Part shown: positions 1-64,000 of the stretch, piece after piece
Numbering within the stretch: the stretch's first letter is position 1
How the letters are laid out: the number at the start of each line of letters is the position of its first letter
From: Bradyrhizobium sp. WSM1743
GTDB lineage: Bacteria; Pseudomonadota; Alphaproteobacteria; Rhizobiales; Xanthobacteraceae
Assembly: GCF_000473065.1 (NCBI RefSeq)
Contig: NZ_AXAZ01000010.1
Location: forward strand, 1-64,000
DNA: 64,000 nt
Reading direction: 5' to 3'
The notes under the pieces: generated by a model
Databases searched by the model: none
Told to the model about the DNA's origin: nothing
Seen by the model: only the letters and a program-made list of their open reading frames with translations
Translations under genes and position numbers: made by a program

Positions 1-282
1 CTGGAAGCAATGGAAGCGTGGGAGCACCCGCTTCGCCGAGTTGCGACGTCGCGGCGTCGGCCGGAATCTGGCGGCACAAACCGTCGGCAACCCACATGGC
101 CCTTGGCGGCTCGCGAACAGCCCCGCGCTCACCATCGCCATGCCAATCGCGTTCTTCAGGGCACTCGGCTTGGCTTCCGTCGCGGCACAGCAACCAGCAT
201 AATCTACCGAACCGCCGGATACGGACCCGTATGTCCGGTGGTGTGGGAGGGGAGAAGCCGCGAGGCTTCCCCCTATCCCGAT
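1..282 (+). mobile_element. 3' end of a group II intron (truncated by window edge)
   Basis: The segment holds the C-terminal codons of an intron-encoded reverse transcriptase (2-202) followed by RNA-like structure. A domain V-like hairpin lies at about 209-243, with CCGCCGGA pairing with TCCGGTGG around a TACGG/CCGTA inner stem. A domain VI-like stem at about 244-280 pairs GGGAGGGGAGAAGCC with GGCTTCCCCC and CCC and leaves an A in CTATCCC unpaired, as expected for the branch point. The 3' boundary near 282 (CCCGAT) is inferred from family resemblance. The 5' part lies outside the window, so completeness and mobility cannot be judged. Confidence 0.75.
2..202 (+). CDS. Group II intron reverse transcriptase/maturase, C-terminal fragment
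   Basis: The frame is open from the window edge to a TAA at 200-202 and gives 66 residues. It starts WKQWKRGSTRFAEL and contains AAQTVGNPHGPWRLANSPAL followed by a short hydrophobic tail. The HGPWR.ANSPAL segment is the recognisable C-terminal end of bacterial group II intron maturases (the group II maturase-specific region and its tail). Intron structure continues directly downstream, which supports the call. Only the end is present, so the catalytic YADD region cannot be checked. No start codon lies in the window; the gene begins further left. Confidence 0.8.
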   Translation, partial: WKQWKRGSTRFAELRRRGVGRNLAAQTVGNPHGPWRLANSPALTIAMPIAFFRALGLASVAAQQPA

Positions 283-299
283 TGCAGCGGCATACTCCG

Positions 300-489
300 C
301 TGTCGTCCCGGACAAGCGCGCCGTAAACGCGCGCAGATCCGGGACCCAGCCACAGGAGTAGCCGTTGCGCGAAGCTCGCAACTTCGAGTCTTCGCCAAAC
401 CACTCCCTGTTGGGTATGGGTCCCGGATCGGCGCTCCGCCCTGGACAACGCTGCGCGTTGCCAAGAGCTGCGCTTGTCCGGGACGACAG
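300..489. repeat. Long palindromic intergenic repeat (CCCGGAC family)
   Basis: The ends form a perfect 20-bp inverted repeat, CTGTCGTCCCGGACAAGCGC at 300-319 and its complement at 470-489. Internal shorter arms (GGGACCCA / TGGGTCCC) are present. Diverged relatives occur at 7818-7937, 8701-8834, 17131-17306 and 29464-29596. The reading frames across it (10-573, 18-326) lack any recognisable protein features. With the intron tail it fills the 282-631 stretch upstream of sppA; nothing else is evident there. Confidence 0.75.
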
Positions 490-631
490 CGAGGCTGTGG
501 CGGCGCGGCGGCCCTCACCCAGCTCCCAGCCTTCATTTCTTCAAATTGCGCCGCAATTGATGTATCCAGATAAGCCAATGGTCACGCTGTGACGGCACAA
601 CGCGCCCAGCCTTTCATTTGGAGATATTCCG

Positions 632-1612
632 ATGTCGCTCGATTCGGACATCATCGTCGATCGCCGCAGGATCCGCCGCAAGCTGACGTTCTGGCGTGTG
701 ATCGCCGCGCTGATCGCGATCGCGGCGATTGCGAGCTTCGCGCTGATTGCGACACCCGGCGCGCGCGGCACCTTCGCATCCGCCGGCTCGATCGCGCGCG
801 TTCATATCGATGGATTGATCCGCAGCGATTCCGATCGCACGCAGGCGCTGGAGCGGCTCGAGAATTCGCAGGCCGCTGCCGTCATCGTTCATATCAACTC
901 ACCGGGCGGCACCACCGCCGGCTCCGAGCAGCTTTACGATTCGCTGGTCCGGCTCAAGGCGAAGAAGCCGCTCGTCGTCGTGGTCGAGGGTCTCGCTGCC
1001 TCCGGGGGCTACATCACGGCGATCGCGAGCGATCACATCATCGCCCAGCAGAGCTCGCTGGTCGGGTCGATCGGCGTGCTGTTCCAGTACCCCAACCTCA
1101 CCGATCTGCTGAAGACCATCGGCGTCAAGGTCGAGGAGGTGAAGTCCTCGCCGCTGAAGGCCGCGCCCAACGGTTTTGAGCCGACCAGTCCCGAGGCCCG
1201 CGCCGCGCTCGATGCGCTGGTGAAGGATTCCTATGCCTGGTTCAAGGGCCTCGTGAAGGAGCGGCGTGGCATGGATGACACGCAGCTCGAAAAAGTCGCT
1301 GATGGCCGCGTCTTCACCGGCCGCCAGGCGATCGATCTCAAGCTGATCGACCAGATCGGCGACGAGAAGACGGCCGTGACCTGGCTGGTCGAGCACAAGA
1401 GCGTCAAGAAGGGGCTGCCCGTGCGCGATTACAAGCTCGAGCCGCGCTTCGGCGATCTGCCGTTCCTCAAGACCGCCGCCGCCGTGACGCTGGAAACGCT
1501 GGGTTTGGGGTCGATTGCGCATCAGATCGGGCAAACCGGCGTCGCACAGGCGGTCGATCGGCTCGGAATGGATGGAATGCTGGCGTTGTGGCAGCCGGCT
1601 GCGTCGAACTGA
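632..1612 (+). CDS. sppA: Signal peptide peptidase SppA, short form (S49 family)
   Basis: A membrane-bound serine protease that degrades signal peptides after their release by signal peptidase. The 326-residue product has an N-terminal positively charged stretch, one membrane segment at about residues 20-40, and the S49 core. The nucleophile is Ser124 in LAASGGY. Lys176 in KSSPLKAAP sits 52 residues later, matching the Ser/Lys dyad spacing of short-form bacterial SppA. The length fits the single-domain form, not the double-length E. coli form. The start is supported by GGAG about ten bases upstream. ihfB follows in the same direction 172 bp later, a common order in related rhizobia. Confidence 0.93.
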   Translation: MSLDSDIIVDRRRIRRKLTFWRVIAALIAIAAIASFALIATPGARGTFASAGSIARVHIDGLIRSDSDRTQALERLENSQAAAVIVHINSPGGTTAGSEQLYDSLVRLKAKKPLVVVVEGLAASGGYITAIASDHIIAQQSSLVGSIGVLFQYPNLTDLLKTIGVKVEEVKSSPLKAAPNGFEPTSPEARAALDALVKDSYAWFKGLVKERRGMDDTQLEKVADGRVFTGRQAIDLKLIDQIGDEKTAVTWLVEHKSVKKGLPVRDYKLEPRFGDLPFLKTAAAVTLETLGLGSIAHQIGQTGVAQAVDRLGMDGMLALWQPAASN

Positions 1613-1784
1613 CCGGAGACAGGCGAGTTCCGAAAGCTTTTCCCGTCCGGCGCGTGCCGGCGCAGCCCGCTTTTTCGGCATTTGTCACGCATTTTCACGA
1701 CGCTCAACCTTGATTTAGCGTCTTGACAGATCACGGTATTTTCACGGAAATGGTCATCCGCACGCTTCCGGGTCCTATCTCTCG

Positions 1785-2090
1785 ATGATCAAATCCGAAC
1801 TTGTTCAGCGTATCGCCGAGCACAACCCGCATCTGTACCAGCGGGATGTCGAGAACATTGTGAATGCGATTCTCGAAGAGATCGTAGCGGCGCTTGCACG
1901 CGGCGATCGCGTCGAGCTGCGCGGCTTCGGTGCCTTCTCGGTCAAGCATCGCCCAGCGCGCGCAGGGCGCAATCCACGCACCGGCGCCCATGTGCCCGTC
2001 GATCAGAAGAGCGTTCCGTTCTTCAAGACCGGCAAGGAAATGCGCGAGCGGCTGAACCGCGACCATCCGGATCCCGGCGCGGCAGACTAA
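1785..2090 (+). CDS. ihfB: Integration host factor subunit beta
   Basis: A small DNA-bending protein of the HU/IHF family. The 101-residue product starts [19 protein letters not shown], has the family core [11 protein letters not shown] at about residues 44-54, and carries the DNA-intercalating arm sequence GRNPRTG, with [20 protein letters not shown] closing the fold. This pattern is the beta subunit; the alpha partner is not in the window. It would heterodimerise with IhfA and act in nucleoid organisation, recombination and sigma-54 promoter architecture. A good intrinsic terminator follows directly. Confidence 0.95.
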
Positions 2091-2091
2091 G

Positions 2092-2116
2092 GCGCGATGT
2101 GATCGCGCTTTAGTTT
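2092..2116 (+). terminator. Rho-independent terminator after ihfB
   Basis: A 7-bp stem, GCGCGAT (2092-2098) and ATCGCGC (2102-2108), with a 3-base loop, is followed by TTTAGTTT. It begins two bases after the ihfB stop codon. Confidence 0.7.
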
Positions 2117-2123
2117 ATCGTCT

Positions 2124-2172
2124 GAGCATGATCTTTTCGGAAAACCGCTGCACACTTTTCCGGATCATGCTC
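2124..2172. repeat. Palindromic repeat (GAGCATGATC family)
   Basis: Arms GAGCATGATC (2124-2133) and GATCATGCTC (2163-2172) enclose a second pair, TTTTCGGAAAA and TTTTCCG, around CCGCTGCAC. From general knowledge this is a widespread Bradyrhizobium/Rhizobiales intergenic palindrome. Only this copy was noticed here. Confidence 0.7.
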
Positions 2173-2246
2173 TAGGGCCGGCCTCAGGGTTTTTCGCGGT
2201 CGCGCAGGATGCGGCCGCAAGCTTGATTGATGGCGAGCGAAACGAG

Positions 2247-2639
2247 ATGCGAAAGTTCCTGACCGCGCTGATCGTGATTCCGCTGGGCCTGATCCTGGTG
2301 GCGTTTGCCGTCGCCAACCGGCATTTCGTCACGGTATCCTTCGACCCCCTCATTTCCGACGATCCGTCACTGTCGATGACGTTGCCGCTGTTCCTGCTGC
2401 TGATCCTGGTGGCGGCCGTCGGGGTCTTCGCAGGCGGGTCTGCCGTCTGGTTCGGCCAGCGGCGCTGGCGGCGCGCGGCGCGCCGGAACGATGCGGAGGC
2501 CCGGGCCGCCCGGGCCGAACTGGCCGATCTGCGGGCCCGGGCGACCGCAGCGAAGCCCGAGTCCCAGCGCCTTCCCGTTCCCTCCGGGGTCGGCCTGTAC
2601 GGGCCCATCGGGCGAGACAAGCAGCGCGCGACGTTGTAG
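2247..2639 (+). CDS. LapA-domain (DUF1049) inner-membrane protein
   Basis: The protein has two hydrophobic segments, about residues 4-24 (FLTALIVIPLGLILVAFAVA) and residues 44-66 (MTLPLFLLLILVAAVGVFAGG). A basic, Arg/Ala-rich cytoplasmic tail follows with a predicted coiled coil (RNDAEARAARAELADLRARA). This is the layout of LapA/DUF1049 proteins, which in E. coli work with LapB in controlling lipopolysaccharide synthesis. No lapB is adjacent. The ATG at 2247 is preferred over an upstream TTG at 2223 because it starts directly before the first membrane segment and has GGCGAG at a usual distance. trpF lies 63 bp downstream. Confidence 0.75.
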   Translation: MRKFLTALIVIPLGLILVAFAVANRHFVTVSFDPLISDDPSLSMTLPLFLLLILVAAVGVFAGGSAVWFGQRRWRRAARRNDAEARAARAELADLRARATAAKPESQRLPVPSGVGLYGPIGRDKQRATL

Positions 2640-2702
2640 AAGCGGCCCCGACCGAAAAACCTGCTTTCCGGCCGGCTTGCGGCCTCCATTTGCCTTGAGA
2701 CC

Positions 2703-3374
2703 ATGTCCCTGCTCGTCAAGATCTGCGGCCTGTCCACGCCCGAGACGCTCGAAACGGCGCTCGAGGCGGGTGCCGACATGGTGGGGTTCGTGTTCTTTCC
2801 GCCGTCGCCGCGGCATCTCTCCCTGGAGCTCGGCCGCGACCTCGGCCGCCAGGTGAAGGGGCGCGCGCTTAAAGTGGCGCTCACCGTCGACGCCGACGAT
2901 GCCACGCTCGACAACGTCATGGACGCGCTGTCGCCGGACATTCTCCAGCTCCATGGCAAGGAGAGCGTGGCGCGGCTGCGCGACATCAAGCAGCGGTTCG
3001 GCCGCCCCGTGATGAAGGCGGTGCCGGTCGCAACAGCAGCCGATCTCGTCGTGCTGCCCGGCTACGCCGCGGTCGCCGACCGCATCCTGTTCGATGCGCG
3101 TGCACCGAAGGATGCGACGCGGCCCGGCGGCTTAGGTGAGCCGTTCGACTGGCACCTGCTGGAACATCTTGATCTGAAGCTGCCCTACATGGTCTCGGGC
3201 GGGCTGCACGCCGACAACCTGGCCGAAGCCCTCCGTGTCACCCGCGCCGGCGGCGTCGATGTGTCCTCCGGTGTCGAGAGCGCCTCCGGCGTCAAGGATC
3301 CCGAGATGATCCAGGCCTTCATCCGCGCCGCGCGCGCCACCCAAGATGCAAGTCAAGAGTTGAGCGTTCGATGA
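2703..3374 (+). CDS. trpF: Phosphoribosylanthranilate isomerase
   Basis: Catalyses the Amadori rearrangement of phosphoribosylanthranilate to CdRP, the third step from chorismate to tryptophan. The 223-residue (beta/alpha)8 barrel shows the family motifs VKICGL with catalytic Cys8 as general base, [25 protein letters not shown] and ILFDAR with catalytic Asp131. The phosphate-binding region SGGL...[10 protein letters not shown] is present near the C-terminus. The stop overlaps the trpB start by 4 bp (ATGA at 3371-3374), so translation is probably coupled. trpC, trpD and trpE are not in the window, so the pathway is split between loci. Confidence 0.96.
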
Positions 3375-4585
3375 ACATCGCCAAACCCAATTCCTATCGC
3401 AGCGGGCCCGACGAGCGCGGCCATTTCGGCATTTTCGGCGGCCGCTTCGTCGCCGAAACGCTGATGCCGCTGATCCTCGACCTGGAGAAGGCCTACACCG
3501 CCGCCAAGGCCGATCCGGCCTTCCAGGCCGAGATGAACGGCTACCTCAAGAACTATGTCGGCCGGCCCTCACCGCTCTATTTCGCCGAACGCCTCACCGA
3601 GCATCTCGGCGGCGCAAAGATCTACCTCAAGCGCGAAGAGCTCAACCACACCGGCTCGCACAAGGTGAACAACGTGCTCGGCCAGATCATGCTGGCACGG
3701 CGCATGGGCAAGAAGCGCATCATCGCCGAAACCGGCGCCGGCCAGCACGGCGTCGCCACTGCAACGCTGTGCGCGCGCTTTGGCCTGGAATGTGTGGTCT
3801 ATATGGGCGCCGTCGATGTCGAGCGGCAACAGCCCAACGTCATCCGCATGGAGATGCTGGGCGCGAAGGTGTTTCCGGTGCAGTCGGGCACGCGCACGCT
3901 CAAGGACGCCATGAACGAGGCGCTGCGCGACTGGGTCACCAACGTGCATAACACCTTCTATTGCATCGGCACGGTGGCGGGCCCGCATCCCTATCCGACG
4001 CTGGTGCGCGACTTCCAGTCGATCATCGGCAACGAGACCAAGGCGCAGATGCAGGAGATCGAAGGGCGCCTGCCGGATTCGCTGGTCGCCTGCATCGGCG
4101 GCGGCTCCAATGCGATGGGCCTGTTCCATCCGTTCCTCGATGATCCCAGCGTTGAGATCTTCGGCGTCGAAGCCGCGGGCCATGGCCTCACGCAGCTGCA
4201 CGCGGCCTCGATCGCGGGCGGCCGTCCCGGCGTGCTGCATGGCAACCGCACCTACCTCCTGATGGATGCCGACGGCCAGATCCAGGACGCGCATTCGATC
4301 TCCGCCGGCCTCGATTATCCCGGCATCGGCCCGGAGCATTCCTGGCTGCACGAGGTCGGCCGCGTGAACTATCTCTCCGCGACCGACGACGAGGCGCTCG
4401 CGGCGTTCCAGCTGCTGTCGAAGCTCGAAGGCATCATCCCCGCGCTCGAGCCCGCCCATGCCATCGCCAAGGTGATGGAGCTCGCGCCGAAACGGCCGAA
4501 AGACCACCTGATGGTCGTCAATCTCTCCGGCCGCGGCGACAAGGACGTTCCGCAGGTCGGCGACATCCTGAGGGGCAAGAAGTGA
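3371..4585 (+). CDS. trpB: Tryptophan synthase beta subunit
   Basis: A PLP enzyme that condenses indole with serine. The 404-residue product has [11 protein letters not shown], with Lys98 as the PLP Schiff-base lysine, and GGGSNAMG, which binds the cofactor phosphate. [12 protein letters not shown] near residue 65 and the C-terminal NLSGRGDKD are also typical of the short TrpB1 type that partners TrpA. It is coupled by 4-bp overlaps to trpF upstream and to trpA downstream (GTGA at 4582-4585). Confidence 0.97.
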
Positions 4586-5418
4586 CCACGCGTATCGATA
4601 CCCGTTTTGCCGAGCTGAAAAAGGCCGGCCGCTCGGCCTTCGTGACCTTCCTGATGGCCGGCGATCCCGATCCCGCGACGTCGCTCGAGATCATCAAGGC
4701 GCTGCCGAAGTCCGGCGCCGACGTGATCGAGATCGGCATGCCTTTCACCGATCCGATGGCCGATGGCCCGTCGATCCAGGCTGCCGGCCTGCGGGCACTC
4801 AAGGCCGGCATGACGCTGAAGAAGATGCTGGAACTGGTGCGCGGCTTCCGCAAGGATGACGACGCGACGCCGATCGTGCTGATGGGCTATTACAATCCGA
4901 TCTACATCTACGGGGTCGACAAGTTCCTGGTTGACGCGAAGAGCGCCGGCGTCGACGGCCTCATCATCGTCGACCTGCCGCCGGAGGAAGACGACGAGCT
5001 GTGCCTGCCCGCGATGAAGGCCGGCCTGAACTTCATTCGCCTGGCGACGCCGACCACCGACGACAAGCGTCTGCCGGCCGTGCTCGCCAACACCTCGGGG
5101 TTTGTCTACTACGTCTCGATCACCGGCATCACCGGCGCTGCGGCTGCGGACTCCACGGCCGTCAGCGAGGCGGTTGCCCGCATCAAGCGACACACAAAAC
5201 TGCCGGTCTGCGTCGGCTTCGGCATCCGCACGCCGGAGGCCGCCCGCGCCATCGCATCCCATGCCAACGGCGCGGTGGTCGGGACCGCCTTGGTGGATGC
5301 GCTCAAGAACAGCCTCGATGCGGAGGGGCGCGCCACCGCCAAAACCGTTAACGCCGTGGCTGAGCTGACGGCGGCCCTGGCCCACGGCGTCAAGGGCGCG
5401 CAACAGGCGGCCGAATAG
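4582..5418 (+). CDS. trpA: Tryptophan synthase alpha subunit
   Basis: Cleaves indole-3-glycerol phosphate to indole, which is channelled to TrpB in the alpha2-beta2 complex. The 278-residue barrel carries the signature [16 protein letters not shown] with catalytic Glu50 and Asp61, PPEEDDEL in the loop region, and VGFGIRTPE plus VVGTALV in the phosphate-binding part. The start codon is GTG within the 4-bp overlap with trpB. accD follows after 111 bp, the standard trpFBA-accD-folC order of alphaproteobacteria. Confidence 0.97.
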
Positions 5419-5529
5419 GCCATAATTCCGCTGCCAAGGCGGCCGACACGGCGGCTTGCCGGGCAGACGTCCGGCCGCCATATATCGTTCAGGCGATCCG
5501 CGAGGCGGGTTCGCACATCGGAGCAAACC

Positions 5530-6471
5530 ATGAACTGGCTTACCAATGTGGTCCGGCCGAAGATCCGCAACATGCTGCGGCGGGAGACGCCGGAGAATCT
5601 TTGGATCAAGTGCCCGGATTCCGGACAGCTCGTGTTCTACAAGGACGTCGAGGCCAACCAGTTCGTCATTCCCGGCTCGAACTACCACATGCGCATGGGC
5701 GCGGTGGCGCGCCTGAAGTCGATTTTCGACAACGAGACCTGGTTCGATGTCGCGTTGCCTGAGGTCACGCCCGACCCGCTCAAGTTCCGTGACGAGAAGA
5801 AATATGTCGACCGCATCAAGGATGCGCGGGCGCGGACCAATCTGAACGACGCGGTCAAGGTCGGCTACGGCAAGCTCGAAGGTGCCGCCGTCGTCGTCGC
5901 CGTGCAGGATTTCGACTTCATGGGCGGCTCGCTCGGCATGGCCGCGGGCGAAGCCATCGTGCGCGGAATGGAACTCGCGGTCGAGAAGAAGTCGCCCTTC
6001 ATCGTGTTCGCCGCATCAGGCGGCGCCCGCATGCAGGAGGGCATCCTGTCGCTGATGCAGATGCCGCGCACCACCGTGGCGGTGCAGATGCTGCGCGAGG
6101 CAAAACTGCCCTACATCGTCGTGCTGACCAACCCGACCACCGGCGGCGTCACCGCCTCCTATGCGATGCTCGGCGACGTGCAGATTGCCGAGCCCGGCGC
6201 GCTGATCGGCTTTGCCGGCGCGCGCGTGATCGAGCAGACCATCCGCGAGAAGCTGCCCGAGGGCTTCCAGCGCGCCGAATATCTCAAGGAGCACGGCATG
6301 GTCGACATGGTCGTGCATCGCCACGATCTGCGTCCGACCCTGGCGCGGCTGTGCCGCCTGCTGACCAAGGCGCCGGCGCAGGAAGGCGCTTCGAAGCCGG
6401 CGCAGCCGGTGACGAGCCCGGCGCAGATCGTATCGGCCGCCGAGACGGCGCCGGCCGCGCCGCACGCGTGA
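5530..6471 (+). CDS. accD: Acetyl-CoA carboxylase carboxyltransferase subunit beta
   Basis: With AccA this forms the carboxyltransferase that makes malonyl-CoA for fatty-acid synthesis. The 313-residue product has the crotonase-like core ([61 protein letters not shown]). The N-terminal zinc ribbon of the E. coli protein is degenerate: of its four cysteine positions only Cys28 remains, with Ser31, Ile47 and Ser50 at the others. A Pro/Ala-rich tail follows from about residue 285. GGAG lies about seven bases before the ATG. Its stop overlaps folC by 4 bp. Confidence 0.96.
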
Positions 6472-7811
6472 ACGCCTCCCCTGACACTGCAAAGACACCG
6501 CTCGGCGAATTGATCGGGCGGCTGTCGGCCCTGCATCAGAAGCGCATCGATCTCGGGCTGGAGCGGATGCACCGCCTGCTCGAACGGCTCGGTCATCCCG
6601 GACGCAAGCTCCCGCCGGTGATCCATGTCGCCGGCACCAACGGCAAGGGCTCGACGCTCGCTTATCTGCGCGCGACGCTGGAGGCTTCAGGCTCGCGGGT
6701 CCATGCCTACACCTCGCCCTATCTGGTCCGCATCAACGAATGTTTCCGGCTCGGCCGCGTGGGCGGCGGCGTGCTCGTCGATGACGACGAGTTGCATGCC
6801 GCGCTTGAAGAGGTCGAGCGCGTCAATGCCGGCGAGGCCGCAACATTGTTCGAGCTGAAGACCGCCGCCGCTTTCCTGCTGTTTGCGCAGAATCCGGCCG
6901 ACGTGGTGCTGCTCGAGGTCGGTCTCGGCGGGCGGCTCGATTCGACCAATGTGGTCGATACGCCGGTGGCCTGCGTGATCACGCCCATCAGCATGGATCA
7001 CATGGATTTCCTCGGTGATACCCTGGCCTCGATAGCCGGCGAGAAGGCCGCGATCATCAAGCGCGGCGTGCCCGTGATTTGCGCCGAGCAAATGCCGGAG
7101 GCGATGGCCGCGATCGAAGCGCAGGCGAAGCGCATGCGTGCGCCGCTGTTTGCCGCAAACGAGAGCTGGCACGTCAATGTCGAGCGCGGGCGTCTGGTCT
7201 ATTCCGACGAGCGGGGCTTGATGGATCTGCCGGCGCCGCGTCTGTTCGGCCGCCACCAATTCGCCAACGCCGGGCTCGCGATCGCGACGCTGCGCGCGAT
7301 TCCGACCTTCAAGATCCCCCACGCCGCGTTCGAGGCCGGCATCGTCGGCGCTGAATGGCCGGCGCGGATGCAGCGCCTCACCTCGGGCGAGCTGCTGTCC
7401 TGGGGTCCGCAGAACTCGGAGATCTGGCTCGACGGCGGCCACAATGCCGAGGGCGGGCGCGTTGCGGCGGCCGCGCTCGGCGATCTCGAAGAACGCGTGT
7501 CGCGGCCGCTGGTGGTCATCGCCGGCATGATGGCCAACAAGGACGCGCAAGGCTTTCTCGCCAATTTCGCCGGCCTCACCCGTCACATCATCGCAGTGCC
7601 GATTCCCGATACCGAGAACGCGATGCCGGTCGACCGCCTCGCGGATGCCGCGCGCAGCCTCGGCATGCGCGTCGAGCCCGCGCCCTGCATCGAAGCCGCG
7701 CTGCGCGCGTTGGCGAAGCTCGCCTACGAGGTGCCGCCGCGCATCCTGATCACCGGCTCGCTGTATCTTGCCGGCCACGTGCTGGCGATCAACGGCACGC
7801 CGCCTGCATAG
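6468..7811 (+). CDS. folC: Bifunctional dihydrofolate synthase / folylpolyglutamate synthase
   Basis: Adds glutamate to dihydropteroate and to folates. The P-loop GTNGKGS is at residues 56-62 of [29 protein letters not shown] and the magnesium-site region [15 protein letters not shown] follow, then the Mur-ligase-type C-terminal domain with [12 protein letters not shown]. The upstream open frame extends into accD, but the GTG at 6468, which overlaps the accD stop by 4 bp, gives 447 residues and the usual N-terminus. Coupled translation with accD is likely. Confidence 0.95.
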
Positions 7812-7817
7812 TCTCCT

Positions 7818-7937
7818 GTCCCGGACAAGGCGCATCGCGTAAGCGATGAGCCGCAGAGCCGGGACCCAGAATGCCGCCATATGGGCCCCGGCTCTGCAGC
7901 GCACCGCGAAAGACGCGCTGCGCTGCGTCCGGAGCAC
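7818..7937. repeat. Palindromic intergenic repeat (CCCGGAC family)
   Basis: Outer arms GTCCCGGAC and GTCCGGAGCAC enclose inner arms GCAGAGCCGGGACCC and GGCCCCGGCTCTGC. It lies directly after folC and before the metallophosphoesterase start. Confidence 0.7.
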
Positions 7938-7953
7938 GAAAGAGAGACTGCAC

Positions 7954-8694
7954 ATGCGTTTTGCCGCCATCGCCGATATCCACGGAAACTACCTCGCGCT
8001 GGAAGCCGTCCTCGCCGATATCCGCGCGCTTGATATCACCGACATCGTCAATCTCGGCGACATGCTGAGCGGTCCGCTCGATGCGCGCCGCACCATCGAG
8101 ATATTGATGACGCTCGACGCCGTGCATGTGCGCGGCAATCACGACCGCTATCTGCTCGACCGTCCACCCGAGAAGATGGGCCCGTGGGATCGTCCCGCGC
8201 ATGCGCAGCTCGACGCCGCGCAACTCGACTGGCTGCGCGCGCAGCCGACGACGCGCGTCTTCCGCGAGCAGGTGTTTCTCTGTCACGCGACGCCCGGCAG
8301 CGACGAGGTCTACTGGCTCGACACCGTGCATCCCGACGGCGCGGTGGCGCTGTCGCCGCTCGATCGGATCGAGCAATTCGCGGGAGGCATCACGCAACCG
8401 CTGATCCTCTGCGCCCACACCCACCTCGCCCGTGCCGTGCGCTTGCGCGACGGCCGGCTGATCGTCAATCCCGGCAGCGTCGGCAGCCCTGGTTTTCGCG
8501 ACAAGCATCCATTCCCGCATGTCGTCGAAGCCGGCACGCCGCATGCGCGTTATGCGATCCTCGAATTCGCTGAGGGCGACTGGCAGGTGACGTTCCGACA
8601 CGTCGTATATGATCACGAAGCCATGGCCGCGCTGGCGCGGCGCAATGGTCAGCCGGAGCTGGCGAACGCGCTGGCGACGGGATGGATTGGGTAG
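7954..8694 (+). CDS. Metallophosphoesterase, YfcE-like
   Basis: A dinuclear-metal phosphoesterase of the calcineurin-like superfamily. The 246-residue product has all the metal motifs: DIH in IADIHGNYLA (residues 8-10), GDM in NLGDMLSG, GNHD, and CAHTHLAR, plus VNPGSVGSPGF near the C-terminus. No signal peptide is seen, so it should be cytoplasmic. The upstream open frame runs back into the repeat, but ATG 7954 has AGAGAGA ten bases upstream and begins the conserved fold. The substrate is unknown; relatives act on phosphodiesters or nucleotides. Confidence 0.85.
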   Translation: MRFAAIADIHGNYLALEAVLADIRALDITDIVNLGDMLSGPLDARRTIEILMTLDAVHVRGNHDRYLLDRPPEKMGPWDRPAHAQLDAAQLDWLRAQPTTRVFREQVFLCHATPGSDEVYWLDTVHPDGAVALSPLDRIEQFAGGITQPLILCAHTHLARAVRLRDGRLIVNPGSVGSPGFRDKHPFPHVVEAGTPHARYAILEFAEGDWQVTFRHVVYDHEAMAALARRNGQPELANALATGWIG

Positions 8695-8700
8695 TCATGC

Positions 8701-8834
8701 CTCGTGTCCCGGACGCGGTGCGGCATGAAATGACGCGACGCAGAGCCGGGACCCATGCTTCAGCGTACGCGCGGCCCCTGGGTCCCGGCTCTGCGGTGCA
8801 CCGCTTGCGCGCTGCACCTTGTCCGGGACACGAG
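8701..8834. repeat. Palindromic intergenic repeat (CCCGGAC family)
   Basis: A perfect 14-bp terminal inverted repeat, CTCGTGTCCCGGAC at 8701 and its complement ending at 8834, encloses a second pair, GCAGAGCCGGGACCCA and TGGGTCCCGGCTCTGC. It fills the gap between two convergent genes and ends nine bases from the ligase stop. Confidence 0.8.
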
Positions 8835-8842
8835 AGCGAACC

Positions 8843-9901
8843 TCACCCGAACAGCTTCATCGGATCGGCCGCCTTCTGCTTCAACTGCTCGAAGCGGCAT
8901 TGCCGCGGCGCCTTGTCGGGGCGCCAGCGCAGGATCGAGGTGCCGTGGCGGAAACGCTCGCCGCTGAAATGATCGTAGCAGACCTCGATCACCAGCTTCG
9001 GCTTCAGCGGGCACCATTTGGCCGAGCGCTCGGTCGACCAGCGGCTCGGTCCACCCGGCGCATTGCCGGTGAAGCCGGGCTCGCCAATCAATGCCTCGAG
9101 CCGATCGGTCAAGGCCGGCTTCTCCTCTGCCTTGATAGCCGAGGTGAAGCCGACATGGTGCAGCAAGCCCTTATCGTCGTAGAGACCGAGCAGCAGCGAG
9201 CCGACGACTTTCCGGCCGACGATCTTGTTGGTGGCGTAGCGGAAGCCGCCGACCACGCAATCGGCGCTACGGAATTTCTTGATCTTCTGCATGCCGTCGC
9301 GCGTGCCGGCCTGGTAGGGCAGGTCGATGCGCTTGGCGATGACGCCGTCCGAGCCGCCGCCGGATTGCGCCAACCATTTCTTGGCGGTGGCGTAGCTGGC
9401 CGTCGCCGGCGAAAGACGGAAGATGCTGCCTTTGAGGTTGGCCCGTGTGAAGGCTTCCAGCGTCGGCCGGCGCTCGCGCAGCGCCTTCGCAGCCAGGCCT
9501 TTCTCCCGCGACGTCGCGAGTAAATCGAAAACAAGATAGAGCGCCGGTGTCTCCACCGAGAGCTTCTTCACGCGGCTCGCAGCCGGATGAATGCGTTGCA
9601 GCAGCGCCTCAAAGGAAAAGCTCTTGCCGTGCGGCACGACGAGCTCGCCGTCGAGCGTGAAGCGATCAGCTTTCAACTTAAGCGCAGCGGCGACGATCTC
9701 GGGGAAATAGCGCGCGAGGTCCTCGCCGGATTTCGAGCGCAGGTCGACGTCGCCGCCGTCGCGCGACAGCAGGCAGCGGAAGCCGTCCCACTTGGGTTCA
9801 TATTGCCAGTCCTTGCCGCGCGGGATCTCGTCGACCGAACGCGCCTCCATCGCGACGAGAGGGCTCGATCTTCGGACGCGCTTTGCGGGAGGAGCTGGCA
9901 A
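8843..9901 (-). CDS. ATP-dependent DNA ligase, LigC/LigD ligase-domain type
   Basis: The 352-residue product has the nucleotidyltransferase motif YEPKWDGFRC, with Lys37 as the adenylated lysine. FTLDGELVV (motif III), VFDLLAT (IIIa), SDGVIAKRID (motif IV) and QKIKKFRSADCVVGGF (motif V) follow. An OB-fold domain covers about residues 230-350. It lacks the polymerase and phosphoesterase parts of full LigD, so it resembles stand-alone LigC-type ligases used in end joining or gap repair. No ku gene is nearby. The start used is a TTG; an in-frame ATG at 9850 would also keep motif I. Confidence 0.85.
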   Translation of the reverse strand: MPAPPAKRVRRSSPLVAMEARSVDEIPRGKDWQYEPKWDGFRCLLSRDGGDVDLRSKSGEDLARYFPEIVAAALKLKADRFTLDGELVVPHGKSFSFEALLQRIHPAASRVKKLSVETPALYLVFDLLATSREKGLAAKALRERRPTLEAFTRANLKGSIFRLSPATASYATAKKWLAQSGGGSDGVIAKRIDLPYQAGTRDGMQKIKKFRSADCVVGGFRYATNKIVGRKVVGSLLLGLYDDKGLLHHVGFTSAIKAEEKPALTDRLEALIGEPGFTGNAPGGPSRWSTERSAKWCPLKPKLVIEVCYDHFSGERFRHGTSILRWRPDKAPRQCRFEQLKQKAADPMKLFG

Positions 9902-9941
9902 GGGCGGGACTCGTCATACGCTGAACACGTCCCATCAACGC

Positions 9942-9969
9942 AAAACGGCCGGCTTTCGCCGGCCGTTTT
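9942..9969 (-). terminator. Rho-independent terminator after trxA
   Basis: A symmetrical hairpin, AAAACGGCCGGC (9942-9953) and GCCGGCCGTTTT (9958-9969) around a four-base loop, reads GAAA in the loop and ends in TTTT on the minus strand. It lies 26 bases after trxA and just upstream of the ligase start. It could work in both directions. Confidence 0.85.
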
Positions 9970-9994
9970 CGAAAATAATCCTGCGCGAGGCAGA

Positions 9995-10315
9995 TCACAC
10001 CGCGGAGGTGATCCACTGCTGGAGCTTCGCCTTCGGCGCGGCGCCGACTTGGCGCGAGGCCATCTCGCCGCCCTTGAAGATCATCAGGGTCGGGATCGAC
10101 ATCACGCCGTATTTGGACGCGGTCTTCGGGCTCTCGTCGACGTTGAGCTTGACGATCTTGACCTTGTCGCCCATCGCACCGGCGATCTCGTCGAGCGCGG
10201 GCGCGATCATGCGGCAGGGGCCGCACCATTCGGCCCAGAAATCGACGACCACGGGGCCGTTCGCCTTGAGCACTTCGGCTTCGAAATCGGCGTCGGAAAC
10301 CTTGCTAACGGCCAT
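9995..10315 (-). CDS. trxA: Thioredoxin 1
   Basis: A cytoplasmic disulfide reductase. The 106-residue product has the exact active site [10 protein letters not shown] with Cys31 and Cys34, the buried Asp in VVVDFWAEW, and the cis-proline region [12 protein letters not shown]. Length and motif match canonical TrxA. It lies 71 bp after addA on the same strand, a conserved neighbour in this group, and is followed by a strong terminator. Confidence 0.96.
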
Positions 10316-10385
10316 TGGGAGTACCTCACTCGGTTGAAAGAGAATCGGCGCGACCTGGAATCGCGCCCGGGATCATGCGGTCAAC

Positions 10386-13300
10386 CTATGAACGGCTCCT
10401 TGCCGGGTCAAGGACGCTCACACCGAGATGAAGGGATGCCAGCGCCGCGTCCAGCGCGGGGGCCGAAATCTCCATATATTCAAGGGCCTCGGTCCAGAGC
10501 AGCACGGCCCGGATGGGCTTTTGGGGATAAAGCCGCGCCAGCACCGCGCGGTACAGCGCAAGCTGGCGGACATAGGCCGCGGGCGCCTCAGCCGCGCTTT
10601 TGGGAGCTGCCTGGTTGGTCTTGAAATCGATGATCAGGACCTCCTCGGGGCCAACGACCAGCCGGTCGATCTGCCCTGACACCAGCGCAGGCGGTCGGCC
10701 CGGCCGCTCCAGCCGGCCGGCAATGGCGACCTCCGCTCGGCTGCCGGCGCCAAACACCGGGGCAAACCGCGGCTCGGTGATCAAGGCGAGCACCTTGTCG
10801 ACCAGTGCGGTGCGGTCGGCCTCCACCCAGTCCGAGGCGTTGCGCGCCATGAAGCCGAGCGCGGCCTCGGGCCGGCGCTGCATGGCGATGTCGGGCAGGG
10901 ATTGCAGCAGACGGTGCACCAGCGTGCCGCGCTGCAGCGCCAGCGCGCGGGACTGGATTGATTCGCCTGATCGTACGCTGCGGCCCTCCTCGGCAGACTG
11001 GCCCGAGGGACGCACGGGATCGTCATCCATGGTCTCGCGCGGCGCCGGTGTCCGCAGCCAGTCCGGTAACGCGATGGTCTGGTGCACTGACGTCGCCGGC
11101 GTGCCGAGTGCCGCGACATCCTCCGGCCGGGCGAATCGGGTCACCCTGCCGAGCGGCGTCTCGATTACCTGCTTGTCGAGGCCTGAGCCGGCGAGCCCGG
11201 TGTCGATGAGGTCGTACCAGCTCAGCTTGCGCACCGTCTTCATGTTGCCGGGCATGCAGCCGCCAACGATGAGGCGATCGGCCGCGCGCGTCATCGCGAC
11301 ATAGAGCAGGCGGCGATACTCGTCCTCGGTCTCCTCGATCATCGCCTTGCGCGCCTCGGCAACGGGCTTGGGATCGTCCGCCTTTCGCCCGGCCCAGACC
11401 ACGATCTCGCCGCCATTGCCGCGCGGCACCTGGATCAGCCGCAGCCGCTGCGAATCCGCGGGCGACGACGTGGTGTCGACCATGAACACCACGGAGGCCT
11501 CCAGGCCCTTGGCGCCGTGCACGGTCATCACGCGCACCTCGTCGCGCGAGATCTCCATGTCGCGCTTCACCTCGGTGTCGGCCGAACGCAGCCAGGCCAT
11601 GAAGCCCTGCAGCGAGGCCGGCGCCTTGCGCTCGTAATTCAGCGCCAGCTCCAGGAATTCGTCGAGCGCATCGTTAGCCTCATGGCCGAGACGGCGCAGG
11701 ATGCGGGCGCGGCCGCCATCGCCCCCGAGCAGCCAGGCGTAGAAGGCGAACGGCGTCTCCTCGCGGGCGAGGATCTCGCAGGCTTCCAGGCGCCGCAACG
11801 CCGTCGCGAACTTCTCGCTTCCAGCTGCATGCTCACCGAGCGCGCGGCGTAGCGACCCCTTGCGATTATGGGCAAGCTGAAACAAATCGTCGTCGTCGAG
11901 CCCGAACAGCGGGCTCTTCAGTGCCACCGCGAGTGCGAGATCGTCCTGCGGCAGCAGCAGCGCGTCCGCAAGGTTCATCAAGTCGATGATCGCGATATGC
12001 TCGGTCAGCTTGAGCCGGTCGGCGCCGGCGACCGGAATGCCGGCGTGCTTCAGCGCCTGGATCACGGCGTCGAACGCGTTGCCGCGCCGGCGCACCAGGA
12101 TCAGCATGTCGCCATAACGCAGCGGACGGCGCTCGCCCTCGTGGCCCGTCAGCGTGCCGCTCTCGACCAGCCGCTTGATCTCGGCCTGGATGCGGCGGGC
12201 GAGCTTGACCTCGGGACTGGTGACGGCGACGCCGTCGAACGGCGCGCGCCAGCCCTCGATGTCCTGCCGATCGTCGGCCTCGGCGAGATCCCACAGTTCG
12301 ATCACGCTCGGGCCGGCGTCCGCGAGCGCATTGTGCAGGGGATGACCGATCTCGACCGAGTGGATGCTCTTGTAGATATCCGGTTCGCGGAAGACGTGGT
12401 CGACTGAGTGCAGGATCGTCGCGCCCGAGCGGAACGAATAAGTGAAGGCGACCGGATCGAATTTCAGCCCGGCGGCGGTGAACTTGCGATGCAGCTCGCG
12501 TCGGCGCGCATCGAATTCATGGGGGGCAGCGCCCTGGAATGAGAAGATCGACTGCTTCTCGTCGCCGACGGCGAAGATGGTGCGGTTGAGCCCCTCGCGC
12601 GCGCCCTCGCCGGCGGTGAACTCGGAGATGATGTGCGCGACGATGTCCCATTGCCGCGGGCTGGTGTCCTGGGCCTCGTCGATCAGGACGTGATCGACGC
12701 CGCGGTCGAGCTTGTAGTGCACCCAACTCGAGGAGACGCGATCCAGCATCGCCAGCGTCTTGTCGATGAGGTCGTCATAATCGAGCAGCCCGCGCTCCTG
12801 CTTCTCGCGGCGGTAGTTCGCGGCAGCCGCGGTCGCGATGTGGAGCAGGGCCGCGGTACGGTCGCGCATGGTCACGGCGCGGCGCTTCTCGATCAATCCG
12901 CCGAGGCGCTGCGCCTCGGCTTCGAACAAGCGTGCGACGGACGGGTTGTGATCGCAAAACTTCTTGGTCAGGACCGCCTTGCGCGGCAGCTTGTCGTCGG
13001 TGAGGAAGACGCAGAGATAGGCATCGACCTGCGCGCTGCCGGAAAACACCTTGGCCTCGCGCAGGCGGGCCGCCTGGTCGTTGTCCGATTTGCTGCCGTC
13101 CTCCAGCGCGAATGCGATGTCGTCCCAGCGCGATCGCGGCAGGAACGGGCCATCCAGAATGTCCGTCTCGACGTCTTCGATCCGGTCGCTCGCGTCGACG
13201 CCGAGCACCGCGGCCATCTGCGCCGCTGCGGCCTCCGCATTGCCGGCCTCGTCGGTCCAGGCCATGAAATGGTCGCGACTGAGACAAGCCTCGCGCACGA

Positions 13301-13895
13301 CCTCCTTGAAGGTGACGTCGGCAGCGCTCGCCATTGCCGTCAGCAGTGCGCGGCCGGTGACGCTGTCGGGATCGCGCGCAGCCTCCAGCAGCACCTTCAG
13401 ATTGGCGCGCTCCATCATGTCGGTCTGGTCGCGCTCGTCGATGACCGAGAAGCGGGCGGGGACATTGGCCTCGAACGGAAATTGCTGGAGCAGGCGCGTG
13501 CACAGCGCGTGGATGGTCTGCACCTTCAAGCCGCCCGGCGTTTCCAGCGCACAGGCGAACAGTTTTCGCGCGTCGCGGCGCAGTTTTGCGCCGGGATGCG
13601 GGATGCCGACCGCACGGATCGCCGCGTCCAGCGCATCATCGTCCAGCGTCACCCAATGGCCGAGCGTGGTGAACACGCGCTCGGCCATATTGGCAGCGGC
13701 AGCCTTGGTGAAGGTGATGCAGAGAATCTTCTCCGGCGGCACGCCCGACAGCAAGAGGCGGATCACCCGCTGCACCAGCACATGGGTCTTGCCGGAGCCG
13801 GCATTGGCCGACACGAAGGCCGATGCGGTCGGATCGGACGCACGCGCCTGCCGTGCGCGCACCTCGTCGGGGATGGGACGCGGCAGCTTCACCAT
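10386..13895 (-). CDS. addA: Double-strand break repair helicase-nuclease AddA
   Basis: The helicase and 5'-strand nuclease subunit of AddAB, which processes double-strand ends for RecA. The UvrD-like motor has Walker A in SANAGSGKTHVLVQRV, motif Ia CITFTKAAAANM, Walker B DEAQDTSPRQWD, KQSIFSFQGA and MTVHGAKGLEA. A RecB-type nuclease domain closes the protein (SGQIDRLVV, LIIDFKTN, YVRQLALY). The ATG at 13895 overlaps the end of addB by 7 bp (ATGGTGA) and gives 1169 residues. A longer reading to 13928 would overlap addB further without reason. Confidence 0.95.
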   Translation of the reverse strand: MVKLPRPIPDEVRARQARASDPTASAFVSANAGSGKTHVLVQRVIRLLLSGVPPEKILCITFTKAAAANMAERVFTTLGHWVTLDDDALDAAIRAVGIPHPGAKLRRDARKLFACALETPGGLKVQTIHALCTRLLQQFPFEANVPARFSVIDERDQTDMMERANLKVLLEAARDPDSVTGRALLTAMASAADVTFKEVVREACLSRDHFMAWTDEAGNAEAAAAQMAAVLGVDASDRIEDVETDILDGPFLPRSRWDDIAFALEDGSKSDNDQAARLREAKVFSGSAQVDAYLCVFLTDDKLPRKAVLTKKFCDHNPSVARLFEAEAQRLGGLIEKRRAVTMRDRTAALLHIATAAAANYRREKQERGLLDYDDLIDKTLAMLDRVSSSWVHYKLDRGVDHVLIDEAQDTSPRQWDIVAHIISEFTAGEGAREGLNRTIFAVGDEKQSIFSFQGAAPHEFDARRRELHRKFTAAGLKFDPVAFTYSFRSGATILHSVDHVFREPDIYKSIHSVEIGHPLHNALADAGPSVIELWDLAEADDRQDIEGWRAPFDGVAVTSPEVKLARRIQAEIKRLVESGTLTGHEGERRPLRYGDMLILVRRRGNAFDAVIQALKHAGIPVAGADRLKLTEHIAIIDLMNLADALLLPQDDLALAVALKSPLFGLDDDDLFQLAHNRKGSLRRALGEHAAGSEKFATALRRLEACEILAREETPFAFYAWLLGGDGGRARILRRLGHEANDALDEFLELALNYERKAPASLQGFMAWLRSADTEVKRDMEISRDEVRVMTVHGAKGLEASVVFMVDTTSSPADSQRLRLIQVPRGNGGEIVVWAGRKADDPKPVAEARKAMIEETEDEYRRLLYVAMTRAADRLIVGGCMPGNMKTVRKLSWYDLIDTGLAGSGLDKQVIETPLGRVTRFARPEDVAALGTPATSVHQTIALPDWLRTPAPRETMDDDPVRPSGQSAEEGRSVRSGESIQSRALALQRGTLVHRLLQSLPDIAMQRRPEAALGFMARNASDWVEADRTALVDKVLALITEPRFAPVFGAGSRAEVAIAGRLERPGRPPALVSGQIDRLVVGPEEVLIIDFKTNQAAPKSAAEAPAAYVRQLALYRAVLARLYPQKPIRAVLLWTEALEYMEISAPALDAALASLHLGVSVLDPARSRS

Positions 13896-16800
13896 TCCTC
13901 GATCCCCAATCCGCCGGCAGCCGACCATTCCTTGATCCGCGCGAGATCGTCATATGTGCCGTAGCGATTCGCCCACATCGGCAGGTTCAACGAGGTGTAG
14001 GGCTGATTCTCGTCGTCGAAGGCGCGGATCAGGGCCTCCAGCTTGGCGCGTGCTTCGGCTGCTGCCGTATCCGGCGGCTGCGGCTCGTCCCCCGGCTTGT
14101 ACTTCAATTCGAGGATGCGTTCCTCGCCCGGCGGATTGTTGCCGCTCAGGCGGACATAGACGAGCTGGCTCACGGAGGAGCCGGCGTCGATATCAGGGAA
14201 ACCGCCCTCGCGCAGGATCGCGGCTTCCAGCGTGAGCTGCGGCGACAGGCCCATGCGGACCTGCTTGCCGGTGGGCGGCTGCCCGGTCTTGTAGTCGAGA
14301 ATGGCGTAGCTGCCGCCCTGGCGCCGCTCGATGCGGTCGGCGCGGGCGGAGAGCTTAAAGCTGCGCTGATGATCGAGCATGATCGAGATCTCGCCATGGG
14401 TCTCCGCGACGATCGCCTCGATCGCATCGCGCCGCGCCGTCTCCCATTCGCCGAACCAGCGCGCGATGCGCTGGAAGCGCGGCCACCACAGCGCCCGCGC
14501 CTCGGGTCGCTCCATCAGCGGCGCGAAATGCTTCTCGCCGATCGCGCGCAGCACGCGCGCGGGATCGTCGGGCAGACGCGTCGCATAAACTTCCGTGAAT
14601 TCGCCGATCGCTTCGTGAATCGCCGAGCCGCGGTCGGCGGCCGACAGCGGCATGTCGACAGGATCGAGCGCATCGAGCCGCAGAATATACCTGGCATAGA
14701 TCGTGTAGGGATCGCGCAGCCAGTCCTCGATCGCAGTGACGGACATTTTCAACGGCCGCGTCGCGCGCGGCGGTCGCGGCTCCGGCTGCTTGACCGGCCT
14801 GACCTCGTCGGGCTGGTCCAGTGCGGCCGCGAACTGCACATATTTCTCGCCGGCGCGAATGGCCGCCTTCCAGAGCTCGTCGCCCGCCACCGCCTCCAGC
14901 CGATGCAGGAAGCGCGAGGCCACCGCCGGCGCGCCGCCGGCCTTGGCCGAGTGGGTGAGGATCACTTCATCCCCGCCGAGCAGCTGCGCGAAGTCATGGG
15001 CGGAGAGGCCGATGCGGCGCTCCGGCAGATCGAGCCCGAGTTCGTGCCGCATCGGCCGGCTGAGCCAGGGATCGATGCGTGGCGCCGGCGGCCAGACGCC
15101 TTCGATCAGGCCGCCCACGATGATGCGGTCGGCCTGCATCAGGCGCGACTCCAGCGGGCCGTAGATCTGCAAGCGCGCGCCCGGCCTGTCGCGACGCCGC
15201 ACCGCGCGATCGCCGAACGCAGTCTGGAAGACGTCGGAGTAATCCGGCAGCGGCACCATCAATCCGCTGGTCGTGCCGCCGCGCAGGAGATCGTCAAAGG
15301 CGCTGGCGAGCGAAAGACCATCGCGCTCCTCGAAGGCAAGCGGGATGCCCTGCTCGTCGCGCGACAGCTCGATCATGATCTCGCGATGGCGGTGTGCCAG
15401 CTCGGCAAAGTCATACGGCTTCGAGGGCGGCAGGCTCTCGATCGGCGCCAATGCCTTTTGCAGGGCATCGATCAGAGTTTGGATGCGATCGAGATCCTCG
15501 GCCTTGAGACGCGCGCGGGGCTCGGCCTTGTGGAGCGCGGAGACCTCGCTGCGCCACAGCTTTGCCAGCTCGTCGCGAAAACGATTGAACTCGCGCAAGG
15601 GGCCTGCGGTGCCCGCCGGCGGGCGTGTGCCGCGCAGCACGGCAAGCTCGAGGCCCTCGATCGCCGTCTTCCACCCGCCCGCCGCACGGCCGAGCCGGCA
15701 CAGCGGATGCTTCAGCATCGCCAGCAATGTCGGCGGCTCCAGGCCCTCGGTCGCCGCCTCTGCCGCGAGGCGAGCAAAAGTGCCGGCGGATGCTTCCATC
15801 AAGACGTCGCCGCCGGAATCGTCGAAGGCGAGATCCCATCGGGTCAGCGCGGCCATCACCCGCCGCGCCAACGCGCGATCCGGTGTCACCAGCGCCGCCG
15901 ATTTGTCGAGATGCCGCGCCTCACGCATCGCAATCGCGATCGCGAGCGCTTCCATTTCAGGATTGGGGGCTTCGACGACCGCGAGATTTTTCATGCCGCC
16001 CGCGATTTTTGCGGCGACCTCAGGCTGCTTCAGCCGGTCGTGCCAGACTTCGGTCTTGGCCGACGGCCGCATCGATTCGGACGCGAGCAGGTCGCGGCCG
16101 CCTTCCGCCGCCGGCTGAAGAATCTCGACGTCGCTGCGCTTGATGCCGAAGCGCTGCAGCAGCGCATGCATGGCATATTGCGGATGGTTCGAGGCCGGAT
16201 GCTCGGCGAATTTGCCGAGCGAGTCGCGCACGCCGCCGATGCTGCGCCAGGCGTCGTCGTCGAGATCGGTGTCGAGGCCCGGTAGCACCACCGCGCCATG
16301 CGGCAGCGCGGCGACGGCATGGAGGAATTTCGCGGTAGCCGGCATCGAGCCGGTCGAGCCCGCTGCGATCACCGGCCCGTTCGGATGCGTGGTCAGGCGC
16401 CTCGCCTCCGCCGCGATCAGGAGATCGCGCCGCGCGGCCGGCTCGATGCGGTTGATCTCGGCGAGATGATTGGGCCAGGCAATGCGGGCGATGCGCAAAA
16501 ATTCGAGCGAGTGCTGCCAGTAACGGTCGAGGTTATCCGGCACCAGGCCGTCGAGCGCGCTCCAGTCGACACCGCGCGTGACCATGTCGTCGATCAGGCG
16601 CGCGAGATCGCCGGCGAGAGCAAGCGTCGAGGCGGGGCCGCCCACCACCAGCGGCGCTAGTACCGGGCCCTTGGCCCAGGCGGCGACGAGCTGCGCCAGC
16701 GTCAGCCGCCGGTCGAGTTCGCCGAGCCGTGGCGGAATGTCGAGCGGCGCGGCGCCGGAAAACTGTTCGCTCTCGTCGGCGAAAGCGAGCTCGTCCTCGT

Positions 16801-17035
16801 CGATATCGCCGAGCGCGACGATGCGCGGCAGCACCACCGCGTCCGATTTCATCTCGTCGAGAAAGATCTCACGCACGACGCGCATCGCGCGCCTGGTCGG
16901 CAGATAGAGCGTGGCATCGGCCAGCCGCGCCGGTTCCTTGCGCGCCTCGAAGCCGTCCACCAGCCGGCCATCGAGCAGGGCCGTGACGACCGTGCGCAGG
17001 AACGGAACTGAGATGGGAACGCTGAAAACGCGCAT
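13889..17035 (-). CDS. addB: Double-strand break repair protein AddB
   Basis: The partner of AddA, with an inactive helicase-like region and an active nuclease. The 1048-residue product matches the alphaproteobacterial AddB type. It has an early TLYLPTRRAMRVVREIF region, RLQIYGPLESRLMQADRIIVGGLIEGVWPP in the middle, and a C-terminal RecB-family nuclease (SARADRIERR, ILDYKTGQPP, LSPQLTLEAAIL). It lies upstream of addA with a 7-bp overlap, so both subunits are made together. murU lies 275 bp upstream on the same strand, with a palindromic repeat between. Confidence 0.94.
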   Translation of the reverse strand: MRVFSVPISVPFLRTVVTALLDGRLVDGFEARKEPARLADATLYLPTRRAMRVVREIFLDEMKSDAVVLPRIVALGDIDEDELAFADESEQFSGAAPLDIPPRLGELDRRLTLAQLVAAWAKGPVLAPLVVGGPASTLALAGDLARLIDDMVTRGVDWSALDGLVPDNLDRYWQHSLEFLRIARIAWPNHLAEINRIEPAARRDLLIAAEARRLTTHPNGPVIAAGSTGSMPATAKFLHAVAALPHGAVVLPGLDTDLDDDAWRSIGGVRDSLGKFAEHPASNHPQYAMHALLQRFGIKRSDVEILQPAAEGGRDLLASESMRPSAKTEVWHDRLKQPEVAAKIAGGMKNLAVVEAPNPEMEALAIAIAMREARHLDKSAALVTPDRALARRVMAALTRWDLAFDDSGGDVLMEASAGTFARLAAEAATEGLEPPTLLAMLKHPLCRLGRAAGGWKTAIEGLELAVLRGTRPPAGTAGPLREFNRFRDELAKLWRSEVSALHKAEPRARLKAEDLDRIQTLIDALQKALAPIESLPPSKPYDFAELAHRHREIMIELSRDEQGIPLAFEERDGLSLASAFDDLLRGGTTSGLMVPLPDYSDVFQTAFGDRAVRRRDRPGARLQIYGPLESRLMQADRIIVGGLIEGVWPPAPRIDPWLSRPMRHELGLDLPERRIGLSAHDFAQLLGGDEVILTHSAKAGGAPAVASRFLHRLEAVAGDELWKAAIRAGEKYVQFAAALDQPDEVRPVKQPEPRPPRATRPLKMSVTAIEDWLRDPYTIYARYILRLDALDPVDMPLSAADRGSAIHEAIGEFTEVYATRLPDDPARVLRAIGEKHFAPLMERPEARALWWPRFQRIARWFGEWETARRDAIEAIVAETHGEISIMLDHQRSFKLSARADRIERRQGGSYAILDYKTGQPPTGKQVRMGLSPQLTLEAAILREGGFPDIDAGSSVSQLVYVRLSGNNPPGEERILELKYKPGDEPQPPDTAAAEARAKLEALIRAFDDENQPYTSLNLPMWANRYGTYDDLARIKEWSAAGGLGIEEW

Positions 17036-17130
17036 GGGCTGCCTGATTCGGGAATCAGGGCAATATAGGCAGGCGGGGTCAAATGGTCATGGGTGGGAGT
17101 GAGTCATCCCCGCTGTTCGCGAGACCTCCG

Positions 17131-17306
17131 CTCTCGTGCCCCGGACGCAGCGCAGCACGTAGTGATGCGCTGCTGAGCCGGGGCCCAGTACTTCGTTCCG
17201 CAAGTGAGGATGGGCTGGGTCCCGACTCTGCGGAGCGGCACCGTAGCGCGTCAAAGACGCGCGTAAACGCGCTTATGGCGCCGCACCGCGTCCGGGACAC
17301 GAGAGC
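17131..17306. repeat. Palindromic intergenic repeat (CCCGGAC family)
   Basis: Outer arms CTCTCGTGCCCCGGAC and GTCCGGGACACGAGAG differ at one base pair; inner arms GAGCCGGGGCCCAG and CTGGGTCCCGACTC are also present. It fills the space between murU and addB, so any readthrough from murU into addB would carry this hairpin. Confidence 0.75.
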
Positions 17307-17310
17307 GGCC

Positions 17311-18033
17311 CTACGCCACGCTCTCCAGGAACGCCTCTTCCGCGGCATGCACGGCATCGGGCGTGCCGACATGCATCCAGACGCCGTCGAGGCGGAGGCC
17401 GAACAGCCGCTCCTGCTCGTTGGCGCGGTCGAACATTTTTGTCAGCGAGAACTCGCCTTTGGGCGCATCCGCGAAGATCGACGGGGACATGATCGCGGCG
17501 CCGGCATAGACGAACGGCACGACCTCTTTTTCCTTGCGCTTGCGCAGGGCGCCGTCGGGCAGCATGCCGTAATCGCCGCGACCGCTATAGCCGATGCTGG
17601 TTGCGGTCGGCGCCATCAGCAGCAGAATATCCATGCGATCAGGGTCGAAATTTTCAGCGAGCCGCGTTAGGTTCGAGCGCACGCCGTCGATCCACAGCGT
17701 GTCGGAATTGACGTGGAAGAACGGCGCGTCGCCGAGCAGCGGCAGCGCCTTGACCACGCCGCCGCCGGTGCCGAGCACCTGGTCGCGCTCGTCCGAGATG
17801 ATCACACGTGGAAGCTGACGCGATGCGACGTGGTCGATGATCTGGTCCGGCAGGTAGTGCACGTTGACCACCGCCTCGCTCACGCCGGCCCGGCCGAGCT
17901 TGTCGAGCACGTGGTCGAGCAGCGGCTGGCCCGCCACCGGCACCATTGGCTTCGGCATCTTGTCCGTCAGGGGGCGCATGCGCAGGCCAAACCCTGCGGC
18001 GAGCACCATGGCTTTGGTCGGCTTGACGGACAT
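17311..18033 (-). CDS. murU: Nucleotidyltransferase, MurU-like (MurNAc-1-phosphate uridylyltransferase)
   Basis: The sugar-phosphate nucleotidyltransferase signature AAGFGLRMRPLTDKMPKPM is at the N-terminus. GQPLLDHVLDKL, VLGTGGGVVKALPLLG and FFHVNSDTLWIDG (metal-binding Asp) follow, in a 240-residue single-domain protein. Such sequences are often annotated as mannose-1-phosphate guanylyltransferase. I prefer MurU because an AmgK-like MurNAc kinase is encoded two genes upstream; AmgK and MurU together recycle MurNAc to UDP-MurNAc. The start at 18033 (MSVKPTKAMVLAAG) is chosen over 18078 because it begins the fold directly. Confidence 0.8.
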   Translation of the reverse strand: MSVKPTKAMVLAAGFGLRMRPLTDKMPKPMVPVAGQPLLDHVLDKLGRAGVSEAVVNVHYLPDQIIDHVASRQLPRVIISDERDQVLGTGGGVVKALPLLGDAPFFHVNSDTLWIDGVRSNLTRLAENFDPDRMDILLLMAPTATSIGYSGRGDYGMLPDGALRKRKEKEVVPFVYAGAAIMSPSIFADAPKGEFSLTKMFDRANEQERLFGLRLDGVWMHVGTPDAVHAAEEAFLESVA

Positions 18034-18152
18034 CCTTTGCTTTCTCAGAACTTTCGTGTTCGCAGCAAATCCTAGCACGGGACTTGATCAGCCGCACCGC
18101 GTCTCAACCGCCTTAGCCACCCGCCGTGACGGTTGTACGACGGGTGTTGCCG

Positions 18153-18470
18153 TCATGCCCCAATGGCTGTGGAACGTGCCTTTTTCTTCTTGTCACCGAC
18201 CTTGAGGAAATTGACGCCGATCTGGTCGCCATTGACCCAGGCCAGTTCGCAGCGCCGGTACGCAAGTCCCGTGGACGACAGCAGCAGGAAGAATTCCTTC
18301 AGGTGCAGGCCTTCGACCGAACCGTCGATGGTCAGCTTGGCGCCGCTCTCGGAGACGTCCTCCATGGTGCAGTCGCGCCGCCAGGTGCCGTCGATTCCCA
18401 TCATCTGGGCCGGAATGCCGCGTTCGAAAACAACCCGGCTGTTGCCGCGCGGGTCCGTCTTAACCGCCAT
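18153..18470 (-). CDS. PilZ domain protein, possible c-di-GMP receptor
   Basis: A 105-residue single-domain protein. The second PilZ motif D-x-S-x-x-G is clear in MEDVSESGAKL (Asp38, Ser40, Gly43). An Arg-rich segment precedes it (RGNSRVVFERG), but the usual RxxxR spacing is only roughly met, so nucleotide binding is uncertain. A Lys-rich tail (KVGDKKKKARS) follows. GGAG lies close to the ATG. It sits between murU and tsaE-amgK on the same strand with 86- and 119-bp gaps. Its target is unknown. Confidence 0.8.
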   Translation of the reverse strand: MAVKTDPRGNSRVVFERGIPAQMMGIDGTWRRDCTMEDVSESGAKLTIDGSVEGLHLKEFFLLLSSTGLAYRRCELAWVNGDQIGVNFLKVGDKKKKARSTAIGA

Positions 18471-18556
18471 CTGCTCCGCTCCAGCCCGTATCTATCCGGC
18501 TGCCTCGCCGCCAGAATACCGAGGTCTTGGCTAACAGCCGGTAAATCGGGCCCGAA

Positions 18557-20089
18557 TCAGGCCTGGGACGGCGTTTGGGGCGGCGGCACGTTGGCGAGAT
18601 ACCAGTCGCGCAGATGGTTGAGTGAGGGATGCGCCAGCGAGCGCTGGAGATAGGTCCAGATCCGCGGCTGGTGGCGCAGATAATGCGGCTTGCCGTCGCG
18701 GCGGTTGAGCCGGGCGAAGGTGCCGAGCAGGCGCGTGTTCCGCTGCGCCGACATGATGGCGTAGAGCTCGGCGAAGCCGGCAGCATCGAAGCTGGTGTCC
18801 TGCTTCCGCCGTGCCTTGATGTAGCGCGACAGCAGCGTCAGCTCGAGACTTTCAGGCACGTCGATGCGGGCATCCTGGAGCAGCGACACCACGTCGTAGG
18901 ATTGCGGCCCGAGCACGGCGTCCTGGAAGTCGATCACGCCGACGCGTTCGATGCCGGTGCGATTCTCAAGCCAGATCAGGTTCGGCGAGTGATAGTCGCG
19001 GATGATCCAGGTCCGCGGCGCCGCCAGCGGCTTCCTCAGCAGTTCGCGCCACATCGCGAAAAACTCTGAACGCGCCGTCTCGCTCAGCGGCGCGTTGCGA
19101 TCGGGCAGATACCATTCCGGCATCAATCCGATCTCGATCAGCAGCGCCTCGATGTCGAAGAGGGGGATCTCGTAGGTCTGCCCGTCCAGCGGCAGCGTCT
19201 CCGGCAACGCCCTGCCGTGCAGCATTGCCAGCACATCGGTGGCGGCCTCGTAGCGCTCGGCGATCGGGCGCGGCGGGTCGCCTTCGATTACGCCTTCACT
19301 GCCGAAGTCTTCGGTGATCAGGAAGCCGTGGTCGAGATCGGAATGATGGATCGCGGGCGCGGAGATTCCCTGCGCGCGCAGGCCTTCGTCGATGGCGACG
19401 AACGGTCTCACATTTTCGGCGAGATGCACCGCAGCGCTGTAGGATTTTCCGTTGTAGAGGGCCGCACCATCGGGCCGCTGCGGAAAGTTCATGAGGATGA
19501 CGATCTCGTCGTCGCGCAGCAGCCGCGCATAGGAGCGCGTCGAGGCGTCGCCATTCATACGCCGTCGCGTCGCGTCGATGTAGCCGGATGCATCGAGGAA
19601 TTCGCGCAGCGCCTTCAGTCGGGCGACCTGCGCAGCGCCCTTGCCATGACCGGAGATATCGGCCGCGCGCGCATTCGAGCCCAGCGCGGGGCGATGCGTC
19701 AGCGCGATGTCGATGCGGTCCTCAGGCATCGCGGACGGTGCGCGCTCCGGCCATTCGATCAGCACCAGCGTGGCGTCCGGCAGCGGCGACAGCCCGATCT
19801 CCTCCAGCTCGCTCTCGTCCTCGACGCGGTAGAGATCGGCATGCATCACCGGAAACGGCGGCAGCTCGTAGCCCTGCACCAGCGTGAAGGTCGGGCTTGG
19901 CACTTCCAGCGCCTCGTCGCCGGCGAGGTAGCGGATCAGCGCGCGCGCCGCTGCGGTCTTGCCGGCGCCGAGATCGCCAGTGAGGGTGATGACGTCACCG
20001 GGACCGACCAGCAGCGCGAGGTCGGCCATCAGCTGCGCGGTGGCCGTCTCGTTGTGAAGCGCGACGGAGAATGTGGTTGGCGCTGTCAT
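18557..20089 (-). CDS. TsaE-AmgK fusion: t6A ATPase plus anomeric MurNAc/GlcNAc kinase-like domain
   Basis: Two enzymes in one 510-residue chain. Residues 1 to about 150 are TsaE, the ATPase needed with TsaB/TsaD to make t6A37 on ANN-decoding tRNAs; its Walker A is GDLGAGKT at 38-45 and SPTFTLVQGY and HADLYRVED follow. From about residue 165 to the end is an aminoglycoside-phosphotransferase-fold kinase resembling AmgK, with the catalytic loop IIRDYHSPNLIWL (Asp365) and metal-binding IDFQDA (Asp387). AmgK phosphorylates MurNAc at C1, and MurU is encoded just downstream. The stop codon of divL overlaps its ATG by 4 bp. Such fusions are, to my knowledge, seen in related Rhizobiales. Confidence 0.88.
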   Translation of the reverse strand: MTAPTTFSVALHNETATAQLMADLALLVGPGDVITLTGDLGAGKTAAARALIRYLAGDEALEVPSPTFTLVQGYELPPFPVMHADLYRVEDESELEEIGLSPLPDATLVLIEWPERAPSAMPEDRIDIALTHRPALGSNARAADISGHGKGAAQVARLKALREFLDASGYIDATRRRMNGDASTRSYARLLRDDEIVILMNFPQRPDGAALYNGKSYSAAVHLAENVRPFVAIDEGLRAQGISAPAIHHSDLDHGFLITEDFGSEGVIEGDPPRPIAERYEAATDVLAMLHGRALPETLPLDGQTYEIPLFDIEALLIEIGLMPEWYLPDRNAPLSETARSEFFAMWRELLRKPLAAPRTWIIRDYHSPNLIWLENRTGIERVGVIDFQDAVLGPQSYDVVSLLQDARIDVPESLELTLLSRYIKARRKQDTSFDAAGFAELYAIMSAQRNTRLLGTFARLNRRDGKPHYLRHQPRIWTYLQRSLAHPSLNHLRDWYLANVPPPQTPSQA

Positions 20090-22590
20090 TCGGCGGCGTC
20101 GCGATGCGCCGCCTGGTCGGTCGGGAAATCGCAGATCACGACCGTGCCCCGGCCGACGATCGAATCCACCCGCACCTTGCCGCCATGCAGCTCGACGAAG
20201 GAGCGCACCAGCGAGAGCCCGAGCCCGGCGCCGCGGTGACGCGAGCCCTGCGAGCGGCTTTCGAACCAGTTGAACACCTTGTCCTTCATGTCGGCAGGTA
20301 TTCCAGGCCCGGAATCTGTCACGGTGAAGACCACGCTGCGTTCGGTGCGGCGCGCGCTGATGCCGACAGTGGAATCCTGTGGAGAAAACCCGACGGCGTT
20401 GGCGAGGAGGTTATAGAGCACCTGCACCACGCGCTTCTCGTCGCCGATGAAGCTGCCGACATCGGGCGCGATCTCGACCTTGAGGCGGATGCGGTCGGTG
20501 GCGAGCCGGTCCTGGATGCCCTCGGCGGCGAGCTCGATGGCCTTGCTGACGTCGACTTGCCCGAGTTCCAGCTTCATCGCGCCGGCGTCGATGGTCGCGA
20601 GATCCAGGATGTTGTTGGTGAGCGCGAGCAGTGCGTTGGTCGATTTGGTGACGTAGTCGAGATATTCGGCCTGCTTCGGCGTCAGCGGCCCGGTCGAGGG
20701 ATCGCTGAGGAAATGCGCAAAGCCGATGATGGTGGTGAGCGGCGAGCGCAACTCGTAAGAGACGTGGTGGACGAAATCCACCTTCATCTGGTCGGCGGCC
20801 TCCAGCGCCTCGTTGCGCTCGCGCAGCGCGCGCTCGACATTCTCGGTGTCGGTGATGTCCTGGAACGTCAGCATGGTGGCGCCGTCGGGCAGCGGCCGGA
20901 TCATGCCGTCGAGCACGCTGCCGTCCTTGCGCTCCAGCTTCAGCGGCACGTCGGCGCGGTTTTCGATCGAGGTGATGGCCTCGCGGATCTGGCGCCAGAC
21001 CACGGGGTCGTCGAACAGCTGATGGCACCAGCCTTCCACCGTCTGGATATGCGGCTCGTCGCGCATGGCGTCGCTCGACAGCTTCCACATCCGGACGAAG
21101 GCCGGATTGAACAGCTGCGCCTTGCCGTTGCTGCCGAACACCGCGACGCCCTCGGCGAGGCTGTCCAGCGTCTCGCGCTGAACCCGGATCAGGCCGTCAA
21201 AGCGGCGGGCGAGGTCGAGGCTTTCGGTGACGTCATCGAACAGATAGGTGACGCCGCCCTCCGGGTTCGGCGTGGTGACGACCGAGAGCGCGCGGCCGTC
21301 AGGCAGAAACCAGGTGTCCTTGGCGGTCTCGACCGCGCGGTAGGCTTCGTGCAGCTTGGCTTTCCAGGCGCGGAAGTCCGGCTGCTCCGGCAATTTGCGC
21401 GCGGCGCGGAGCTGGTCGAGTATGCTGGAATCATCGGGATTGGCGTCGAGGAAGTTGCGGTCGAGGTCCCACAGCCGCCGGTAGGAATCGTTGTAGAAGG
21501 CAAGGCGGCGGTGGCCGTCGAACACGGCAACGCCGGAGGAGAGCTGGTCCAGCGTGCGACGGTGCGCCTCCGCCATGCGCACCAGCGCCGAGCTCAGCGC
21601 ATCCGCTTCGCTGGCATCGATGGCGACGCCGACGCTGCCGCTGCCGACATTGACGGCGCGCACGTCGTAGATGCGCCGCTCGCCGCCGATCACGATCGGC
21701 AGCCGCGAGTTGAAATTGGCCGCGTCCTTCAGCCCCCGCTCCATCGCGGTGCGGTCGGCGCTGTCGAGCAGCTCGAGCTTGCGGTCCTGGGCATCGGTGA
21801 CGCTGTTCGCCTCGGTGGCGCGGACATAGGCCGGGTTGGCGTAGGTCAGCGCGCCGTTCTCGCCCTTGGCCCAGATCGGCCAGGGTGCGGCGGCGGCAAA
21901 GCCGCGCAGCATCTCGGTCTCGTAGGAGAGCGCGTTGTAACGCAGATTGGTCTCGGCCAGTTCGCGGCGCAATCCGGAGAGTTCACGAATCCGGACGATG
22001 GCCTGGCCGCCGATGGCGCGGCCGATGGCCTCCAGCGTGTGGCCATGCGCCGTGGTCAGCGTCAACTGGAACCCGTCGCCGCGGTCGCGCAGCGCGTCGA
22101 CAGCGTGGTCCATTTGGAGTGCGGGTTCCGGCGGCAGCCAGGTTCCGAACGCCAGCACGCGCTGCGGCGAGGAATCGCGCGGCAGCACCATCGAGACGTC
22201 GCCGGAAATCTGCGCGCGATTGTCGCCGGCGGGCCAGGAGATCAGGATCTGCGGCTCGGCGAACAGCAGCGCGCCGAAGCGGTCGGCCTGGAGTTGCAGT
22301 TCCCCGATCCGGGCGCGCAGCCGCGCCTCATTCTTGGCCGTGCGCACCCGCGTGCGCATTAACAGGATCGCGGCCACCACGGAGAAGCCGAGCAAGGCCA
22401 GCGCGGTGGCGAGCACCGCGAGCTCCTGCCGGTTGAAATCCAGCATGAGGGAGAGGGTGTCGATGAGGTCGGCGGCCTCGGCCGGCGCAGCCGGCAGCAG
22501 CGCTGCGAGAGCGCCTCCCACCAAGCCGTTGCGCGCCAGCGATGTGCACGACAGCAGCGTCCGACGCATCGACACGATCACGCCTGACAT
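20086..22590 (-). CDS. divL: DivL-like cell-cycle sensor kinase with tyrosine in the H-box
   Basis: An 834-residue membrane sensor with a signal-like N-terminus, one membrane segment near residues 55-78, several PAS-like regions (about 225-590), then a HisKA-like dimerisation domain and HATPase. The H-box reads FVHHVSYELRSPLTT: the position normally occupied by the phospho-accepting histidine is Tyr612. The ATPase boxes are kept (VLYNLLANAVGFSP, VTDSGPGIPAD, GAGLGLSLVRSFVELHGG). A tyrosine at this place defines DivL of Caulobacter, which controls CckA in response to DivK. The ATG at 22590 with GGGG upstream is preferred over 22662. It overlaps tsaE-amgK by 4 bp. Confidence 0.85.
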   Translation of the reverse strand: MSGVIVSMRRTLLSCTSLARNGLVGGALAALLPAAPAEAADLIDTLSLMLDFNRQELAVLATALALLGFSVVAAILLMRTRVRTAKNEARLRARIGELQLQADRFGALLFAEPQILISWPAGDNRAQISGDVSMVLPRDSSPQRVLAFGTWLPPEPALQMDHAVDALRDRGDGFQLTLTTAHGHTLEAIGRAIGGQAIVRIRELSGLRRELAETNLRYNALSYETEMLRGFAAAAPWPIWAKGENGALTYANPAYVRATEANSVTDAQDRKLELLDSADRTAMERGLKDAANFNSRLPIVIGGERRIYDVRAVNVGSGSVGVAIDASEADALSSALVRMAEAHRRTLDQLSSGVAVFDGHRRLAFYNDSYRRLWDLDRNFLDANPDDSSILDQLRAARKLPEQPDFRAWKAKLHEAYRAVETAKDTWFLPDGRALSVVTTPNPEGGVTYLFDDVTESLDLARRFDGLIRVQRETLDSLAEGVAVFGSNGKAQLFNPAFVRMWKLSSDAMRDEPHIQTVEGWCHQLFDDPVVWRQIREAITSIENRADVPLKLERKDGSVLDGMIRPLPDGATMLTFQDITDTENVERALRERNEALEAADQMKVDFVHHVSYELRSPLTTIIGFAHFLSDPSTGPLTPKQAEYLDYVTKSTNALLALTNNILDLATIDAGAMKLELGQVDVSKAIELAAEGIQDRLATDRIRLKVEIAPDVGSFIGDEKRVVQVLYNLLANAVGFSPQDSTVGISARRTERSVVFTVTDSGPGIPADMKDKVFNWFESRSQGSRHRGAGLGLSLVRSFVELHGGKVRVDSIVGRGTVVICDFPTDQAAHRDAAE

Positions 22591-22829
22591 AGTTGCCCCA
22601 AGACCGCACGAATCTACGCGCGGCGACCCCGTCGCGCGCGAATCAAAAGACAATACCCTCACCGCGACTCCGCCGGTAAGAGTCCAGATCGTGAACGCAA
22701 AGGCGGCCCCACAAAAATGCCGGGCGCGGTGTTCCGAGTCACGTAGTTCTTCGGATGATTCGGCTGGGATTGCCGTGCGTTAGCGGGGCTGAAGATTTGA
22801 GCGAGATCGCCGCCGCGGAGCAGGTGCGC

Positions 22830-22949
22830 TCCCTCCCCCGCTTGCGGGGGAGGGCTGGGGAGAGGGTGTCTCCGCAACAGGACAGTCCCGGTGTGGAGAG
22901 AGCCCTCACCCGGCGCTTCGCGCCGACCTCTCCCGCAGGCGGGAGAGGT
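22830..22949. repeat. Palindromic repeat (CTCTCCCGC family) within the 22591-22968 gap
   Basis: Each end is itself a hairpin (CCCTCCCCCGC/GCGGGGGAGGG on the left, CCTCTCCCGC/GCGGGAGAGG on the right) and the middle contains GAGAGAGCCCTCACCCGG. A second copy lies at 44189-44294. The rest of the 378-bp gap between divL and dut shows no gene; it should contain the divL promoter, which I could not place. Confidence 0.75.
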
Positions 22950-22968
22950 GTAACGACTCGCAGCCGTG

Positions 22969-23427
22969 CTAGCGGCCGGTGGAACCAAAACCGCCGGCGC
23001 CGCGATCGGTCGCTGACAAGATGGCCACGGGAACCAGCGCGGCCTGCACCACGGGCGCGATCACCATCTGGGCGATGCGTTCGCCGCGCTTGATCACGAA
23101 GGGCGCCGCGCCGTGATTGATCAGGATCACCTTGATCTCGCCGCGGTAGTCGGCGTCGATGGTTCCCGGCGAGTTCAGCACGGTGACGCCGTGCTTGGCG
23201 GCGAGCCCCGATCGCGGCCGCACCTGCGCCTCGTGCCCGGGCGGCAAGGCGATGGCGAGGCCGGTCGGCACCAGCGCATATTGGCCCGGCGCGAGTGTCA
23301 GCGGCTCGCTGTCCGGAACGGCTGCCATCAGGTCGAGGCCGGCGGCCTCCGCCGTCTGATAGACCGGCAACGGCAGGCCTTCAGCGTGGGCGAGGCGTTG
23401 CAGTTCGACGGTGACCTTCGTGCTCAA
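22969..23427 (-). CDS. dut: dUTP diphosphatase (dUTPase)
   Basis: Hydrolyses dUTP to dUMP, keeping uracil out of DNA. The 152-residue product has the five trimeric-dUTPase motifs: [38 protein letters not shown] and the C-terminal arm [12 protein letters not shown]. The start is a TTG that overlaps the coaBC stop by 4 bp (TTGA). It is the last gene of the ubiE-ubiB-coaBC-dut series, a common order in alphaproteobacteria. Confidence 0.95.
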
Positions 23428-24875
23428 GATGCCGGCTCCCGGGGTTTCTCAGTCACGCTTCTGGCGATGTGCGCGACCAGTTCGATGGCCACCTGTTCCT
23501 TGGTCATCACCGGCCAGGAATCAACTGCAATCTCGCCGTCCTTCGCACCGTTCTTGCGGCTGAGGAGGTGGACCGTGTTGCGGTCGCCGCCCATCACGCC
23601 GGTCGCGGGCGAGACGTCGTTGGCGACGATCCAGTCGCAGCCCTTGCGCGCGAATTTTGTTTTGGCGTTCTCGATGAGATGCTCGGTCTCGGCGGCAAAA
23701 CCGATCACCAGCGGCGGACGCTTGTCGCTCAGCTTCGAGATCGTGGCGAGGATGTCGGGGTTCTCGACCAGCTGAAGCGTCGGCATGCCGGCCGCGGTCT
23801 TCTTCAGCTTCTGCTCGCCCTCGTTGGCGACGCGCCAGTCGGCGACAGCGGCGGCGAAGATGGCGACGTCGACGGGCAGGGCGGTCTGCACCTGCTCCAG
23901 CATCTGCCGCGCCGATTCGACATGCTTCACTGTGACACCAGCGGGATCGTCGAGATCAACTGGGCCGCTCACCAGAATCACGTCAGCGCCCGCGGCCTGC
24001 GCGGCAGCGGCGATGGCAAAGCCCTGCTTGCCGGAGGAACGGTTGGCGATGTAGCGCACCGGGTCGATCGGCTCGTGCGTGGGGCCTGCGGTGATCAGCA
24101 CTCGCTTGCCGGCGAGCGGCTTCGGCACGGGCGGTCGCAGCAGCCGTTCGGCGGCGTTGGCGATCTCGATGGCTTCCGACATGCGACCGACACCGGCCTC
24201 ACCCGCTTCGGCCATCTCGCCCGAGTTCGGGCCGATCAGCACCACGCCGTCGCGCTGGAGCTGCGCGACGTTGCGGCGCGTCGCCGCGTTGGCCCACATC
24301 AGCGGATTCATCGCCGGGGCGAGCAACACCTTGCGGTTGGTCGCGAGCAGGATGGCGCTGGCGAGATCGTCGGCGTGGCCGTTCGCCATTTTCGCCAACA
24401 GGTCGGCCGTCGCCGGCGCCACCACGATCAGGTCGCAGTCGCGCGCCAGGCGAATGTGTCCGGCATCGAACTCGCTCTGCGGGTCGAACAGGTCGGTATA
24501 GACGCGCTCATGGGAGAGTGCGCTCACCGCCAGCGACGTCACGAATTGCTGCGCCGCCTTGGTCAGCACGCAGCGGACCTCGATGCGGCGCTCCTTCAGC
24601 CTTCGGATCAGGTCGAGCGACTTATAGGCCGCGATCCCGCCGCCGATGATCAGGGTGACGCTGGCCTCGGGAAGCGCGCCGGTGCGATGGGGCGTTGGGG
24701 CGATGGATGGCGCTGGCGGCGCCGAAAACGGCGTCAGCGGCTCCTCACGGCCTTCGATCAGCTCCCGCAGGATGACCCGGACCTCTTCCTCGACCGACCT
24801 GTGGTTCTTGGCCGAGCGCAGCCGCAAATAGGTTTTGACGGCGTCGTCGAGCTTGCGGATGGTCAGGCTTGCCAT
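23424..24875 (-). CDS. coaBC: CoaBC with an N-terminal FitA-like ribbon-helix-helix DNA-binding domain
   Basis: Residues 1-47 ([11 protein letters not shown]..., [14 protein letters not shown]) form a FitA/VapB-like ribbon-helix-helix domain. A Pro-rich linker to about residue 73 follows, then CoaC, the flavin-dependent phosphopantothenoylcysteine decarboxylase ([45 protein letters not shown]), then CoaB, the phosphopantothenate-cysteine ligase ([25 protein letters not shown]). The total is 483 residues. There is no ATG, GTG or TTG between the first Met and the CoaC domain in this frame, so CoaBC can only be made as the fusion. GGAGG lies seven bases before ATG 24875. Two palindromes lie just upstream. 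Pantothenate-to-CoA synthesis is cytoplasmic. Confidence 0.92.
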
Positions 24876-24894
24876 GACGCCCTCCAGCACGGAA

Positions 24895-24934
24895 TGATAG
24901 CGATGCTATCACCAACGTGATTGCAGTGCAATCA
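24895..24934 (-). promoter_or_regulatory. Twin palindromic operator upstream of coaBC (FitA-like half-sites)
   Basis: Read on the coding strand, TGATTGCACTGCAATCA is followed after six bases by TGATAGCATCGCTATCA. Each is a perfect 7-bp inverted repeat with a 3-base centre, and their centres are 23 bp apart. The second lies 20 bases before the coaBC ATG; the first overlaps the ubiB stop codon. The half-site TGATAGC is, from memory, the one bound by Neisseria FitA in the fitAB operator. Binding by the fused domain of CoaBC is an inference. Confidence 0.7.
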
Positions 24935-26506
24935 CAAATTCCGGACGGCGATCAGGATCCCGATGAAGGTCGCGGCGATAATCCAGAGCGCCACGGTGCG
25001 CCAGCGGTTCTTGCGGCCCTCGCTGCGCCCCATGGCGGCGATGCTCTCCGGCGACAGGCCTATGCCCTCCCGCGTCATGGTCTCGAGCTGCTCGAGCACC
25101 TTCATCGATCGCTCGGCGATCTCCGGCAGGCGCATCAGCACGCGCGCGATGTCGCCGGTCCCGGTGAGCGCGCCCTGGACCCGGCCCAAGGGTCCGAGAT
25201 TGCGCTCGATCCATTCGCGCACCACGGGGTCGGCGATCTTCCAGATGTCGAGCTTGGGATCGAAGCCGCGCGCCACGCCCTCGACCACCACCATGGTCTT
25301 CTGCAGCAGGATCAGCTCCGGCCGCGTCCTCATATCGAACAGGCCGGTGACCTCGAGCAGCAGCGTCAAGAGCCGCGCCATCGAGATTTCCTCGGCGGTG
25401 CGGTTGTGAATGGGCTCGCCGATGGCGCGGATGGCTTGCGCGAAATTCTCCACCGAATGGTGCGCGGGCACATAGCCCGCCTCGAAATGCACCTCGGCGA
25501 CGCGACGATAATCCCGGGTGATGAAGCCGAGCAGGATTTCGGCAAGGAAGCGCCGCTCCTTCATGCCGAGCCGGCCCATGATGCCGAAATCGACCGCGAC
25601 GAGGCGGCCGGTATCATCCAGGAACAGGTTGCCCGGATGCATGTCGGCGTGGAAGAAGCCGTCGCGCAGCGCGTGGCGCAGAAAACTCTGGATCACCTTG
25701 CGGCCGAGATCTGGCAAATCGACCTGCGCCTCCGCGAGGCGCTTGTGGTCGTTCAGCGCGATGCCGTCGATCCACTCCATCGTCAGCACATTGTGCGTGG
25801 TGCGATCCCAGTCGACGGCCGGCACGCGGAAATCAGGGTCGTCGTGCGTGTTCTCCGCCATCTCGGACAGCGCGGCTGCTTCCAGCCGCAGGTCCATCTC
25901 CATCGCCACCGAGCGCGACATGGTGTTGATGACTTCGACGAGGCGCAGCCGCCGCGCCTCGGCCGAATAGGCTTCCGCCTTGTGCGCGACGAAGAAGAAA
26001 TCGGAGAGATCGCGGCGGAAACGTGCGGCGACATTCGGCCTGAGCACCTTAATCGCGACCGGCTTGCGGACGCCGTCGCGCAAGATTTCGCCGCGATGCA
26101 CCTGCGCGATCGAGGCGGCGGCGACCGGCGGGCCGACGCTCGCGAACACGTCGCTCAGCGGTCGTTCCAGTGACGTCGTGATCGCCGCTTCTGCTTCGGC
26201 TTGCGAGAACGGCGGCAGGCGGTCCTGGAGGCTTTCGAGGTCTCGGGCCATGACGACGCCGACCACGTCGGGACGCGTCGCCAGGAATTGACCGAGCTTG
26301 AGATAGGCCGGGCCCATCCGTGTCAGAGCGCGCGAGATTCGCGGGCCGTGCTTGGCGCTGCGGCGCTCCACGACGCGCGCGAGCTTCAGCGCGAGCTGTC
26401 CGGGCGGCGGCACCAGGCTCGGATCGACCGCGCCGAACACGCCCTCGCGCGCAAACACGAACGCGGCGCGGATCAGGCGCACAATGTGGGTGATGGCAGA
26501 GATCAC
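24932..26506 (-). CDS. ubiB: UbiB-family atypical kinase/ATPase for ubiquinone synthesis
   Basis: A membrane-associated ABC1/UbiB protein required for ubiquinone production. The 524-residue product has the family KxGQ motif ([13 protein letters not shown], Lys70 to Gln73), the Ala-rich loop [23 protein letters not shown], and the catalytic [12 protein letters not shown] with [14 protein letters not shown]-terminal membrane segment (about residues 502-522) follows [11 protein letters not shown]. The start is a GTG overlapping the ubiE stop by 4 bp. It belongs to the ubiE-ubiB-coaBC-dut run. Confidence 0.94.
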
Positions 26507-27264
26507 AAACGCCAGCCCGAATGCAGTGCGACGATGCCGCCGGAGAGTGTCTGCCAGCTCACGCGGGAGAAGCCGGCCTCGCGGATCATGTCGGCGAAGA
26601 TGGCAGGCTTCGGGAATTTGCGGATCGATTCGACGAGATATTGGTAGGATTCGGCATCGCCCGTGACCATGCGCCCGAGCGGCGGGATCACCTTGAACGA
26701 GAACAAATCATAGAGCTTGTCGAGACCTGGCATCTCGACGGTGGAGAATTCCAGGCACAGGAAGCGGCTGCCGGGCCTGAGCACGCGATAGGCCTCGCGC
26801 AGCGCAAGGTCGATCCGGGGCACGTTGCGAATGCCGAAAGCGATCGTATAGGCATCGAAGCTGCGGTCGGCGAAGCCTAGCGATTCGGCATTGCCTTCGA
26901 CGAAATCGACCTGGGTCTCGAGATGCCGCTTGGCGGCGCGTTCGCGGCCCACCGCCAGCATGTCGGTGTTGATGTCGCAGACCGTGGCACGGAAGCCGGG
27001 GCCGGCCGCCTTGGCGGCGCGGAACGAGATGTCGCCGGTGCCGCCGGCGACATCGAGCAGCGCGAACGGCCGGTCGCCCTTGGGCGGGTCGAGCGCGATG
27101 ATCATGATGTCCTTCCAGACCCGGTGCAGGCCACCGGACATCAGGTCGTTCATCAGATCATAGCGCGACGCCACGCTGTGAAACACATCGTTCACCAGCG
27201 TCTGCTTGTCCCCCAGGGGGACATCCCTGAAGCCAAAATGCGTGGTTTCGCCCGGCCGATCCAT
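26503..27264 (-). CDS. ubiE: Ubiquinone/menaquinone biosynthesis C-methyltransferase
   Basis: A SAM-dependent methyltransferase acting on the C2 position of the quinone ring. The 253-residue product carries [18 protein letters not shown] near residue 28, SAM motif [11 protein letters not shown] (residues 69-78), [11 protein letters not shown] and [16 protein letters not shown], all standard for UbiE/COQ5. It is first in the series, starts 81 bp from the divergent mutM start, and overlaps ubiB by 4 bp. Confidence 0.96.
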
Positions 27265-27345
27265 TACTCTACTCCACTGGGCGGACCATAGCCCGCCCGC
27301 CGCAATGGCGCTATCACACCGCCCTCATAAGGTGAATGCCTGACC

Positions 27346-28227
27346 ATGCCCGAATTGCCCGAAGTCGAGACCGTCCGCCGCGGCCTTCAGCCCGTCATGG
27401 AGGGGGCGAAAATCCTCAATGCGGAGGCCCGCCGGCCGGATTTGCGCTTTCCGTTCCAGCCCGACTTCGTGGCCCGGCTCAAGGGGCAGGTCGTCACCGG
27501 GCTTGGCCGCCGTGCAAAATATCTCATGGCCGATCTCGCCTCCGGCGACGTGCTGCTGATGCATCTCGGCATGTCGGGCTCGTTCCGCGTCATCAAGCCG
27601 GAGAGCGACGCGCAGCCCGGCGCGTTTCACTATCCGAAGGCCAAGGATTCCGCGCACGATCACGTGCTGTTTCGGATGTCCTCAGGCGCCGACATTGTGT
27701 TCAACGATCCGCGCCGCTTCGGTTACATGAAAGTGATTGCACGCAATGCGCTTGACGACGAGCCGCTGCTGCGCGGGCTCGGACCCGAGCCGCTCGGCAA
27801 CGAATTCGACGCCGCGATGCTGGCGCGCTCCTGCGCCGGTAAGACCACCAGCCTGAAAGCGGCACTGCTCGACCAGCGCGTGGTGGCGGGACTCGGCAAC
27901 ATCTATGTCTGCGAGGCGCTGCACCGCTCGCATCTGTCGCCGCGCCGGATCGCGGCAACGCTGTCGACCAAGAAGGGCGAGCCGACCGATCACGCCAAGC
28001 GACTGGTCGGCGCGATCCACACCGTGCTGAACGATGCGATCAAGGCCGGCGGCTCCAGCTTGCGCGATCATCGCCAGACCACGGGCGAGCTCGGCTATTT
28101 CCAGCACTCGTTTAGAGTCTACGACCGCGAGGGCGAGACATGCACGACCCCGCGCTGCGGCGGCACGATCAAGCGGTTCACGCAGAATGGTCGGTCGACC
28201 TTCTGGTGTCCGAAATGTCAGAAGTGA
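27346..28227 (+). CDS. mutM: Formamidopyrimidine-DNA glycosylase (MutM/Fpg)
   Basis: Removes oxidised purines such as 8-oxoG and cleaves the abasic site. The mature N-terminus PELPEVETV supplies catalytic Pro2 and Glu3. Lys58 in [11 protein letters not shown], the H2TH region and the C-terminal zinc finger (C-x4-C-x16-C-x2-C) are all intact. The 293 residues are about 20 more than the E. coli enzyme; the extra length lies around residues 85-105. It is divergent from ubiE. Confidence 0.97.
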
Positions 28228-28287
28228 AGATCAGGCTTGCCGCCGAGAGGCCGTGAGTCTCGGCGAAGGTGGCGACCTCGCCACGCC

Positions 28288-28367
28288 CGTCATTGCGAGC
28301 GCAGCGAAGCAATCCAGAATCCCTCCGCGGAAAGACTCTGGATTGCTTCGCTGCGCTCGCAATGACG
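28288..28367. repeat. Perfect 31-bp inverted repeat (CATTGCGAGCG family)
   Basis: Arms at 28288-28318 and 28337-28367 are exact complements over 31 bp (starting CGTCATTGCGAGCG) with an 18-base loop. A shorter, diverged relative follows at about 28394-28436 (GAAGCAATCCGGCC / GGCCGGACTGCTTCG). Together they fill most of the 267-bp gap between the convergent mutM and parA-like genes, where they may also serve as a bidirectional terminator. Confidence 0.85.
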
Positions 28368-28494
28368 AGGGGATGGAGTGTTTAGAGCCGCGAAGCGAAG
28401 CAATCCGGCCGGGCTGGTGGGCCGGACTGCTTCGTCGCTCGGGCTCTTTCACCGGATAGCGAAGAGCCCACCTGTCATCCGAGCGATCATCCGC

Positions 28495-29238
28495 TCAGGA
28501 CGCCAGGGTCGTGGTCCCGTCTGCCGCAAGCTCGGTGGCGGCGTGCAGCGTGCCGTCTGAGGCCGACGTCACTTGGTCGATCAGGACATTGCTCGGGGCT
28601 TCGAGCTCGAGCCGGGTCTCGATCCAGCGCCAGAGGCCGCGGATCTCGTCCGCCGACTTGCCGTTCGGCGCGAATTCGCTCACGGCGAGACCATTCGCGA
28701 GCGCGTCCTGATGGTCGTTGCGCATCACGATCAGCGGGCGCGCGAGCACCTCGACGAGATCGAGCGCGGCTTCCTCGGCGAGCGCGCCCGCGGCATTGTC
28801 GATGCGCTGGCCGCGGATCGGGGTCTGGTTCAGCACGAAGCTGTAGGAACGCTTCCAGGCGCGCGCGACGCTGAGCGTCGAGGCGGTGGCCTCGATGTCG
28901 GCGACGCTCGGACGGGCCGGGATCAGGCAGAGGTCGGAATGGCGGATCGCGGCGGTGGTCGCGGCGCTGAGACCGGCCGCGGTGTCGACGATCGCGAACT
29001 GCAGGCCGCTATCGGCCAGCATCTTCAGGCGCGGCGCGATGTCGGCGGCGTGGTAGATCGGTTCGACGACGACATCATCGGTGGTGCGGCGGCGCTGCCA
29101 GTTGGACAGGGTGCCCTGCGGGTCGGTCTCGATCAGGCGAACGGTGAAGCCGGCCTGCTTGGCCGCCAGCGCGAGGCCGATGGCGAGCGTGCTCTTGCCG
29201 CTGCCACCCTTTTGGGTGGCCAGTACGATCGTGTGCAT
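28495..29238 (-). CDS. Orphan ParA/MinD-family ATPase
   Basis: A 247-residue protein with the deviant Walker A box KGGSGKST at residues 10-17 (signature Lys10), Walker A' region DTAAGLSAATTAAI and LCLIPARPSVADIEAT, typical of ParA ATPases that form dynamic gradients on DNA. It has no N-terminal HTH, and no parB or parS-like site is adjacent, so it is not the chromosomal ParAB pair. Related orphan ParA proteins place clusters such as chemoreceptors or polar factors. The cargo cannot be inferred. Confidence 0.85.
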   Translation of the reverse strand: MHTIVLATQKGGSGKSTLAIGLALAAKQAGFTVRLIETDPQGTLSNWQRRRTTDDVVVEPIYHAADIAPRLKMLADSGLQFAIVDTAAGLSAATTAAIRHSDLCLIPARPSVADIEATASTLSVARAWKRSYSFVLNQTPIRGQRIDNAAGALAEEAALDLVEVLARPLIVMRNDHQDALANGLAVSEFAPNGKSADEIRGLWRWIETRLELEAPSNVLIDQVTSASDGTLHAATELAADGTTTLAS

Positions 29239-29617
29239 TGAGGATCAATCCTTTGGAGTGCTTGGGTCAGGAATACGCCACGCGAACGTGCATCGATCTC
29301 GATGCTGAGCTCTTCTCGCTCAGGACGTGCCGGCCCGATCCAAAGGGGATCGCGGAGGTCCGAATCAACGGTAACGATCATGGCGGAATAGCGAATGCCA
29401 GCGAATCCGTACCATTACCGGACCCGTAGTCGTACGTGGGATGTGAGATGATTGGGCTGAACGCGTGCCCCGGACAAAGCGCAGTGCGAAGCACTGCGCT
29501 GCAGAGCCGGGGCCCAGAGTGCTGCACTCGATTGTCGGAGACATGGGTCCCGGCTCAGCAGCGCGGCACTATGTGCCGCACTGCGTCCGGGACACGAGCG
29601 CTGTGCTTGGCGCCGAC
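29239..29617. repeat. Gap holding a CCCGGAC-family palindromic repeat at 29464-29596
   Basis: The outer arms are CGTGCCCCGGAC and its mismatched partner GTCCGGGACACG, with inner arms GCAGAGCCGGGGCCC and GGGTCCCGGCTC. The rest of the 379-bp gap is the region upstream of the parA-like gene. It shows no gene and no clear promoter. Confidence 0.6.
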
Positions 29618-30976
29618 TTACTTCCGTACGCAGATCACGCGCACGACGGCGGTCTTCGCGTCTGTCGACGTGCCATTCGCCGTGACGCCATTCGTCTTCA
29701 GGAATCCGCGCACCGTCTCCGCGGAGACCATCACGGCCTGCGACGCCGGCACTGACGTCGCAGGTCCTGCAACCATTGCCGGTTTTAAAAGCGCAATGCC
29801 GGCGAGCTTACCGTCGGCGTCGATGGCGGGGCTGCCGGAGAATCCGACCGCCGGTGGCGGAGACAGTGCGGAATTGCTTGATGTGATCGGCGCCAGCGCC
29901 GCCTTGAGGCTCGACACGCCGGCCGCACCGCCCTGGCTCTGCGGATCGGCGATGCCGACGACATCGACATTCGCCTTCGCTGCACCGCCGGCGAGGCTGA
30001 GCGGCTTCAGGCCGCGCGCGCCGTAGATGTGCAGCAGTGCGAGATCGTGCTCCTTGTCCTCGGCGAGACGGTCGGCGCTGCCGTGGCCGGCGATCGTGAT
30101 CGCGAGACAGCCATCGGTGACGAGGCGGTCGGTGACGATCGCGCCGTCGTCGCTGACGACGATGCCGGTGCCGTATTCGACGGTCTTGCGCGGCGGCGGC
30201 CCGGCCAGCGGTCCCGACGGAAATGCATTGAAAGCGCTCGACATCGCGATCACGACCGGATCGACCGTGTTCTCGGTCGCCTGATCGTAGAGGATCGTCA
30301 TGGTGCGGACCTCGTCGCCTTTGAAGGTGCCGCGCACGTAGAATTTCTTCAGGCCCTGCAATCCCGACAGCACGAAGAAGTCGGGCTTCACCACGGTGTA
30401 ATCGACCTTGCGCCCGGACGGCTCCTTCTCCAGATCGGCGAGCTTTGCCGAGGTCGGGTTCGCCTCCTTGCGGCGGCTGAGAACCACCTGCACCGTGCCA
30501 GTCGGCGAGGTCCATTTCGAGCCGTTGGCGTCGCTTGCCTGCTGCGGCACCAGCTTGCCGGGGATGCCGAGCCGGGCGCCGCTGGTCGGCTCCGTCACGA
30601 TCTTCCAGCCGACGCTCTCCTGCTTCTTTCGCGCCGTCTCGGCGAGCGCGGCGCGCTCCTGCGGATTGAGCACGCCGGTCGGCTTGCCGCCCTTGGCTTT
30701 TTGGTATTCCTTGATGGCATTGACCATGCGCTCGCTGACGTCGCCGGTAATGGCGCCGTTATACTGGCCGACCCAGGCGAGGTCGGACTGGAGCGCCAGC
30801 CGCTCGGCTTTTGCCATGGCATCGGCCGTCGCCGACGGCGTCTGCATTGCGGGAGGCTGGACGGGTACGGTCTGGACCGTTTTCGGCTTGGCGCCCGGCA
30901 CCTGTGGCGCCGTCATCTGGGCGTTCGCGCCCGTGGCGGCCGCAAACATCAATGTTGCCGCAAGCATCGATCTCAT
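29618..30976 (-). CDS. Secreted trypsin-like protein with peptidoglycan-binding-like domain; catalytic His missing
   Basis: The 452-residue product begins with a signal peptide (MRSMLAATLMFAAATGANA). A Pro-rich linker, a PG_binding_1-like module (about residues 58-115, QSDLAWVGQYNGAITGDVSERM) and a trypsin/HtrA-like domain from about residue 265 follow. In the usual triad alignment the Asp (EHDLALLHI, Asp311) and Ser (GFSGSPA, Ser380) are present, but the His position in GAIVTDRLVTDG is a Leu (about residue 285). It may therefore be a non-catalytic binding protein. The start at 30976 is chosen for the signal peptide; the frame is open to 31054. Confidence 0.75.
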   Translation of the reverse strand: MRSMLAATLMFAAATGANAQMTAPQVPGAKPKTVQTVPVQPPAMQTPSATADAMAKAERLALQSDLAWVGQYNGAITGDVSERMVNAIKEYQKAKGGKPTGVLNPQERAALAETARKKQESVGWKIVTEPTSGARLGIPGKLVPQQASDANGSKWTSPTGTVQVVLSRRKEANPTSAKLADLEKEPSGRKVDYTVVKPDFFVLSGLQGLKKFYVRGTFKGDEVRTMTILYDQATENTVDPVVIAMSSAFNAFPSGPLAGPPPRKTVEYGTGIVVSDDGAIVTDRLVTDGCLAITIAGHGSADRLAEDKEHDLALLHIYGARGLKPLSLAGGAAKANVDVVGIADPQSQGGAAGVSSLKAALAPITSSNSALSPPPAVGFSGSPAIDADGKLAGIALLKPAMVAGPATSVPASQAVMVSAETVRGFLKTNGVTANGTSTDAKTAVVRVICVRK

Positions 30977-31078
30977 GACAAATCCAGCCAGCCCATTGAA
31001 CGCCAAAACATTGAAAAGCATGCCATTGAAGCACATCTCGTTGGTCGCGAACAATGTTGGGGTGGTTCAGGCCTGTGA

Positions 31079-31166
31079 CCCTCATCCTGAGGAGCCGCGT
31101 AAGCGGCGTCTCGAAGGATGCAGGCCGAGCTGAAGCAGCAGGGCCTTTCATGGTTCGCCATGAGGG
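31079..31166. repeat. Palindromic repeat (CCTCATCCTGAGGAG family)
   Basis: Outer arms CCCTCAT (31079-31085) and ATGAGGG (31160-31166) enclose CATCCTGAGGAGCCGCG, AGCGGCGTCTCGAAGGATG. It is a known type of Bradyrhizobium intergenic repeat. It lies between two divergent genes. Confidence 0.6.
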
Positions 31167-31185
31167 TTGAGAGGAACGTACGACA

Positions 31186-31989
31186 ATGCTGAGCCCGGAC
31201 GAACTCGAACGCTATGCCCGCCATATCGTGCTGCGCGATGTCGGCGGTCCCGGCCAGGCCGCGCTGAAGCGGGCCTCGGTGCTGGTGATCGGTGCCGGCG
31301 GGCTCGGCGCGCCCGCTTTGATGTATCTGGCCGCCGCCGGCGTCGGCACGCTCGGCGTGGTCGATGACGATGTGGTGTCGCTGTCCAACCTGCAGCGCCA
31401 GGTGATCCACACGACGCCCGATATCGGCCGCCACAAGGTCGAGAGCGCCGCCGAGCGGATTGCCGCGCTTAATCCGCATGTCCGCTTCGTCGGTCACGCC
31501 ACCTGGCTCAACGTCGACAATGCGCTCAGCCTGATCGGCGATTACGACCTCGTGCTCGACGGCTCCGACAATTTCTCGACGCGTTACCTTGTCTCCGACG
31601 CCTGTTTCTTCGCGAAGCGGCCGCTGATCACGGCGGCGCTCGGCACCTTCGACGGCTCGCTCACCACCATCCGCGCGCACGAGACGAACGAGCAGGGCGA
31701 GTTCAATCCGACCTACCGCTGCCTGTTTCCGGAAGCCCCACCGCCCGGAACCGTTCCAGCCTGCGCCGAGGCCGGCGTCATGGGCGCGCTCGCAGGCGTG
31801 CTCGGCTCGATGATGGCGCTGGAGGCGATCCGGGAGATCGTCGGCTTCGGCGACGGCCTCGTCGGCCGCCTCCTGATGATCGATGCGCGCGCGATGCGCT
31901 TCGAGACGCTGCGCTACGCGCGCGATCCCGCCAATCCGCTCAACGGCGATGGGCCTGTGTTTGAGGATCTGAGCGTCCATCGCGCGTAG
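31186..31989 (+). CDS. moeB: MoeB/ThiF/HesA-family adenylyltransferase
   Basis: An E1-like enzyme that adenylates the C-terminal glycine of a ubiquitin-like sulfur carrier such as MoaD or ThiS. The 267-residue product has the nucleotide loop VLVIGAGGLGAPALMYLAAAG, DDDVVSLSNLQRQ with the catalytic Arg, and a conserved Cys in VPACAEAGVMG. The zinc site of E. coli MoeB is largely lost: only the second Cys of the first pair remains (TYRC) and no C-terminal CxxC is seen. No rhodanese domain is present. The partner is not encoded nearby, so MoeB versus ThiF is not settled. GAGAGGA precedes the ATG. Confidence 0.82.
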   Translation: MLSPDELERYARHIVLRDVGGPGQAALKRASVLVIGAGGLGAPALMYLAAAGVGTLGVVDDDVVSLSNLQRQVIHTTPDIGRHKVESAAERIAALNPHVRFVGHATWLNVDNALSLIGDYDLVLDGSDNFSTRYLVSDACFFAKRPLITAALGTFDGSLTTIRAHETNEQGEFNPTYRCLFPEAPPPGTVPACAEAGVMGALAGVLGSMMALEAIREIVGFGDGLVGRLLMIDARAMRFETLRYARDPANPLNGDGPVFEDLSVHRA

Positions 31990-32085
31990 GCGCGTGGCAC
32001 GAAAATAGACACTTGCAAGCGCCTCTCTTCGTGATTGAATTCACCTCGCCGCAAGGCAAATGGAAATTTCAGATTGGAGATTGCT

Positions 32086-32361
32086 ATGAAGTACATCTCG
32101 AGCTGGAAATTGCCGCCGAATTTGATCGACTCTGCAATCGAAAAATTTCTGAAGACAGGGGGAGCGCCACCTGAAGGCGTGAAGATGCTCGGCCGCTGGC
32201 ACGGAATGAATGGGACGGGCTTTGCAATTTCGGAGAGCAACGACCCGAAGGCCATGTATCAGTGGTATGCCCAATGGGCCAACGTGATGGAGATCACGGT
32301 TACTCCATGCGTTGAAGACGCCGAAGCCGGCCCAATCCTGGCCGCCTTGGCGAAGCAGTGA
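32086..32361 (+). CDS. DUF3303 domain protein
   Basis: A 91-residue cytoplasmic protein beginning MKYISSWKLPPNLIDSAIEKF, with APPEGVKMLGRWHGMNGTGF and SNDPKAMYQWYAQWANVMEI, and ending in EDAEAGPILAAL. The pattern (R-W-H, W-W spacing, conserved EDEEAG-like end) is that of the small DUF3303 family, whose fold resembles dimeric alpha/beta barrels. Function is unknown. The ATG at 32086 with GGAG upstream is preferred over 32035. Confidence 0.75.
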   Translation: MKYISSWKLPPNLIDSAIEKFLKTGGAPPEGVKMLGRWHGMNGTGFAISESNDPKAMYQWYAQWANVMEITVTPCVEDAEAGPILAALAKQ

Positions 32362-32442
32362 CCAGCTCGGAGCGGCCGTAGTACGCTGCGGCCGCTCCGC
32401 TCAAATCTGCAAGCCAAATCTGCAAGCCTTGGCGAGCAGCGC

Positions 32443-33444
32443 TTAGAGCATGCTCGGCAGCACGCGATCCGGCGGCTTGTGGGCGTCGAGGAATGTGCGG
32501 ATGTTGATGATCACCTTCTCGCCCATCTCGACACGGCCCTCGATCGTGGCCGAACCCATATGCGGCAGCAGCGTCACCTTGCCCGCCTTGGCGAGCCGCA
32601 CCAGCTTCGGGTTGACCGCGGGCTCGTGCTCGTAGACGTCGAGACCGGCGCCGCCGATCTCGCCGCCCTCGATCAGCTTGATCAGCGTGTCCTCGTCGGT
32701 GACCTCGCCGCGCGCGGTGTTGACGATATAGGCGTCTTTCCGGATCAGCTTCAGCCGCCGCGCCGAGAGCAGGTGATAGGTCGCCGGCGTGTGCGGACAG
32801 TTCACCGAGATGATATCCATCCGCGCCAGCATCTGGTCGAGGCTTTCCCAATAGGTCGCGCCAAGCTCTTCGGCGATCACAGGGGCGACGGGACGGCGGT
32901 TGTGATAGTGGATCTGCAGGCCGAAGGCGCGGGCGCGGCGCGCAACCGCCTGGCCGATGCGGCCCATACCGATGATGCCGAGACGTTTTCCCCCGATGCG
33001 GTGGCCGAGCATCCAGGTCGGCGACCAGCCGGCCCAGGATTTTCCTTCGGTCAGGATCGAGGCGCCTTCGATCATTCGCCTGGGCACGGCGAGGATCAGC
33101 GCCATGGTCATGTCGGCGGTATCTTCGGTCAGAACCTTCGGCGTATTGGTGACGGTGATGCCGCGGGCATGGGCGGCTGGGACGTCGATATTGTCGACGC
33201 CGTTGCCGAAATTGGCGATCAGGCGGAGCTTGCAGTCAGGCTGGTTGATGACATCGGCGCTGATGTGATCGGTCACGGTCGGAACCAGCACGTCGGCGGT
33301 GCGCGCGGCTTCCGCGATCTGGTCGGCCGACATCGGCGTGTCATCGAGATTGATTCGCGCATCGAACAGCTCGCGCATTCGCGTCTCGATCGAATCCGGC
33401 AGCTTGCGCGTCACCACGACGAGGGGCTTTTTCTTCACCGACAT
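32443..33444 (-). CDS. D-2-hydroxyacid dehydrogenase (glyoxylate/hydroxypyruvate reductase type)
   Basis: An NAD(P)H-dependent reductase of 333 residues. The Rossmann motif is LGIIGMGRIGQAVARR. The catalytic residues are Arg in VNTARGEVTDEDTL, Glu in the GLDVYEHEP region, and His in LLPHMGSATIEGR. NFGNGVDNIDV marks the substrate-binding domain. The closest character is the GyaR/GhrB-like group acting on glyoxylate or hydroxypyruvate; the exact substrate is not decided by sequence. It is convergent with the DUF3303 gene. Confidence 0.87.
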   Translation of the reverse strand: MSVKKKPLVVVTRKLPDSIETRMRELFDARINLDDTPMSADQIAEAARTADVLVPTVTDHISADVINQPDCKLRLIANFGNGVDNIDVPAAHARGITVTNTPKVLTEDTADMTMALILAVPRRMIEGASILTEGKSWAGWSPTWMLGHRIGGKRLGIIGMGRIGQAVARRARAFGLQIHYHNRRPVAPVIAEELGATYWESLDQMLARMDIISVNCPHTPATYHLLSARRLKLIRKDAYIVNTARGEVTDEDTLIKLIEGGEIGGAGLDVYEHEPAVNPKLVRLAKAGKVTLLPHMGSATIEGRVEMGEKVIINIRTFLDAHKPPDRVLPSML

Positions 33445-33770
33445 GTCCTGCTCTCATGAGGCATCGCAAGCCGCCTCTGTCGCCAAAGGCCGGTCGTTGA
33501 GGCCTCATTAACCCGGTTGTTCGACACTGCCCTTGCCGTGTCCGTCCCCGGCGTTTCCTCCAAGCTCTCCCGACATTTCCGGCCGGAAAATCGGGGCAAA
33601 CTGGTTGTTCAAGTGCTCGTCCTCTCTAGCAGAAGGCCGGGCCAAGACAAGAACCACGGGCTGAGGAGTTGGAACCCGCGTGGGGCGGGAAACGGGGGCA
33701 GACGCGGCAGGGTTCTTGGAATTTGGGGTGAGGATCCGGCCTGGCCGGGTCTTCGACAGGAGACGGGTTG
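33445..33770. other. Intergenic stretch without recognisable gene
   Basis: This is the 326-bp space between the divergent dehydrogenase and SH3-protein genes. A short frame at 33517-33771 has no recognisable protein features. GGAG at about 33760 belongs to the following gene. I see no clear promoter or repeat. Confidence 0.6.
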
Positions 33771-34301
33771 ATGGCGTTGGGGCGTTTTTGTTCGGTGATG
33801 GCGCTCGTTTGCACTTGGTTGAGCGCCTCGGTCGGACCCTCGCATTCGGCGAAGGATAATACCCCGCAGACCGCCAGCGGCTTGCCGGTGCCGCGCTATG
33901 TCAGCCTCAAATCGGATCACGTGAACGTCCGCGCAGGCCCGACCAAGGACAATGACGTCGCCTGGGTCTACACCCGCGCCGGCCTGCCGGTCGAAATCAC
34001 CGCCGAATTCGAGAACTGGCGCCGGGTGCGCGATTCCGAAGGCGCCGAGGGCTGGGTCTATCACTCGCTGCTGTCGGGCCGCCGCACCGCGGTCGTCACC
34101 ATGAAGCACAAGGACGACCTCGCCCCGATCTATGACCGGCCCGATCCCGAGGGCGCGATCGCAGCAAAGCTCCAGGCCGGCGTTGTCACGCAGGTCAAGA
34201 AGTGCGCCGCAAGCTGGTGCCGCGTCATCGGCAACGGCTTTGACGGCTGGATCCAGCAGGAGCGCCTCTGGGGCGTCTACGCGGACGAGCAGGTGAATTA
34301 A
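33771..34301 (+). CDS. Secreted bacterial SH3-domain protein
   Basis: The 176-residue product has a signal-like N-terminus (FCSVMALVCTWLSASVGPSHS) and then one SH3_3-type domain (YVSLKSDHVNVRAGPTKDND, residues about 43-100, with GWVYHSLLSGRR). A second, less typical half with RPDPEGAIAAKLQAG and WCRVIGNGFDGWIQQERLWG forms an SH3-like repeat. Such domains bind peptidoglycan or act as envelope stress proteins. The ATG has GGAG eight bases upstream; a TTG three bases earlier is possible but less likely. Confidence 0.82.
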   Translation: MALGRFCSVMALVCTWLSASVGPSHSAKDNTPQTASGLPVPRYVSLKSDHVNVRAGPTKDNDVAWVYTRAGLPVEITAEFENWRRVRDSEGAEGWVYHSLLSGRRTAVVTMKHKDDLAPIYDRPDPEGAIAAKLQAGVVTQVKKCAASWCRVIGNGFDGWIQQERLWGVYADEQVN

Positions 34302-34312
34302 CGCCGACAGGT

Positions 34313-34414
34313 GTCATCCCGGAGCGATGCGCAGCATCGAATCCGGGATCTCGAGATTCTCAGGTGCGCAAGCGCGCACCATAGTTCGGTGCTAGCGCAC
34401 CATCCCGGAATGAC
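34313..34414. repeat. Palindromic repeat (CATTCCGGG family)
   Basis: The ends GTCATCCCGG and CCGGAATGAC pair with one mismatch, and internal arms GCGATGCGCAGCATCG and GGTGCGC...GCGCACC add further hairpins. A relative lies at 56224-56302. Confidence 0.7.
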
Positions 34415-34427
34415 AGTGAAAATAGCA

Positions 34428-34450
34428 ATGGCCGGGACAAGCCCGGCCAT
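34428..34450 (-). terminator. Hairpin downstream of irr
   Basis: A 9-bp perfect stem, ATGGCCGGG and CCCGGCCAT with a 5-base loop, lies 28 bp after the irr stop. It is followed on the minus strand by TGCTATTTT, a weak U-tract. It could stop transcription from either side. It shares sequence with the repeat at 37139-37224. Confidence 0.5.
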
Positions 34451-34478
34451 GAGACGATCTCAGCAGTTTAAGACGATC

Positions 34479-34970
34479 TCAGCGCTTCTTGCGCAGGCGC
34501 ACGACCATGTCGATGCGGGCGATCTCGTAGCCCTCGGGCACTTCCGGCATCTTCGACAGCGCCAGATGCGGATCCTCGATGTCAACCAGCTCGTGGCTGT
34601 TCTCGAGGTAGTAGTGATGGTGGGTGGTGACGTTGGTGTCGAAATAGGTCTTGGTGCCGTCGACACTCACCTGGCGGAGCAGCCCGGCATCGGTGAGCTG
34701 GTTCAGCGTGTTGTAGACGGTCGCCAGCGACACCGGAACCTTGGCCAGCGTGGCTTCCTCGTAGAGCATTTCAGCCGTGAGGTGGCGCGCACCCTTGCCG
34801 AACAGGAGCCAGCCCAGCGCCATGCGCTGGCGCGTCGGACGGAGCCCCGCGGACTGGAGCATTTCGTTAACGTCGTGCCAAGGGCAGCCGGTCAGGGCCG
34901 GCTGGCGGCCGGACAGGAGGGCCGCGGCATGGACGTCGTCGTCGTGATGGGGCGCGGTATTCTCGCTCAT
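34479..34970 (-). CDS. irr: Iron response regulator Irr (Fur superfamily)
   Basis: A haem-responsive Fur-family regulator that controls haem synthesis and iron genes and is degraded when haem is available. The 163 residues equal the length of B. japonicum Irr. The haem regulatory motif GCPWHDVN is present with Cys29, and the second haem-binding HHH triplet is at residues 117-119 (TTHHHYYLENSHE). The winged-helix part is LRPTRQRMALGWLLF and LATVYNTLNQL. The start at 34970 gives this N-terminus; the frame is open to 35048 through the promoter. A 13-bp direct repeat (AGACGATCTCAGC at 34452 and 34471) spans the stop codon. fabA is divergent. Confidence 0.97.
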   Translation of the reverse strand: MSENTAPHHDDDVHAAALLSGRQPALTGCPWHDVNEMLQSAGLRPTRQRMALGWLLFGKGARHLTAEMLYEEATLAKVPVSLATVYNTLNQLTDAGLLRQVSVDGTKTYFDTNVTTHHHYYLENSHELVDIEDPHLALSKMPEVPEGYEIARIDMVVRLRKKR

Positions 34971-35008
34971 TTCCAGATTTCGGGCACGCGTGAACAATAT
35001 CTCCCTGT

Positions 35009-35037
35009 AATATAAGAAGAGAAAGATGCAGATGCAA
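35009..35037 (-). promoter_or_regulatory. irr promoter with overlapping Fur-type TGCATC repeats
   Basis: On the minus strand TTGCAT (35032-35037) and TATATT (35009-35014) are separated by exactly 17 bp, a good sigma-70-type promoter. Two adjacent TGCATC hexamers (35025-35036) cover the -35 box and spacer. From memory, the Fur site of the B. japonicum irr promoter consists of imperfect TGCATC direct repeats. Transcription would start near 35002, leaving a leader of about 30 bases. Confidence 0.75.
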
Positions 35038-35324
35038 GTTTCTCGCAACTAGAGAGGTTCTAATCAGGCTTGGAACCGCCTGGGGAGCGCGTCATTTTAC
35101 CTTCATGGATGCGCTTTGCCACCCGAAATAGCCTGTGTTAGAGAGCGCGCGGTTCCGCTTAGCCGATTTTGGCGCAGCCGGGCATGAAAGCTTGGGGCGC
35201 AGTCCATTTCGGGGCTTGCGCGAGTCGCGGCCGGCGGTGGCAATTGGCGTTGCTTTCCGATCGAGACGGGGCCCATTTTCGCCAAAAAACGCCGCTCAAC
35301 CGGGATTTGAACAGAGGCTCGTGA

Positions 35325-35846
35325 ATGCTGAACAGGCGCAACGGTTACGAATACGAAGATCTGCTGGCCTGTGCCCGCGGCGAGATGTTCGGCCCGGGCA
35401 ATGCCCAGCTGCCGCTGCCGCCGATGCTGATGTTCGACCGCATCACGGACATCAACGACAATGGCGGTGAGTTCGGCAAGGGCCTCGTGCGCGCCGAGCT
35501 CGACGTGAAACCCGACCTCTGGTTCTTCGGCTGCCACTTCAAGAACGATCCCGTGATGCCCGGGTGCCTTGGCCTGGATGCGTTGTGGCAAATGGTCGGT
35601 TTTTACCTCGGCTGGATCGGCGGCGAAGGCCGCGGCCGGGCGCTCGGCCTGAGCGAGCTGAAGTTCGGCGGCCAAGTGCTGACCGACGCCCGCAAGGTTG
35701 TGTACAACGTCGATATCAAACGCGTGATGCGTTCAAAGCTCGTGCTCGGGATTGCCGACGGGTGGCTTTCGGTCGATGACCAGATTATTTATCGCGCCAA
35801 GGATCTGAAGGTCGGCCTGTTCAAGCAGGGCACGAGCCTGGGCTGA
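35325..35846 (+). CDS. fabA: 3-hydroxydecanoyl-ACP dehydratase/isomerase
   Basis: Dehydrates 3-hydroxydecanoyl-ACP and isomerises the product to the cis-3 isomer, the branch point to unsaturated fatty acids. The 173-residue hot-dog protein has the catalytic His71 in [15 protein letters not shown] and Asp85 in LGLDALWQM, the same positions (plus one) as E. coli Fab[21 protein letters not shown] is also typical. It begins the fabA-fabB-(fabI) series, 39 bp before fabB. The 276-bp region shared with irr shows the irr promoter; the fabA promoter was not located. Confidence 0.96.
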
Positions 35847-35885
35847 GCGCATTATCCAAGAAGACAACGATGAGGCGAGGCTGAC

Positions 35886-37109
35886 ATGAGGCGGGTTGTG
35901 GTCACCGGAATGGGCATCGTCTCGTCCATCGGAAACAACACCCAGGAAGTGCTTGCGAGCCTTCACGAGGCGAAATCGGGCATTTCGCGGGCTGAGAAAT
36001 ATGCTGAGCTCGGCTTCCGTTCGCAGGTGCAAGGTGAGCCGACGCTCGATCCCTCGACGGTGGTCGACCGCCGCGCGATGCGTTTCCTCGGCCAGGGTGC
36101 GGCGTGGAATCACATCGCGATGGAGCAGGCGATCCAGGATTCCGGTCTGTCGCCTGATGAAGTCTCCAACATCCGCACCGGCATCATCATGGGCTCCGGC
36201 GGTCCCTCGGCGCGCACCATCGTCGAAGCCGCCGACATCACCCGCTCCAAGGGACCGAAGCGCGTTGGCCCGTTTGCGGTGCCGAAGGCGATGTCCTCCA
36301 CGGCCTCTGCGACCCTTGCGACCTGGTTCAAGATCAAGGGCGTGAACTATTCGATCTCCTCGGCCTGCGCGACGTCGAACCATTGCGTCGGCAATGCCTA
36401 TGAGACCATCCAGATCGGCAAGCAGGACGTCATCTTCGCCGGCGGCTGCGAGGAGCTGGACTGGTCGCTGTCGGTGCTGTTCGACGCCATGGGCGCGATG
36501 TCCTCGAAGTACAACGATACGCCGGCCACGGCCTCCCGTCCCTACGACCTCAATCGCGATGGCTTCGTCATCGCCGGCGGCGCCGGCGTGCTGGTGCTGG
36601 AAGAGCTCGAACATGCCAAGGCGCGTGGCGCGCGCATTTATGGCGAGGTCGTCGGCTACGGCGCGACCTCCGACGGCTACGACATGGTCGCGCCATCAGG
36701 TGAAGGCGCCGAGCGCTGCATGCGCATGGCGATGTCGACGGTGAAGACCAAGGTCGACTACATCAATCCGCACGCGACCTCGACACCGGCCGGCGATCCG
36801 CCGGAGATCGAGGCGATCCGCAAGGTGTTCGGCGTTGGCGAGAAGTGCCCGCCGATCTCCGCGACCAAGGCGCTGACCGGCCACTCGCTGGGCGCCACCG
36901 GCGTGCAAGAAGCGATCTATTCGCTGCTGATGATGAACAACGGCTTCATCTGCGAGAGCGCGCACATCCAGGAGCTCGACCCCGTCTTCGCCGACATGCC
37001 GATCGTGCGCAAGCGCATCGACAACGCCAAGATCGGCACCGTGCTGTCGAACTCCTTCGGCTTCGGCGGCACCAACGCCACGCTGGTGTTCAGCCGGCTG
37101 GATGCGTGA
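35886..37109 (+). CDS. fabB: 3-oxoacyl-ACP synthase I (FabB)
   Basis: Elongates the cis-unsaturated acyl-ACP made by FabA. The 407-residue thiolase-fold enzyme has the nucleophile Cys161 in [11 protein letters not shown], and the two active-site His in [12 protein letters not shown] and [11 protein letters not shown], with C-terminal [14 protein letters not shown]. Pairing with fabA supports FabB rather than FabF. GAGG is found before the ATG. Confidence 0.95.
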
Positions 37110-37138
37110 GGCCTTGGGTACGCACTGGTAGTTTCTTC

Positions 37139-37224
37139 GTCATGGCCGGGCTCGTCCCGGCCATCCACGTCTTTGCTCTCGGTTGCGGAAGAACGTGGAT
37201 GCCCGGGACAAGCCCGGGCATGAC
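37139..37224. repeat. Palindromic repeat (CATGGCCGGG family) between fabB and fabI
   Basis: The left half GTCATGGCCGGGCTCGTCCC and right half GGGACAAGCCCGGGCATGAC are near-perfect complements, with ATCCACGT/ACGTGGAT forming the inner arms. It lies inside the presumed fabB-fabI transcript. Confidence 0.75.
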
Positions 37225-37244
37225 GGCAGCGGAGTAATCGCAAG

Positions 37245-38045
37245 ATGGAAGGTTTGATGAAAGGCAAGCGCGGTCTGATCATGGGCATCGCCAATGATCA
37301 TTCCATCGCCTGGGGCATGGCGAGGACGCTGCATGCCCACGGCGCCGAGCTCGCCTTCACCTTCCAGGGCGAGGCCCTCGGCAAGCGCGTCAAGCCGCTC
37401 GCCGAGCAGCTTGGCGTGGATCTGGTGCTGCCTTGCGACGTCGAGGATATCGCCAGTGTCGATGCTACCTTCGCGGTGCTGCGCGAGAAATGGGGTCGGC
37501 TCGACTTCGTGATCCACGCGATCGGCTTCGCCGACAAGAACGAGCTGAAGGGCCGCTACGCCGACACCAGCCGCGAGAACTTTTCGCGGACCATGGTGAT
37601 CTCCTGCTTCTCGTTCACGGAAGTCGCAAAACGCGCCGCCGAGCTGATGACGGAAGGCGGCAGCATGATCACGCTGACGTTCGGCGCGTCGGAGCGCGCG
37701 ATGCCGAATTACAACGTGATGGGCGTCGCCAAGGCCGCGCTGGAAGCCTCCGTGCGCTATCTCGCCGCCGATTTCGGACCGCGCGGCATTCGCGTCAACG
37801 CGATCTCCGCCGGCCCCATCCGCACGCTCGCCGGCTCCGGCATCGGCGAGGCGCGGGCGATGTTCGCGTACATGCAGAAGCACGCGCCGCTCCGCCGCGG
37901 CGTCACGCTCGACGACCTCGGCGGCTCGGCGCTGTATCTGTTATCGGATCTCTCCGGCGGCGTGACCGGCGAGATCCATTATGTGGATTCCGGCTACAAC
38001 GTCATCCTGATGCCGCGGCCGGACGACTTGAAGTCGCCGGACTAG
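37245..38045 (+). CDS. fabI: Enoyl-ACP reductase (NADH), FabI type
   Basis: Catalyses the last reduction of each fatty-acid elongation cycle. The 266-residue SDR protein has the FabI nucleotide motif LIMGIANDHSIAWGMA, the Tyr-x6-Lys active site in NYNVMGVAKAALE, FGPRGIRVNAISAGPIRTLA and the C-terminal GEIHYVDSGYNVILMP. Rhizobia often carry more than one FabI. It lies 135 bp after fabB, with a repeat between. ATG 37245 and the in-frame ATG at 37257 are both possible starts. Its stop overlaps the convergent GST gene by 4 bp. Confidence 0.95.
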   Translation: MEGLMKGKRGLIMGIANDHSIAWGMARTLHAHGAELAFTFQGEALGKRVKPLAEQLGVDLVLPCDVEDIASVDATFAVLREKWGRLDFVIHAIGFADKNELKGRYADTSRENFSRTMVISCFSFTEVAKRAAELMTEGGSMITLTFGASERAMPNYNVMGVAKAALEASVRYLAADFGPRGIRVNAISAGPIRTLAGSGIGEARAMFAYMQKHAPLRRGVTLDDLGGSALYLLSDLSGGVTGEIHYVDSGYNVILMPRPDDLKSPD

Positions 38046-38638
38046 CCGGCCGCGATCTTCTCAGCGCGCTGGAATGCTGGCCGCGCCATGCAGCGGGCGA
38101 GATAGGCATCGAAAGCCGGGCGTGACGGCACCATCTTGAACAGGCGCACCGCGAAATTCAGGCCGGCGCCGACCGTGATGTCGGCGGCCGAAAATTCCTC
38201 GCCGAGAATCCACGGCCCCTTGGCGAGCGCGGCCTCCAGCACGTCGAACACCTGCGTCGCGCTGCCCCAGGCCGCGGTCGAGGTCGGGATCTCGATCTTG
38301 GTGAAGATCTGGATGATGGCGGGCTCGATGCAGCCCGGCGAGAAGAACAGCCATTGCAGATAGCGCGCGCGGCGCGGGTCGGTCACGGCGGGCGCGAGCT
38401 TGGTCTCGGGATAGCGATCGGCAATGTAAGCGCAGATCGCGGCGGCTTCGCCGAGCGCGGCATCGCCGTCGGTCAGTGCCGGCACCTTGCCCATCGGATT
38501 GATCTTGAGATAGTCCGACGTTTTCTGCGCGCCAGTCGAGATGTCGGTCAGCACGCGCTCATAGGGCAGGTGGCTCTCCTCCATCAGCCAGAGCGTCGTG
38601 AACGAGCGTGAACGAGGCGAACAATAGAGCTTGATCAT
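38042..38638 (-). CDS. Glutathione S-transferase family protein
   Basis: A 198-residue protein with the thioredoxin-fold N-terminal domain (MIKLYCSPRSRSFTTLWLMEE, INPMGKVPALTDGD with the cis-Pro, and the GSH-contact EAAAICAYIADRYPE) and an all-helical C-terminal domain (GPWILGEEFSAADITVGAGL with the conserved N-capping Asp). This is the bacterial beta/theta-like GST pattern. The substrate is unknown. It is convergent with fabI. Confidence 0.88.
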   Translation of the reverse strand: MIKLYCSPRSRSFTTLWLMEESHLPYERVLTDISTGAQKTSDYLKINPMGKVPALTDGDAALGEAAAICAYIADRYPETKLAPAVTDPRRARYLQWLFFSPGCIEPAIIQIFTKIEIPTSTAAWGSATQVFDVLEAALAKGPWILGEEFSAADITVGAGLNFAVRLFKMVPSRPAFDAYLARCMARPAFQRAEKIAAG

Positions 38639-38752
38639 GGCGCGGACCTTTCATCGGCAGGAGGCAAACAGCGCGCATTCATGGCGCGTCTGCCGCCCAT
38701 TCGCAACGCACTACGTCTAGACGGATGAGCCGTTCGGCGAGCGATATCTTGG

Positions 38753-39568
38753 TCAACGCGACGAAGGCGATGTCGGACGTTGCAACAGAGTTGGAAGCGT
38801 CTTGTCGAGGCTCTTGATCAGCATCGTTCGCACGCCGTCCCGCAGCACCGCGTTCTTGACTGCCTCCGCCGGCTTCTCGGGGAACATGGCAGTATCCACC
38901 TGCATCGAGGGGCCGCCGAGAAAATTGTGCCGCATACGCTCGATATAGGTGTCCTCGGTCATCAAGGCCGGCGCCTCCTTGATCAGCTCGAAGGTCCGGC
39001 CGTCATAGATCCGGATGAACATCATGGCGAAGAGATGCACGGGTCCGCCATACGGGTATTGCGAGATGCCGATACCGTATTCCCGCTGAGTTCCGCCGTG
39101 CCGGTGCACGACCAGGTAGCGTTCGCAGCGGAGCCGTGGTGCCAGAAATTGGACGAAGCTCCCGACCGCGGCGGCTTGGCGGTAGCTTGCGAAGAGCGAA
39201 CCCTGTTCTCGACGGCCGCCGGACCAGAGTTCCTTCGGCGTATATGGAATTCTGCGGACGGCAGTGCCGGGCGCGGCGGCACGAACGCGGGAGACGACGA
39301 GGTCGTCGAGCGCCCACGCCGCGACCGAAGTGCGCGTGTACTTGTCGAGAAACTTCAGGGGACCGAACTTCTCGACCATGAAGAGGTCGCCGGCGATCGG
39401 AATCACACCGATCTGGCACGGGCCACTTTCGACAGGCTTGGTCGGCGCGACAGTTGCAGGTTTCCTGATAGCAGGCTTCGTCACCTCCGGCTTTGGCGCA
39501 GGCTGCTCTTGCCCACCTGTCGGCGACAACAGTGCATACGAGACAAATGCGGCAGCAAGCAATTTCAT
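38753..39568 (-). CDS. Secreted protein of unknown family, second of a tandem pair
   Basis: A 271-residue protein not recognised as any named family. It has a short signal peptide (MKLLAAAFVSYALLSPTGG), a Pro/Lys/Thr-rich linker to residue 50 and a globular part. It shares with the upstream gene product the pattern C-x-IGVI...MVEK.G...W.LDDLV..RVRAAA...RRI.Y...CERY.VV and a C-terminal LDKTLP. It has only two cysteines, Cys51 and Cys148, both conserved in the paralogue, so a disulfide is likely. It starts ten bases after its paralogue, so the two are co-transcribed. Function unknown. Confidence 0.75.
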   Translation of the reverse strand: MKLLAAAFVSYALLSPTGGQEQPAPKPEVTKPAIRKPATVAPTKPVESGPCQIGVIPIAGDLFMVEKFGPLKFLDKYTRTSVAAWALDDLVVSRVRAAAPGTAVRRIPYTPKELWSGGRREQGSLFASYRQAAAVGSFVQFLAPRLRCERYLVVHRHGGTQREYGIGISQYPYGGPVHLFAMMFIRIYDGRTFELIKEAPALMTEDTYIERMRHNFLGGPSMQVDTAMFPEKPAEAVKNAVLRDGVRTMLIKSLDKTLPTLLQRPTSPSSR

Positions 39569-39578
39569 CGTCGCACCG

Positions 39579-40415
39579 TCACGGCGCGAAATACGGCGGC
39601 AAGGTCTTGTCCAGCCGCTCCGTCAGGAAATCGCGAATGTTGTCGCGCAGGGTCGTGCTGCTGGCGGCGTCGGCCGCCGCGACTGGAAACAGGGAGTTGT
39701 CCACTTTGCGCAGATGTTCGTCTTGCCCAAAGCTGTCGGCCATACGCTTCACGACGGCTTCCAATGTCACGCCAGGCCCCTTCCTGATTTCAAAGCTCTG
39801 GCCGTCGAACACGGTAACGCCGAGATAGACGTAAAGAAACGAATGGCTGATGATGCCGATACCGCGATTGAGAATGCCGAGTCCCCTGAGTGGCTGATTG
39901 GTCCCAGGCAGCATGCCCTCGCCGCGTGTGACGACGACATATCGTTCGCAGCCAGCATTGCCCGCGATCTGACGGACCAGGTTCGTCAGCTCTTCGCGCT
40001 CGTTGCGAAACAGGCTGGGCTTCGGGTGATAGTAGGCGTCGAACGCGCCTTTGGCGTAGGTGATTCGCCGGAGCGGCGTGGCGCCAGCAGCCGCACGCAC
40101 GCGCGCGAAAACGAGATCGTCCAGGCCCCAGGAAACCGGCACTTCCGCATATTCGTTGCCAAACACCGTGAGGCCGATCTTTTCGACGATGAAAGGATCC
40201 TGCGTCGCAGCGATCACGCCGATGCCGCAGGGACTGGCGGCCGCCTGCTCCGCGGGTTGGGCTGGCTGTGCTTTCGGCTTTGCGGACTTCTTGGTCGCCG
40301 GCTTTGCCGGCGTTGCAGTCTGAGCAGGAGGCGCGGTGGGTGCGGGCGGAGTTTGCGCGGCGGCGGGAGGCAGAAGGGACAGGAGCGCGATCAGCAAGAC
40401 AGCAATTCGAACCAT
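39579..40415 (-). CDS. Secreted protein of unknown family, first of a tandem pair
   Basis: A 278-residue protein with a clear signal peptide (MVRIAVLLIALLSLLPPAAA) and a long Pro/Ala/Lys-rich linker (residues 21-60). The globular part has PCGIGVIAATQDPFIVEKIG, SWGLDDLVFARVRAAA, CERYVVV and LDKTLPPYF. Its only cysteines are Cys63 and Cys156, matching Cys51 and Cys148 of the downstream paralogue. The Lys/Pro linker suggests a periplasmic protein tethered to, or reaching through, the cell wall. No catalytic motif is evident. Overall identity to its neighbour looks low, so the duplication is old. Confidence 0.75.
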   Translation of the reverse strand: MVRIAVLLIALLSLLPPAAAQTPPAPTAPPAQTATPAKPATKKSAKPKAQPAQPAEQAAASPCGIGVIAATQDPFIVEKIGLTVFGNEYAEVPVSWGLDDLVFARVRAAAGATPLRRITYAKGAFDAYYHPKPSLFRNEREELTNLVRQIAGNAGCERYVVVTRGEGMLPGTNQPLRGLGILNRGIGIISHSFLYVYLGVTVFDGQSFEIRKGPGVTLEAVVKRMADSFGQDEHLRKVDNSLFPVAAADAASSTTLRDNIRDFLTERLDKTLPPYFAP

Positions 40416-40498
40416 GGATTCCTGGATGTCAGAGGCAGAAGGTCATCGGTCGCCACACTAGGTCGGGCTCGTGACAACCGCAAGCTGCATCCGAAAGA

Positions 40499-40966
40499 TC
40501 ACCGTCTATCCGGGCTGCTCCGCCTCCACCGGTAATACTTCATCATGAACCCGTTCGACGGCTCGATCTCTTCCTTCTCGAACACAAAGCCTTCGCGCTC
40601 GTACCAGCGCCAGGCCTTTTCGTTCTCGCGCACACAGCGCAGGTACATCTCGTCAAGCATTTGCGTGCGCGTGAAGGCGAGCAGCTGCCGGCCGAGCGAT
40701 TGGCCCTGATAGGCGGGCGCGACGAAGAGCATGTCGAGATAGAGCTTCGGCAGATGCAGCGCCAGCATCGCAGCGATCGTGCCGCGATCGTCGGCGACGA
40801 ACAGGCTCCAGCCGTCTTCGATCTCGCGCCTGATGCGCGCGCGCAAATTGGCGAGGAGGAAGTCGCTTGCTTCGGCAAGCCCGGTCGAGACCCAGCTCTC
40901 CATCCAGACACGGCCGATCTCGTCATACTCCTCTGGGCGGGCGGGGCGGATGATCGGATGCGACAT
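40499..40966 (-). CDS. GNAT-family N-acetyltransferase
   Basis: A 155-residue single-domain acetyltransferase. The acetyl-CoA motif A is LYLDMLFVAPAYQGQSLGRQLLAF (Q-x-x-G-x-G/A variant QGQSLG), followed by MYLRCVRENEKAWRWYEREGFVFEKEE, a typical end of the fold. No substrate can be named. ATG 40966 is used; the frame is open to 41008, which would overlap oxyR. It lies seven bases downstream of the oxyR stop and may be co-transcribed. Confidence 0.83.
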   Translation of the reverse strand: MSHPIIRPARPEEYDEIGRVWMESWVSTGLAEASDFLLANLRARIRREIEDGWSLFVADDRGTIAAMLALHLPKLYLDMLFVAPAYQGQSLGRQLLAFTRTQMLDEMYLRCVRENEKAWRWYEREGFVFEKEEIEPSNGFMMKYYRWRRSSPDRR

Positions 40967-40973
40967 GCGCCGC

Positions 40974-41900
40974 TCAAGCCCGCTGGCTGCGCACGGATTG
41001 CTGCGCACGCTCCTTGCCGGCCGACAGGCACACCACCTCGGAAATCTGCAGCAGCTGCCGCGCCAGCGGGCTGGTCTTGCGCCAGACCATGCCGATGGTG
41101 CGCGACGGCTCGGGGTCGCGGAAGCGCGCCAGCGAGACCGAGGCCGATCGCGTCTCCACCGGCACCGCCATCTCCGGGATCAAGGTGACACCTATGCCGG
41201 CGCTGACCATCTGCACCAGTGTCGAGAGTGAATTGGCATCCAGCATCTCGCGCGGCGGCGCCGATTGCATGTTGCAGAAGGAGAGCGCCTGGTCGCGGAA
41301 GCAGTGCCCCTCCTCGAGCAGCAGGAGCCGCATCTCGCGCATCATCTCGCGCGACGGCACCGGTGTGCCTTCATCCGCGCCCGGCCGCACCAGCAAGAAT
41401 TTCTCCTCGAACAGGGCGACCTCGGTGAGCGAGGGCTCGGATACCGGCAACGCCACGATGGCGGTGTCGAGCCGGCCTTCCACCAGTTCCTGGATCAGCC
41501 GCGGCGTCATGGTCTCGCGCACGCGGATGTCGAGCTCCGGATGCATACGCGTGAGATTCTTGGTGATCTTGGGCAGCAGGTAAGGTGCGATGGTCGGGAT
41601 CATGCCGATGCGCAGGCGGCCGGCGAAGCGGTCCTGCGACGCCCGCGCGAAATCGCCGAGCTCATCAACCGAGCGCAGGATGTCGCGGACCCGCTGAGCG
41701 AGCTCCTCGCCGAACCGGGTCAGCGCGACCTGACGCGCACTCCGCTCCAGCAGCAGGCCGCCGAGCGTCTCCTCCAGCTCCTTGATCTGCATCGACAGTG
41801 CCGGTTGCGAGATCGAGCAGGATTCAGCCGCACGGCCGAAATGGCCGTGGCGCGCCAGCGCGTCGAAATACCGGAGCTGGCGCAGCGTCAGATTTATCAT
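40974..41900 (-). CDS. oxyR: Hydrogen peroxide sensor OxyR (LysR family)
   Basis: A LysR regulator of 308 residues with the N-terminal winged helix (LTLRQLRYFDALARHGHFGRAAESCSISQPALSMQI). The redox cysteines of OxyR are present as Cys200 and Cys209 in EEGHCFRDQALSFCN, the same spacing as Cys199/Cys208 of E. coli. On peroxide exposure these form a disulfide and activate the regulator. It is divergent from katG, the expected target. A candidate promoter reads TTGACT and TAGGAT on its strand with a 16-bp spacer. Confidence 0.95.
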   Translation of the reverse strand: MINLTLRQLRYFDALARHGHFGRAAESCSISQPALSMQIKELEETLGGLLLERSARQVALTRFGEELAQRVRDILRSVDELGDFARASQDRFAGRLRIGMIPTIAPYLLPKITKNLTRMHPELDIRVRETMTPRLIQELVEGRLDTAIVALPVSEPSLTEVALFEEKFLLVRPGADEGTPVPSREMMREMRLLLLEEGHCFRDQALSFCNMQSAPPREMLDANSLSTLVQMVSAGIGVTLIPEMAVPVETRSASVSLARFRDPEPSRTIGMVWRKTSPLARQLLQISEVVCLSAGKERAQQSVRSQRA

Positions 41901-44179
<2,279 letters not shown>

Positions 44180-44188
44180 GGCTTTGCA

Positions 44189-44294
44189 CCTCTCCCGCCT
44201 GCGGGAGAGGTCGCGCCGAAGGCGCGGGTGAGGGTTCTCTCAACACGGGGACAATCCCGATGCGGAGAAACCCTCTCCCGCAAGCGGGAGAGGG
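44189..44294. repeat. Palindromic repeat (CTCTCCCGC family)
   Basis: The end hairpins are CCTCTCCCGC/GCGGGAGAGG and CCCTCTCCCGC/GCGGGAGAGGG, with GCGGGTGAGGG between. It is a second copy of the element at 22830-22949. It lies between the convergent katG and pnp genes. Confidence 0.75.
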
Positions 44295-44324
44295 AGCGCA
44301 ACGCTCGCCGGAGCGAACACAAAC

Positions 44325-44349
44325 AAAAAGGGCGGCCTTTCGGCCGCCC
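44325..44349 (-). terminator. Rho-independent terminator after pnp
   Basis: An 8-bp GC stem (GGGCGGCC and GGCCGCCC) with a GAAA loop on the minus strand is followed by TTTTTG. It starts 26 bases after the pnp stop. Confidence 0.9.
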
Positions 44350-44374
44350 TTCGTGTTTCCGATGTCGCGAGACC

Positions 44375-46537
<2,163 letters not shown>

Positions 46538-46587
46538 AGAGGTCTTCTTTCATGGGTTCTCGAAAGAAGGGACGGCTCTCGAAAAAC

Positions 46588-46662
46588 AAAAACCATGCGC
46601 AAGATTGCGGGGCGCTGATTGGAGCGGATGATCAGCGTCCTGCGATCCTGCCATGGTTTTTG
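46588..46662 (-). promoter_or_regulatory. Long imperfect hairpin in the pnp leader
   Basis: Two arms of about 32 bases (46588-46619 and 46631-46662) pair almost fully, with AAAAACCATG at the base, CGCTGAT/ATCAGCG at the top and G-U pairs or mismatches between. The loop is about 11 bases. It ends some 50 bases before the pnp ATG. In E. coli, RNase III cuts a comparable long stem in the pnp leader so that PNPase can repress its own mRNA. The same use here is inferred from position and shape. Confidence 0.65.
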
Positions 46663-46793
46663 GATGTCGGATGGCGTCCATCCTTTCGGGTCATACGGGC
46701 GCCTTGCCCGTTGTGCCCAGCCGCCGGATTGCTGCTGGACTGTCAGTCGGCACGAACGCGAACACCGAACCGCGGTCCTCGCCCTTCATGCCC

Positions 46794-46823
46794 CGGATGC
46801 TAGCCGTCAACGGCTCGCATCCG
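46794..46823. other. Palindromic hairpin between rpsO and pnp
   Basis: CGGATGC, AGCCGT, a two-base loop, ACGGCT and GCATCCG pair over 13 positions with one mismatched pair (T opposite C). No U-tract follows on either strand, so it is not an intrinsic terminator. It could be an mRNA stability element of the rpsO-pnp transcript. Confidence 0.55.
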
Positions 46824-46884
46824 ACGCGCACGCAGCCTCGATCAAAAACCTTTAAGGAAGCGCTTTCGTTCGAAACCACGCGCG

Positions 46885-46907
46885 AAAACGCGCGCCAGTG
46901 GCGCGCG
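46885..46907 (-). terminator. Terminator-like hairpin after rpsO
   Basis: A perfect 8-bp stem, CGCGCGCC and GGCGCGCG with a 3-base loop, is followed by TTTTCGC on the minus strand. It lies 8 bp after the rpsO stop. The short U-run suggests partial readthrough to pnp. Confidence 0.75.
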
Positions 46908-46914
46908 CAGGAAC

Positions 46915-47184
46915 TTAACGACGAATGTTGTGCTTCTCGAGCAGCGCCTTGTACCGCGCCTCGTCCTTCTTCTTGAGATAGTCGAGGAGCGAGCGGCGGG
47001 TGGAGACCAGCTTCAAGAGGCCCCGACGCGAATGGTTGTCCTTCACGTGGGTCTTGAAATGGTTGGTGAGGTTGTTGATGCGTTCCGACAGGATCGCGAC
47101 CTGAACCTCGGGCGAGCCGGTATCGCCGGCCTTGGTGGCATTCGTCTTGATGACTTCCGCTTTGCGTTCTGCGGCAATCGACAT
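46915..47184 (-). CDS. rpsO: 30S ribosomal protein S15
   Basis: An 89-residue ribosomal protein that binds 16S rRNA early in 30S assembly. The sequence [28 protein letters not shown] and the conserved [36 protein letters not shown] are standard. ATG 47184 gives the usual N-terminus with GAGAG nine bases upstream; the frame could also begin at a TTG (47190) that overlaps the truB stop. Confidence 0.97.
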
Positions 47185-47186
47185 CG

Positions 47187-48305
47187 TCAATTTCTCTCGT
47201 TGCGACCGGGGCTGGCAGTCAGGCCGGTCAGGTTGAACACACGCTTGGGGATGATTTCGCCATTGCCAACTTCGGCAAGCGCCAAAAGACGGCCTGCCAC
47301 CGTGACATAGACTGTGCCGCTACAAGTGGGCGCATCCCGTCCGCGCAACAAAACGGCCTGGCCCCGATGGAGCCTTGCCGCATCAGCCCGAGTGACGGCC
47401 AGTGCCGGGATGTCGTCCAGCGCGGTCTCAACGGGCAATAGCGCGTCGGCGAGGCTGCCCTCGCCGGACGCGGCTCTATCGCACAAAGCCTCCAACTGAT
47501 CCAGCGGAATCATGTCGTTTTCGCCAAATGGGCCGACCAGGGTCCGCCGCAGGGCGCAGATATGGCCATAAGTGCCGAGAATCCGGCCCATATCGCGGGC
47601 CAGCGCTCGGACATAGGTGCCCTTGCCGCATTCGGCCTCGAACACGGCTCGGTCGTTATCTGGTTGATCCACAAGGGTTAAATGGTGAATCTCGACCGGG
47701 CGGGGCGCCAGTTCCACGACCTCGCCGTCGCGGGCAAGGTCATAGGCGCGCTCGCCCTGGACCTTGATCGCGGAGTAACGCGGCGGGATCTGCTCGATCA
47801 CTCCGGTGAAGCGGGGCAGGAGGGCCAAGATGGCTTCCCGAGTCGGGCGCTGGTCGGAGGTCGCGGTCACCCGGCCCTCGATGTCATCGGTGTCGCGCTC
47901 CTCGCCCCAGCACACCGTGAACTGGTAGCGCTTGCGGCCGTCCATCACGAAGGGGACGGTCTTGGTGGCCTCACCGAGCGCGATCGGCAGCCCGCCCGAG
48001 GCGAGCGGATCGAGCGTGCCGGCGTGGCCGGCGCGCTTGGCGTTGAACAGGCGCTTGAGCACGGCGACCGCCTGTGTCGAGGTCATGCCGATCGGCTTGT
48101 CGAGCACGACCCAACCATGGACGTCGCGCCGGTCGCGGCGAACCTGATTGCCCTTCTGCTGCTTGGCGCGCGGATCGTTATTGACACGGCGCGGCTCCTG
48201 ATGCGGCCGGGCATCGCTGCCTGCGTCCGCAAAGTTATTCTTCTGCACGTCGCGCTGATCGGCATCGTCGCCGCCGATCGTGCCGTGAGCCGGGTCCATC
48301 GTCAT
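47187..48305 (-). CDS. truB: tRNA pseudouridine-55 synthase TruB
   Basis: Makes pseudouridine 55 in the T-loop of tRNAs. The catalytic Asp99 is in [31 protein letters not shown] precedes it, and [16 protein letters not shown] and [12 protein letters not shown] follow. The first 60 residues are an unusual charged, low-complexity extension (Asp, Arg, Gln, Asn-rich) not present in E. coli TruB. The ATG overlaps the rbfA stop by 4 bp, which supports this long start. rpsO begins three bases after its stop. Confidence 0.95.
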
Positions 48306-48733
48306 TGCTCTTCTTCCCGATCCGAAGCCGGATTCTGTTCCAGGTCCTTCTGCACCGCAGGTGTTCGCAAAAGCTTCTCGATCCGTTCCGCTTCGTCGAA
48401 TCGCTCATCGACGCGGAAGCGAATGTCAGGTGCAAATTTCAGGTTAACGCGCCGCGCGACCTCGCCGCGCAGGAATTTCTTGTTGCGCTCGAGCGCAGCG
48501 ATCACGATCTCGGTGTCGCGGCCACCGAGCGGCATCACGTAGACCGTCGCGAGCTTCAGGTCGGGCGACATCCGCACCTCCGGCACGGTGATGATGTGAC
48601 CTTCGAGATCCGCATCATGCACATTGCCTTGCGCCAGAATATCGGCCATCGCGTGGCGAACCTGCTCGCCGACGCGCAACTGACGCTGCGAGCCGCCGGG
48701 CGCGGAACTCTTCTTTTGATGATGCCGTGGCAT
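48302..48733 (-). CDS. rbfA: 30S ribosome-binding factor A
   Basis: A KH-like assembly factor for the 30S subunit and 16S 5' processing. The 143-residue product begins with a basic stretch and has [38 protein letters not shown] and [25 protein letters not shown], all typical of RbfA. The tail is acidic. It sits between infB and truB, coupled to truB by a 4-bp overlap. Confidence 0.95.
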
Positions 48734-48753
48734 TCTCGAAAAATCACCTCGTC

Positions 48754-48780
48754 ATGCCCGTGCCTGGGGGACACGGGCAT
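48754..48780 (-). other. Stem-loop between infB and rbfA
   Basis: ATGCCCGTG and CACGGGCAT form a perfect 9-bp stem with a 9-base loop. On the minus strand no U-run follows directly (GACGAGG comes next), so it is more likely an mRNA processing or stability element than a terminator. It lies inside the rimP-pnp transcript, 21 bases before rbfA. Confidence 0.55.
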
Positions 48781-48890
48781 TGTCATTTGTCCTGTTGAAA
48801 CGAAGTGGGGTGGATGGCCGGAAAAATCCGGCCATCGCACTCCCGCAATTTCAGTTCAAAAAGATCCGAACGCTTCGGTAAGATTTGGAC

Positions 48891-51569
48891 TTACAGGGAG
48901 CGCTGGATCGTCTCCACGCGATAACACTCGATCACGTCACCAGCACGCATGTCGTGATAGTTCTCGAAGGCCATACCGCATTCCTGGCCGGACTGGACTT
49001 CCTTCACTTCGTCCTTGAAGCGCTTCAGCGTCGACAGCTTGCCTTCGTGCACGACGACGTTGTCGCGGATCAGGCGCACATTGGCGCCGCGTTCCACGGT
49101 GCCGTCGGTGACGCGGCAGCCGGCGACCTTGCCGACCTTGGAGATGTTGAAGATCTCCAGGATCTCGGCATTGCCCAGCATGGTCTCGCGCAAGGTCGGC
49201 GCGAGCAGGCCGCTCATCGCCTTCTTCACGTCGTCCACGAGGTCGTAGATGATGTTGTAGTAGCGGATCTCGATGCCGTTGCGCTTGGCGGCCGCAGCGG
49301 CTTCCTTGTTGGCACGAACCGAGAAGCCGATGATCGCGGCGTTGAAGCCTTCGGCCAGCGTCACGTCGGATTCCGAGATACCGCCGACGCCGGCATGCAG
49401 GATGCGGGCGGCGACTTCGTCGGTACCGAGCTTCTCCAGCGAGCCGAGGATGGCTTCCAGCGAGCCCTGCACGTCGGCCTTGACGATCAGCGGGAATTCC
49501 TTGCGGCCCGCCGTCTTCAATTGCGACATCATCTGCTCGAGCGAGCCGCGCATGCCGGAGATCGAGGCTGCCGCGTTCTCGCGCTTCTGGTGCGCACGGT
49601 AGCTCGTGACCTGGCGGGCGCGGGCTTCGTTCTCGACCACCGCGAGACGATCGCCGGCCTCCGGCGGACCGTTGAAGCCGAGCACTTCGACCGGCACCGA
49701 AGGACCGGCCTCCTGCACCGTCTCGCCCTGATCGGAGATCAGCGCGCGGACACGGCCCATCTCGGCGCCGGCGACGATGATGTCGCCGACACGGAGCGTG
49801 CCGCGCTGCACCAGCACGGTCGCGACCGGACCACGGCCGCGATCGAGCTTGGCCTCGATCACGGTGCCTTCGGCCGGACGCTGCGAATTGGTCTTCAGGT
49901 CGAGGATTTCGGCCTGCAGCGCGATCATCTCGAGCAGCTTGTCGAGATTGGTCTTGTTCTTGGCGGACACCTCGACGTCGACGACCTCGCCGCCGAAGGA
50001 CTCCACCTGCACCTCGTGCTGGAGCAGCTCGGTGCGCACGCGCTCGGGCTTGGCGTCGGGCTTGTCGATCTTGTTGATGGCAACGATGATCGGCACCCGC
50101 GCCGCCTTGGCGTGGTTGATGGCTTCGACGGTCTGCGGCATCACGCCGTCATCGGCCGCGACCACCAGCACGACGATGTCGGTGACCTTGGCGCCGCGGG
50201 CGCGCATCGCGGTGAACGCGGCGTGGCCGGGCGTGTCGATGAAGGTGATCTTCTTGCCGCTTTCGGGCGACACCACCTGATAGGCGCCGATGTGCTGGGT
50301 GATGCCGCCGGCCTCGCCGGAGACGACGTTGGCGTGGCGGAGCGCATCGAGCAGCGACGTCTTGCCGTGGTCGACGTGACCCATCACGGTCACGACCGGC
50401 GAGCGCGTCTCGGTGTCGGTGGAATCGTCGACGGTGTCGAACAGGCCTTCCTCGACGTCCGATGCGGCAACACGCTTGACGGTGTGGCCCAGTTCTTCGG
50501 CGATCAGCTGCGCAGTGTCGGCGTCGATCACGTCGGTGATCTTGTGCATCGCGCCCTGCTTCATCAGCATGCGGATGACGTCGACCGCGCGCTCGGACAT
50601 GCGGTTGGCGAGTTCCTGGATGGTGATCGCTTCCGGGATAGTCACCTCGCGGACCAGCTTTTCCTTCGGCTCGTTCGAAGCGTGGCCCTTCAGGCGCTGG
50701 GTGCGGCGGCGGAACGAGGCGATCGAGCGCTCGCGCACGTCGTCGGCATTGAGCGCGGTGACGACGGTGAGGCGGCCGCGTTCCTTCTGCGGGCCAGGCT
50801 TGTGTGTGGTCTTCGGGGCTGCCGCGGGACGCATCGCGCCGCCGGGGCCGCGACGAATCTGGCGCGGCGCCTCGTCGTCATCAGGCTCGGCCGCGACAGC
50901 GGGGCCGCGACCGGGGCCAGCGGGACGCTGCGCGGTCGTCGTTGCAGGCCGCGCGGGCGTTGTTCCCGGGCGTGCCGTCGTGGTGCCGGGCCGCGGCGCA
51001 GGAGCGGTCGATGCCGCGGCTGCGGGACGCGCGGCGGCCGGCTGCTCGCCTTCCCCAAAACGCTTCTTGGCCTCGGTCTCGGCCTTCCGCTTGGCTTCGT
51101 CCTCATGGCGATGGCGCTCTTCCTCGGCCTTGCGACGGGCTTCGGCGGCTTCGCGCTCGGCGCGTTCGGCGGCCTCGCGGACAGCGCGGCGCTGAGCCTC
51201 TTCCTCGGCCTGGCGGCGTTCCTCGACTTCGCGCAGCTTGGCATCGGCCAGCGCGCTGGCGCGGGCCGAACGCTCGTCCTCGGTCAGGGTGCGCAGCACC
51301 ACGCCGGAACCGGCGTTGCGAGGCGGGGGCGGAGCCGGACGCGACGGCGCGGCGGGGGCGGCCGGAGCCGGCTTTGCAGTCACCTCGGGCGCGTGCGGCT
51401 CGGGCCCGTCGCCAATGCGGCGCTTGCCGCGCTTCTCGACCACGACCTGCTTGCTGCGGCCATGGCTGAAGCTCTGGCGCACGGTCCCCGTTTCGACGCG
51501 CGGCTTGAGCGATAGCGTCTTGCTCGGAACGCTCAGCTTCTTGTCGCCAGGGGTCTTGGTATCAACCAT
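48891..51569 (-). CDS. infB: Translation initiation factor IF-2
   Basis: A GTPase that delivers initiator tRNA to the 30S subunit. The 892-residue product has a long N-terminal region rich in Ala, Pro, Arg and Glu (about 60-260, including a charged coiled-coil stretch at 97-175). The IF2_N region ([22 protein letters not shown]) follows, then the G domain with G1 GHVDHGKT at 397-404, G3 DTPGHAAF and G4 NKIDKP, and domains II to IV. It is co-oriented with ylxR upstream and rbfA downstream. Confidence 0.97.
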
Positions 51570-51639
51570 TCAGCAGTCCTAATCCTGATTTATCAGTGTT
51601 GTGCGTTGCCGCACCGTCCAATTGGGTTGTCGTTGTCTC

Positions 51640-52323
51640 TCAGAGATCCTGGCCGGGCTTTTCGGCAGTCTTGTCATCGTCCGCCATCCGGTATCGGACC
51701 AGCATCTGGCTACGTGACAGGAATGACTTGCTCGCCGGGCCCGCGAGCAGGGCAGCATGTATCACATTTGACCGGGTCAGTGCCAAATCCAATTCTATCG
51801 ATTTCAGTGCGGTGACGACGGGAATCTGCGGCTTGGCGCCGCGATTTCCTGCATTTTGACGCGCAAGCATGTCCAATTTGCGGATTCCGTCCGCGGCCCC
51901 GTCGCTGGCATGGATCAGGACCTCGACCGTGCCTTCCCGAAGGGCGCTCTCGACCTTGCCGAAGCCGGCCACGACCTGGCCCGCCTTGGCGGCGATCCCA
52001 AGGGCTTCCGTCACGCTCCGAACCAGGAGCGCCTCGATGTCAGTGGGAAGCGTCTGAGGGACGCGCAGGTCGCGCTTGAAGGCCTTGCTGAATTGGTGAC
52101 GCCGCACGGCTTCCGCAACCACCTTGCGCGAGGCGGTGGTCCACATTCCGCGTCCCGGCAGCTTGCGCTTGAGATCGGGAACTATGTGCCCGTCCGGCGA
52201 GACGACGAAGCGGATCAGCTCGTCGATCGGCCGGACCTCGCGGCTGACCGCGCACATGCGCATGGTCGCGGACCTCTTGGTCCACGGCCCATGGTCGAGT
52301 TCGCTGTCAGTGCTGGCGAGCAT
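51640..52323 (-). CDS. YlxR-type RNA-binding protein (DUF448) with L7Ae-like C-terminal domain
   Basis: A 227-residue protein found between nusA and infB in alphaproteobacteria. The N-terminal DUF448/YlxR part has MRMCAVSREVRPIDELIRFV and KLPGRGMWTTASRKVV, with the GRG loop that binds RNA. The C-terminal part (from about residue 100, LVRSVTEALGIAAKAGQVVAGFGKVESAL) resembles an L7Ae-type RNA-binding fold. It is probably a nucleic-acid-binding factor of the translation/transcription module; its exact role is unknown. AGGAGG lies upstream of the ATG. Confidence 0.87.
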   Translation of the reverse strand: MLASTDSELDHGPWTKRSATMRMCAVSREVRPIDELIRFVVSPDGHIVPDLKRKLPGRGMWTTASRKVVAEAVRRHQFSKAFKRDLRVPQTLPTDIEALLVRSVTEALGIAAKAGQVVAGFGKVESALREGTVEVLIHASDGAADGIRKLDMLARQNAGNRGAKPQIPVVTALKSIELDLALTRSNVIHAALLAGPASKSFLSRSQMLVRYRMADDDKTAEKPGQDL

Positions 52324-52400
52324 CCGGGCGACATCCTCCTTCGCCTTCTAAGTCGCGTGTTCTCTAAGCAAAACCGGTCTCCACTTTTGCTGAACGCGCC

Positions 52401-54011
52401 TTAAGCCGGCTGGTCTTCGGTCGCCTCGGCCTCTTCGGCAGGCTTGGCGAGATCGGCCTCGGTGATCCAGCCGGCCTTGACGCGGGCCTGCATGATCATC
52501 GCTTCGGCGTCGTCACGGGAGATGTCGATGCCGTCGAGCGCACCGGCGTGCTTGGTCGGCTCGCTGCCTTCCTTGCGCTCGGTCCAGCCGACCAGATCGT
52601 CGGTGGCGCAGCCGGCGAGGTCGTCGACGGTCTTGATGTCGTTCTCGCCGAACTTCACCAGCATCTTCGAGGTCACGCCGGGCACGTCCTTGAGCGCGTC
52701 CTCGACGCCGAGCTCCTTGCGCCTGACCTCGAGCTCGGCTTCCTGCTGCTCGAGATATTCGCGCGCGCGGTTCTGCAGCTCCTGCGCGGTCTCCTCGTCG
52801 AAACCCTCGATGCCGGCGAGTTCCTTGACGTCCACCATCGCGAGTTCCTCGACCGAGGTGAAGCCTTCGGACGCCAAGAGCTGGCCGACCACTTCGTCGA
52901 CGTTGAGCGATTCCATGAAGACGCGGGTCGAGTTCTCGAAGTCGGCCTGGCGGCGCTCCGATTCCTCCTGCTCGGTCAGGATGTCGATGTCCCAGCCGGT
53001 GAGCTGCGAGGCCAGACGCACATTCTGGCCGCGGCGGCCGATCGCCAGCGAGAGCTGGTTGTTGGTGTCGGGCACCACGACCTCGATGCGCTCGCGGTCC
53101 TCGTCGATGACGACCTTAGAGACTTCCGCCGGCGCCAGCGCGTTGACCACGAAGGTCGCGATGTCGGGCGACCAGGGAATGATGTCGATCTTCTCGCCCT
53201 GCAGCTCGTTCACCACGGCCTGCACGCGCGAGCCGCGCATGCCGACGCAGGCGCCGACCGGATCGACCGAGGAATCGCGGGAAATCACGCCGATCTTCGC
53301 ACGCGAGCCCGGATCGCGGGCCACCGCCTTGATCTCGACGATGCCGTCATAGATCTCCGGCACTTCCTGCGCGAACAGCTTCGCCATGAACTGCGGATGG
53401 GTGCGGGAGAGGAAGATCTGCGGGCCGCGCGTCTCGCGGCGGACGTCGAAGATGTAGGCGCGGACGCGGTCGCCGTTGCGGAACACTTCGCGCGGCAGCA
53501 TCTCGTCGCGGCGGATGATGGCTTCGCCACGGCCGAGATCGACGATCACGCTGCCATATTCGACGCGCTTGACGACGCCGTTGACGATATCACCGATGCG
53601 GTCCTTGAATTCCTGATACTGCCGGTCGCGCTCGGCTTCGCGCACCTTCTGCACGATCACCTGCTTGGCTGATTGCGCGGCGATGCGGCCATATTCCAGC
53701 GGCGGCAGGGTGTCGGCGATGGTGTCGCCGACCTGGGCGCCGGGATTGGCGCGCTGCGCGTCGACCAGCGAGATCTGGTTGGAGTGGTTCTCGACCTTGT
53801 CGACGACCAGCATGTGGCGCGACAGCCGCAGCTCGCCTTTCTTCGGGTCGATCTCGGCATGAACGTCAGTCTCGCTGCCGTAACGAGCCCTGGCGGCCTT
53901 GGCGATGGCGTCCTCCATCGCCGCGATGACGATGCCGCGGTCGATCGATTTCTCGCGTGCGACGGCGTCCGCGATCTGAAGCAATTCAAGTCGGTTGGCG
54001 CTGACTGCCAT
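52401..54011 (-). CDS. nusA: Transcription termination/antitermination factor NusA
   Basis: Binds RNA polymerase and nascent RNA, controlling pausing, termination and antitermination. The 536-residue product has the N-terminal polymerase-binding domain, an S1 domain ([27 protein letters not shown], about 135-200), two KH domains ([42 protein letters not shown]) and a C-terminal HhH-like repeat part ([35 protein letters not shown]). It lies two bases after rimP. GGAG precedes the ATG. Confidence 0.97.
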
Positions 54012-54013
54012 GG

Positions 54014-54793
<780 letters not shown>

Positions 54794-54882
54794 TTAAGGC
54801 TTGGTTACGACGTCAAAGCCCGTTTCGGAACTTTCCCGACGGCGCGTCGGGCCACATCTCCCGCCAAGCCGCGTTCAGGTAA

Positions 54883-54913
54883 TAAAAAAGAGCGGGTCCT
54901 TGCGGGCCCACTC
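54883..54913 (-). terminator. Early terminator in the rimP leader (candidate attenuator)
   Basis: On the minus strand GAGTGGG pairs with CCCGCTC (one G-U), with CC/GG inside and a short GC loop, followed by TTTTTTATT. It lies 114 bases before the rimP ATG and about 30-60 bases after the predicted start of transcription. A conserved rimP leader attenuator has been described in bacteria as I recall; assignment to that family is by position and shape. NusA from this operon is a natural effector. Confidence 0.75.
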
Positions 54914-54950
54914 TCACTACGCGGATCGTATGAGAAGATGAATTAGCGCT

Positions 54951-54979
54951 GATATAGCGCTTTCCCTGCTCCCGGACAA
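54951..54979 (-). promoter_or_regulatory. Predicted sigma-70 promoter of the rimP-nusA-infB operon
   Basis: On the minus strand TTGTCC (54974-54979) and TATATC (54951-54956) are separated by 17 bp. The -10 lies in a small palindrome, AGCGCT-GATAT-AGCGCT on the plus strand (54945-54961). Transcription would begin near 54944. Confidence 0.65.
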
Positions 54980-55008
54980 GGCCCATTGCAGCGGGAACGG
55001 GCCTTTTT
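54978..55008 (+). terminator. Plus-strand terminator-like hairpin upstream of the DUF2336 gene
   Basis: AAGGCCC and GGGCCTT form a 7-bp stem with a 17-base loop followed by TTTTTG. No gene on the plus strand ends here, so either it ends an undetected short transcript or it is a chance structure. The rest of the 357-bp gap (54770-55126) holds only the rimP promoter and leader. Confidence 0.4.
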
Positions 55009-55126
55009 GCGCCGATCCGCGGACCCAGCGCAACGCTTCTTTCATCAAGCAGGCCTAGATTCCCGGATTGTGGGGCGGCTTGAACCGAGGGCGCACCCGC
55101 GGCGTGCCCCGTTCGAGTTGCGTTTC

Positions 55127-56209
55127 ATGACCGTTGCCACGTCGCTCATTCCTGGACTGGACGATATCGTCAAGCGCGGCGATCCGCGGCGACGCGGCGA
55201 GATCGCGCGGGCCATCGCCCAGTTGTTTTTCCAGGATGCGGAGAAGCTCCGCCCCGAGCTGATCGATCTCTTCGACAATCTCCTGATCGATCTCGTCCCA
55301 CATGCCGAGCTCGCCTCGCGTGTCGATCTGGCCGAGCGCTTCTCGCGCCTGAACAACGCGCCGCCGCACCTCGTCAATCAGCTCGCACGCGAAAACGAGA
55401 TCATGGTGGCCGGTCCCGTGCTGCGCCGCTCGCCCGTGCTCGACGACGCGGCGCTTGTCGAGATCGCGCGCTTGAAAGGCCAGGGCCATCTCCTGGCGAT
55501 GACGGAGCGCCCCGCTCTGTCTCCCGTCGTCACCGACGTGCTGGTCGAGCGCGGCGATCGCGACGTGGTGCGCCGCGCCGCAGCCAATGCCGGTGCGGTG
55601 TTCTCGCCGAGCAGCTATTCAGAGCTGATCAAACGCGCGGCGCAGGACGGCGTGCTGACGCTCAAGATCGGCCAGCGCAATGATCTCTCAGGCGAGCACC
55701 TGAAACAGCTGCTCGACGGGACGCTCGACGTCATCCGCCGCCGCCTCTCCACCGTGGTCAATCCCGCACGCCAGGTCGAGATCAAGCGCGCCATGGCGGC
55801 GATCGAGGAGGCCGCGCTGCCGCCGGGGCCGCGCCGCGATTACTCCGCGGCACAGCGCACCGTGCTGACGCTGCATCGCGAGGGCCATCTCGGCGAGAGC
55901 GCGCTGCTTGGTTTCGCCAAGGCGCACAAATACGAGGAAGCGATCGCCGCGCTCTCGGCGATGTCAGGTGTTCGCCTTCAGGTCCTCGACCGCCTGATAG
56001 CGGGCGATCGCTACGATCCGCTTCTGATCTTCGGCCGCGTGCTGAACCTGGGCTGGCCCACGGTGCGCGCGCTCATCCTGCTCTGGTACGGTCCGCACCG
56101 CACGCCGGCCGATGCCGACATCGAGGCCACGCGCCTGAACTTTACGCGCCTGATGCCGGCGACCGCCGAACGCGTCGTGAATTTCTGGCGCAACCGGCAG
56201 ACGATCTAA
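55127..56209 (+). CDS. DUF2336 domain protein
   Basis: A 360-residue, mostly alpha-helical cytoplasmic protein with HEAT-like repeats: RGEIARAIAQLFFQDAEKL, HAELASRVDLAERFSRL, LARENEIMVAGPVLRRSPVLDDAALVEIA, and ERGDRDVVRRAAANAGAVFS. This is the DUF2336 pattern, common and multi-copy in alphaproteobacteria, with no agreed function. ATG 55127 begins the conserved region; the longer frame from 54986 runs through the rimP promoter and is rejected. It is convergent with trmB. Confidence 0.83.
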   Translation: MTVATSLIPGLDDIVKRGDPRRRGEIARAIAQLFFQDAEKLRPELIDLFDNLLIDLVPHAELASRVDLAERFSRLNNAPPHLVNQLARENEIMVAGPVLRRSPVLDDAALVEIARLKGQGHLLAMTERPALSPVVTDVLVERGDRDVVRRAAANAGAVFSPSSYSELIKRAAQDGVLTLKIGQRNDLSGEHLKQLLDGTLDVIRRRLSTVVNPARQVEIKRAMAAIEEAALPPGPRRDYSAAQRTVLTLHREGHLGESALLGFAKAHKYEEAIAALSAMSGVRLQVLDRLIAGDRYDPLLIFGRVLNLGWPTVRALILLWYGPHRTPADADIEATRLNFTRLMPATAERVVNFWRNRQTI

Positions 56210-56223
56210 GATTGCTCTCCTCT

Positions 56224-56302
56224 GTCATTCCGGGGTGCGCGAAAGCGCGAACCCGGAATCTCGAGGTTCCGGGTTCGACGCTTCGCATCGCCCCGGAACG
56301 AC
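56224..56302. repeat. Palindromic repeat (CATTCCGGG family)
   Basis: Outer arms GTCATTCCGGGG and CCCCGGAACGAC and inner hairpins (GTGCGCGAAAGCGC; GAACCCGG / CCGGGTTC) make a nested structure between two convergent genes, ending two bases from the trmB stop. It is related to 34313-34414. Confidence 0.75.
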
Positions 56303-56304
56303 GG

Positions 56305-57015
56305 TTATTTCCGCCTGAACCGCAAGTAAGCCGCCTTGCGCCCTTCGCGCGCGGCCTTCCGGCCGTAGCGCGTCATGGTGTAGCCCGGCCATGGCTGCCG
56401 GAAATCGTCGGCGCGTTCGGCGAGCCAGGCGAAGTCCTGCGAGCGCGCGAGATGCGACAGCGTCCAGGCGACGTAATCGTCGATGTCGCAGACGAAACGG
56501 AATTCGCCGCCGCTCCTGAGCGCGCGCGCCATCGCGGCTATGGTCCGGTCCTGGACGAAGCGCCGTTTCCAGTGTCGCCGCTTCGGCCAGGGATCGGGAT
56601 GTATCAGGTCGATCCGCGACAGCGAAGCCTTCGGCAGCCAGGCCAGCAGCTCGGCGGCATCGCCCGCGAACAGGCGGATGTTGCCGATGTTGGCGGCCTC
56701 GATCTGCGCGAGGATCTTTGCCATGCCGTTGACATAGGGCTCGCAGCCGATGAAGCCGGTCGTGGGGAAATTCTTCGCTTCGGCCGCAAGATGCTCGCCG
56801 CCGCCGAAGCCGATCTCGAGCCTGACATCTTCGGCTGCAGGGTCGAAGATTTCGCGGGCGTCCGCCGGCGCCTTACCGTCGATGTCGAGCGCAAGATGCG
56901 GCAGCAGCTGCTCGATCAACCCGGCCTGGTGTTGCCTGAGCTTGTGACCCTTGCGGCGTCCGAAGAAGGCGCGCTCGCTGTCCTCGCGATCGGGGTCCGA
57001 TTTACGTTCGCTCAT
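56305..57015 (-). CDS. trmB: tRNA (guanine-46-N7)-methyltransferase
   Basis: Makes m7G46 in the variable loop of tRNAs. The 236-residue product has SAM motif I LEIGFGGGEHL, the signature HPDPWPKRRHWKRR and the C-terminal RKAAREGRKAAYLRFRR. The ATG overlaps the stop of the M20 peptidase by 4 bp. In many rhizobia trmB follows metK; here the M20 gene takes that place. Confidence 0.95.
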   Translation of the reverse strand: MSERKSDPDREDSERAFFGRRKGHKLRQHQAGLIEQLLPHLALDIDGKAPADAREIFDPAAEDVRLEIGFGGGEHLAAEAKNFPTTGFIGCEPYVNGMAKILAQIEAANIGNIRLFAGDAAELLAWLPKASLSRIDLIHPDPWPKRRHWKRRFVQDRTIAAMARALRSGGEFRFVCDIDDYVAWTLSHLARSQDFAWLAERADDFRQPWPGYTMTRYGRKAAREGRKAAYLRFRRK

Positions 57016-58139
57016 CGCAGCGTCTGATACAGGCGATGGAGCAGCCGCGCGCGCGGCGCGAGCGAGGAGACATAGAGCTGCTCATAATGGGTGTGTGCGC
57101 CCTTGCCGTCGACGCCGAGCCCGTCGAGCGTCGCGGTGTGCGCGGCGGTGAAATTGCCGTCCGAGCCGCCGCCGGTGTGGGTGTCGATCAGCTCGAAGCC
57201 GATCGCGCTGGCGAGCGTCTTCGCATGCTCGTACAGCGCGGCGCCTGCATTGCTCTTCTCGTATGGCGGTCGATTGAGCTCGCCGCTGACCGTGACGGTG
57301 ACGCCGTCGCTCTTCGACGTCAGCGCCAGGATCTTGCCGACGAGCTCGTCCGCGTCGTCGAGGCCCATTACGCGCAGATCGACTTCGGCATAGGCCTGTT
57401 CCGGAATGACGTTGGGCCGCGTGCCGCCGCGTACCACGCCGACATTGACGCTGACGCCGCGCTTCAGGTCGTTCATCGCTTCGAGCGTCTGAATGACGTT
57501 GGCGAGCTCGCGGATGGCACTGCGGCCGTCCTCGGGACGCGTGCCGGCATGTGCGGGCACGCCCTTGATGAATACCTCGAAGCGTCCGACGCCCTTGCGT
57601 GCGGTGACGATCTTACCGCCGTCACGCGCCGGCTCGGTCACCAGCACATATTTGGCCTTGCGTCCCTCCCGCTCGATCAGCGCGCGGGAGGTGGGGCTGC
57701 CGATCTCCTCGTCGGAGGTGAACAGATGCGTGATGCCGAGCGGCGAGCGATCGCCGGTGGCGCAGAGCGCGCGAAAGGCGTGATGGGCGATGTAAGCGCC
57801 GCCCTTCATGTCGTAGATGCCGGGACCGAACGCGACGTCGCCTTCGACCTTGAACGGCAGGCGCTCGATGAATCCGATGGGATGAACGGTATCGAGGTGG
57901 CTCAGCACCAGGATGCCTGGCCGATCCTGCCCCCAATTCGCGCGCGCCACGAGATGATCGCCGCAGCCATCCACGCCGGCGATGCGCTCAAGCGTGACAG
58001 GCAGGTCGCGATATTGCTCCGCGACTACGGAGACCAGCTTGTTGACCTGTTCAGGCGCTTCCGTCGGTGTCTCGATCTCCACCCAGCGGCGGATGCCATC
58101 GAGAATAGTTTGCGAATCGAACCAATTGGAGTCAGTCAT
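57012..58139 (-). CDS. M20-family metallopeptidase (glutamate carboxypeptidase-like)
   Basis: A dinuclear zinc hydrolase of 375 residues. The metal ligands are visible in LSHLDTVHP (His), YDMKGGAY (bridging Asp), SDEEIGS (catalytic Glu then metal Glu), TEPARDGG and the C-terminal GKGAHTHYEQLY (His). The dimerisation domain (VFIKGVPAHAGTRPEDGRSAI) lies in the middle. The CPG2-like pattern points to hydrolysis of N-acyl amino acids or small peptides; the substrate is not known. ATG 58139 (MTDSNWFDSQTILDG) is preferred over 58169. Translation is coupled to trmB by a 4-bp overlap. Confidence 0.87.
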   Translation of the reverse strand: MTDSNWFDSQTILDGIRRWVEIETPTEAPEQVNKLVSVVAEQYRDLPVTLERIAGVDGCGDHLVARANWGQDRPGILVLSHLDTVHPIGFIERLPFKVEGDVAFGPGIYDMKGGAYIAHHAFRALCATGDRSPLGITHLFTSDEEIGSPTSRALIEREGRKAKYVLVTEPARDGGKIVTARKGVGRFEVFIKGVPAHAGTRPEDGRSAIRELANVIQTLEAMNDLKRGVSVNVGVVRGGTRPNVIPEQAYAEVDLRVMGLDDADELVGKILALTSKSDGVTVTVSGELNRPPYEKSNAGAALYEHAKTLASAIGFELIDTHTGGGSDGNFTAAHTATLDGLGVDGKGAHTHYEQLYVSSLAPRARLLHRLYQTLR

Positions 58140-58255
58140 GGACGTATCTGTGCCTTTGAATCGCATCATCGAAGCGGACGCGCATCAAAGCGCGGTCATA
58201 AATGACGACATAGGCCAGATTTGACGCAGTCTCAAATCGCCATGGAGATGGCGCT

Positions 58256-58669
58256 TCAGCGCTTGTCGGGGCCTTCGCGGGCCGCAATCTGCTCGACGAG
58301 ATCGACGATCGAACGGCGCATCTTCGAATCGGTGATTCGCGTGAAGGCCTTGGTCAAGGCGAGCCCTTCGGAGGTCGCGAGAAAATCCGAGACGTAAGAG
58401 GGCGAGGCGCCTTCGCTGAAGCCTTCCGGTCCCGGCACGCCGCTCGGACCGCCCTCGAACAGGAATGAGACCGGCACCTGCAGAATCTCGGCGATCTGCT
58501 GGATGCGGCTCGCGCCGACCCGGTTGGTGCCCTTCTCGTATTTCTGGATCTGCTGGAAAGTCAGGCCCAAAGCTTCACCGAGCTTTTCCTGGCTCATGCC
58601 CAACATGATGCGGCGCATGCGCACGCGACTGCCGACATATTTGTCAACAGGGTTGGGCGCTTTCGACAT
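58256..58669 (-). CDS. praR: XRE-family regulator, PraR/PhrR-like
   Basis: A 137-residue regulator with an N-terminal XRE-type HTH (VGSRVRMRRIMLGMSQEKLGEALGLTFQQIQKYEKGTNRVGASRI). The C-terminal half (YVSDFLATSEGLALTKAFTRITDSKMRRSIVDLVEQIA) is conserved in rhizobial PraR/PhrR proteins. Position directly downstream of lnt supports this, since Sinorhizobium phrR lies next to actA (lnt). PraR homologues control surface attachment and quorum-sensing genes. ATG 58669 with GGAGGG upstream is used. The 226-bp gap to lnt may hold its own promoter. Confidence 0.75.
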   Translation of the reverse strand: MSKAPNPVDKYVGSRVRMRRIMLGMSQEKLGEALGLTFQQIQKYEKGTNRVGASRIQQIAEILQVPVSFLFEGGPSGVPGPEGFSEGASPSYVSDFLATSEGLALTKAFTRITDSKMRRSIVDLVEQIAAREGPDKR

Positions 58670-58894
58670 TTCCTCAGCCCTCCAAACATCACCTTCGGCG
58701 CAATCATCAGGCATGCCTCGGGTGCAAACGCGTCAAAATCGAACCCTGTTATTGGGAAACATTGCGGAGAAATTTAGCAACGCACCGCTGTCTTTCGCAG
58801 CCGGTGCAGAATGGGGAGCCCGCCTGCAGTCTGTCAACTGTGGGACTACGGTTGTCAAAGGATTCTGGCCGCTTCGGCGGCGGCGCGATCAGGG

Positions 58895-60502
58895 CTAACG
58901 CTTGGCGACGCGTCGACGGACCGCCAGGAGCACGGCCACCGCGACGAGCATGGCTGCGGGCGCATCACCCACCCGTGCATAGACGGTCGGTGGGATCGCG
59001 GCCGGCAGGTTTGCATCCAAAATGCCTTCGATGCCGAGACCGAGGCTCGCGACCGTGCGCCCGACCGGATCGATCACCGCGGAGATGCCGGTATTGGCGG
59101 AGCGGACCAGCGGCAATCCGAGCTCGATCGCGCGCATCCGCGACTGCTCCAGATGCTGATAGGGGCCGGTCGAGATGCCGAACCAGCCGTCATTGGTGAG
59201 GTTCACGATCCAGCCCGGACGTTCGTTGCGTCCACCCACTTCGCCGGGAAAGATGGCCTCGTAGCAGATCAGCGGCAGCGCGGGCGGTGCACTGGGTACC
59301 GGCAGCGCATGCCGCACGGTGCCGGGAATGAAGCCGCCGCGCACACGCGTCAGTTGCTCGAAGCCGAGCTTCTCCATCAGCGCCTGGTAGGGGAGAAATT
59401 CTCCGAACGGTACCAGATGCAGCTTGTCGTACACTGCGAGCACGCTGCCGTCGTGGTCGATCACGTAGATCGAGTTGTAGGCGCGCGTGATCGGCGTGCC
59501 CCGCGGCAGGTCGGGCGCACGGACCGACCCCGTGATCAGCACGGTGCCCTTCGGCAGGAGGTCCGCGATTTGCGCCATCGCGTCGGCTTCGCGGGTCAGG
59601 AAGAACGGAAAGGCGGATTCCGGCCAGATCAGGATGGTGGCATCGCGCACGCCGGTCGATTGCGGGCCGGAGGAGCGGTCCGACAGCGCGAGATAGGTCT
59701 TCATCACCTCCGCCTTGGCGGCGTAGTTGAATTTCGCGTCCTGCTGCAGGTTCGGCTGCATCAAGCGCAGCTTGGCGCCTGATACCATGGTGGTCGGATA
59801 CAGCGACAGGCGGATTGCGCCGAAGATGTCCATGGCAATCAAGAGCGCGACGGCGGCGGCCGGCGCGCGCCATTGCAGGAGGCGGTCGGGCGTGCGGTCG
59901 ATCAGCGTCGCGGGGCTTGCGAAGATCGCAACCGTCAGGAACGTCATGCCCCACAGGCCGATCAGCGAGGCCGTCTGCGCCAGCGGCAGTGGCTCGGAGA
60001 GCGCATAGCCGAACGCGTTCCAGGGAAAGCCGGTCAGTGCATGACCGCGCAGCCATTCGCTGATGGTGAGGCTCGCCGCGAGCGCCAGCACGCGCGTGGC
60101 GTTCTTGGTCCAGAGCAGGCGCGCCAGCGCAAAACCGATCGCCGTGAAGATCGACAAATAGGCCGGCAGGCCCAGCACGGCGAACGGCGTCAGCCAGGCG
60201 AACATGTCGGCGTCGACGAAGAAGGCGTAGCCGATCCAGTAGAGGCCGGGGACGAAATAGCCGAGCCCGAACCAGTAGCCGGTCAGTGCCGCGGCAGGAA
60301 CGCCGCCAAAGCGTCCGCCGCCGGCGCCGTCGATCAGCCAGACCAGCACCGGGAAGGTGACGAACAGCACCGGGAACAGATTGAACGGCGCCAGCGCCAG
60401 CACCGACAACGCCCCCGCCGCCATGGCGATAACGGCGCGCTGCCATCCCCAGGTGAGGATGATGGCAAGCGCAATCTGCCGAAGTCGCTGCGATGGACTC
60501 AC
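58895..60502 (-). CDS. lnt: Apolipoprotein N-acyltransferase
   Basis: Adds the third acyl chain to lipoproteins at the inner membrane. The 535-residue product has about six to seven N-terminal membrane segments, then a nitrilase domain with catalytic Glu in WPESAFPFF, Lys in YDKLHLVPFGEFLPY and Cys in ICYEAIFPGE, and a C-terminal membrane segment. The ATG overlaps the corC stop by 4 bp. Gene order miaB-phoH-ybeY-corC-lnt is conserved in proteobacteria. Confidence 0.95.
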   Translation of the reverse strand: MSPSQRLRQIALAIILTWGWQRAVIAMAAGALSVLALAPFNLFPVLFVTFPVLVWLIDGAGGGRFGGVPAAALTGYWFGLGYFVPGLYWIGYAFFVDADMFAWLTPFAVLGLPAYLSIFTAIGFALARLLWTKNATRVLALAASLTISEWLRGHALTGFPWNAFGYALSEPLPLAQTASLIGLWGMTFLTVAIFASPATLIDRTPDRLLQWRAPAAAVALLIAMDIFGAIRLSLYPTTMVSGAKLRLMQPNLQQDAKFNYAAKAEVMKTYLALSDRSSGPQSTGVRDATILIWPESAFPFFLTREADAMAQIADLLPKGTVLITGSVRAPDLPRGTPITRAYNSIYVIDHDGSVLAVYDKLHLVPFGEFLPYQALMEKLGFEQLTRVRGGFIPGTVRHALPVPSAPPALPLICYEAIFPGEVGGRNERPGWIVNLTNDGWFGISTGPYQHLEQSRMRAIELGLPLVRSANTGISAVIDPVGRTVASLGLGIEGILDANLPAAIPPTVYARVGDAPAAMLVAVAVLLAVRRRVAKR

Positions 60503-61617
60503 TGCGGGCCGGCCCCGTCGCTCGGCGGCGGCGTGGGCGTGTCGCTGGCCGGCGGTTGTCCGCTCTCCGGCGTGGCCTCGCGGCGCCGGCTCTCGCGCTG
60601 GCTGCGCGGCGCCGGACGCTCCTTCCGCGTCGCGATGCGCAGCCGCTTGACGCGGCGCGGATCGGCATCGAGCACCTCGACCTCGTAGGTGCCCGGCCCG
60701 GAGATCACCTCGCCGCGCACCGGCAGACGCCCGACGAAGCTGACGAGATAGCCGCCCAGCGTCTCTACCTCCTCGCCGGCCTCGCCGGTGACGAAGTCTT
60801 CGCCGATCACCGAGCGGACGTCGTCGAGGCTGGCCCGGGCGTCGGCGATGAAGGCATTGTCGGGCAGGCGCACGATCGAGGGCGGCTCGTCGCTGTCGTG
60901 CTCGTCGTCGATCTCGCCGACGATCTGCTCGACGATGTCCTCGATCGAGACCAGCCCGTCGCTGCCGCCATATTCGTCGACCACCAGCGCCAGGTGGATG
61001 CGCGAGGCCTGCATCTGCGCGAGCAGGTCGATCGCCCGCATCGACGGCGGCACGTAGAGCAGCTTGCGGATGATGTGCGCGTCATGAAGCGGCAGCGCGA
61101 GATCGACCGCGCGCAGGTCGAGCCCGGCCGGCAGCGGCTTCTTGCGCTTGGTCTTGGTGGCTTCCGACACGCGGGCGCGTGAGGTCATGAAAGCGAGCAG
61201 GTCGCGGATGTGGACGATGCCGACGGGATCGTCGAGCGTCTCGTTGAAGACCACGAGGCGGGAATGGCCCGCGCTCTCGAAGCGGTCCATCAATTCCCCG
61301 AGGGGGATATCGCGTTTCACCGCGACGATGTCGGCGCGATGCACCATGACGTCGGCGATACGGCGCTCGTGCAGGCTGAGGATGTTGCGCAGCATGGTGC
61401 GCTCGACCGCCGAGAAGCCGGTGTCGTCGGGTGTCGTCGCATCCAGCACGACCTGCAGGTCGTCGCGGACCGATCCCGCCTTCCAGCCGAACAGCGTCCG
61501 GATGGCGCGCAGCAGCCAATTGTCCGCGGTCGGGCGCATCACCTCGCCTTGTGTCACCACGGCCGGCAGATTGGCCGTGCTGCGCGGATTATCTTGGATC
61601 GGATCGGAATCCGGCAT
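60499..61617 (-). CDS. corC: CBS-domain transporter-associated protein CorC/HlyC
   Basis: A 372-residue cytoplasmic protein with two CBS domains (about 105-235; MVHRADIVAVKRDIPLGELMDRF, PVGIVHIRDLLAFM, VDEYGGSDGLVSIEDIVEQIVGEI) and a CorC_HlyC domain (about 255-335, DVRSVIGEDFVTGEAGEEVETLGGYL). A Pro/Arg/Ser-rich tail follows. It may act in magnesium or cobalt efflux or in membrane homeostasis next to lnt. ATG 61617 is used, two bases from the ybeY stop; the frame is open to 61680. Confidence 0.9.
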   Translation of the reverse strand: MPDSDPIQDNPRSTANLPAVVTQGEVMRPTADNWLLRAIRTLFGWKAGSVRDDLQVVLDATTPDDTGFSAVERTMLRNILSLHERRIADVMVHRADIVAVKRDIPLGELMDRFESAGHSRLVVFNETLDDPVGIVHIRDLLAFMTSRARVSEATKTKRKKPLPAGLDLRAVDLALPLHDAHIIRKLLYVPPSMRAIDLLAQMQASRIHLALVVDEYGGSDGLVSIEDIVEQIVGEIDDEHDSDEPPSIVRLPDNAFIADARASLDDVRSVIGEDFVTGEAGEEVETLGGYLVSFVGRLPVRGEVISGPGTYEVEVLDADPRRVKRLRIATRKERPAPRSQRESRRREATPESGQPPASDTPTPPPSDGAGPQ

Positions 61618-61618
61618 C

Positions 61619-62128
61619 TCAATGCGTCCCCGGGCGGTCTGCATAGGGATCGGGTATGCCGAGATGAGCCAGGATCTCACGTTCGAGCGCTTCCATCTCC
61701 TCGGCGTCGCCGTCGTTCTCGTGGTCGTAACCGATCAGGTGCAGGAACCCATGCACGGCGAGATGGCTCAAATGGTGGTCGAACGGCTTTTGTTCCTCGT
61801 CCGCCTCGCGCCGCATGGTCTCATAGGCGATCGCGATATCCCCGAGCATGCGCGGCGCATCGCCCGGTTTCCATTCGCCTTCCGGCTGCAGCGCGGGGAA
61901 CGAGAGCACGTTGGTCGGCTTGTCGATACCGCGCCAGTTGTTGTTGAGGGCACGGATGCCGGCGTCATCGGTCAGCATCACAGCCACTTCCGCGTCGGCA
62001 ACGTCTTCATCGACGCTCTCGGCGGCGGCCGCCACGGCGCGCTGGATCACGGATTCGGAATTCGGCTCGCGCTGCCAGCAATCGGCGACGACGAGGACCT
62101 CGGTCATGGGAAGGTTGGGATGGGACAT
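61619..62128 (-). CDS. ybeY: Endoribonuclease YbeY
   Basis: A zinc-dependent RNase for 16S 3' maturation and ribosome quality control. The 169-residue product has the H-x3-H-x5-H motif in SHLAVHGFLHLIGYDH (His126, His130, His136), the conserved Arg in NNNWRGIDKPTNVLSFP, and GDIAIAYE. It lies in the miaB-phoH-ybeY-corC-lnt order. An in-frame ATG seven codons in is possible; neither start has a strong ribosome site. Confidence 0.95.
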   Translation of the reverse strand: MSHPNLPMTEVLVVADCWQREPNSESVIQRAVAAAAESVDEDVADAEVAVMLTDDAGIRALNNNWRGIDKPTNVLSFPALQPEGEWKPGDAPRMLGDIAIAYETMRREADEEQKPFDHHLSHLAVHGFLHLIGYDHENDGDAEEMEALEREILAHLGIPDPYADRPGTH

Positions 62129-62186
62129 TGTGTTGTCTGGGACGAAGGGCGCCGTGTTCGCGCCCTCTGGGTCCGGTGTTGCCTCG

Positions 62187-63242
62187 TCAGGATTGACCGG
62201 TGGCCGGCCGCTGCGGCGGCCCTTCGTAGGCGGCGACGATCCGCGCCACGAGTTCGTGGCGGATCACGTCCTCGGCCTTGAAATGAACCTGGGCAATGCC
62301 CTCGACACCGTTCAAAAGGCGGGTCGCCTCGGCCAAGCCCGAGGTTTGGCCGTGCGGCAGGTCGATCTGCGAGGGATCGCCTGTCACGATCATGCGGCTG
62401 TTCTCGCCGAGACGCGTCAGGAACATCTTCATCTGCATCGAGGTGGTGTTCTGGGCTTCGTCCAGGATGATGGCGGCGTTGGTGAGCGTGCGGCCGCGCA
62501 TGAACGCGAGCGGCGCGATCTCGATCTCGCCGGTCTGGAGCGCACGCTCGACGATGCGCGCATCCATGAGGTCGTAGAGCGCATCATAGATCGGCCGCAG
62601 ATAAGGATCGACCTTTTCGCGGAGATCGCCGGGCAGGAAGCCGAGCCGCTCGCCGGCTTCCACCGCCGGGCGCGACAGGATGATGCGATCGACCTCCTTG
62701 CGCTCGAACAGCTGCGCGGCATGGGCGACGGCGAGCCAGGTCTTGCCGGTGCCGGCGGGGCCGATGCCGAACACCAGCTCGTGCCGCTTCAGCGCGCGGA
62801 TGTAGGAGTCCTGCGCGGCCGTGCGCGCGCGCACGGGGCGTTTGCGCAAATTGATGCTGTCGAAGGTCGATTTGGCCGTTTTCGCGTCGAACTCGAACAG
62901 CGAGCCCTGCGCGATCACGGCGCGGATCGCGCCTTCCACCTCGCCCTGGTCGAGATCCTGGCCCTTCACGGCCTGCGAGTAGAGCATCTCCAGTACGCGG
63001 CGCGCGGCGTCGCAGCCGTCGCGGGTGCCGCCGATGGTGATGTGGTTGCCCTTGGAATCGACGACCACGCCGAGCCGCCGTTCGATCTGCGCCAGATGCT
63101 GGCCGTACGGGCCGACCAGCGCGGAAGCGGCGCGGTTGTCGTCGAAGTCGATGACGACCTGGGTCTCGGGCGGAACTTGCATGTCGCGGTCAAATTTGCG
63201 GCTGGGAGCGAACGAAGACGAATCCGATGCGCTTTTTGGCAA
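62187..63242 (-). CDS. ybeZ: PhoH-like ATPase (YbeZ)
   Basis: A 351-residue PhoH-family ATPase that is thought to work with YbeY in RNA metabolism. A KH-like N-terminal part (QVVIDFDDNRAASALVGPYGQHLAQIERRLGV) precedes Walker A GPAGTGKTWLAV and Walker B AAIILDEAQNTT, with VTGDPSQIDLP after it. The start is uncertain: TTG 63242 (GGAG about 14 bases upstream) lies just after the miaB stop, while the open frame reaches a GTG at 63290 inside miaB. Confidence 0.88.
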   Translation of the reverse strand: MPKSASDSSSFAPSRKFDRDMQVPPETQVVIDFDDNRAASALVGPYGQHLAQIERRLGVVVDSKGNHITIGGTRDGCDAARRVLEMLYSQAVKGQDLDQGEVEGAIRAVIAQGSLFEFDAKTAKSTFDSINLRKRPVRARTAAQDSYIRALKRHELVFGIGPAGTGKTWLAVAHAAQLFERKEVDRIILSRPAVEAGERLGFLPGDLREKVDPYLRPIYDALYDLMDARIVERALQTGEIEIAPLAFMRGRTLTNAAIILDEAQNTTSMQMKMFLTRLGENSRMIVTGDPSQIDLPHGQTSGLAEATRLLNGVEGIAQVHFKAEDVIRHELVARIVAAYEGPPQRPATGQS

Positions 63243-63246
63243 GGGT

Positions 63247-64000
63247 TCAGGCTCCAGTGGCTTGCGATAAAGCGGGCTCGCGCGCGCCACGCGGCGTCAC
63301 GAGCTCGCCGAGAAAACTGTAGCGCTCGAGGCTGTCGATGCGGACCGGCAGGATCTGTCCGATGATGTCGGGCGAAGCCATCACATGGGCGGGCTGGAGG
63401 TAGGCGGTGCGGCCCACGATCTGGCCCTCCTTGCGCTCCGGACGCTCGAACAGCACGTCGACCGTTGAGCCAATCGCGGCCTGGTTGAAGGCCGATTGCT
63501 GGCTGTCGATCAGTTCCTGGAGCCGCTCCAATCGCTGGTCCATCTCGGCGGGGGACACCGTCTCCTGCATGTCCGCGGCCGGCGTTCCCGGCCGGGCGGA
63601 GTATTTGAACGAATAGGCCGCAGCGTAGCCGATTTGCGTGACAAGCGCGAGGGTGGCGAGAAAATCTTGCTCGCTTTCGCCGGGGAAGCCGACGATAAAA
63701 TCTGATGAAAAAGCAATGTCCTGGCGTGCGGTACGGAAACGGTCGATGACACGCCGGTAATCATCGGCGGTATGTTTGCGGTTCATGGCCGCGAGAATCC
63801 GGTCCGAGCCCGATTGCACCGGCAGGTGCACGAACGGCATCAGGGCACCGAGATCGCGATGGGCCGCAATCAGGCTGTCATCGACGTCGCGGGGGTGGCT
63901 GGTCGAATAGCGCAGCCGCGCGATCCCCGGAATTGTCGCCAGATGTTCGAGCAACCGGCCGAGCGGCCAGATTTTTCCGTCCGGCCCGTCGCCGTGATAG
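63247..64000 (-). CDS. miaB: tRNA-2-methylthio-N6-dimethylallyladenosine synthase MiaB, C-terminal part
   Basis: A radical-SAM enzyme that methylthiolates i6A37 in tRNAs. The window holds about 250 C-terminal residues, open to the edge: a stretch ending in [67 protein letters not shown], and a C-terminal TRAM domain ([40 protein letters not shown]). The radical-SAM CxxxCxxC cluster is outside. It heads the miaB-phoH-ybeY-corC-lnt run. Confidence 0.93.

Follow-up and report, generated by a model that had tools for sequence, protein, structure and literature searches.

A FitA-like ribbon-helix-helix domain fused to CoaBC, with operator-like palindromes at its own gene, suggests a domesticated antitoxin acting as autorepressor

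Introduction

Some biosynthetic enzymes double as repressors, among them NadR and BirA, which use a helix-turn-helix rather than a ribbon-helix-helix (RHH) and, to our knowledge, are not of antitoxin origin. For the protein described here, a CoaBC with an N-terminal RHH, the nearest working analogue, judged by architecture, is the trifunctional PutA (RHH-PRODH-P5CDH). The part of PMC5293562 drawn on here describes PutA as a flavoenzyme with an N-terminal RHH that represses its own operon. In excerpts of PMC3920265 and PMC5086665, the FitAB system is described as four FitA-FitB heterodimers on a 36-bp operator, with the toxin promoting DNA binding by stabilizing the complex. Mycobacterial CoaBC is reported, in a section of PMC7794376, to be a dodecamer whose CoaB activity is inhibited by CoA thioesters.

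The fusion resembles PutA in joining an N-terminal RHH to a flavoenzyme and in having matching operators at its own gene, repression being predicted in the case of CoaBC. It differs from PutA in enzyme and pathway, in an RHH that is closest to FitA, in that no membrane switch is known, and in that the operators lie at coaBC itself with no conserved regulon seen. With FitAB of Neisseria gonorrhoeae it shares an RHH of the FitA family, FitA being the best solved relative, and, as we infer, a palindromic operator occupied by two RHH dimers; however, the locus studied here is without a toxin gene or a recognizable toxin-binding tail, and an enzyme oligomer would stand in FitB's place. As in bifunctional CoaBC (Dfp; TIGR00521, 6TGV) the CoaC and CoaB domains are complete, but an N-terminal DNA-binding domain and operators are added. 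In one library of open-access papers we found no published description of a CoaBC-RHH fusion and no paper joining CoaBC or phosphopantothenoylcysteine with a ribbon-helix-helix.

We analysed the fusion in a 64-kb stretch of Bradyrhizobium DNA (the window) and in related genomes. The reading that we favour, with a probability of roughly 0.85, is that CoaBC represses its own coaBC-dut transcription by way of a domesticated antitoxin domain, the RHH occupying twin sites over a promoter, in an arrangement that arose by loss of a PIN toxin. It draws on the fusion itself, on the co-occurrence of domain and operator, on footprint-like conservation and on cassettes at the same locus, and from these we infer binding, repression, the role of the oligomer and the order of events. 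CoaBC would then be a second RHH-carrying flavoenzyme beside PutA, from another pathway, and transcriptional autoregulation of CoaBC, of which we found no report in the open-access literature, would be predicted in the widespread plant symbionts Bradyrhizobium and Mesorhizobium and in Bartonella.

Results

The coaBC locus

The genes on the minus strand of the window are ordered ubiB-coaBC-dut, with the following features.

22969..23427, minus strand: dut, dUTPase (PF00692), the downstream gene, which overlaps the coaBC stop
23424..24875, minus strand: coaBC, the RHH-CoaC-CoaB fusion of 483 aa with an ATG start at 24875, from the open reading frame and domain profiles
24881..24885, minus strand: GGAGG, Shine-Dalgarno-like by sequence, preceding the ATG at 24875
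24932..26506, minus strand: ubiB (ABC1, PF03109), the gene upstream of coaBC

CoaBC had a single match in its own genome (8.3 Mb) at E<=1e-40. An earlier note on this DNA had stated that no alternative start codon exists before the CoaC domain. This held for the stretch between the end of the RHH and CoaC, where the coaBC frame of the window contains no ATG, GTG or TTG, so that an enzyme without any RHH part is unavailable from common start codons; it did not hold within the RHH, where an in-frame TTG (24827) lies in helix 1 with no visible Shine-Dalgarno sequence, and a GTG is also found at 24890, upstream of the ATG. An assembly artefact or a wrong start codon might be suspected in a draft genome of 163 contigs, but GGAGG precedes the ATG, and other assemblies, several of which consist of a single contig, show the same fusion at 114 loci. 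The relatives' fusions refute this explanation, and we give it next to no weight. Named Bradyrhizobium loci (L209-L218) showed 86-94% identity to the window CoaBC over the N-terminal 138 residues.

The fused domain, the linker and the enzyme core

The protein is divided as follows.

24750..24875, minus strand: FitA-like ribbon-helix-helix domain, residues 1-42 (PF22513, E=1.4e-14)
24663..24749, minus strand: variable linker, residues 43-71, predicted to be mostly disordered (pLDDT <50 at 43-67)
23427..24662, minus strand: CoaC flavoprotein and CoaB ligase domains (TIGR00521, E=8e-115; Foldseek to CoaBC 6tgv, E=6e-34)

The N-terminus had been assigned to the FitA type of RHH from its letters, and the Pfam profile PF22513 (FitA-like_RHH) agreed, scoring 54.2 bits (cut-off 27). 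When a profile built from 30 fused N-termini was searched against PDB sequences, it matched FitA of Neisseria gonorrhoeae (2h1o/2bsq, E=6e-9 and 7e-9), with the next match, Mnt, far behind at E=0.014. The RHH strand, MASLTIRKL, was placed by homology, and the helices at residues 11-24 and 28-40 were taken from a structure model. Foldseek with a 55-residue model of the RHH ranked FitA chains at the top, but with E=0.05; the monomer model was without the strand, the full-length model had a low-confidence helix at residues 2-7, and neither was taken as proof. The strand reads ASLTIRKL here and ASVVIRNL in FitA, with Arg7 common to both. Arg7 was invariant in alignments of 28 and of 30 rows, and conserved RHH residues were Arg7, Ala22, Ser27 and Glu29 (the 28-row alignment came from 30 picked N-termini, less L031, in which the core motif was not found, and L098).

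The linker, rich in Pro and Ala, leads into CoaC, and there were no invariant alignment columns between 37 and 74. By eye, and compared with free FitA proteins such as those at L128 and L145, a toxin-binding C-terminal antitoxin tail was not recognizable in it. As a member of FitA's domain family, the fused RHH could still serve a FitB/VapC toxin from another locus as its antitoxin or as a regulator of antitoxin type. That reading is very unlikely, in view of the unrecognizable tail and of the own genome, in whose 8.3 Mb the coaBC copy was the sole FitA-like RHH found.

The enzyme core scored 383.9 bits with TIGR00521, against an equivalog cut-off of 219.7, and the match begins after the linker. 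Pfam matches above cut-off in the fusion were RHH, Flavoprotein and DFP; PRODH and P5CDH domains were not detected by Pfam. The motif PAMNPLMW is present in the window CoaBC. The position of the CoaC clamp motif that we take to be equivalent to Cys158 of E. coli CoaC is Glu (GEMAE..E.G.GRM) in every pattern-matched locus, 79 fused and 27 unfused, the pattern having no match in 44 of 150 loci; the Glu has no relation to the fusion.

Palindromes in front of coaBC

The coaBC ATG is preceded by two palindromes of 17 bp, which begin at distances of 36 and 59 bp from it.

24895..24911, unstranded: proximal operator-like palindrome TGATAGCGATGCTATCA, arms TGATAGC and GCTATCA around GAT on the plus strand, centre 24903
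24918..24934, unstranded: distal operator-like palindrome TGATTGCAGTGCAATCA, arms TGATTGC and GCAATCA around AGT on the plus strand, centre 24926, overlapping the ubiB stop codon

The two perfect palindromes with 7-bp arms described in the earlier note, 23 bp apart with one on the ubiB stop codon, are present at these positions, ubiB ending at 24932. Perfect palindromes with 7-bp arms and a 3-bp spacer occur 23 times in the 64-kb window, so one by itself would mean little. In the whole own genome, however, TGATNGCNNNGCNATCA was found in 5 places, of which 3 are perfect palindromes and 2 of those 3 lie side by side at coaBC. An exact TGATNNCANTGNNATCA occurs once in the genome, at coaBC, and one-mismatch versions in 12 places, one of which is the second coaBC site. 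The remaining 11 one-mismatch sites lie away from coaBC (1 was found for a reversed control pattern) and are possible weak trans sites.

Across 25 genomes of the genus, exact TGATNNCANTGNNATCA gave 18 sites in 17 genomes, with 8 of the 25 genomes having no exact site. Fifteen of the 17 exact-site loci inspected were at coaBC and two were elsewhere (L166, L177), one further site, in G212, being outside this count; counting exact matches only, and not near matches, 15 of the 25 Bradyrhizobium genomes thus have the site at coaBC. No conserved regulon is visible in these 25 genomes, as exact sites lie almost all at coaBC, and weaker trans sites are possible.

Co-occurrence of operator and fusion in the family

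Of 198 genomes in the family, 195 gave a CoaBC match, and the best 150 of these 195, window locus included, were analysed. The N-terminal extension was present in close and distant relatives, the RHH being fused in frame at 115 loci and unfused at 35 of these best 150, a proportion that overstates the fused share because the other matches of the 195 score lower and are probably mostly unfused. Counts are per genome and not per evolutionary event; the 115 fused loci span many genera.

The operator score counts matches to the 12 fixed letters of TGATNNCANTGNNATCA within the 120 bp that precede the start codon. A score of at least 10/12 was reached at 108 of the 115 fused loci (70 of them perfect) versus none of 34 unfused loci among the best 150 of 195, the 34 being the 35 less L138, a contig-edge locus with insufficient upstream sequence. 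Controls at the same threshold gave 32 of 2300 shuffled fused upstream stretches and 0 of 115 stretches inside the gene. In genome G055, the CoaBC of L138 starts 14 bp from the edge of its contig, and a different contig of the genome carries a 51-aa open frame with a short match to the FitA-like RHH, so this is probably a fused gene split in two and not an unfused one. Three fused loci (L054, L071, L086) have their sites further upstream, between -156 and -291, which brings the fused loci with a good site within 300 bp to 111 of 115 (best 150 of 195); four others (L053, L055, L061, L066) have only 9-of-12 sites. REP-like stretches were seen between operator and start codon at L054, L071 and L086.

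Among the 115 fused loci, 44 have two good sites within 120 bp and 64 have one. Of 55 pairs of neighbouring sites (score of at least 9/12), 47 were spaced by 22 or 23 bp, which is the spacing of -35 and -10 elements. In 304 half-sites the letters T1, G2, A3, T4, C7 and A8 were kept in 293, 304, 272, 258, 303 and 283, respectively. In Bradyrhizobium the conservation resembles a footprint, with 28 of 34 operator columns invariant versus 0 of 26 columns around and between them (17 of 18 loci, 16 distinct sequences, one locus being dropped for different spacing).

Perfect palindromes near the start codon, as in the own genome, could also be RNA hairpins providing attenuation or translational control in the ubiB-coaBC transcript. 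However, each arm retains TGAT..CA, whereas the inner NN of one arm is complementary to that of the other in just 76 of 152 sites, a pattern that indicates a protein half-site and not an RNA stem. We rejected the hairpin on these arm statistics; the 22-23 bp phasing and the lack of a terminator-like site in 24850-25050 also speak against it, and its probability is slight indeed.

The degenerate sites at some loci would be in keeping with an inert or purely structural relic, the palindromes then belonging to another regulator. Against this, the sites accompany the domain and are missing where it is missing, and the domain, with its invariant Arg7, is conserved while the linker is not. We consider a relic improbable; two further points against it come from free antitoxins and from a Mesorhizobium locus, both described below.

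A candidate promoter within the palindromes

Returning to the autorepressor reading, a promoter may lie within the twin sites.

24903..24931, minus strand: candidate promoter, TTGCAC (24926-24931), 17 bp, TAGCAT (24903-24908), each hexamer lying inside one palindrome

In the window this match is weak (7 of 12 letters), and a standard promoter scan lists none on that strand. A TTG-(16-18)-TA pair was found at 99 of the 115 fused loci (best 150 of 195), overlapping the operator in 91 of the 99. Of the 35 unfused loci, including one whose sequence was too short for scoring, 1 had such a pair. The count is partly built in, as the operator letters contain TTG and TA. Among 46 twin sites, the first site had TTGCAN at positions 4-9 in 30 cases and the second had TAGCAT there in 20, an asymmetry that would be expected if the first site covers the -35 and the second the -10.

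A second fused lineage

A search of the order covered 249 genomes, 240 of which gave a match. Among the matches listed, at least 5 full-length fusions fell outside the own family, all in one other family (f24), and the other non-family rows started at model position 25 or later. The named loci of this second fused lineage come from Mesorhizobium, Phyllobacterium, Zhengella, Nitratireductor and Bartonella. A site of at least 10/12 lay within 300 bp at 19 of its 20 fused loci, examples being TGATTGCATTGCTATCA in Mesorhizobium and TGAAATCATTGAAATCA in Bartonella, so that here too the palindromes travel with the extension. Over all named loci the same test gave 42 of 44 fused versus 0 of 35 unfused, several named loci being from the same genomes as the family set, so that the counts are not additive. 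A search of the class (289 genomes at E<=1e-32, a strict cut-off that may miss diverged fusions) returned only the window locus and one match without an RHH.

Trees were built without the short RHH. The midpoint-rooted order tree (90 rows, 11 of 101 candidates being dropped as the start pattern was not found) placed the two fused groups apart, and the unfused Methylobacteriaceae and Hyphomicrobiaceae fell on the side of Bradyrhizobium; L250 (Bartonella) formed a long branch outside its expected place. As to a single origin, the tree of 150 loci (best 150 of 195) needs at least 6 changes and the order tree of 90 at least 10, where changes may be gains or losses.

Toxin-antitoxin cassettes at the same junction

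In the window no PIN toxin gene lies beside coaBC, the neighbours being ubiB and dut. At 7 of 70 unfused loci, however, the stretch from ubiB to coaBC contains a gene for an RHH antitoxin, and the same 7 have a PIN-type start motif (L128, L133, L145, L252, L260, L265, L282). Pfam confirmed the FitA-like RHH in L128, L252, L260, L265 and L282 and the PIN domain in 6 of the 7 cassettes (L128, L145, L252, L260, L265, L282). L128 reads ubiB - TGATTGCAATGCAATCA - fitA - fitB - coaBC, and L145 has a cassette with a 12-of-12 site. L133, from the same genus as L128, has kept fitA while fitB is reduced to its two ends, and its operator scores 9/12. The cassettes of the Rhizobiaceae group (L252, L260, L265, L282) look intact, those of L252 and L260 having operators of only 9/12. 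By eye, two PIN toxin types, VVDTSALIAVLN and LDTNVVSE (L252 and L260 compared with L128, L145, L265 and L282), occur at the same ubiB-coaBC junction; the site may therefore attract toxin-antitoxin cassettes repeatedly.

The same operator class was present at 10 of 19 distinct loci fetched for free FitA-like antitoxin genes in the family, L128 included, 8 of the 10 being close copies of one type; the other 9 had no good site. That the same sites stand at part of the free FitA-like antitoxins is a further argument against a relic.

With such cassettes occupying this position in relatives, the fusions resemble toxin-antitoxin modules whose toxin has been lost, and, from sequence, the fused genes look like the product of such loss at a recurrent cassette site. 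The proposal of the earlier note, that a CoA enzyme had captured an antitoxin DNA-binding domain, is made likely by these antitoxin-toxin cassettes. With a cassette, a decayed cassette and a fusion all at one locus, there is a concrete route from a selfish toxin-antitoxin module to a housekeeping regulator.

The Mesorhizobium locus L249 departs from its sisters. Its RHH is identical at 28 of 40 positions to that of L252 and at 26 of 40 to that of L260, but has 20 of 40 in common with its sister L238 and 23 of 40 with the Phyllobacterium locus L235. Its operator, TGCTAGCATTGCATGCA, is identical to that of L260 and unlike that of sister Mesorhizobium. The CoaC part begins MTLSDKR, seemingly with the old Met (compare MTLSGKR in L252), and L249 looks like a separate, younger fusion. 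That domain and site changed together is a strong sign, although from one case, that they work together, and it too argues against a relic. The pairing of domain and operator, with this natural swap, makes the specificity of RHH for operator testable.

Proposed mechanism

In the scheme that we propose for the autorepressor, unfused coaBC probably depends on upstream promoters, and a fitAB-like cassette between ubiB and coaBC would have brought a local promoter and operators. The cassette would then have lost its PIN toxin gene, with the N-terminal domain of the antitoxin joined in frame to coaBC, and the fused RHH would have continued to repress the local promoter. RHH dimers, formed within the CoaBC oligomer, would bind two 17-bp sites (half-site TGATNNCA) 22-23 bp apart. 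A promoter within the ubiB-coaBC junction would thereby have its -35 and -10 covered, and expression of coaBC, and of dut, which overlaps it, would be kept at a fixed level. Less favourable to this scheme are the four fused loci with 9-of-12 sites only, the 64 with one strong site within 120 bp, the weak promoter match in the window, the 9 free antitoxin loci that have no good site and the 11 one-mismatch sites away from coaBC. In FitAB, FitB tethers two FitA dimers on the operator; the CoaC oligomer may take this part, and a dodecamer of the mycobacterial CoaBC type could supply the tether.

A variant in which CoA, acyl-CoA, CTP or FMN on the CoaC/CoaB core switches DNA binding by the RHH is possible, but we put it forward tentatively. 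It would fit the inhibition of mycobacterial CoaB by CoA thioesters and the CoaBC dodecamer (part of PMC7794376), the precedent of PutA, for which flavin redox state is reported to matter (part of PMC5293562), and the retention of the domain in Bartonella, whose genomes, to judge from contigs of 1.6-1.7 Mb, may be small. The linker, variable and predicted to be disordered, counts against it, as it would offer no rigid path for allostery. A broader version, to which we give about the same limited credence, is that domestication of the cassette into a sensor-repressor has taken place repeatedly, with the CoaBC oligomer as the scaffold that replaces the toxin, and that ligand or flavin state might tune coaBC-dut, coupling CoA supply to dUTPase expression.

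Other features of the window

A single 510-aa frame at 18557-20089 on the minus strand joins TsaE (PF02367, E=2e-31) to an APH-type phosphotransferase domain (PF01636, E=4e-20), the latter presumably AmgK-like. Between dut and a PAS-like sensor kinase, repeated G+C-rich inverted repeats, CTCCCCCGCTTGCGGGGGAG and CTCTCCCGCAGGCGGGAGAG, were observed at 22830-22950 and appeared REP-like by eye.
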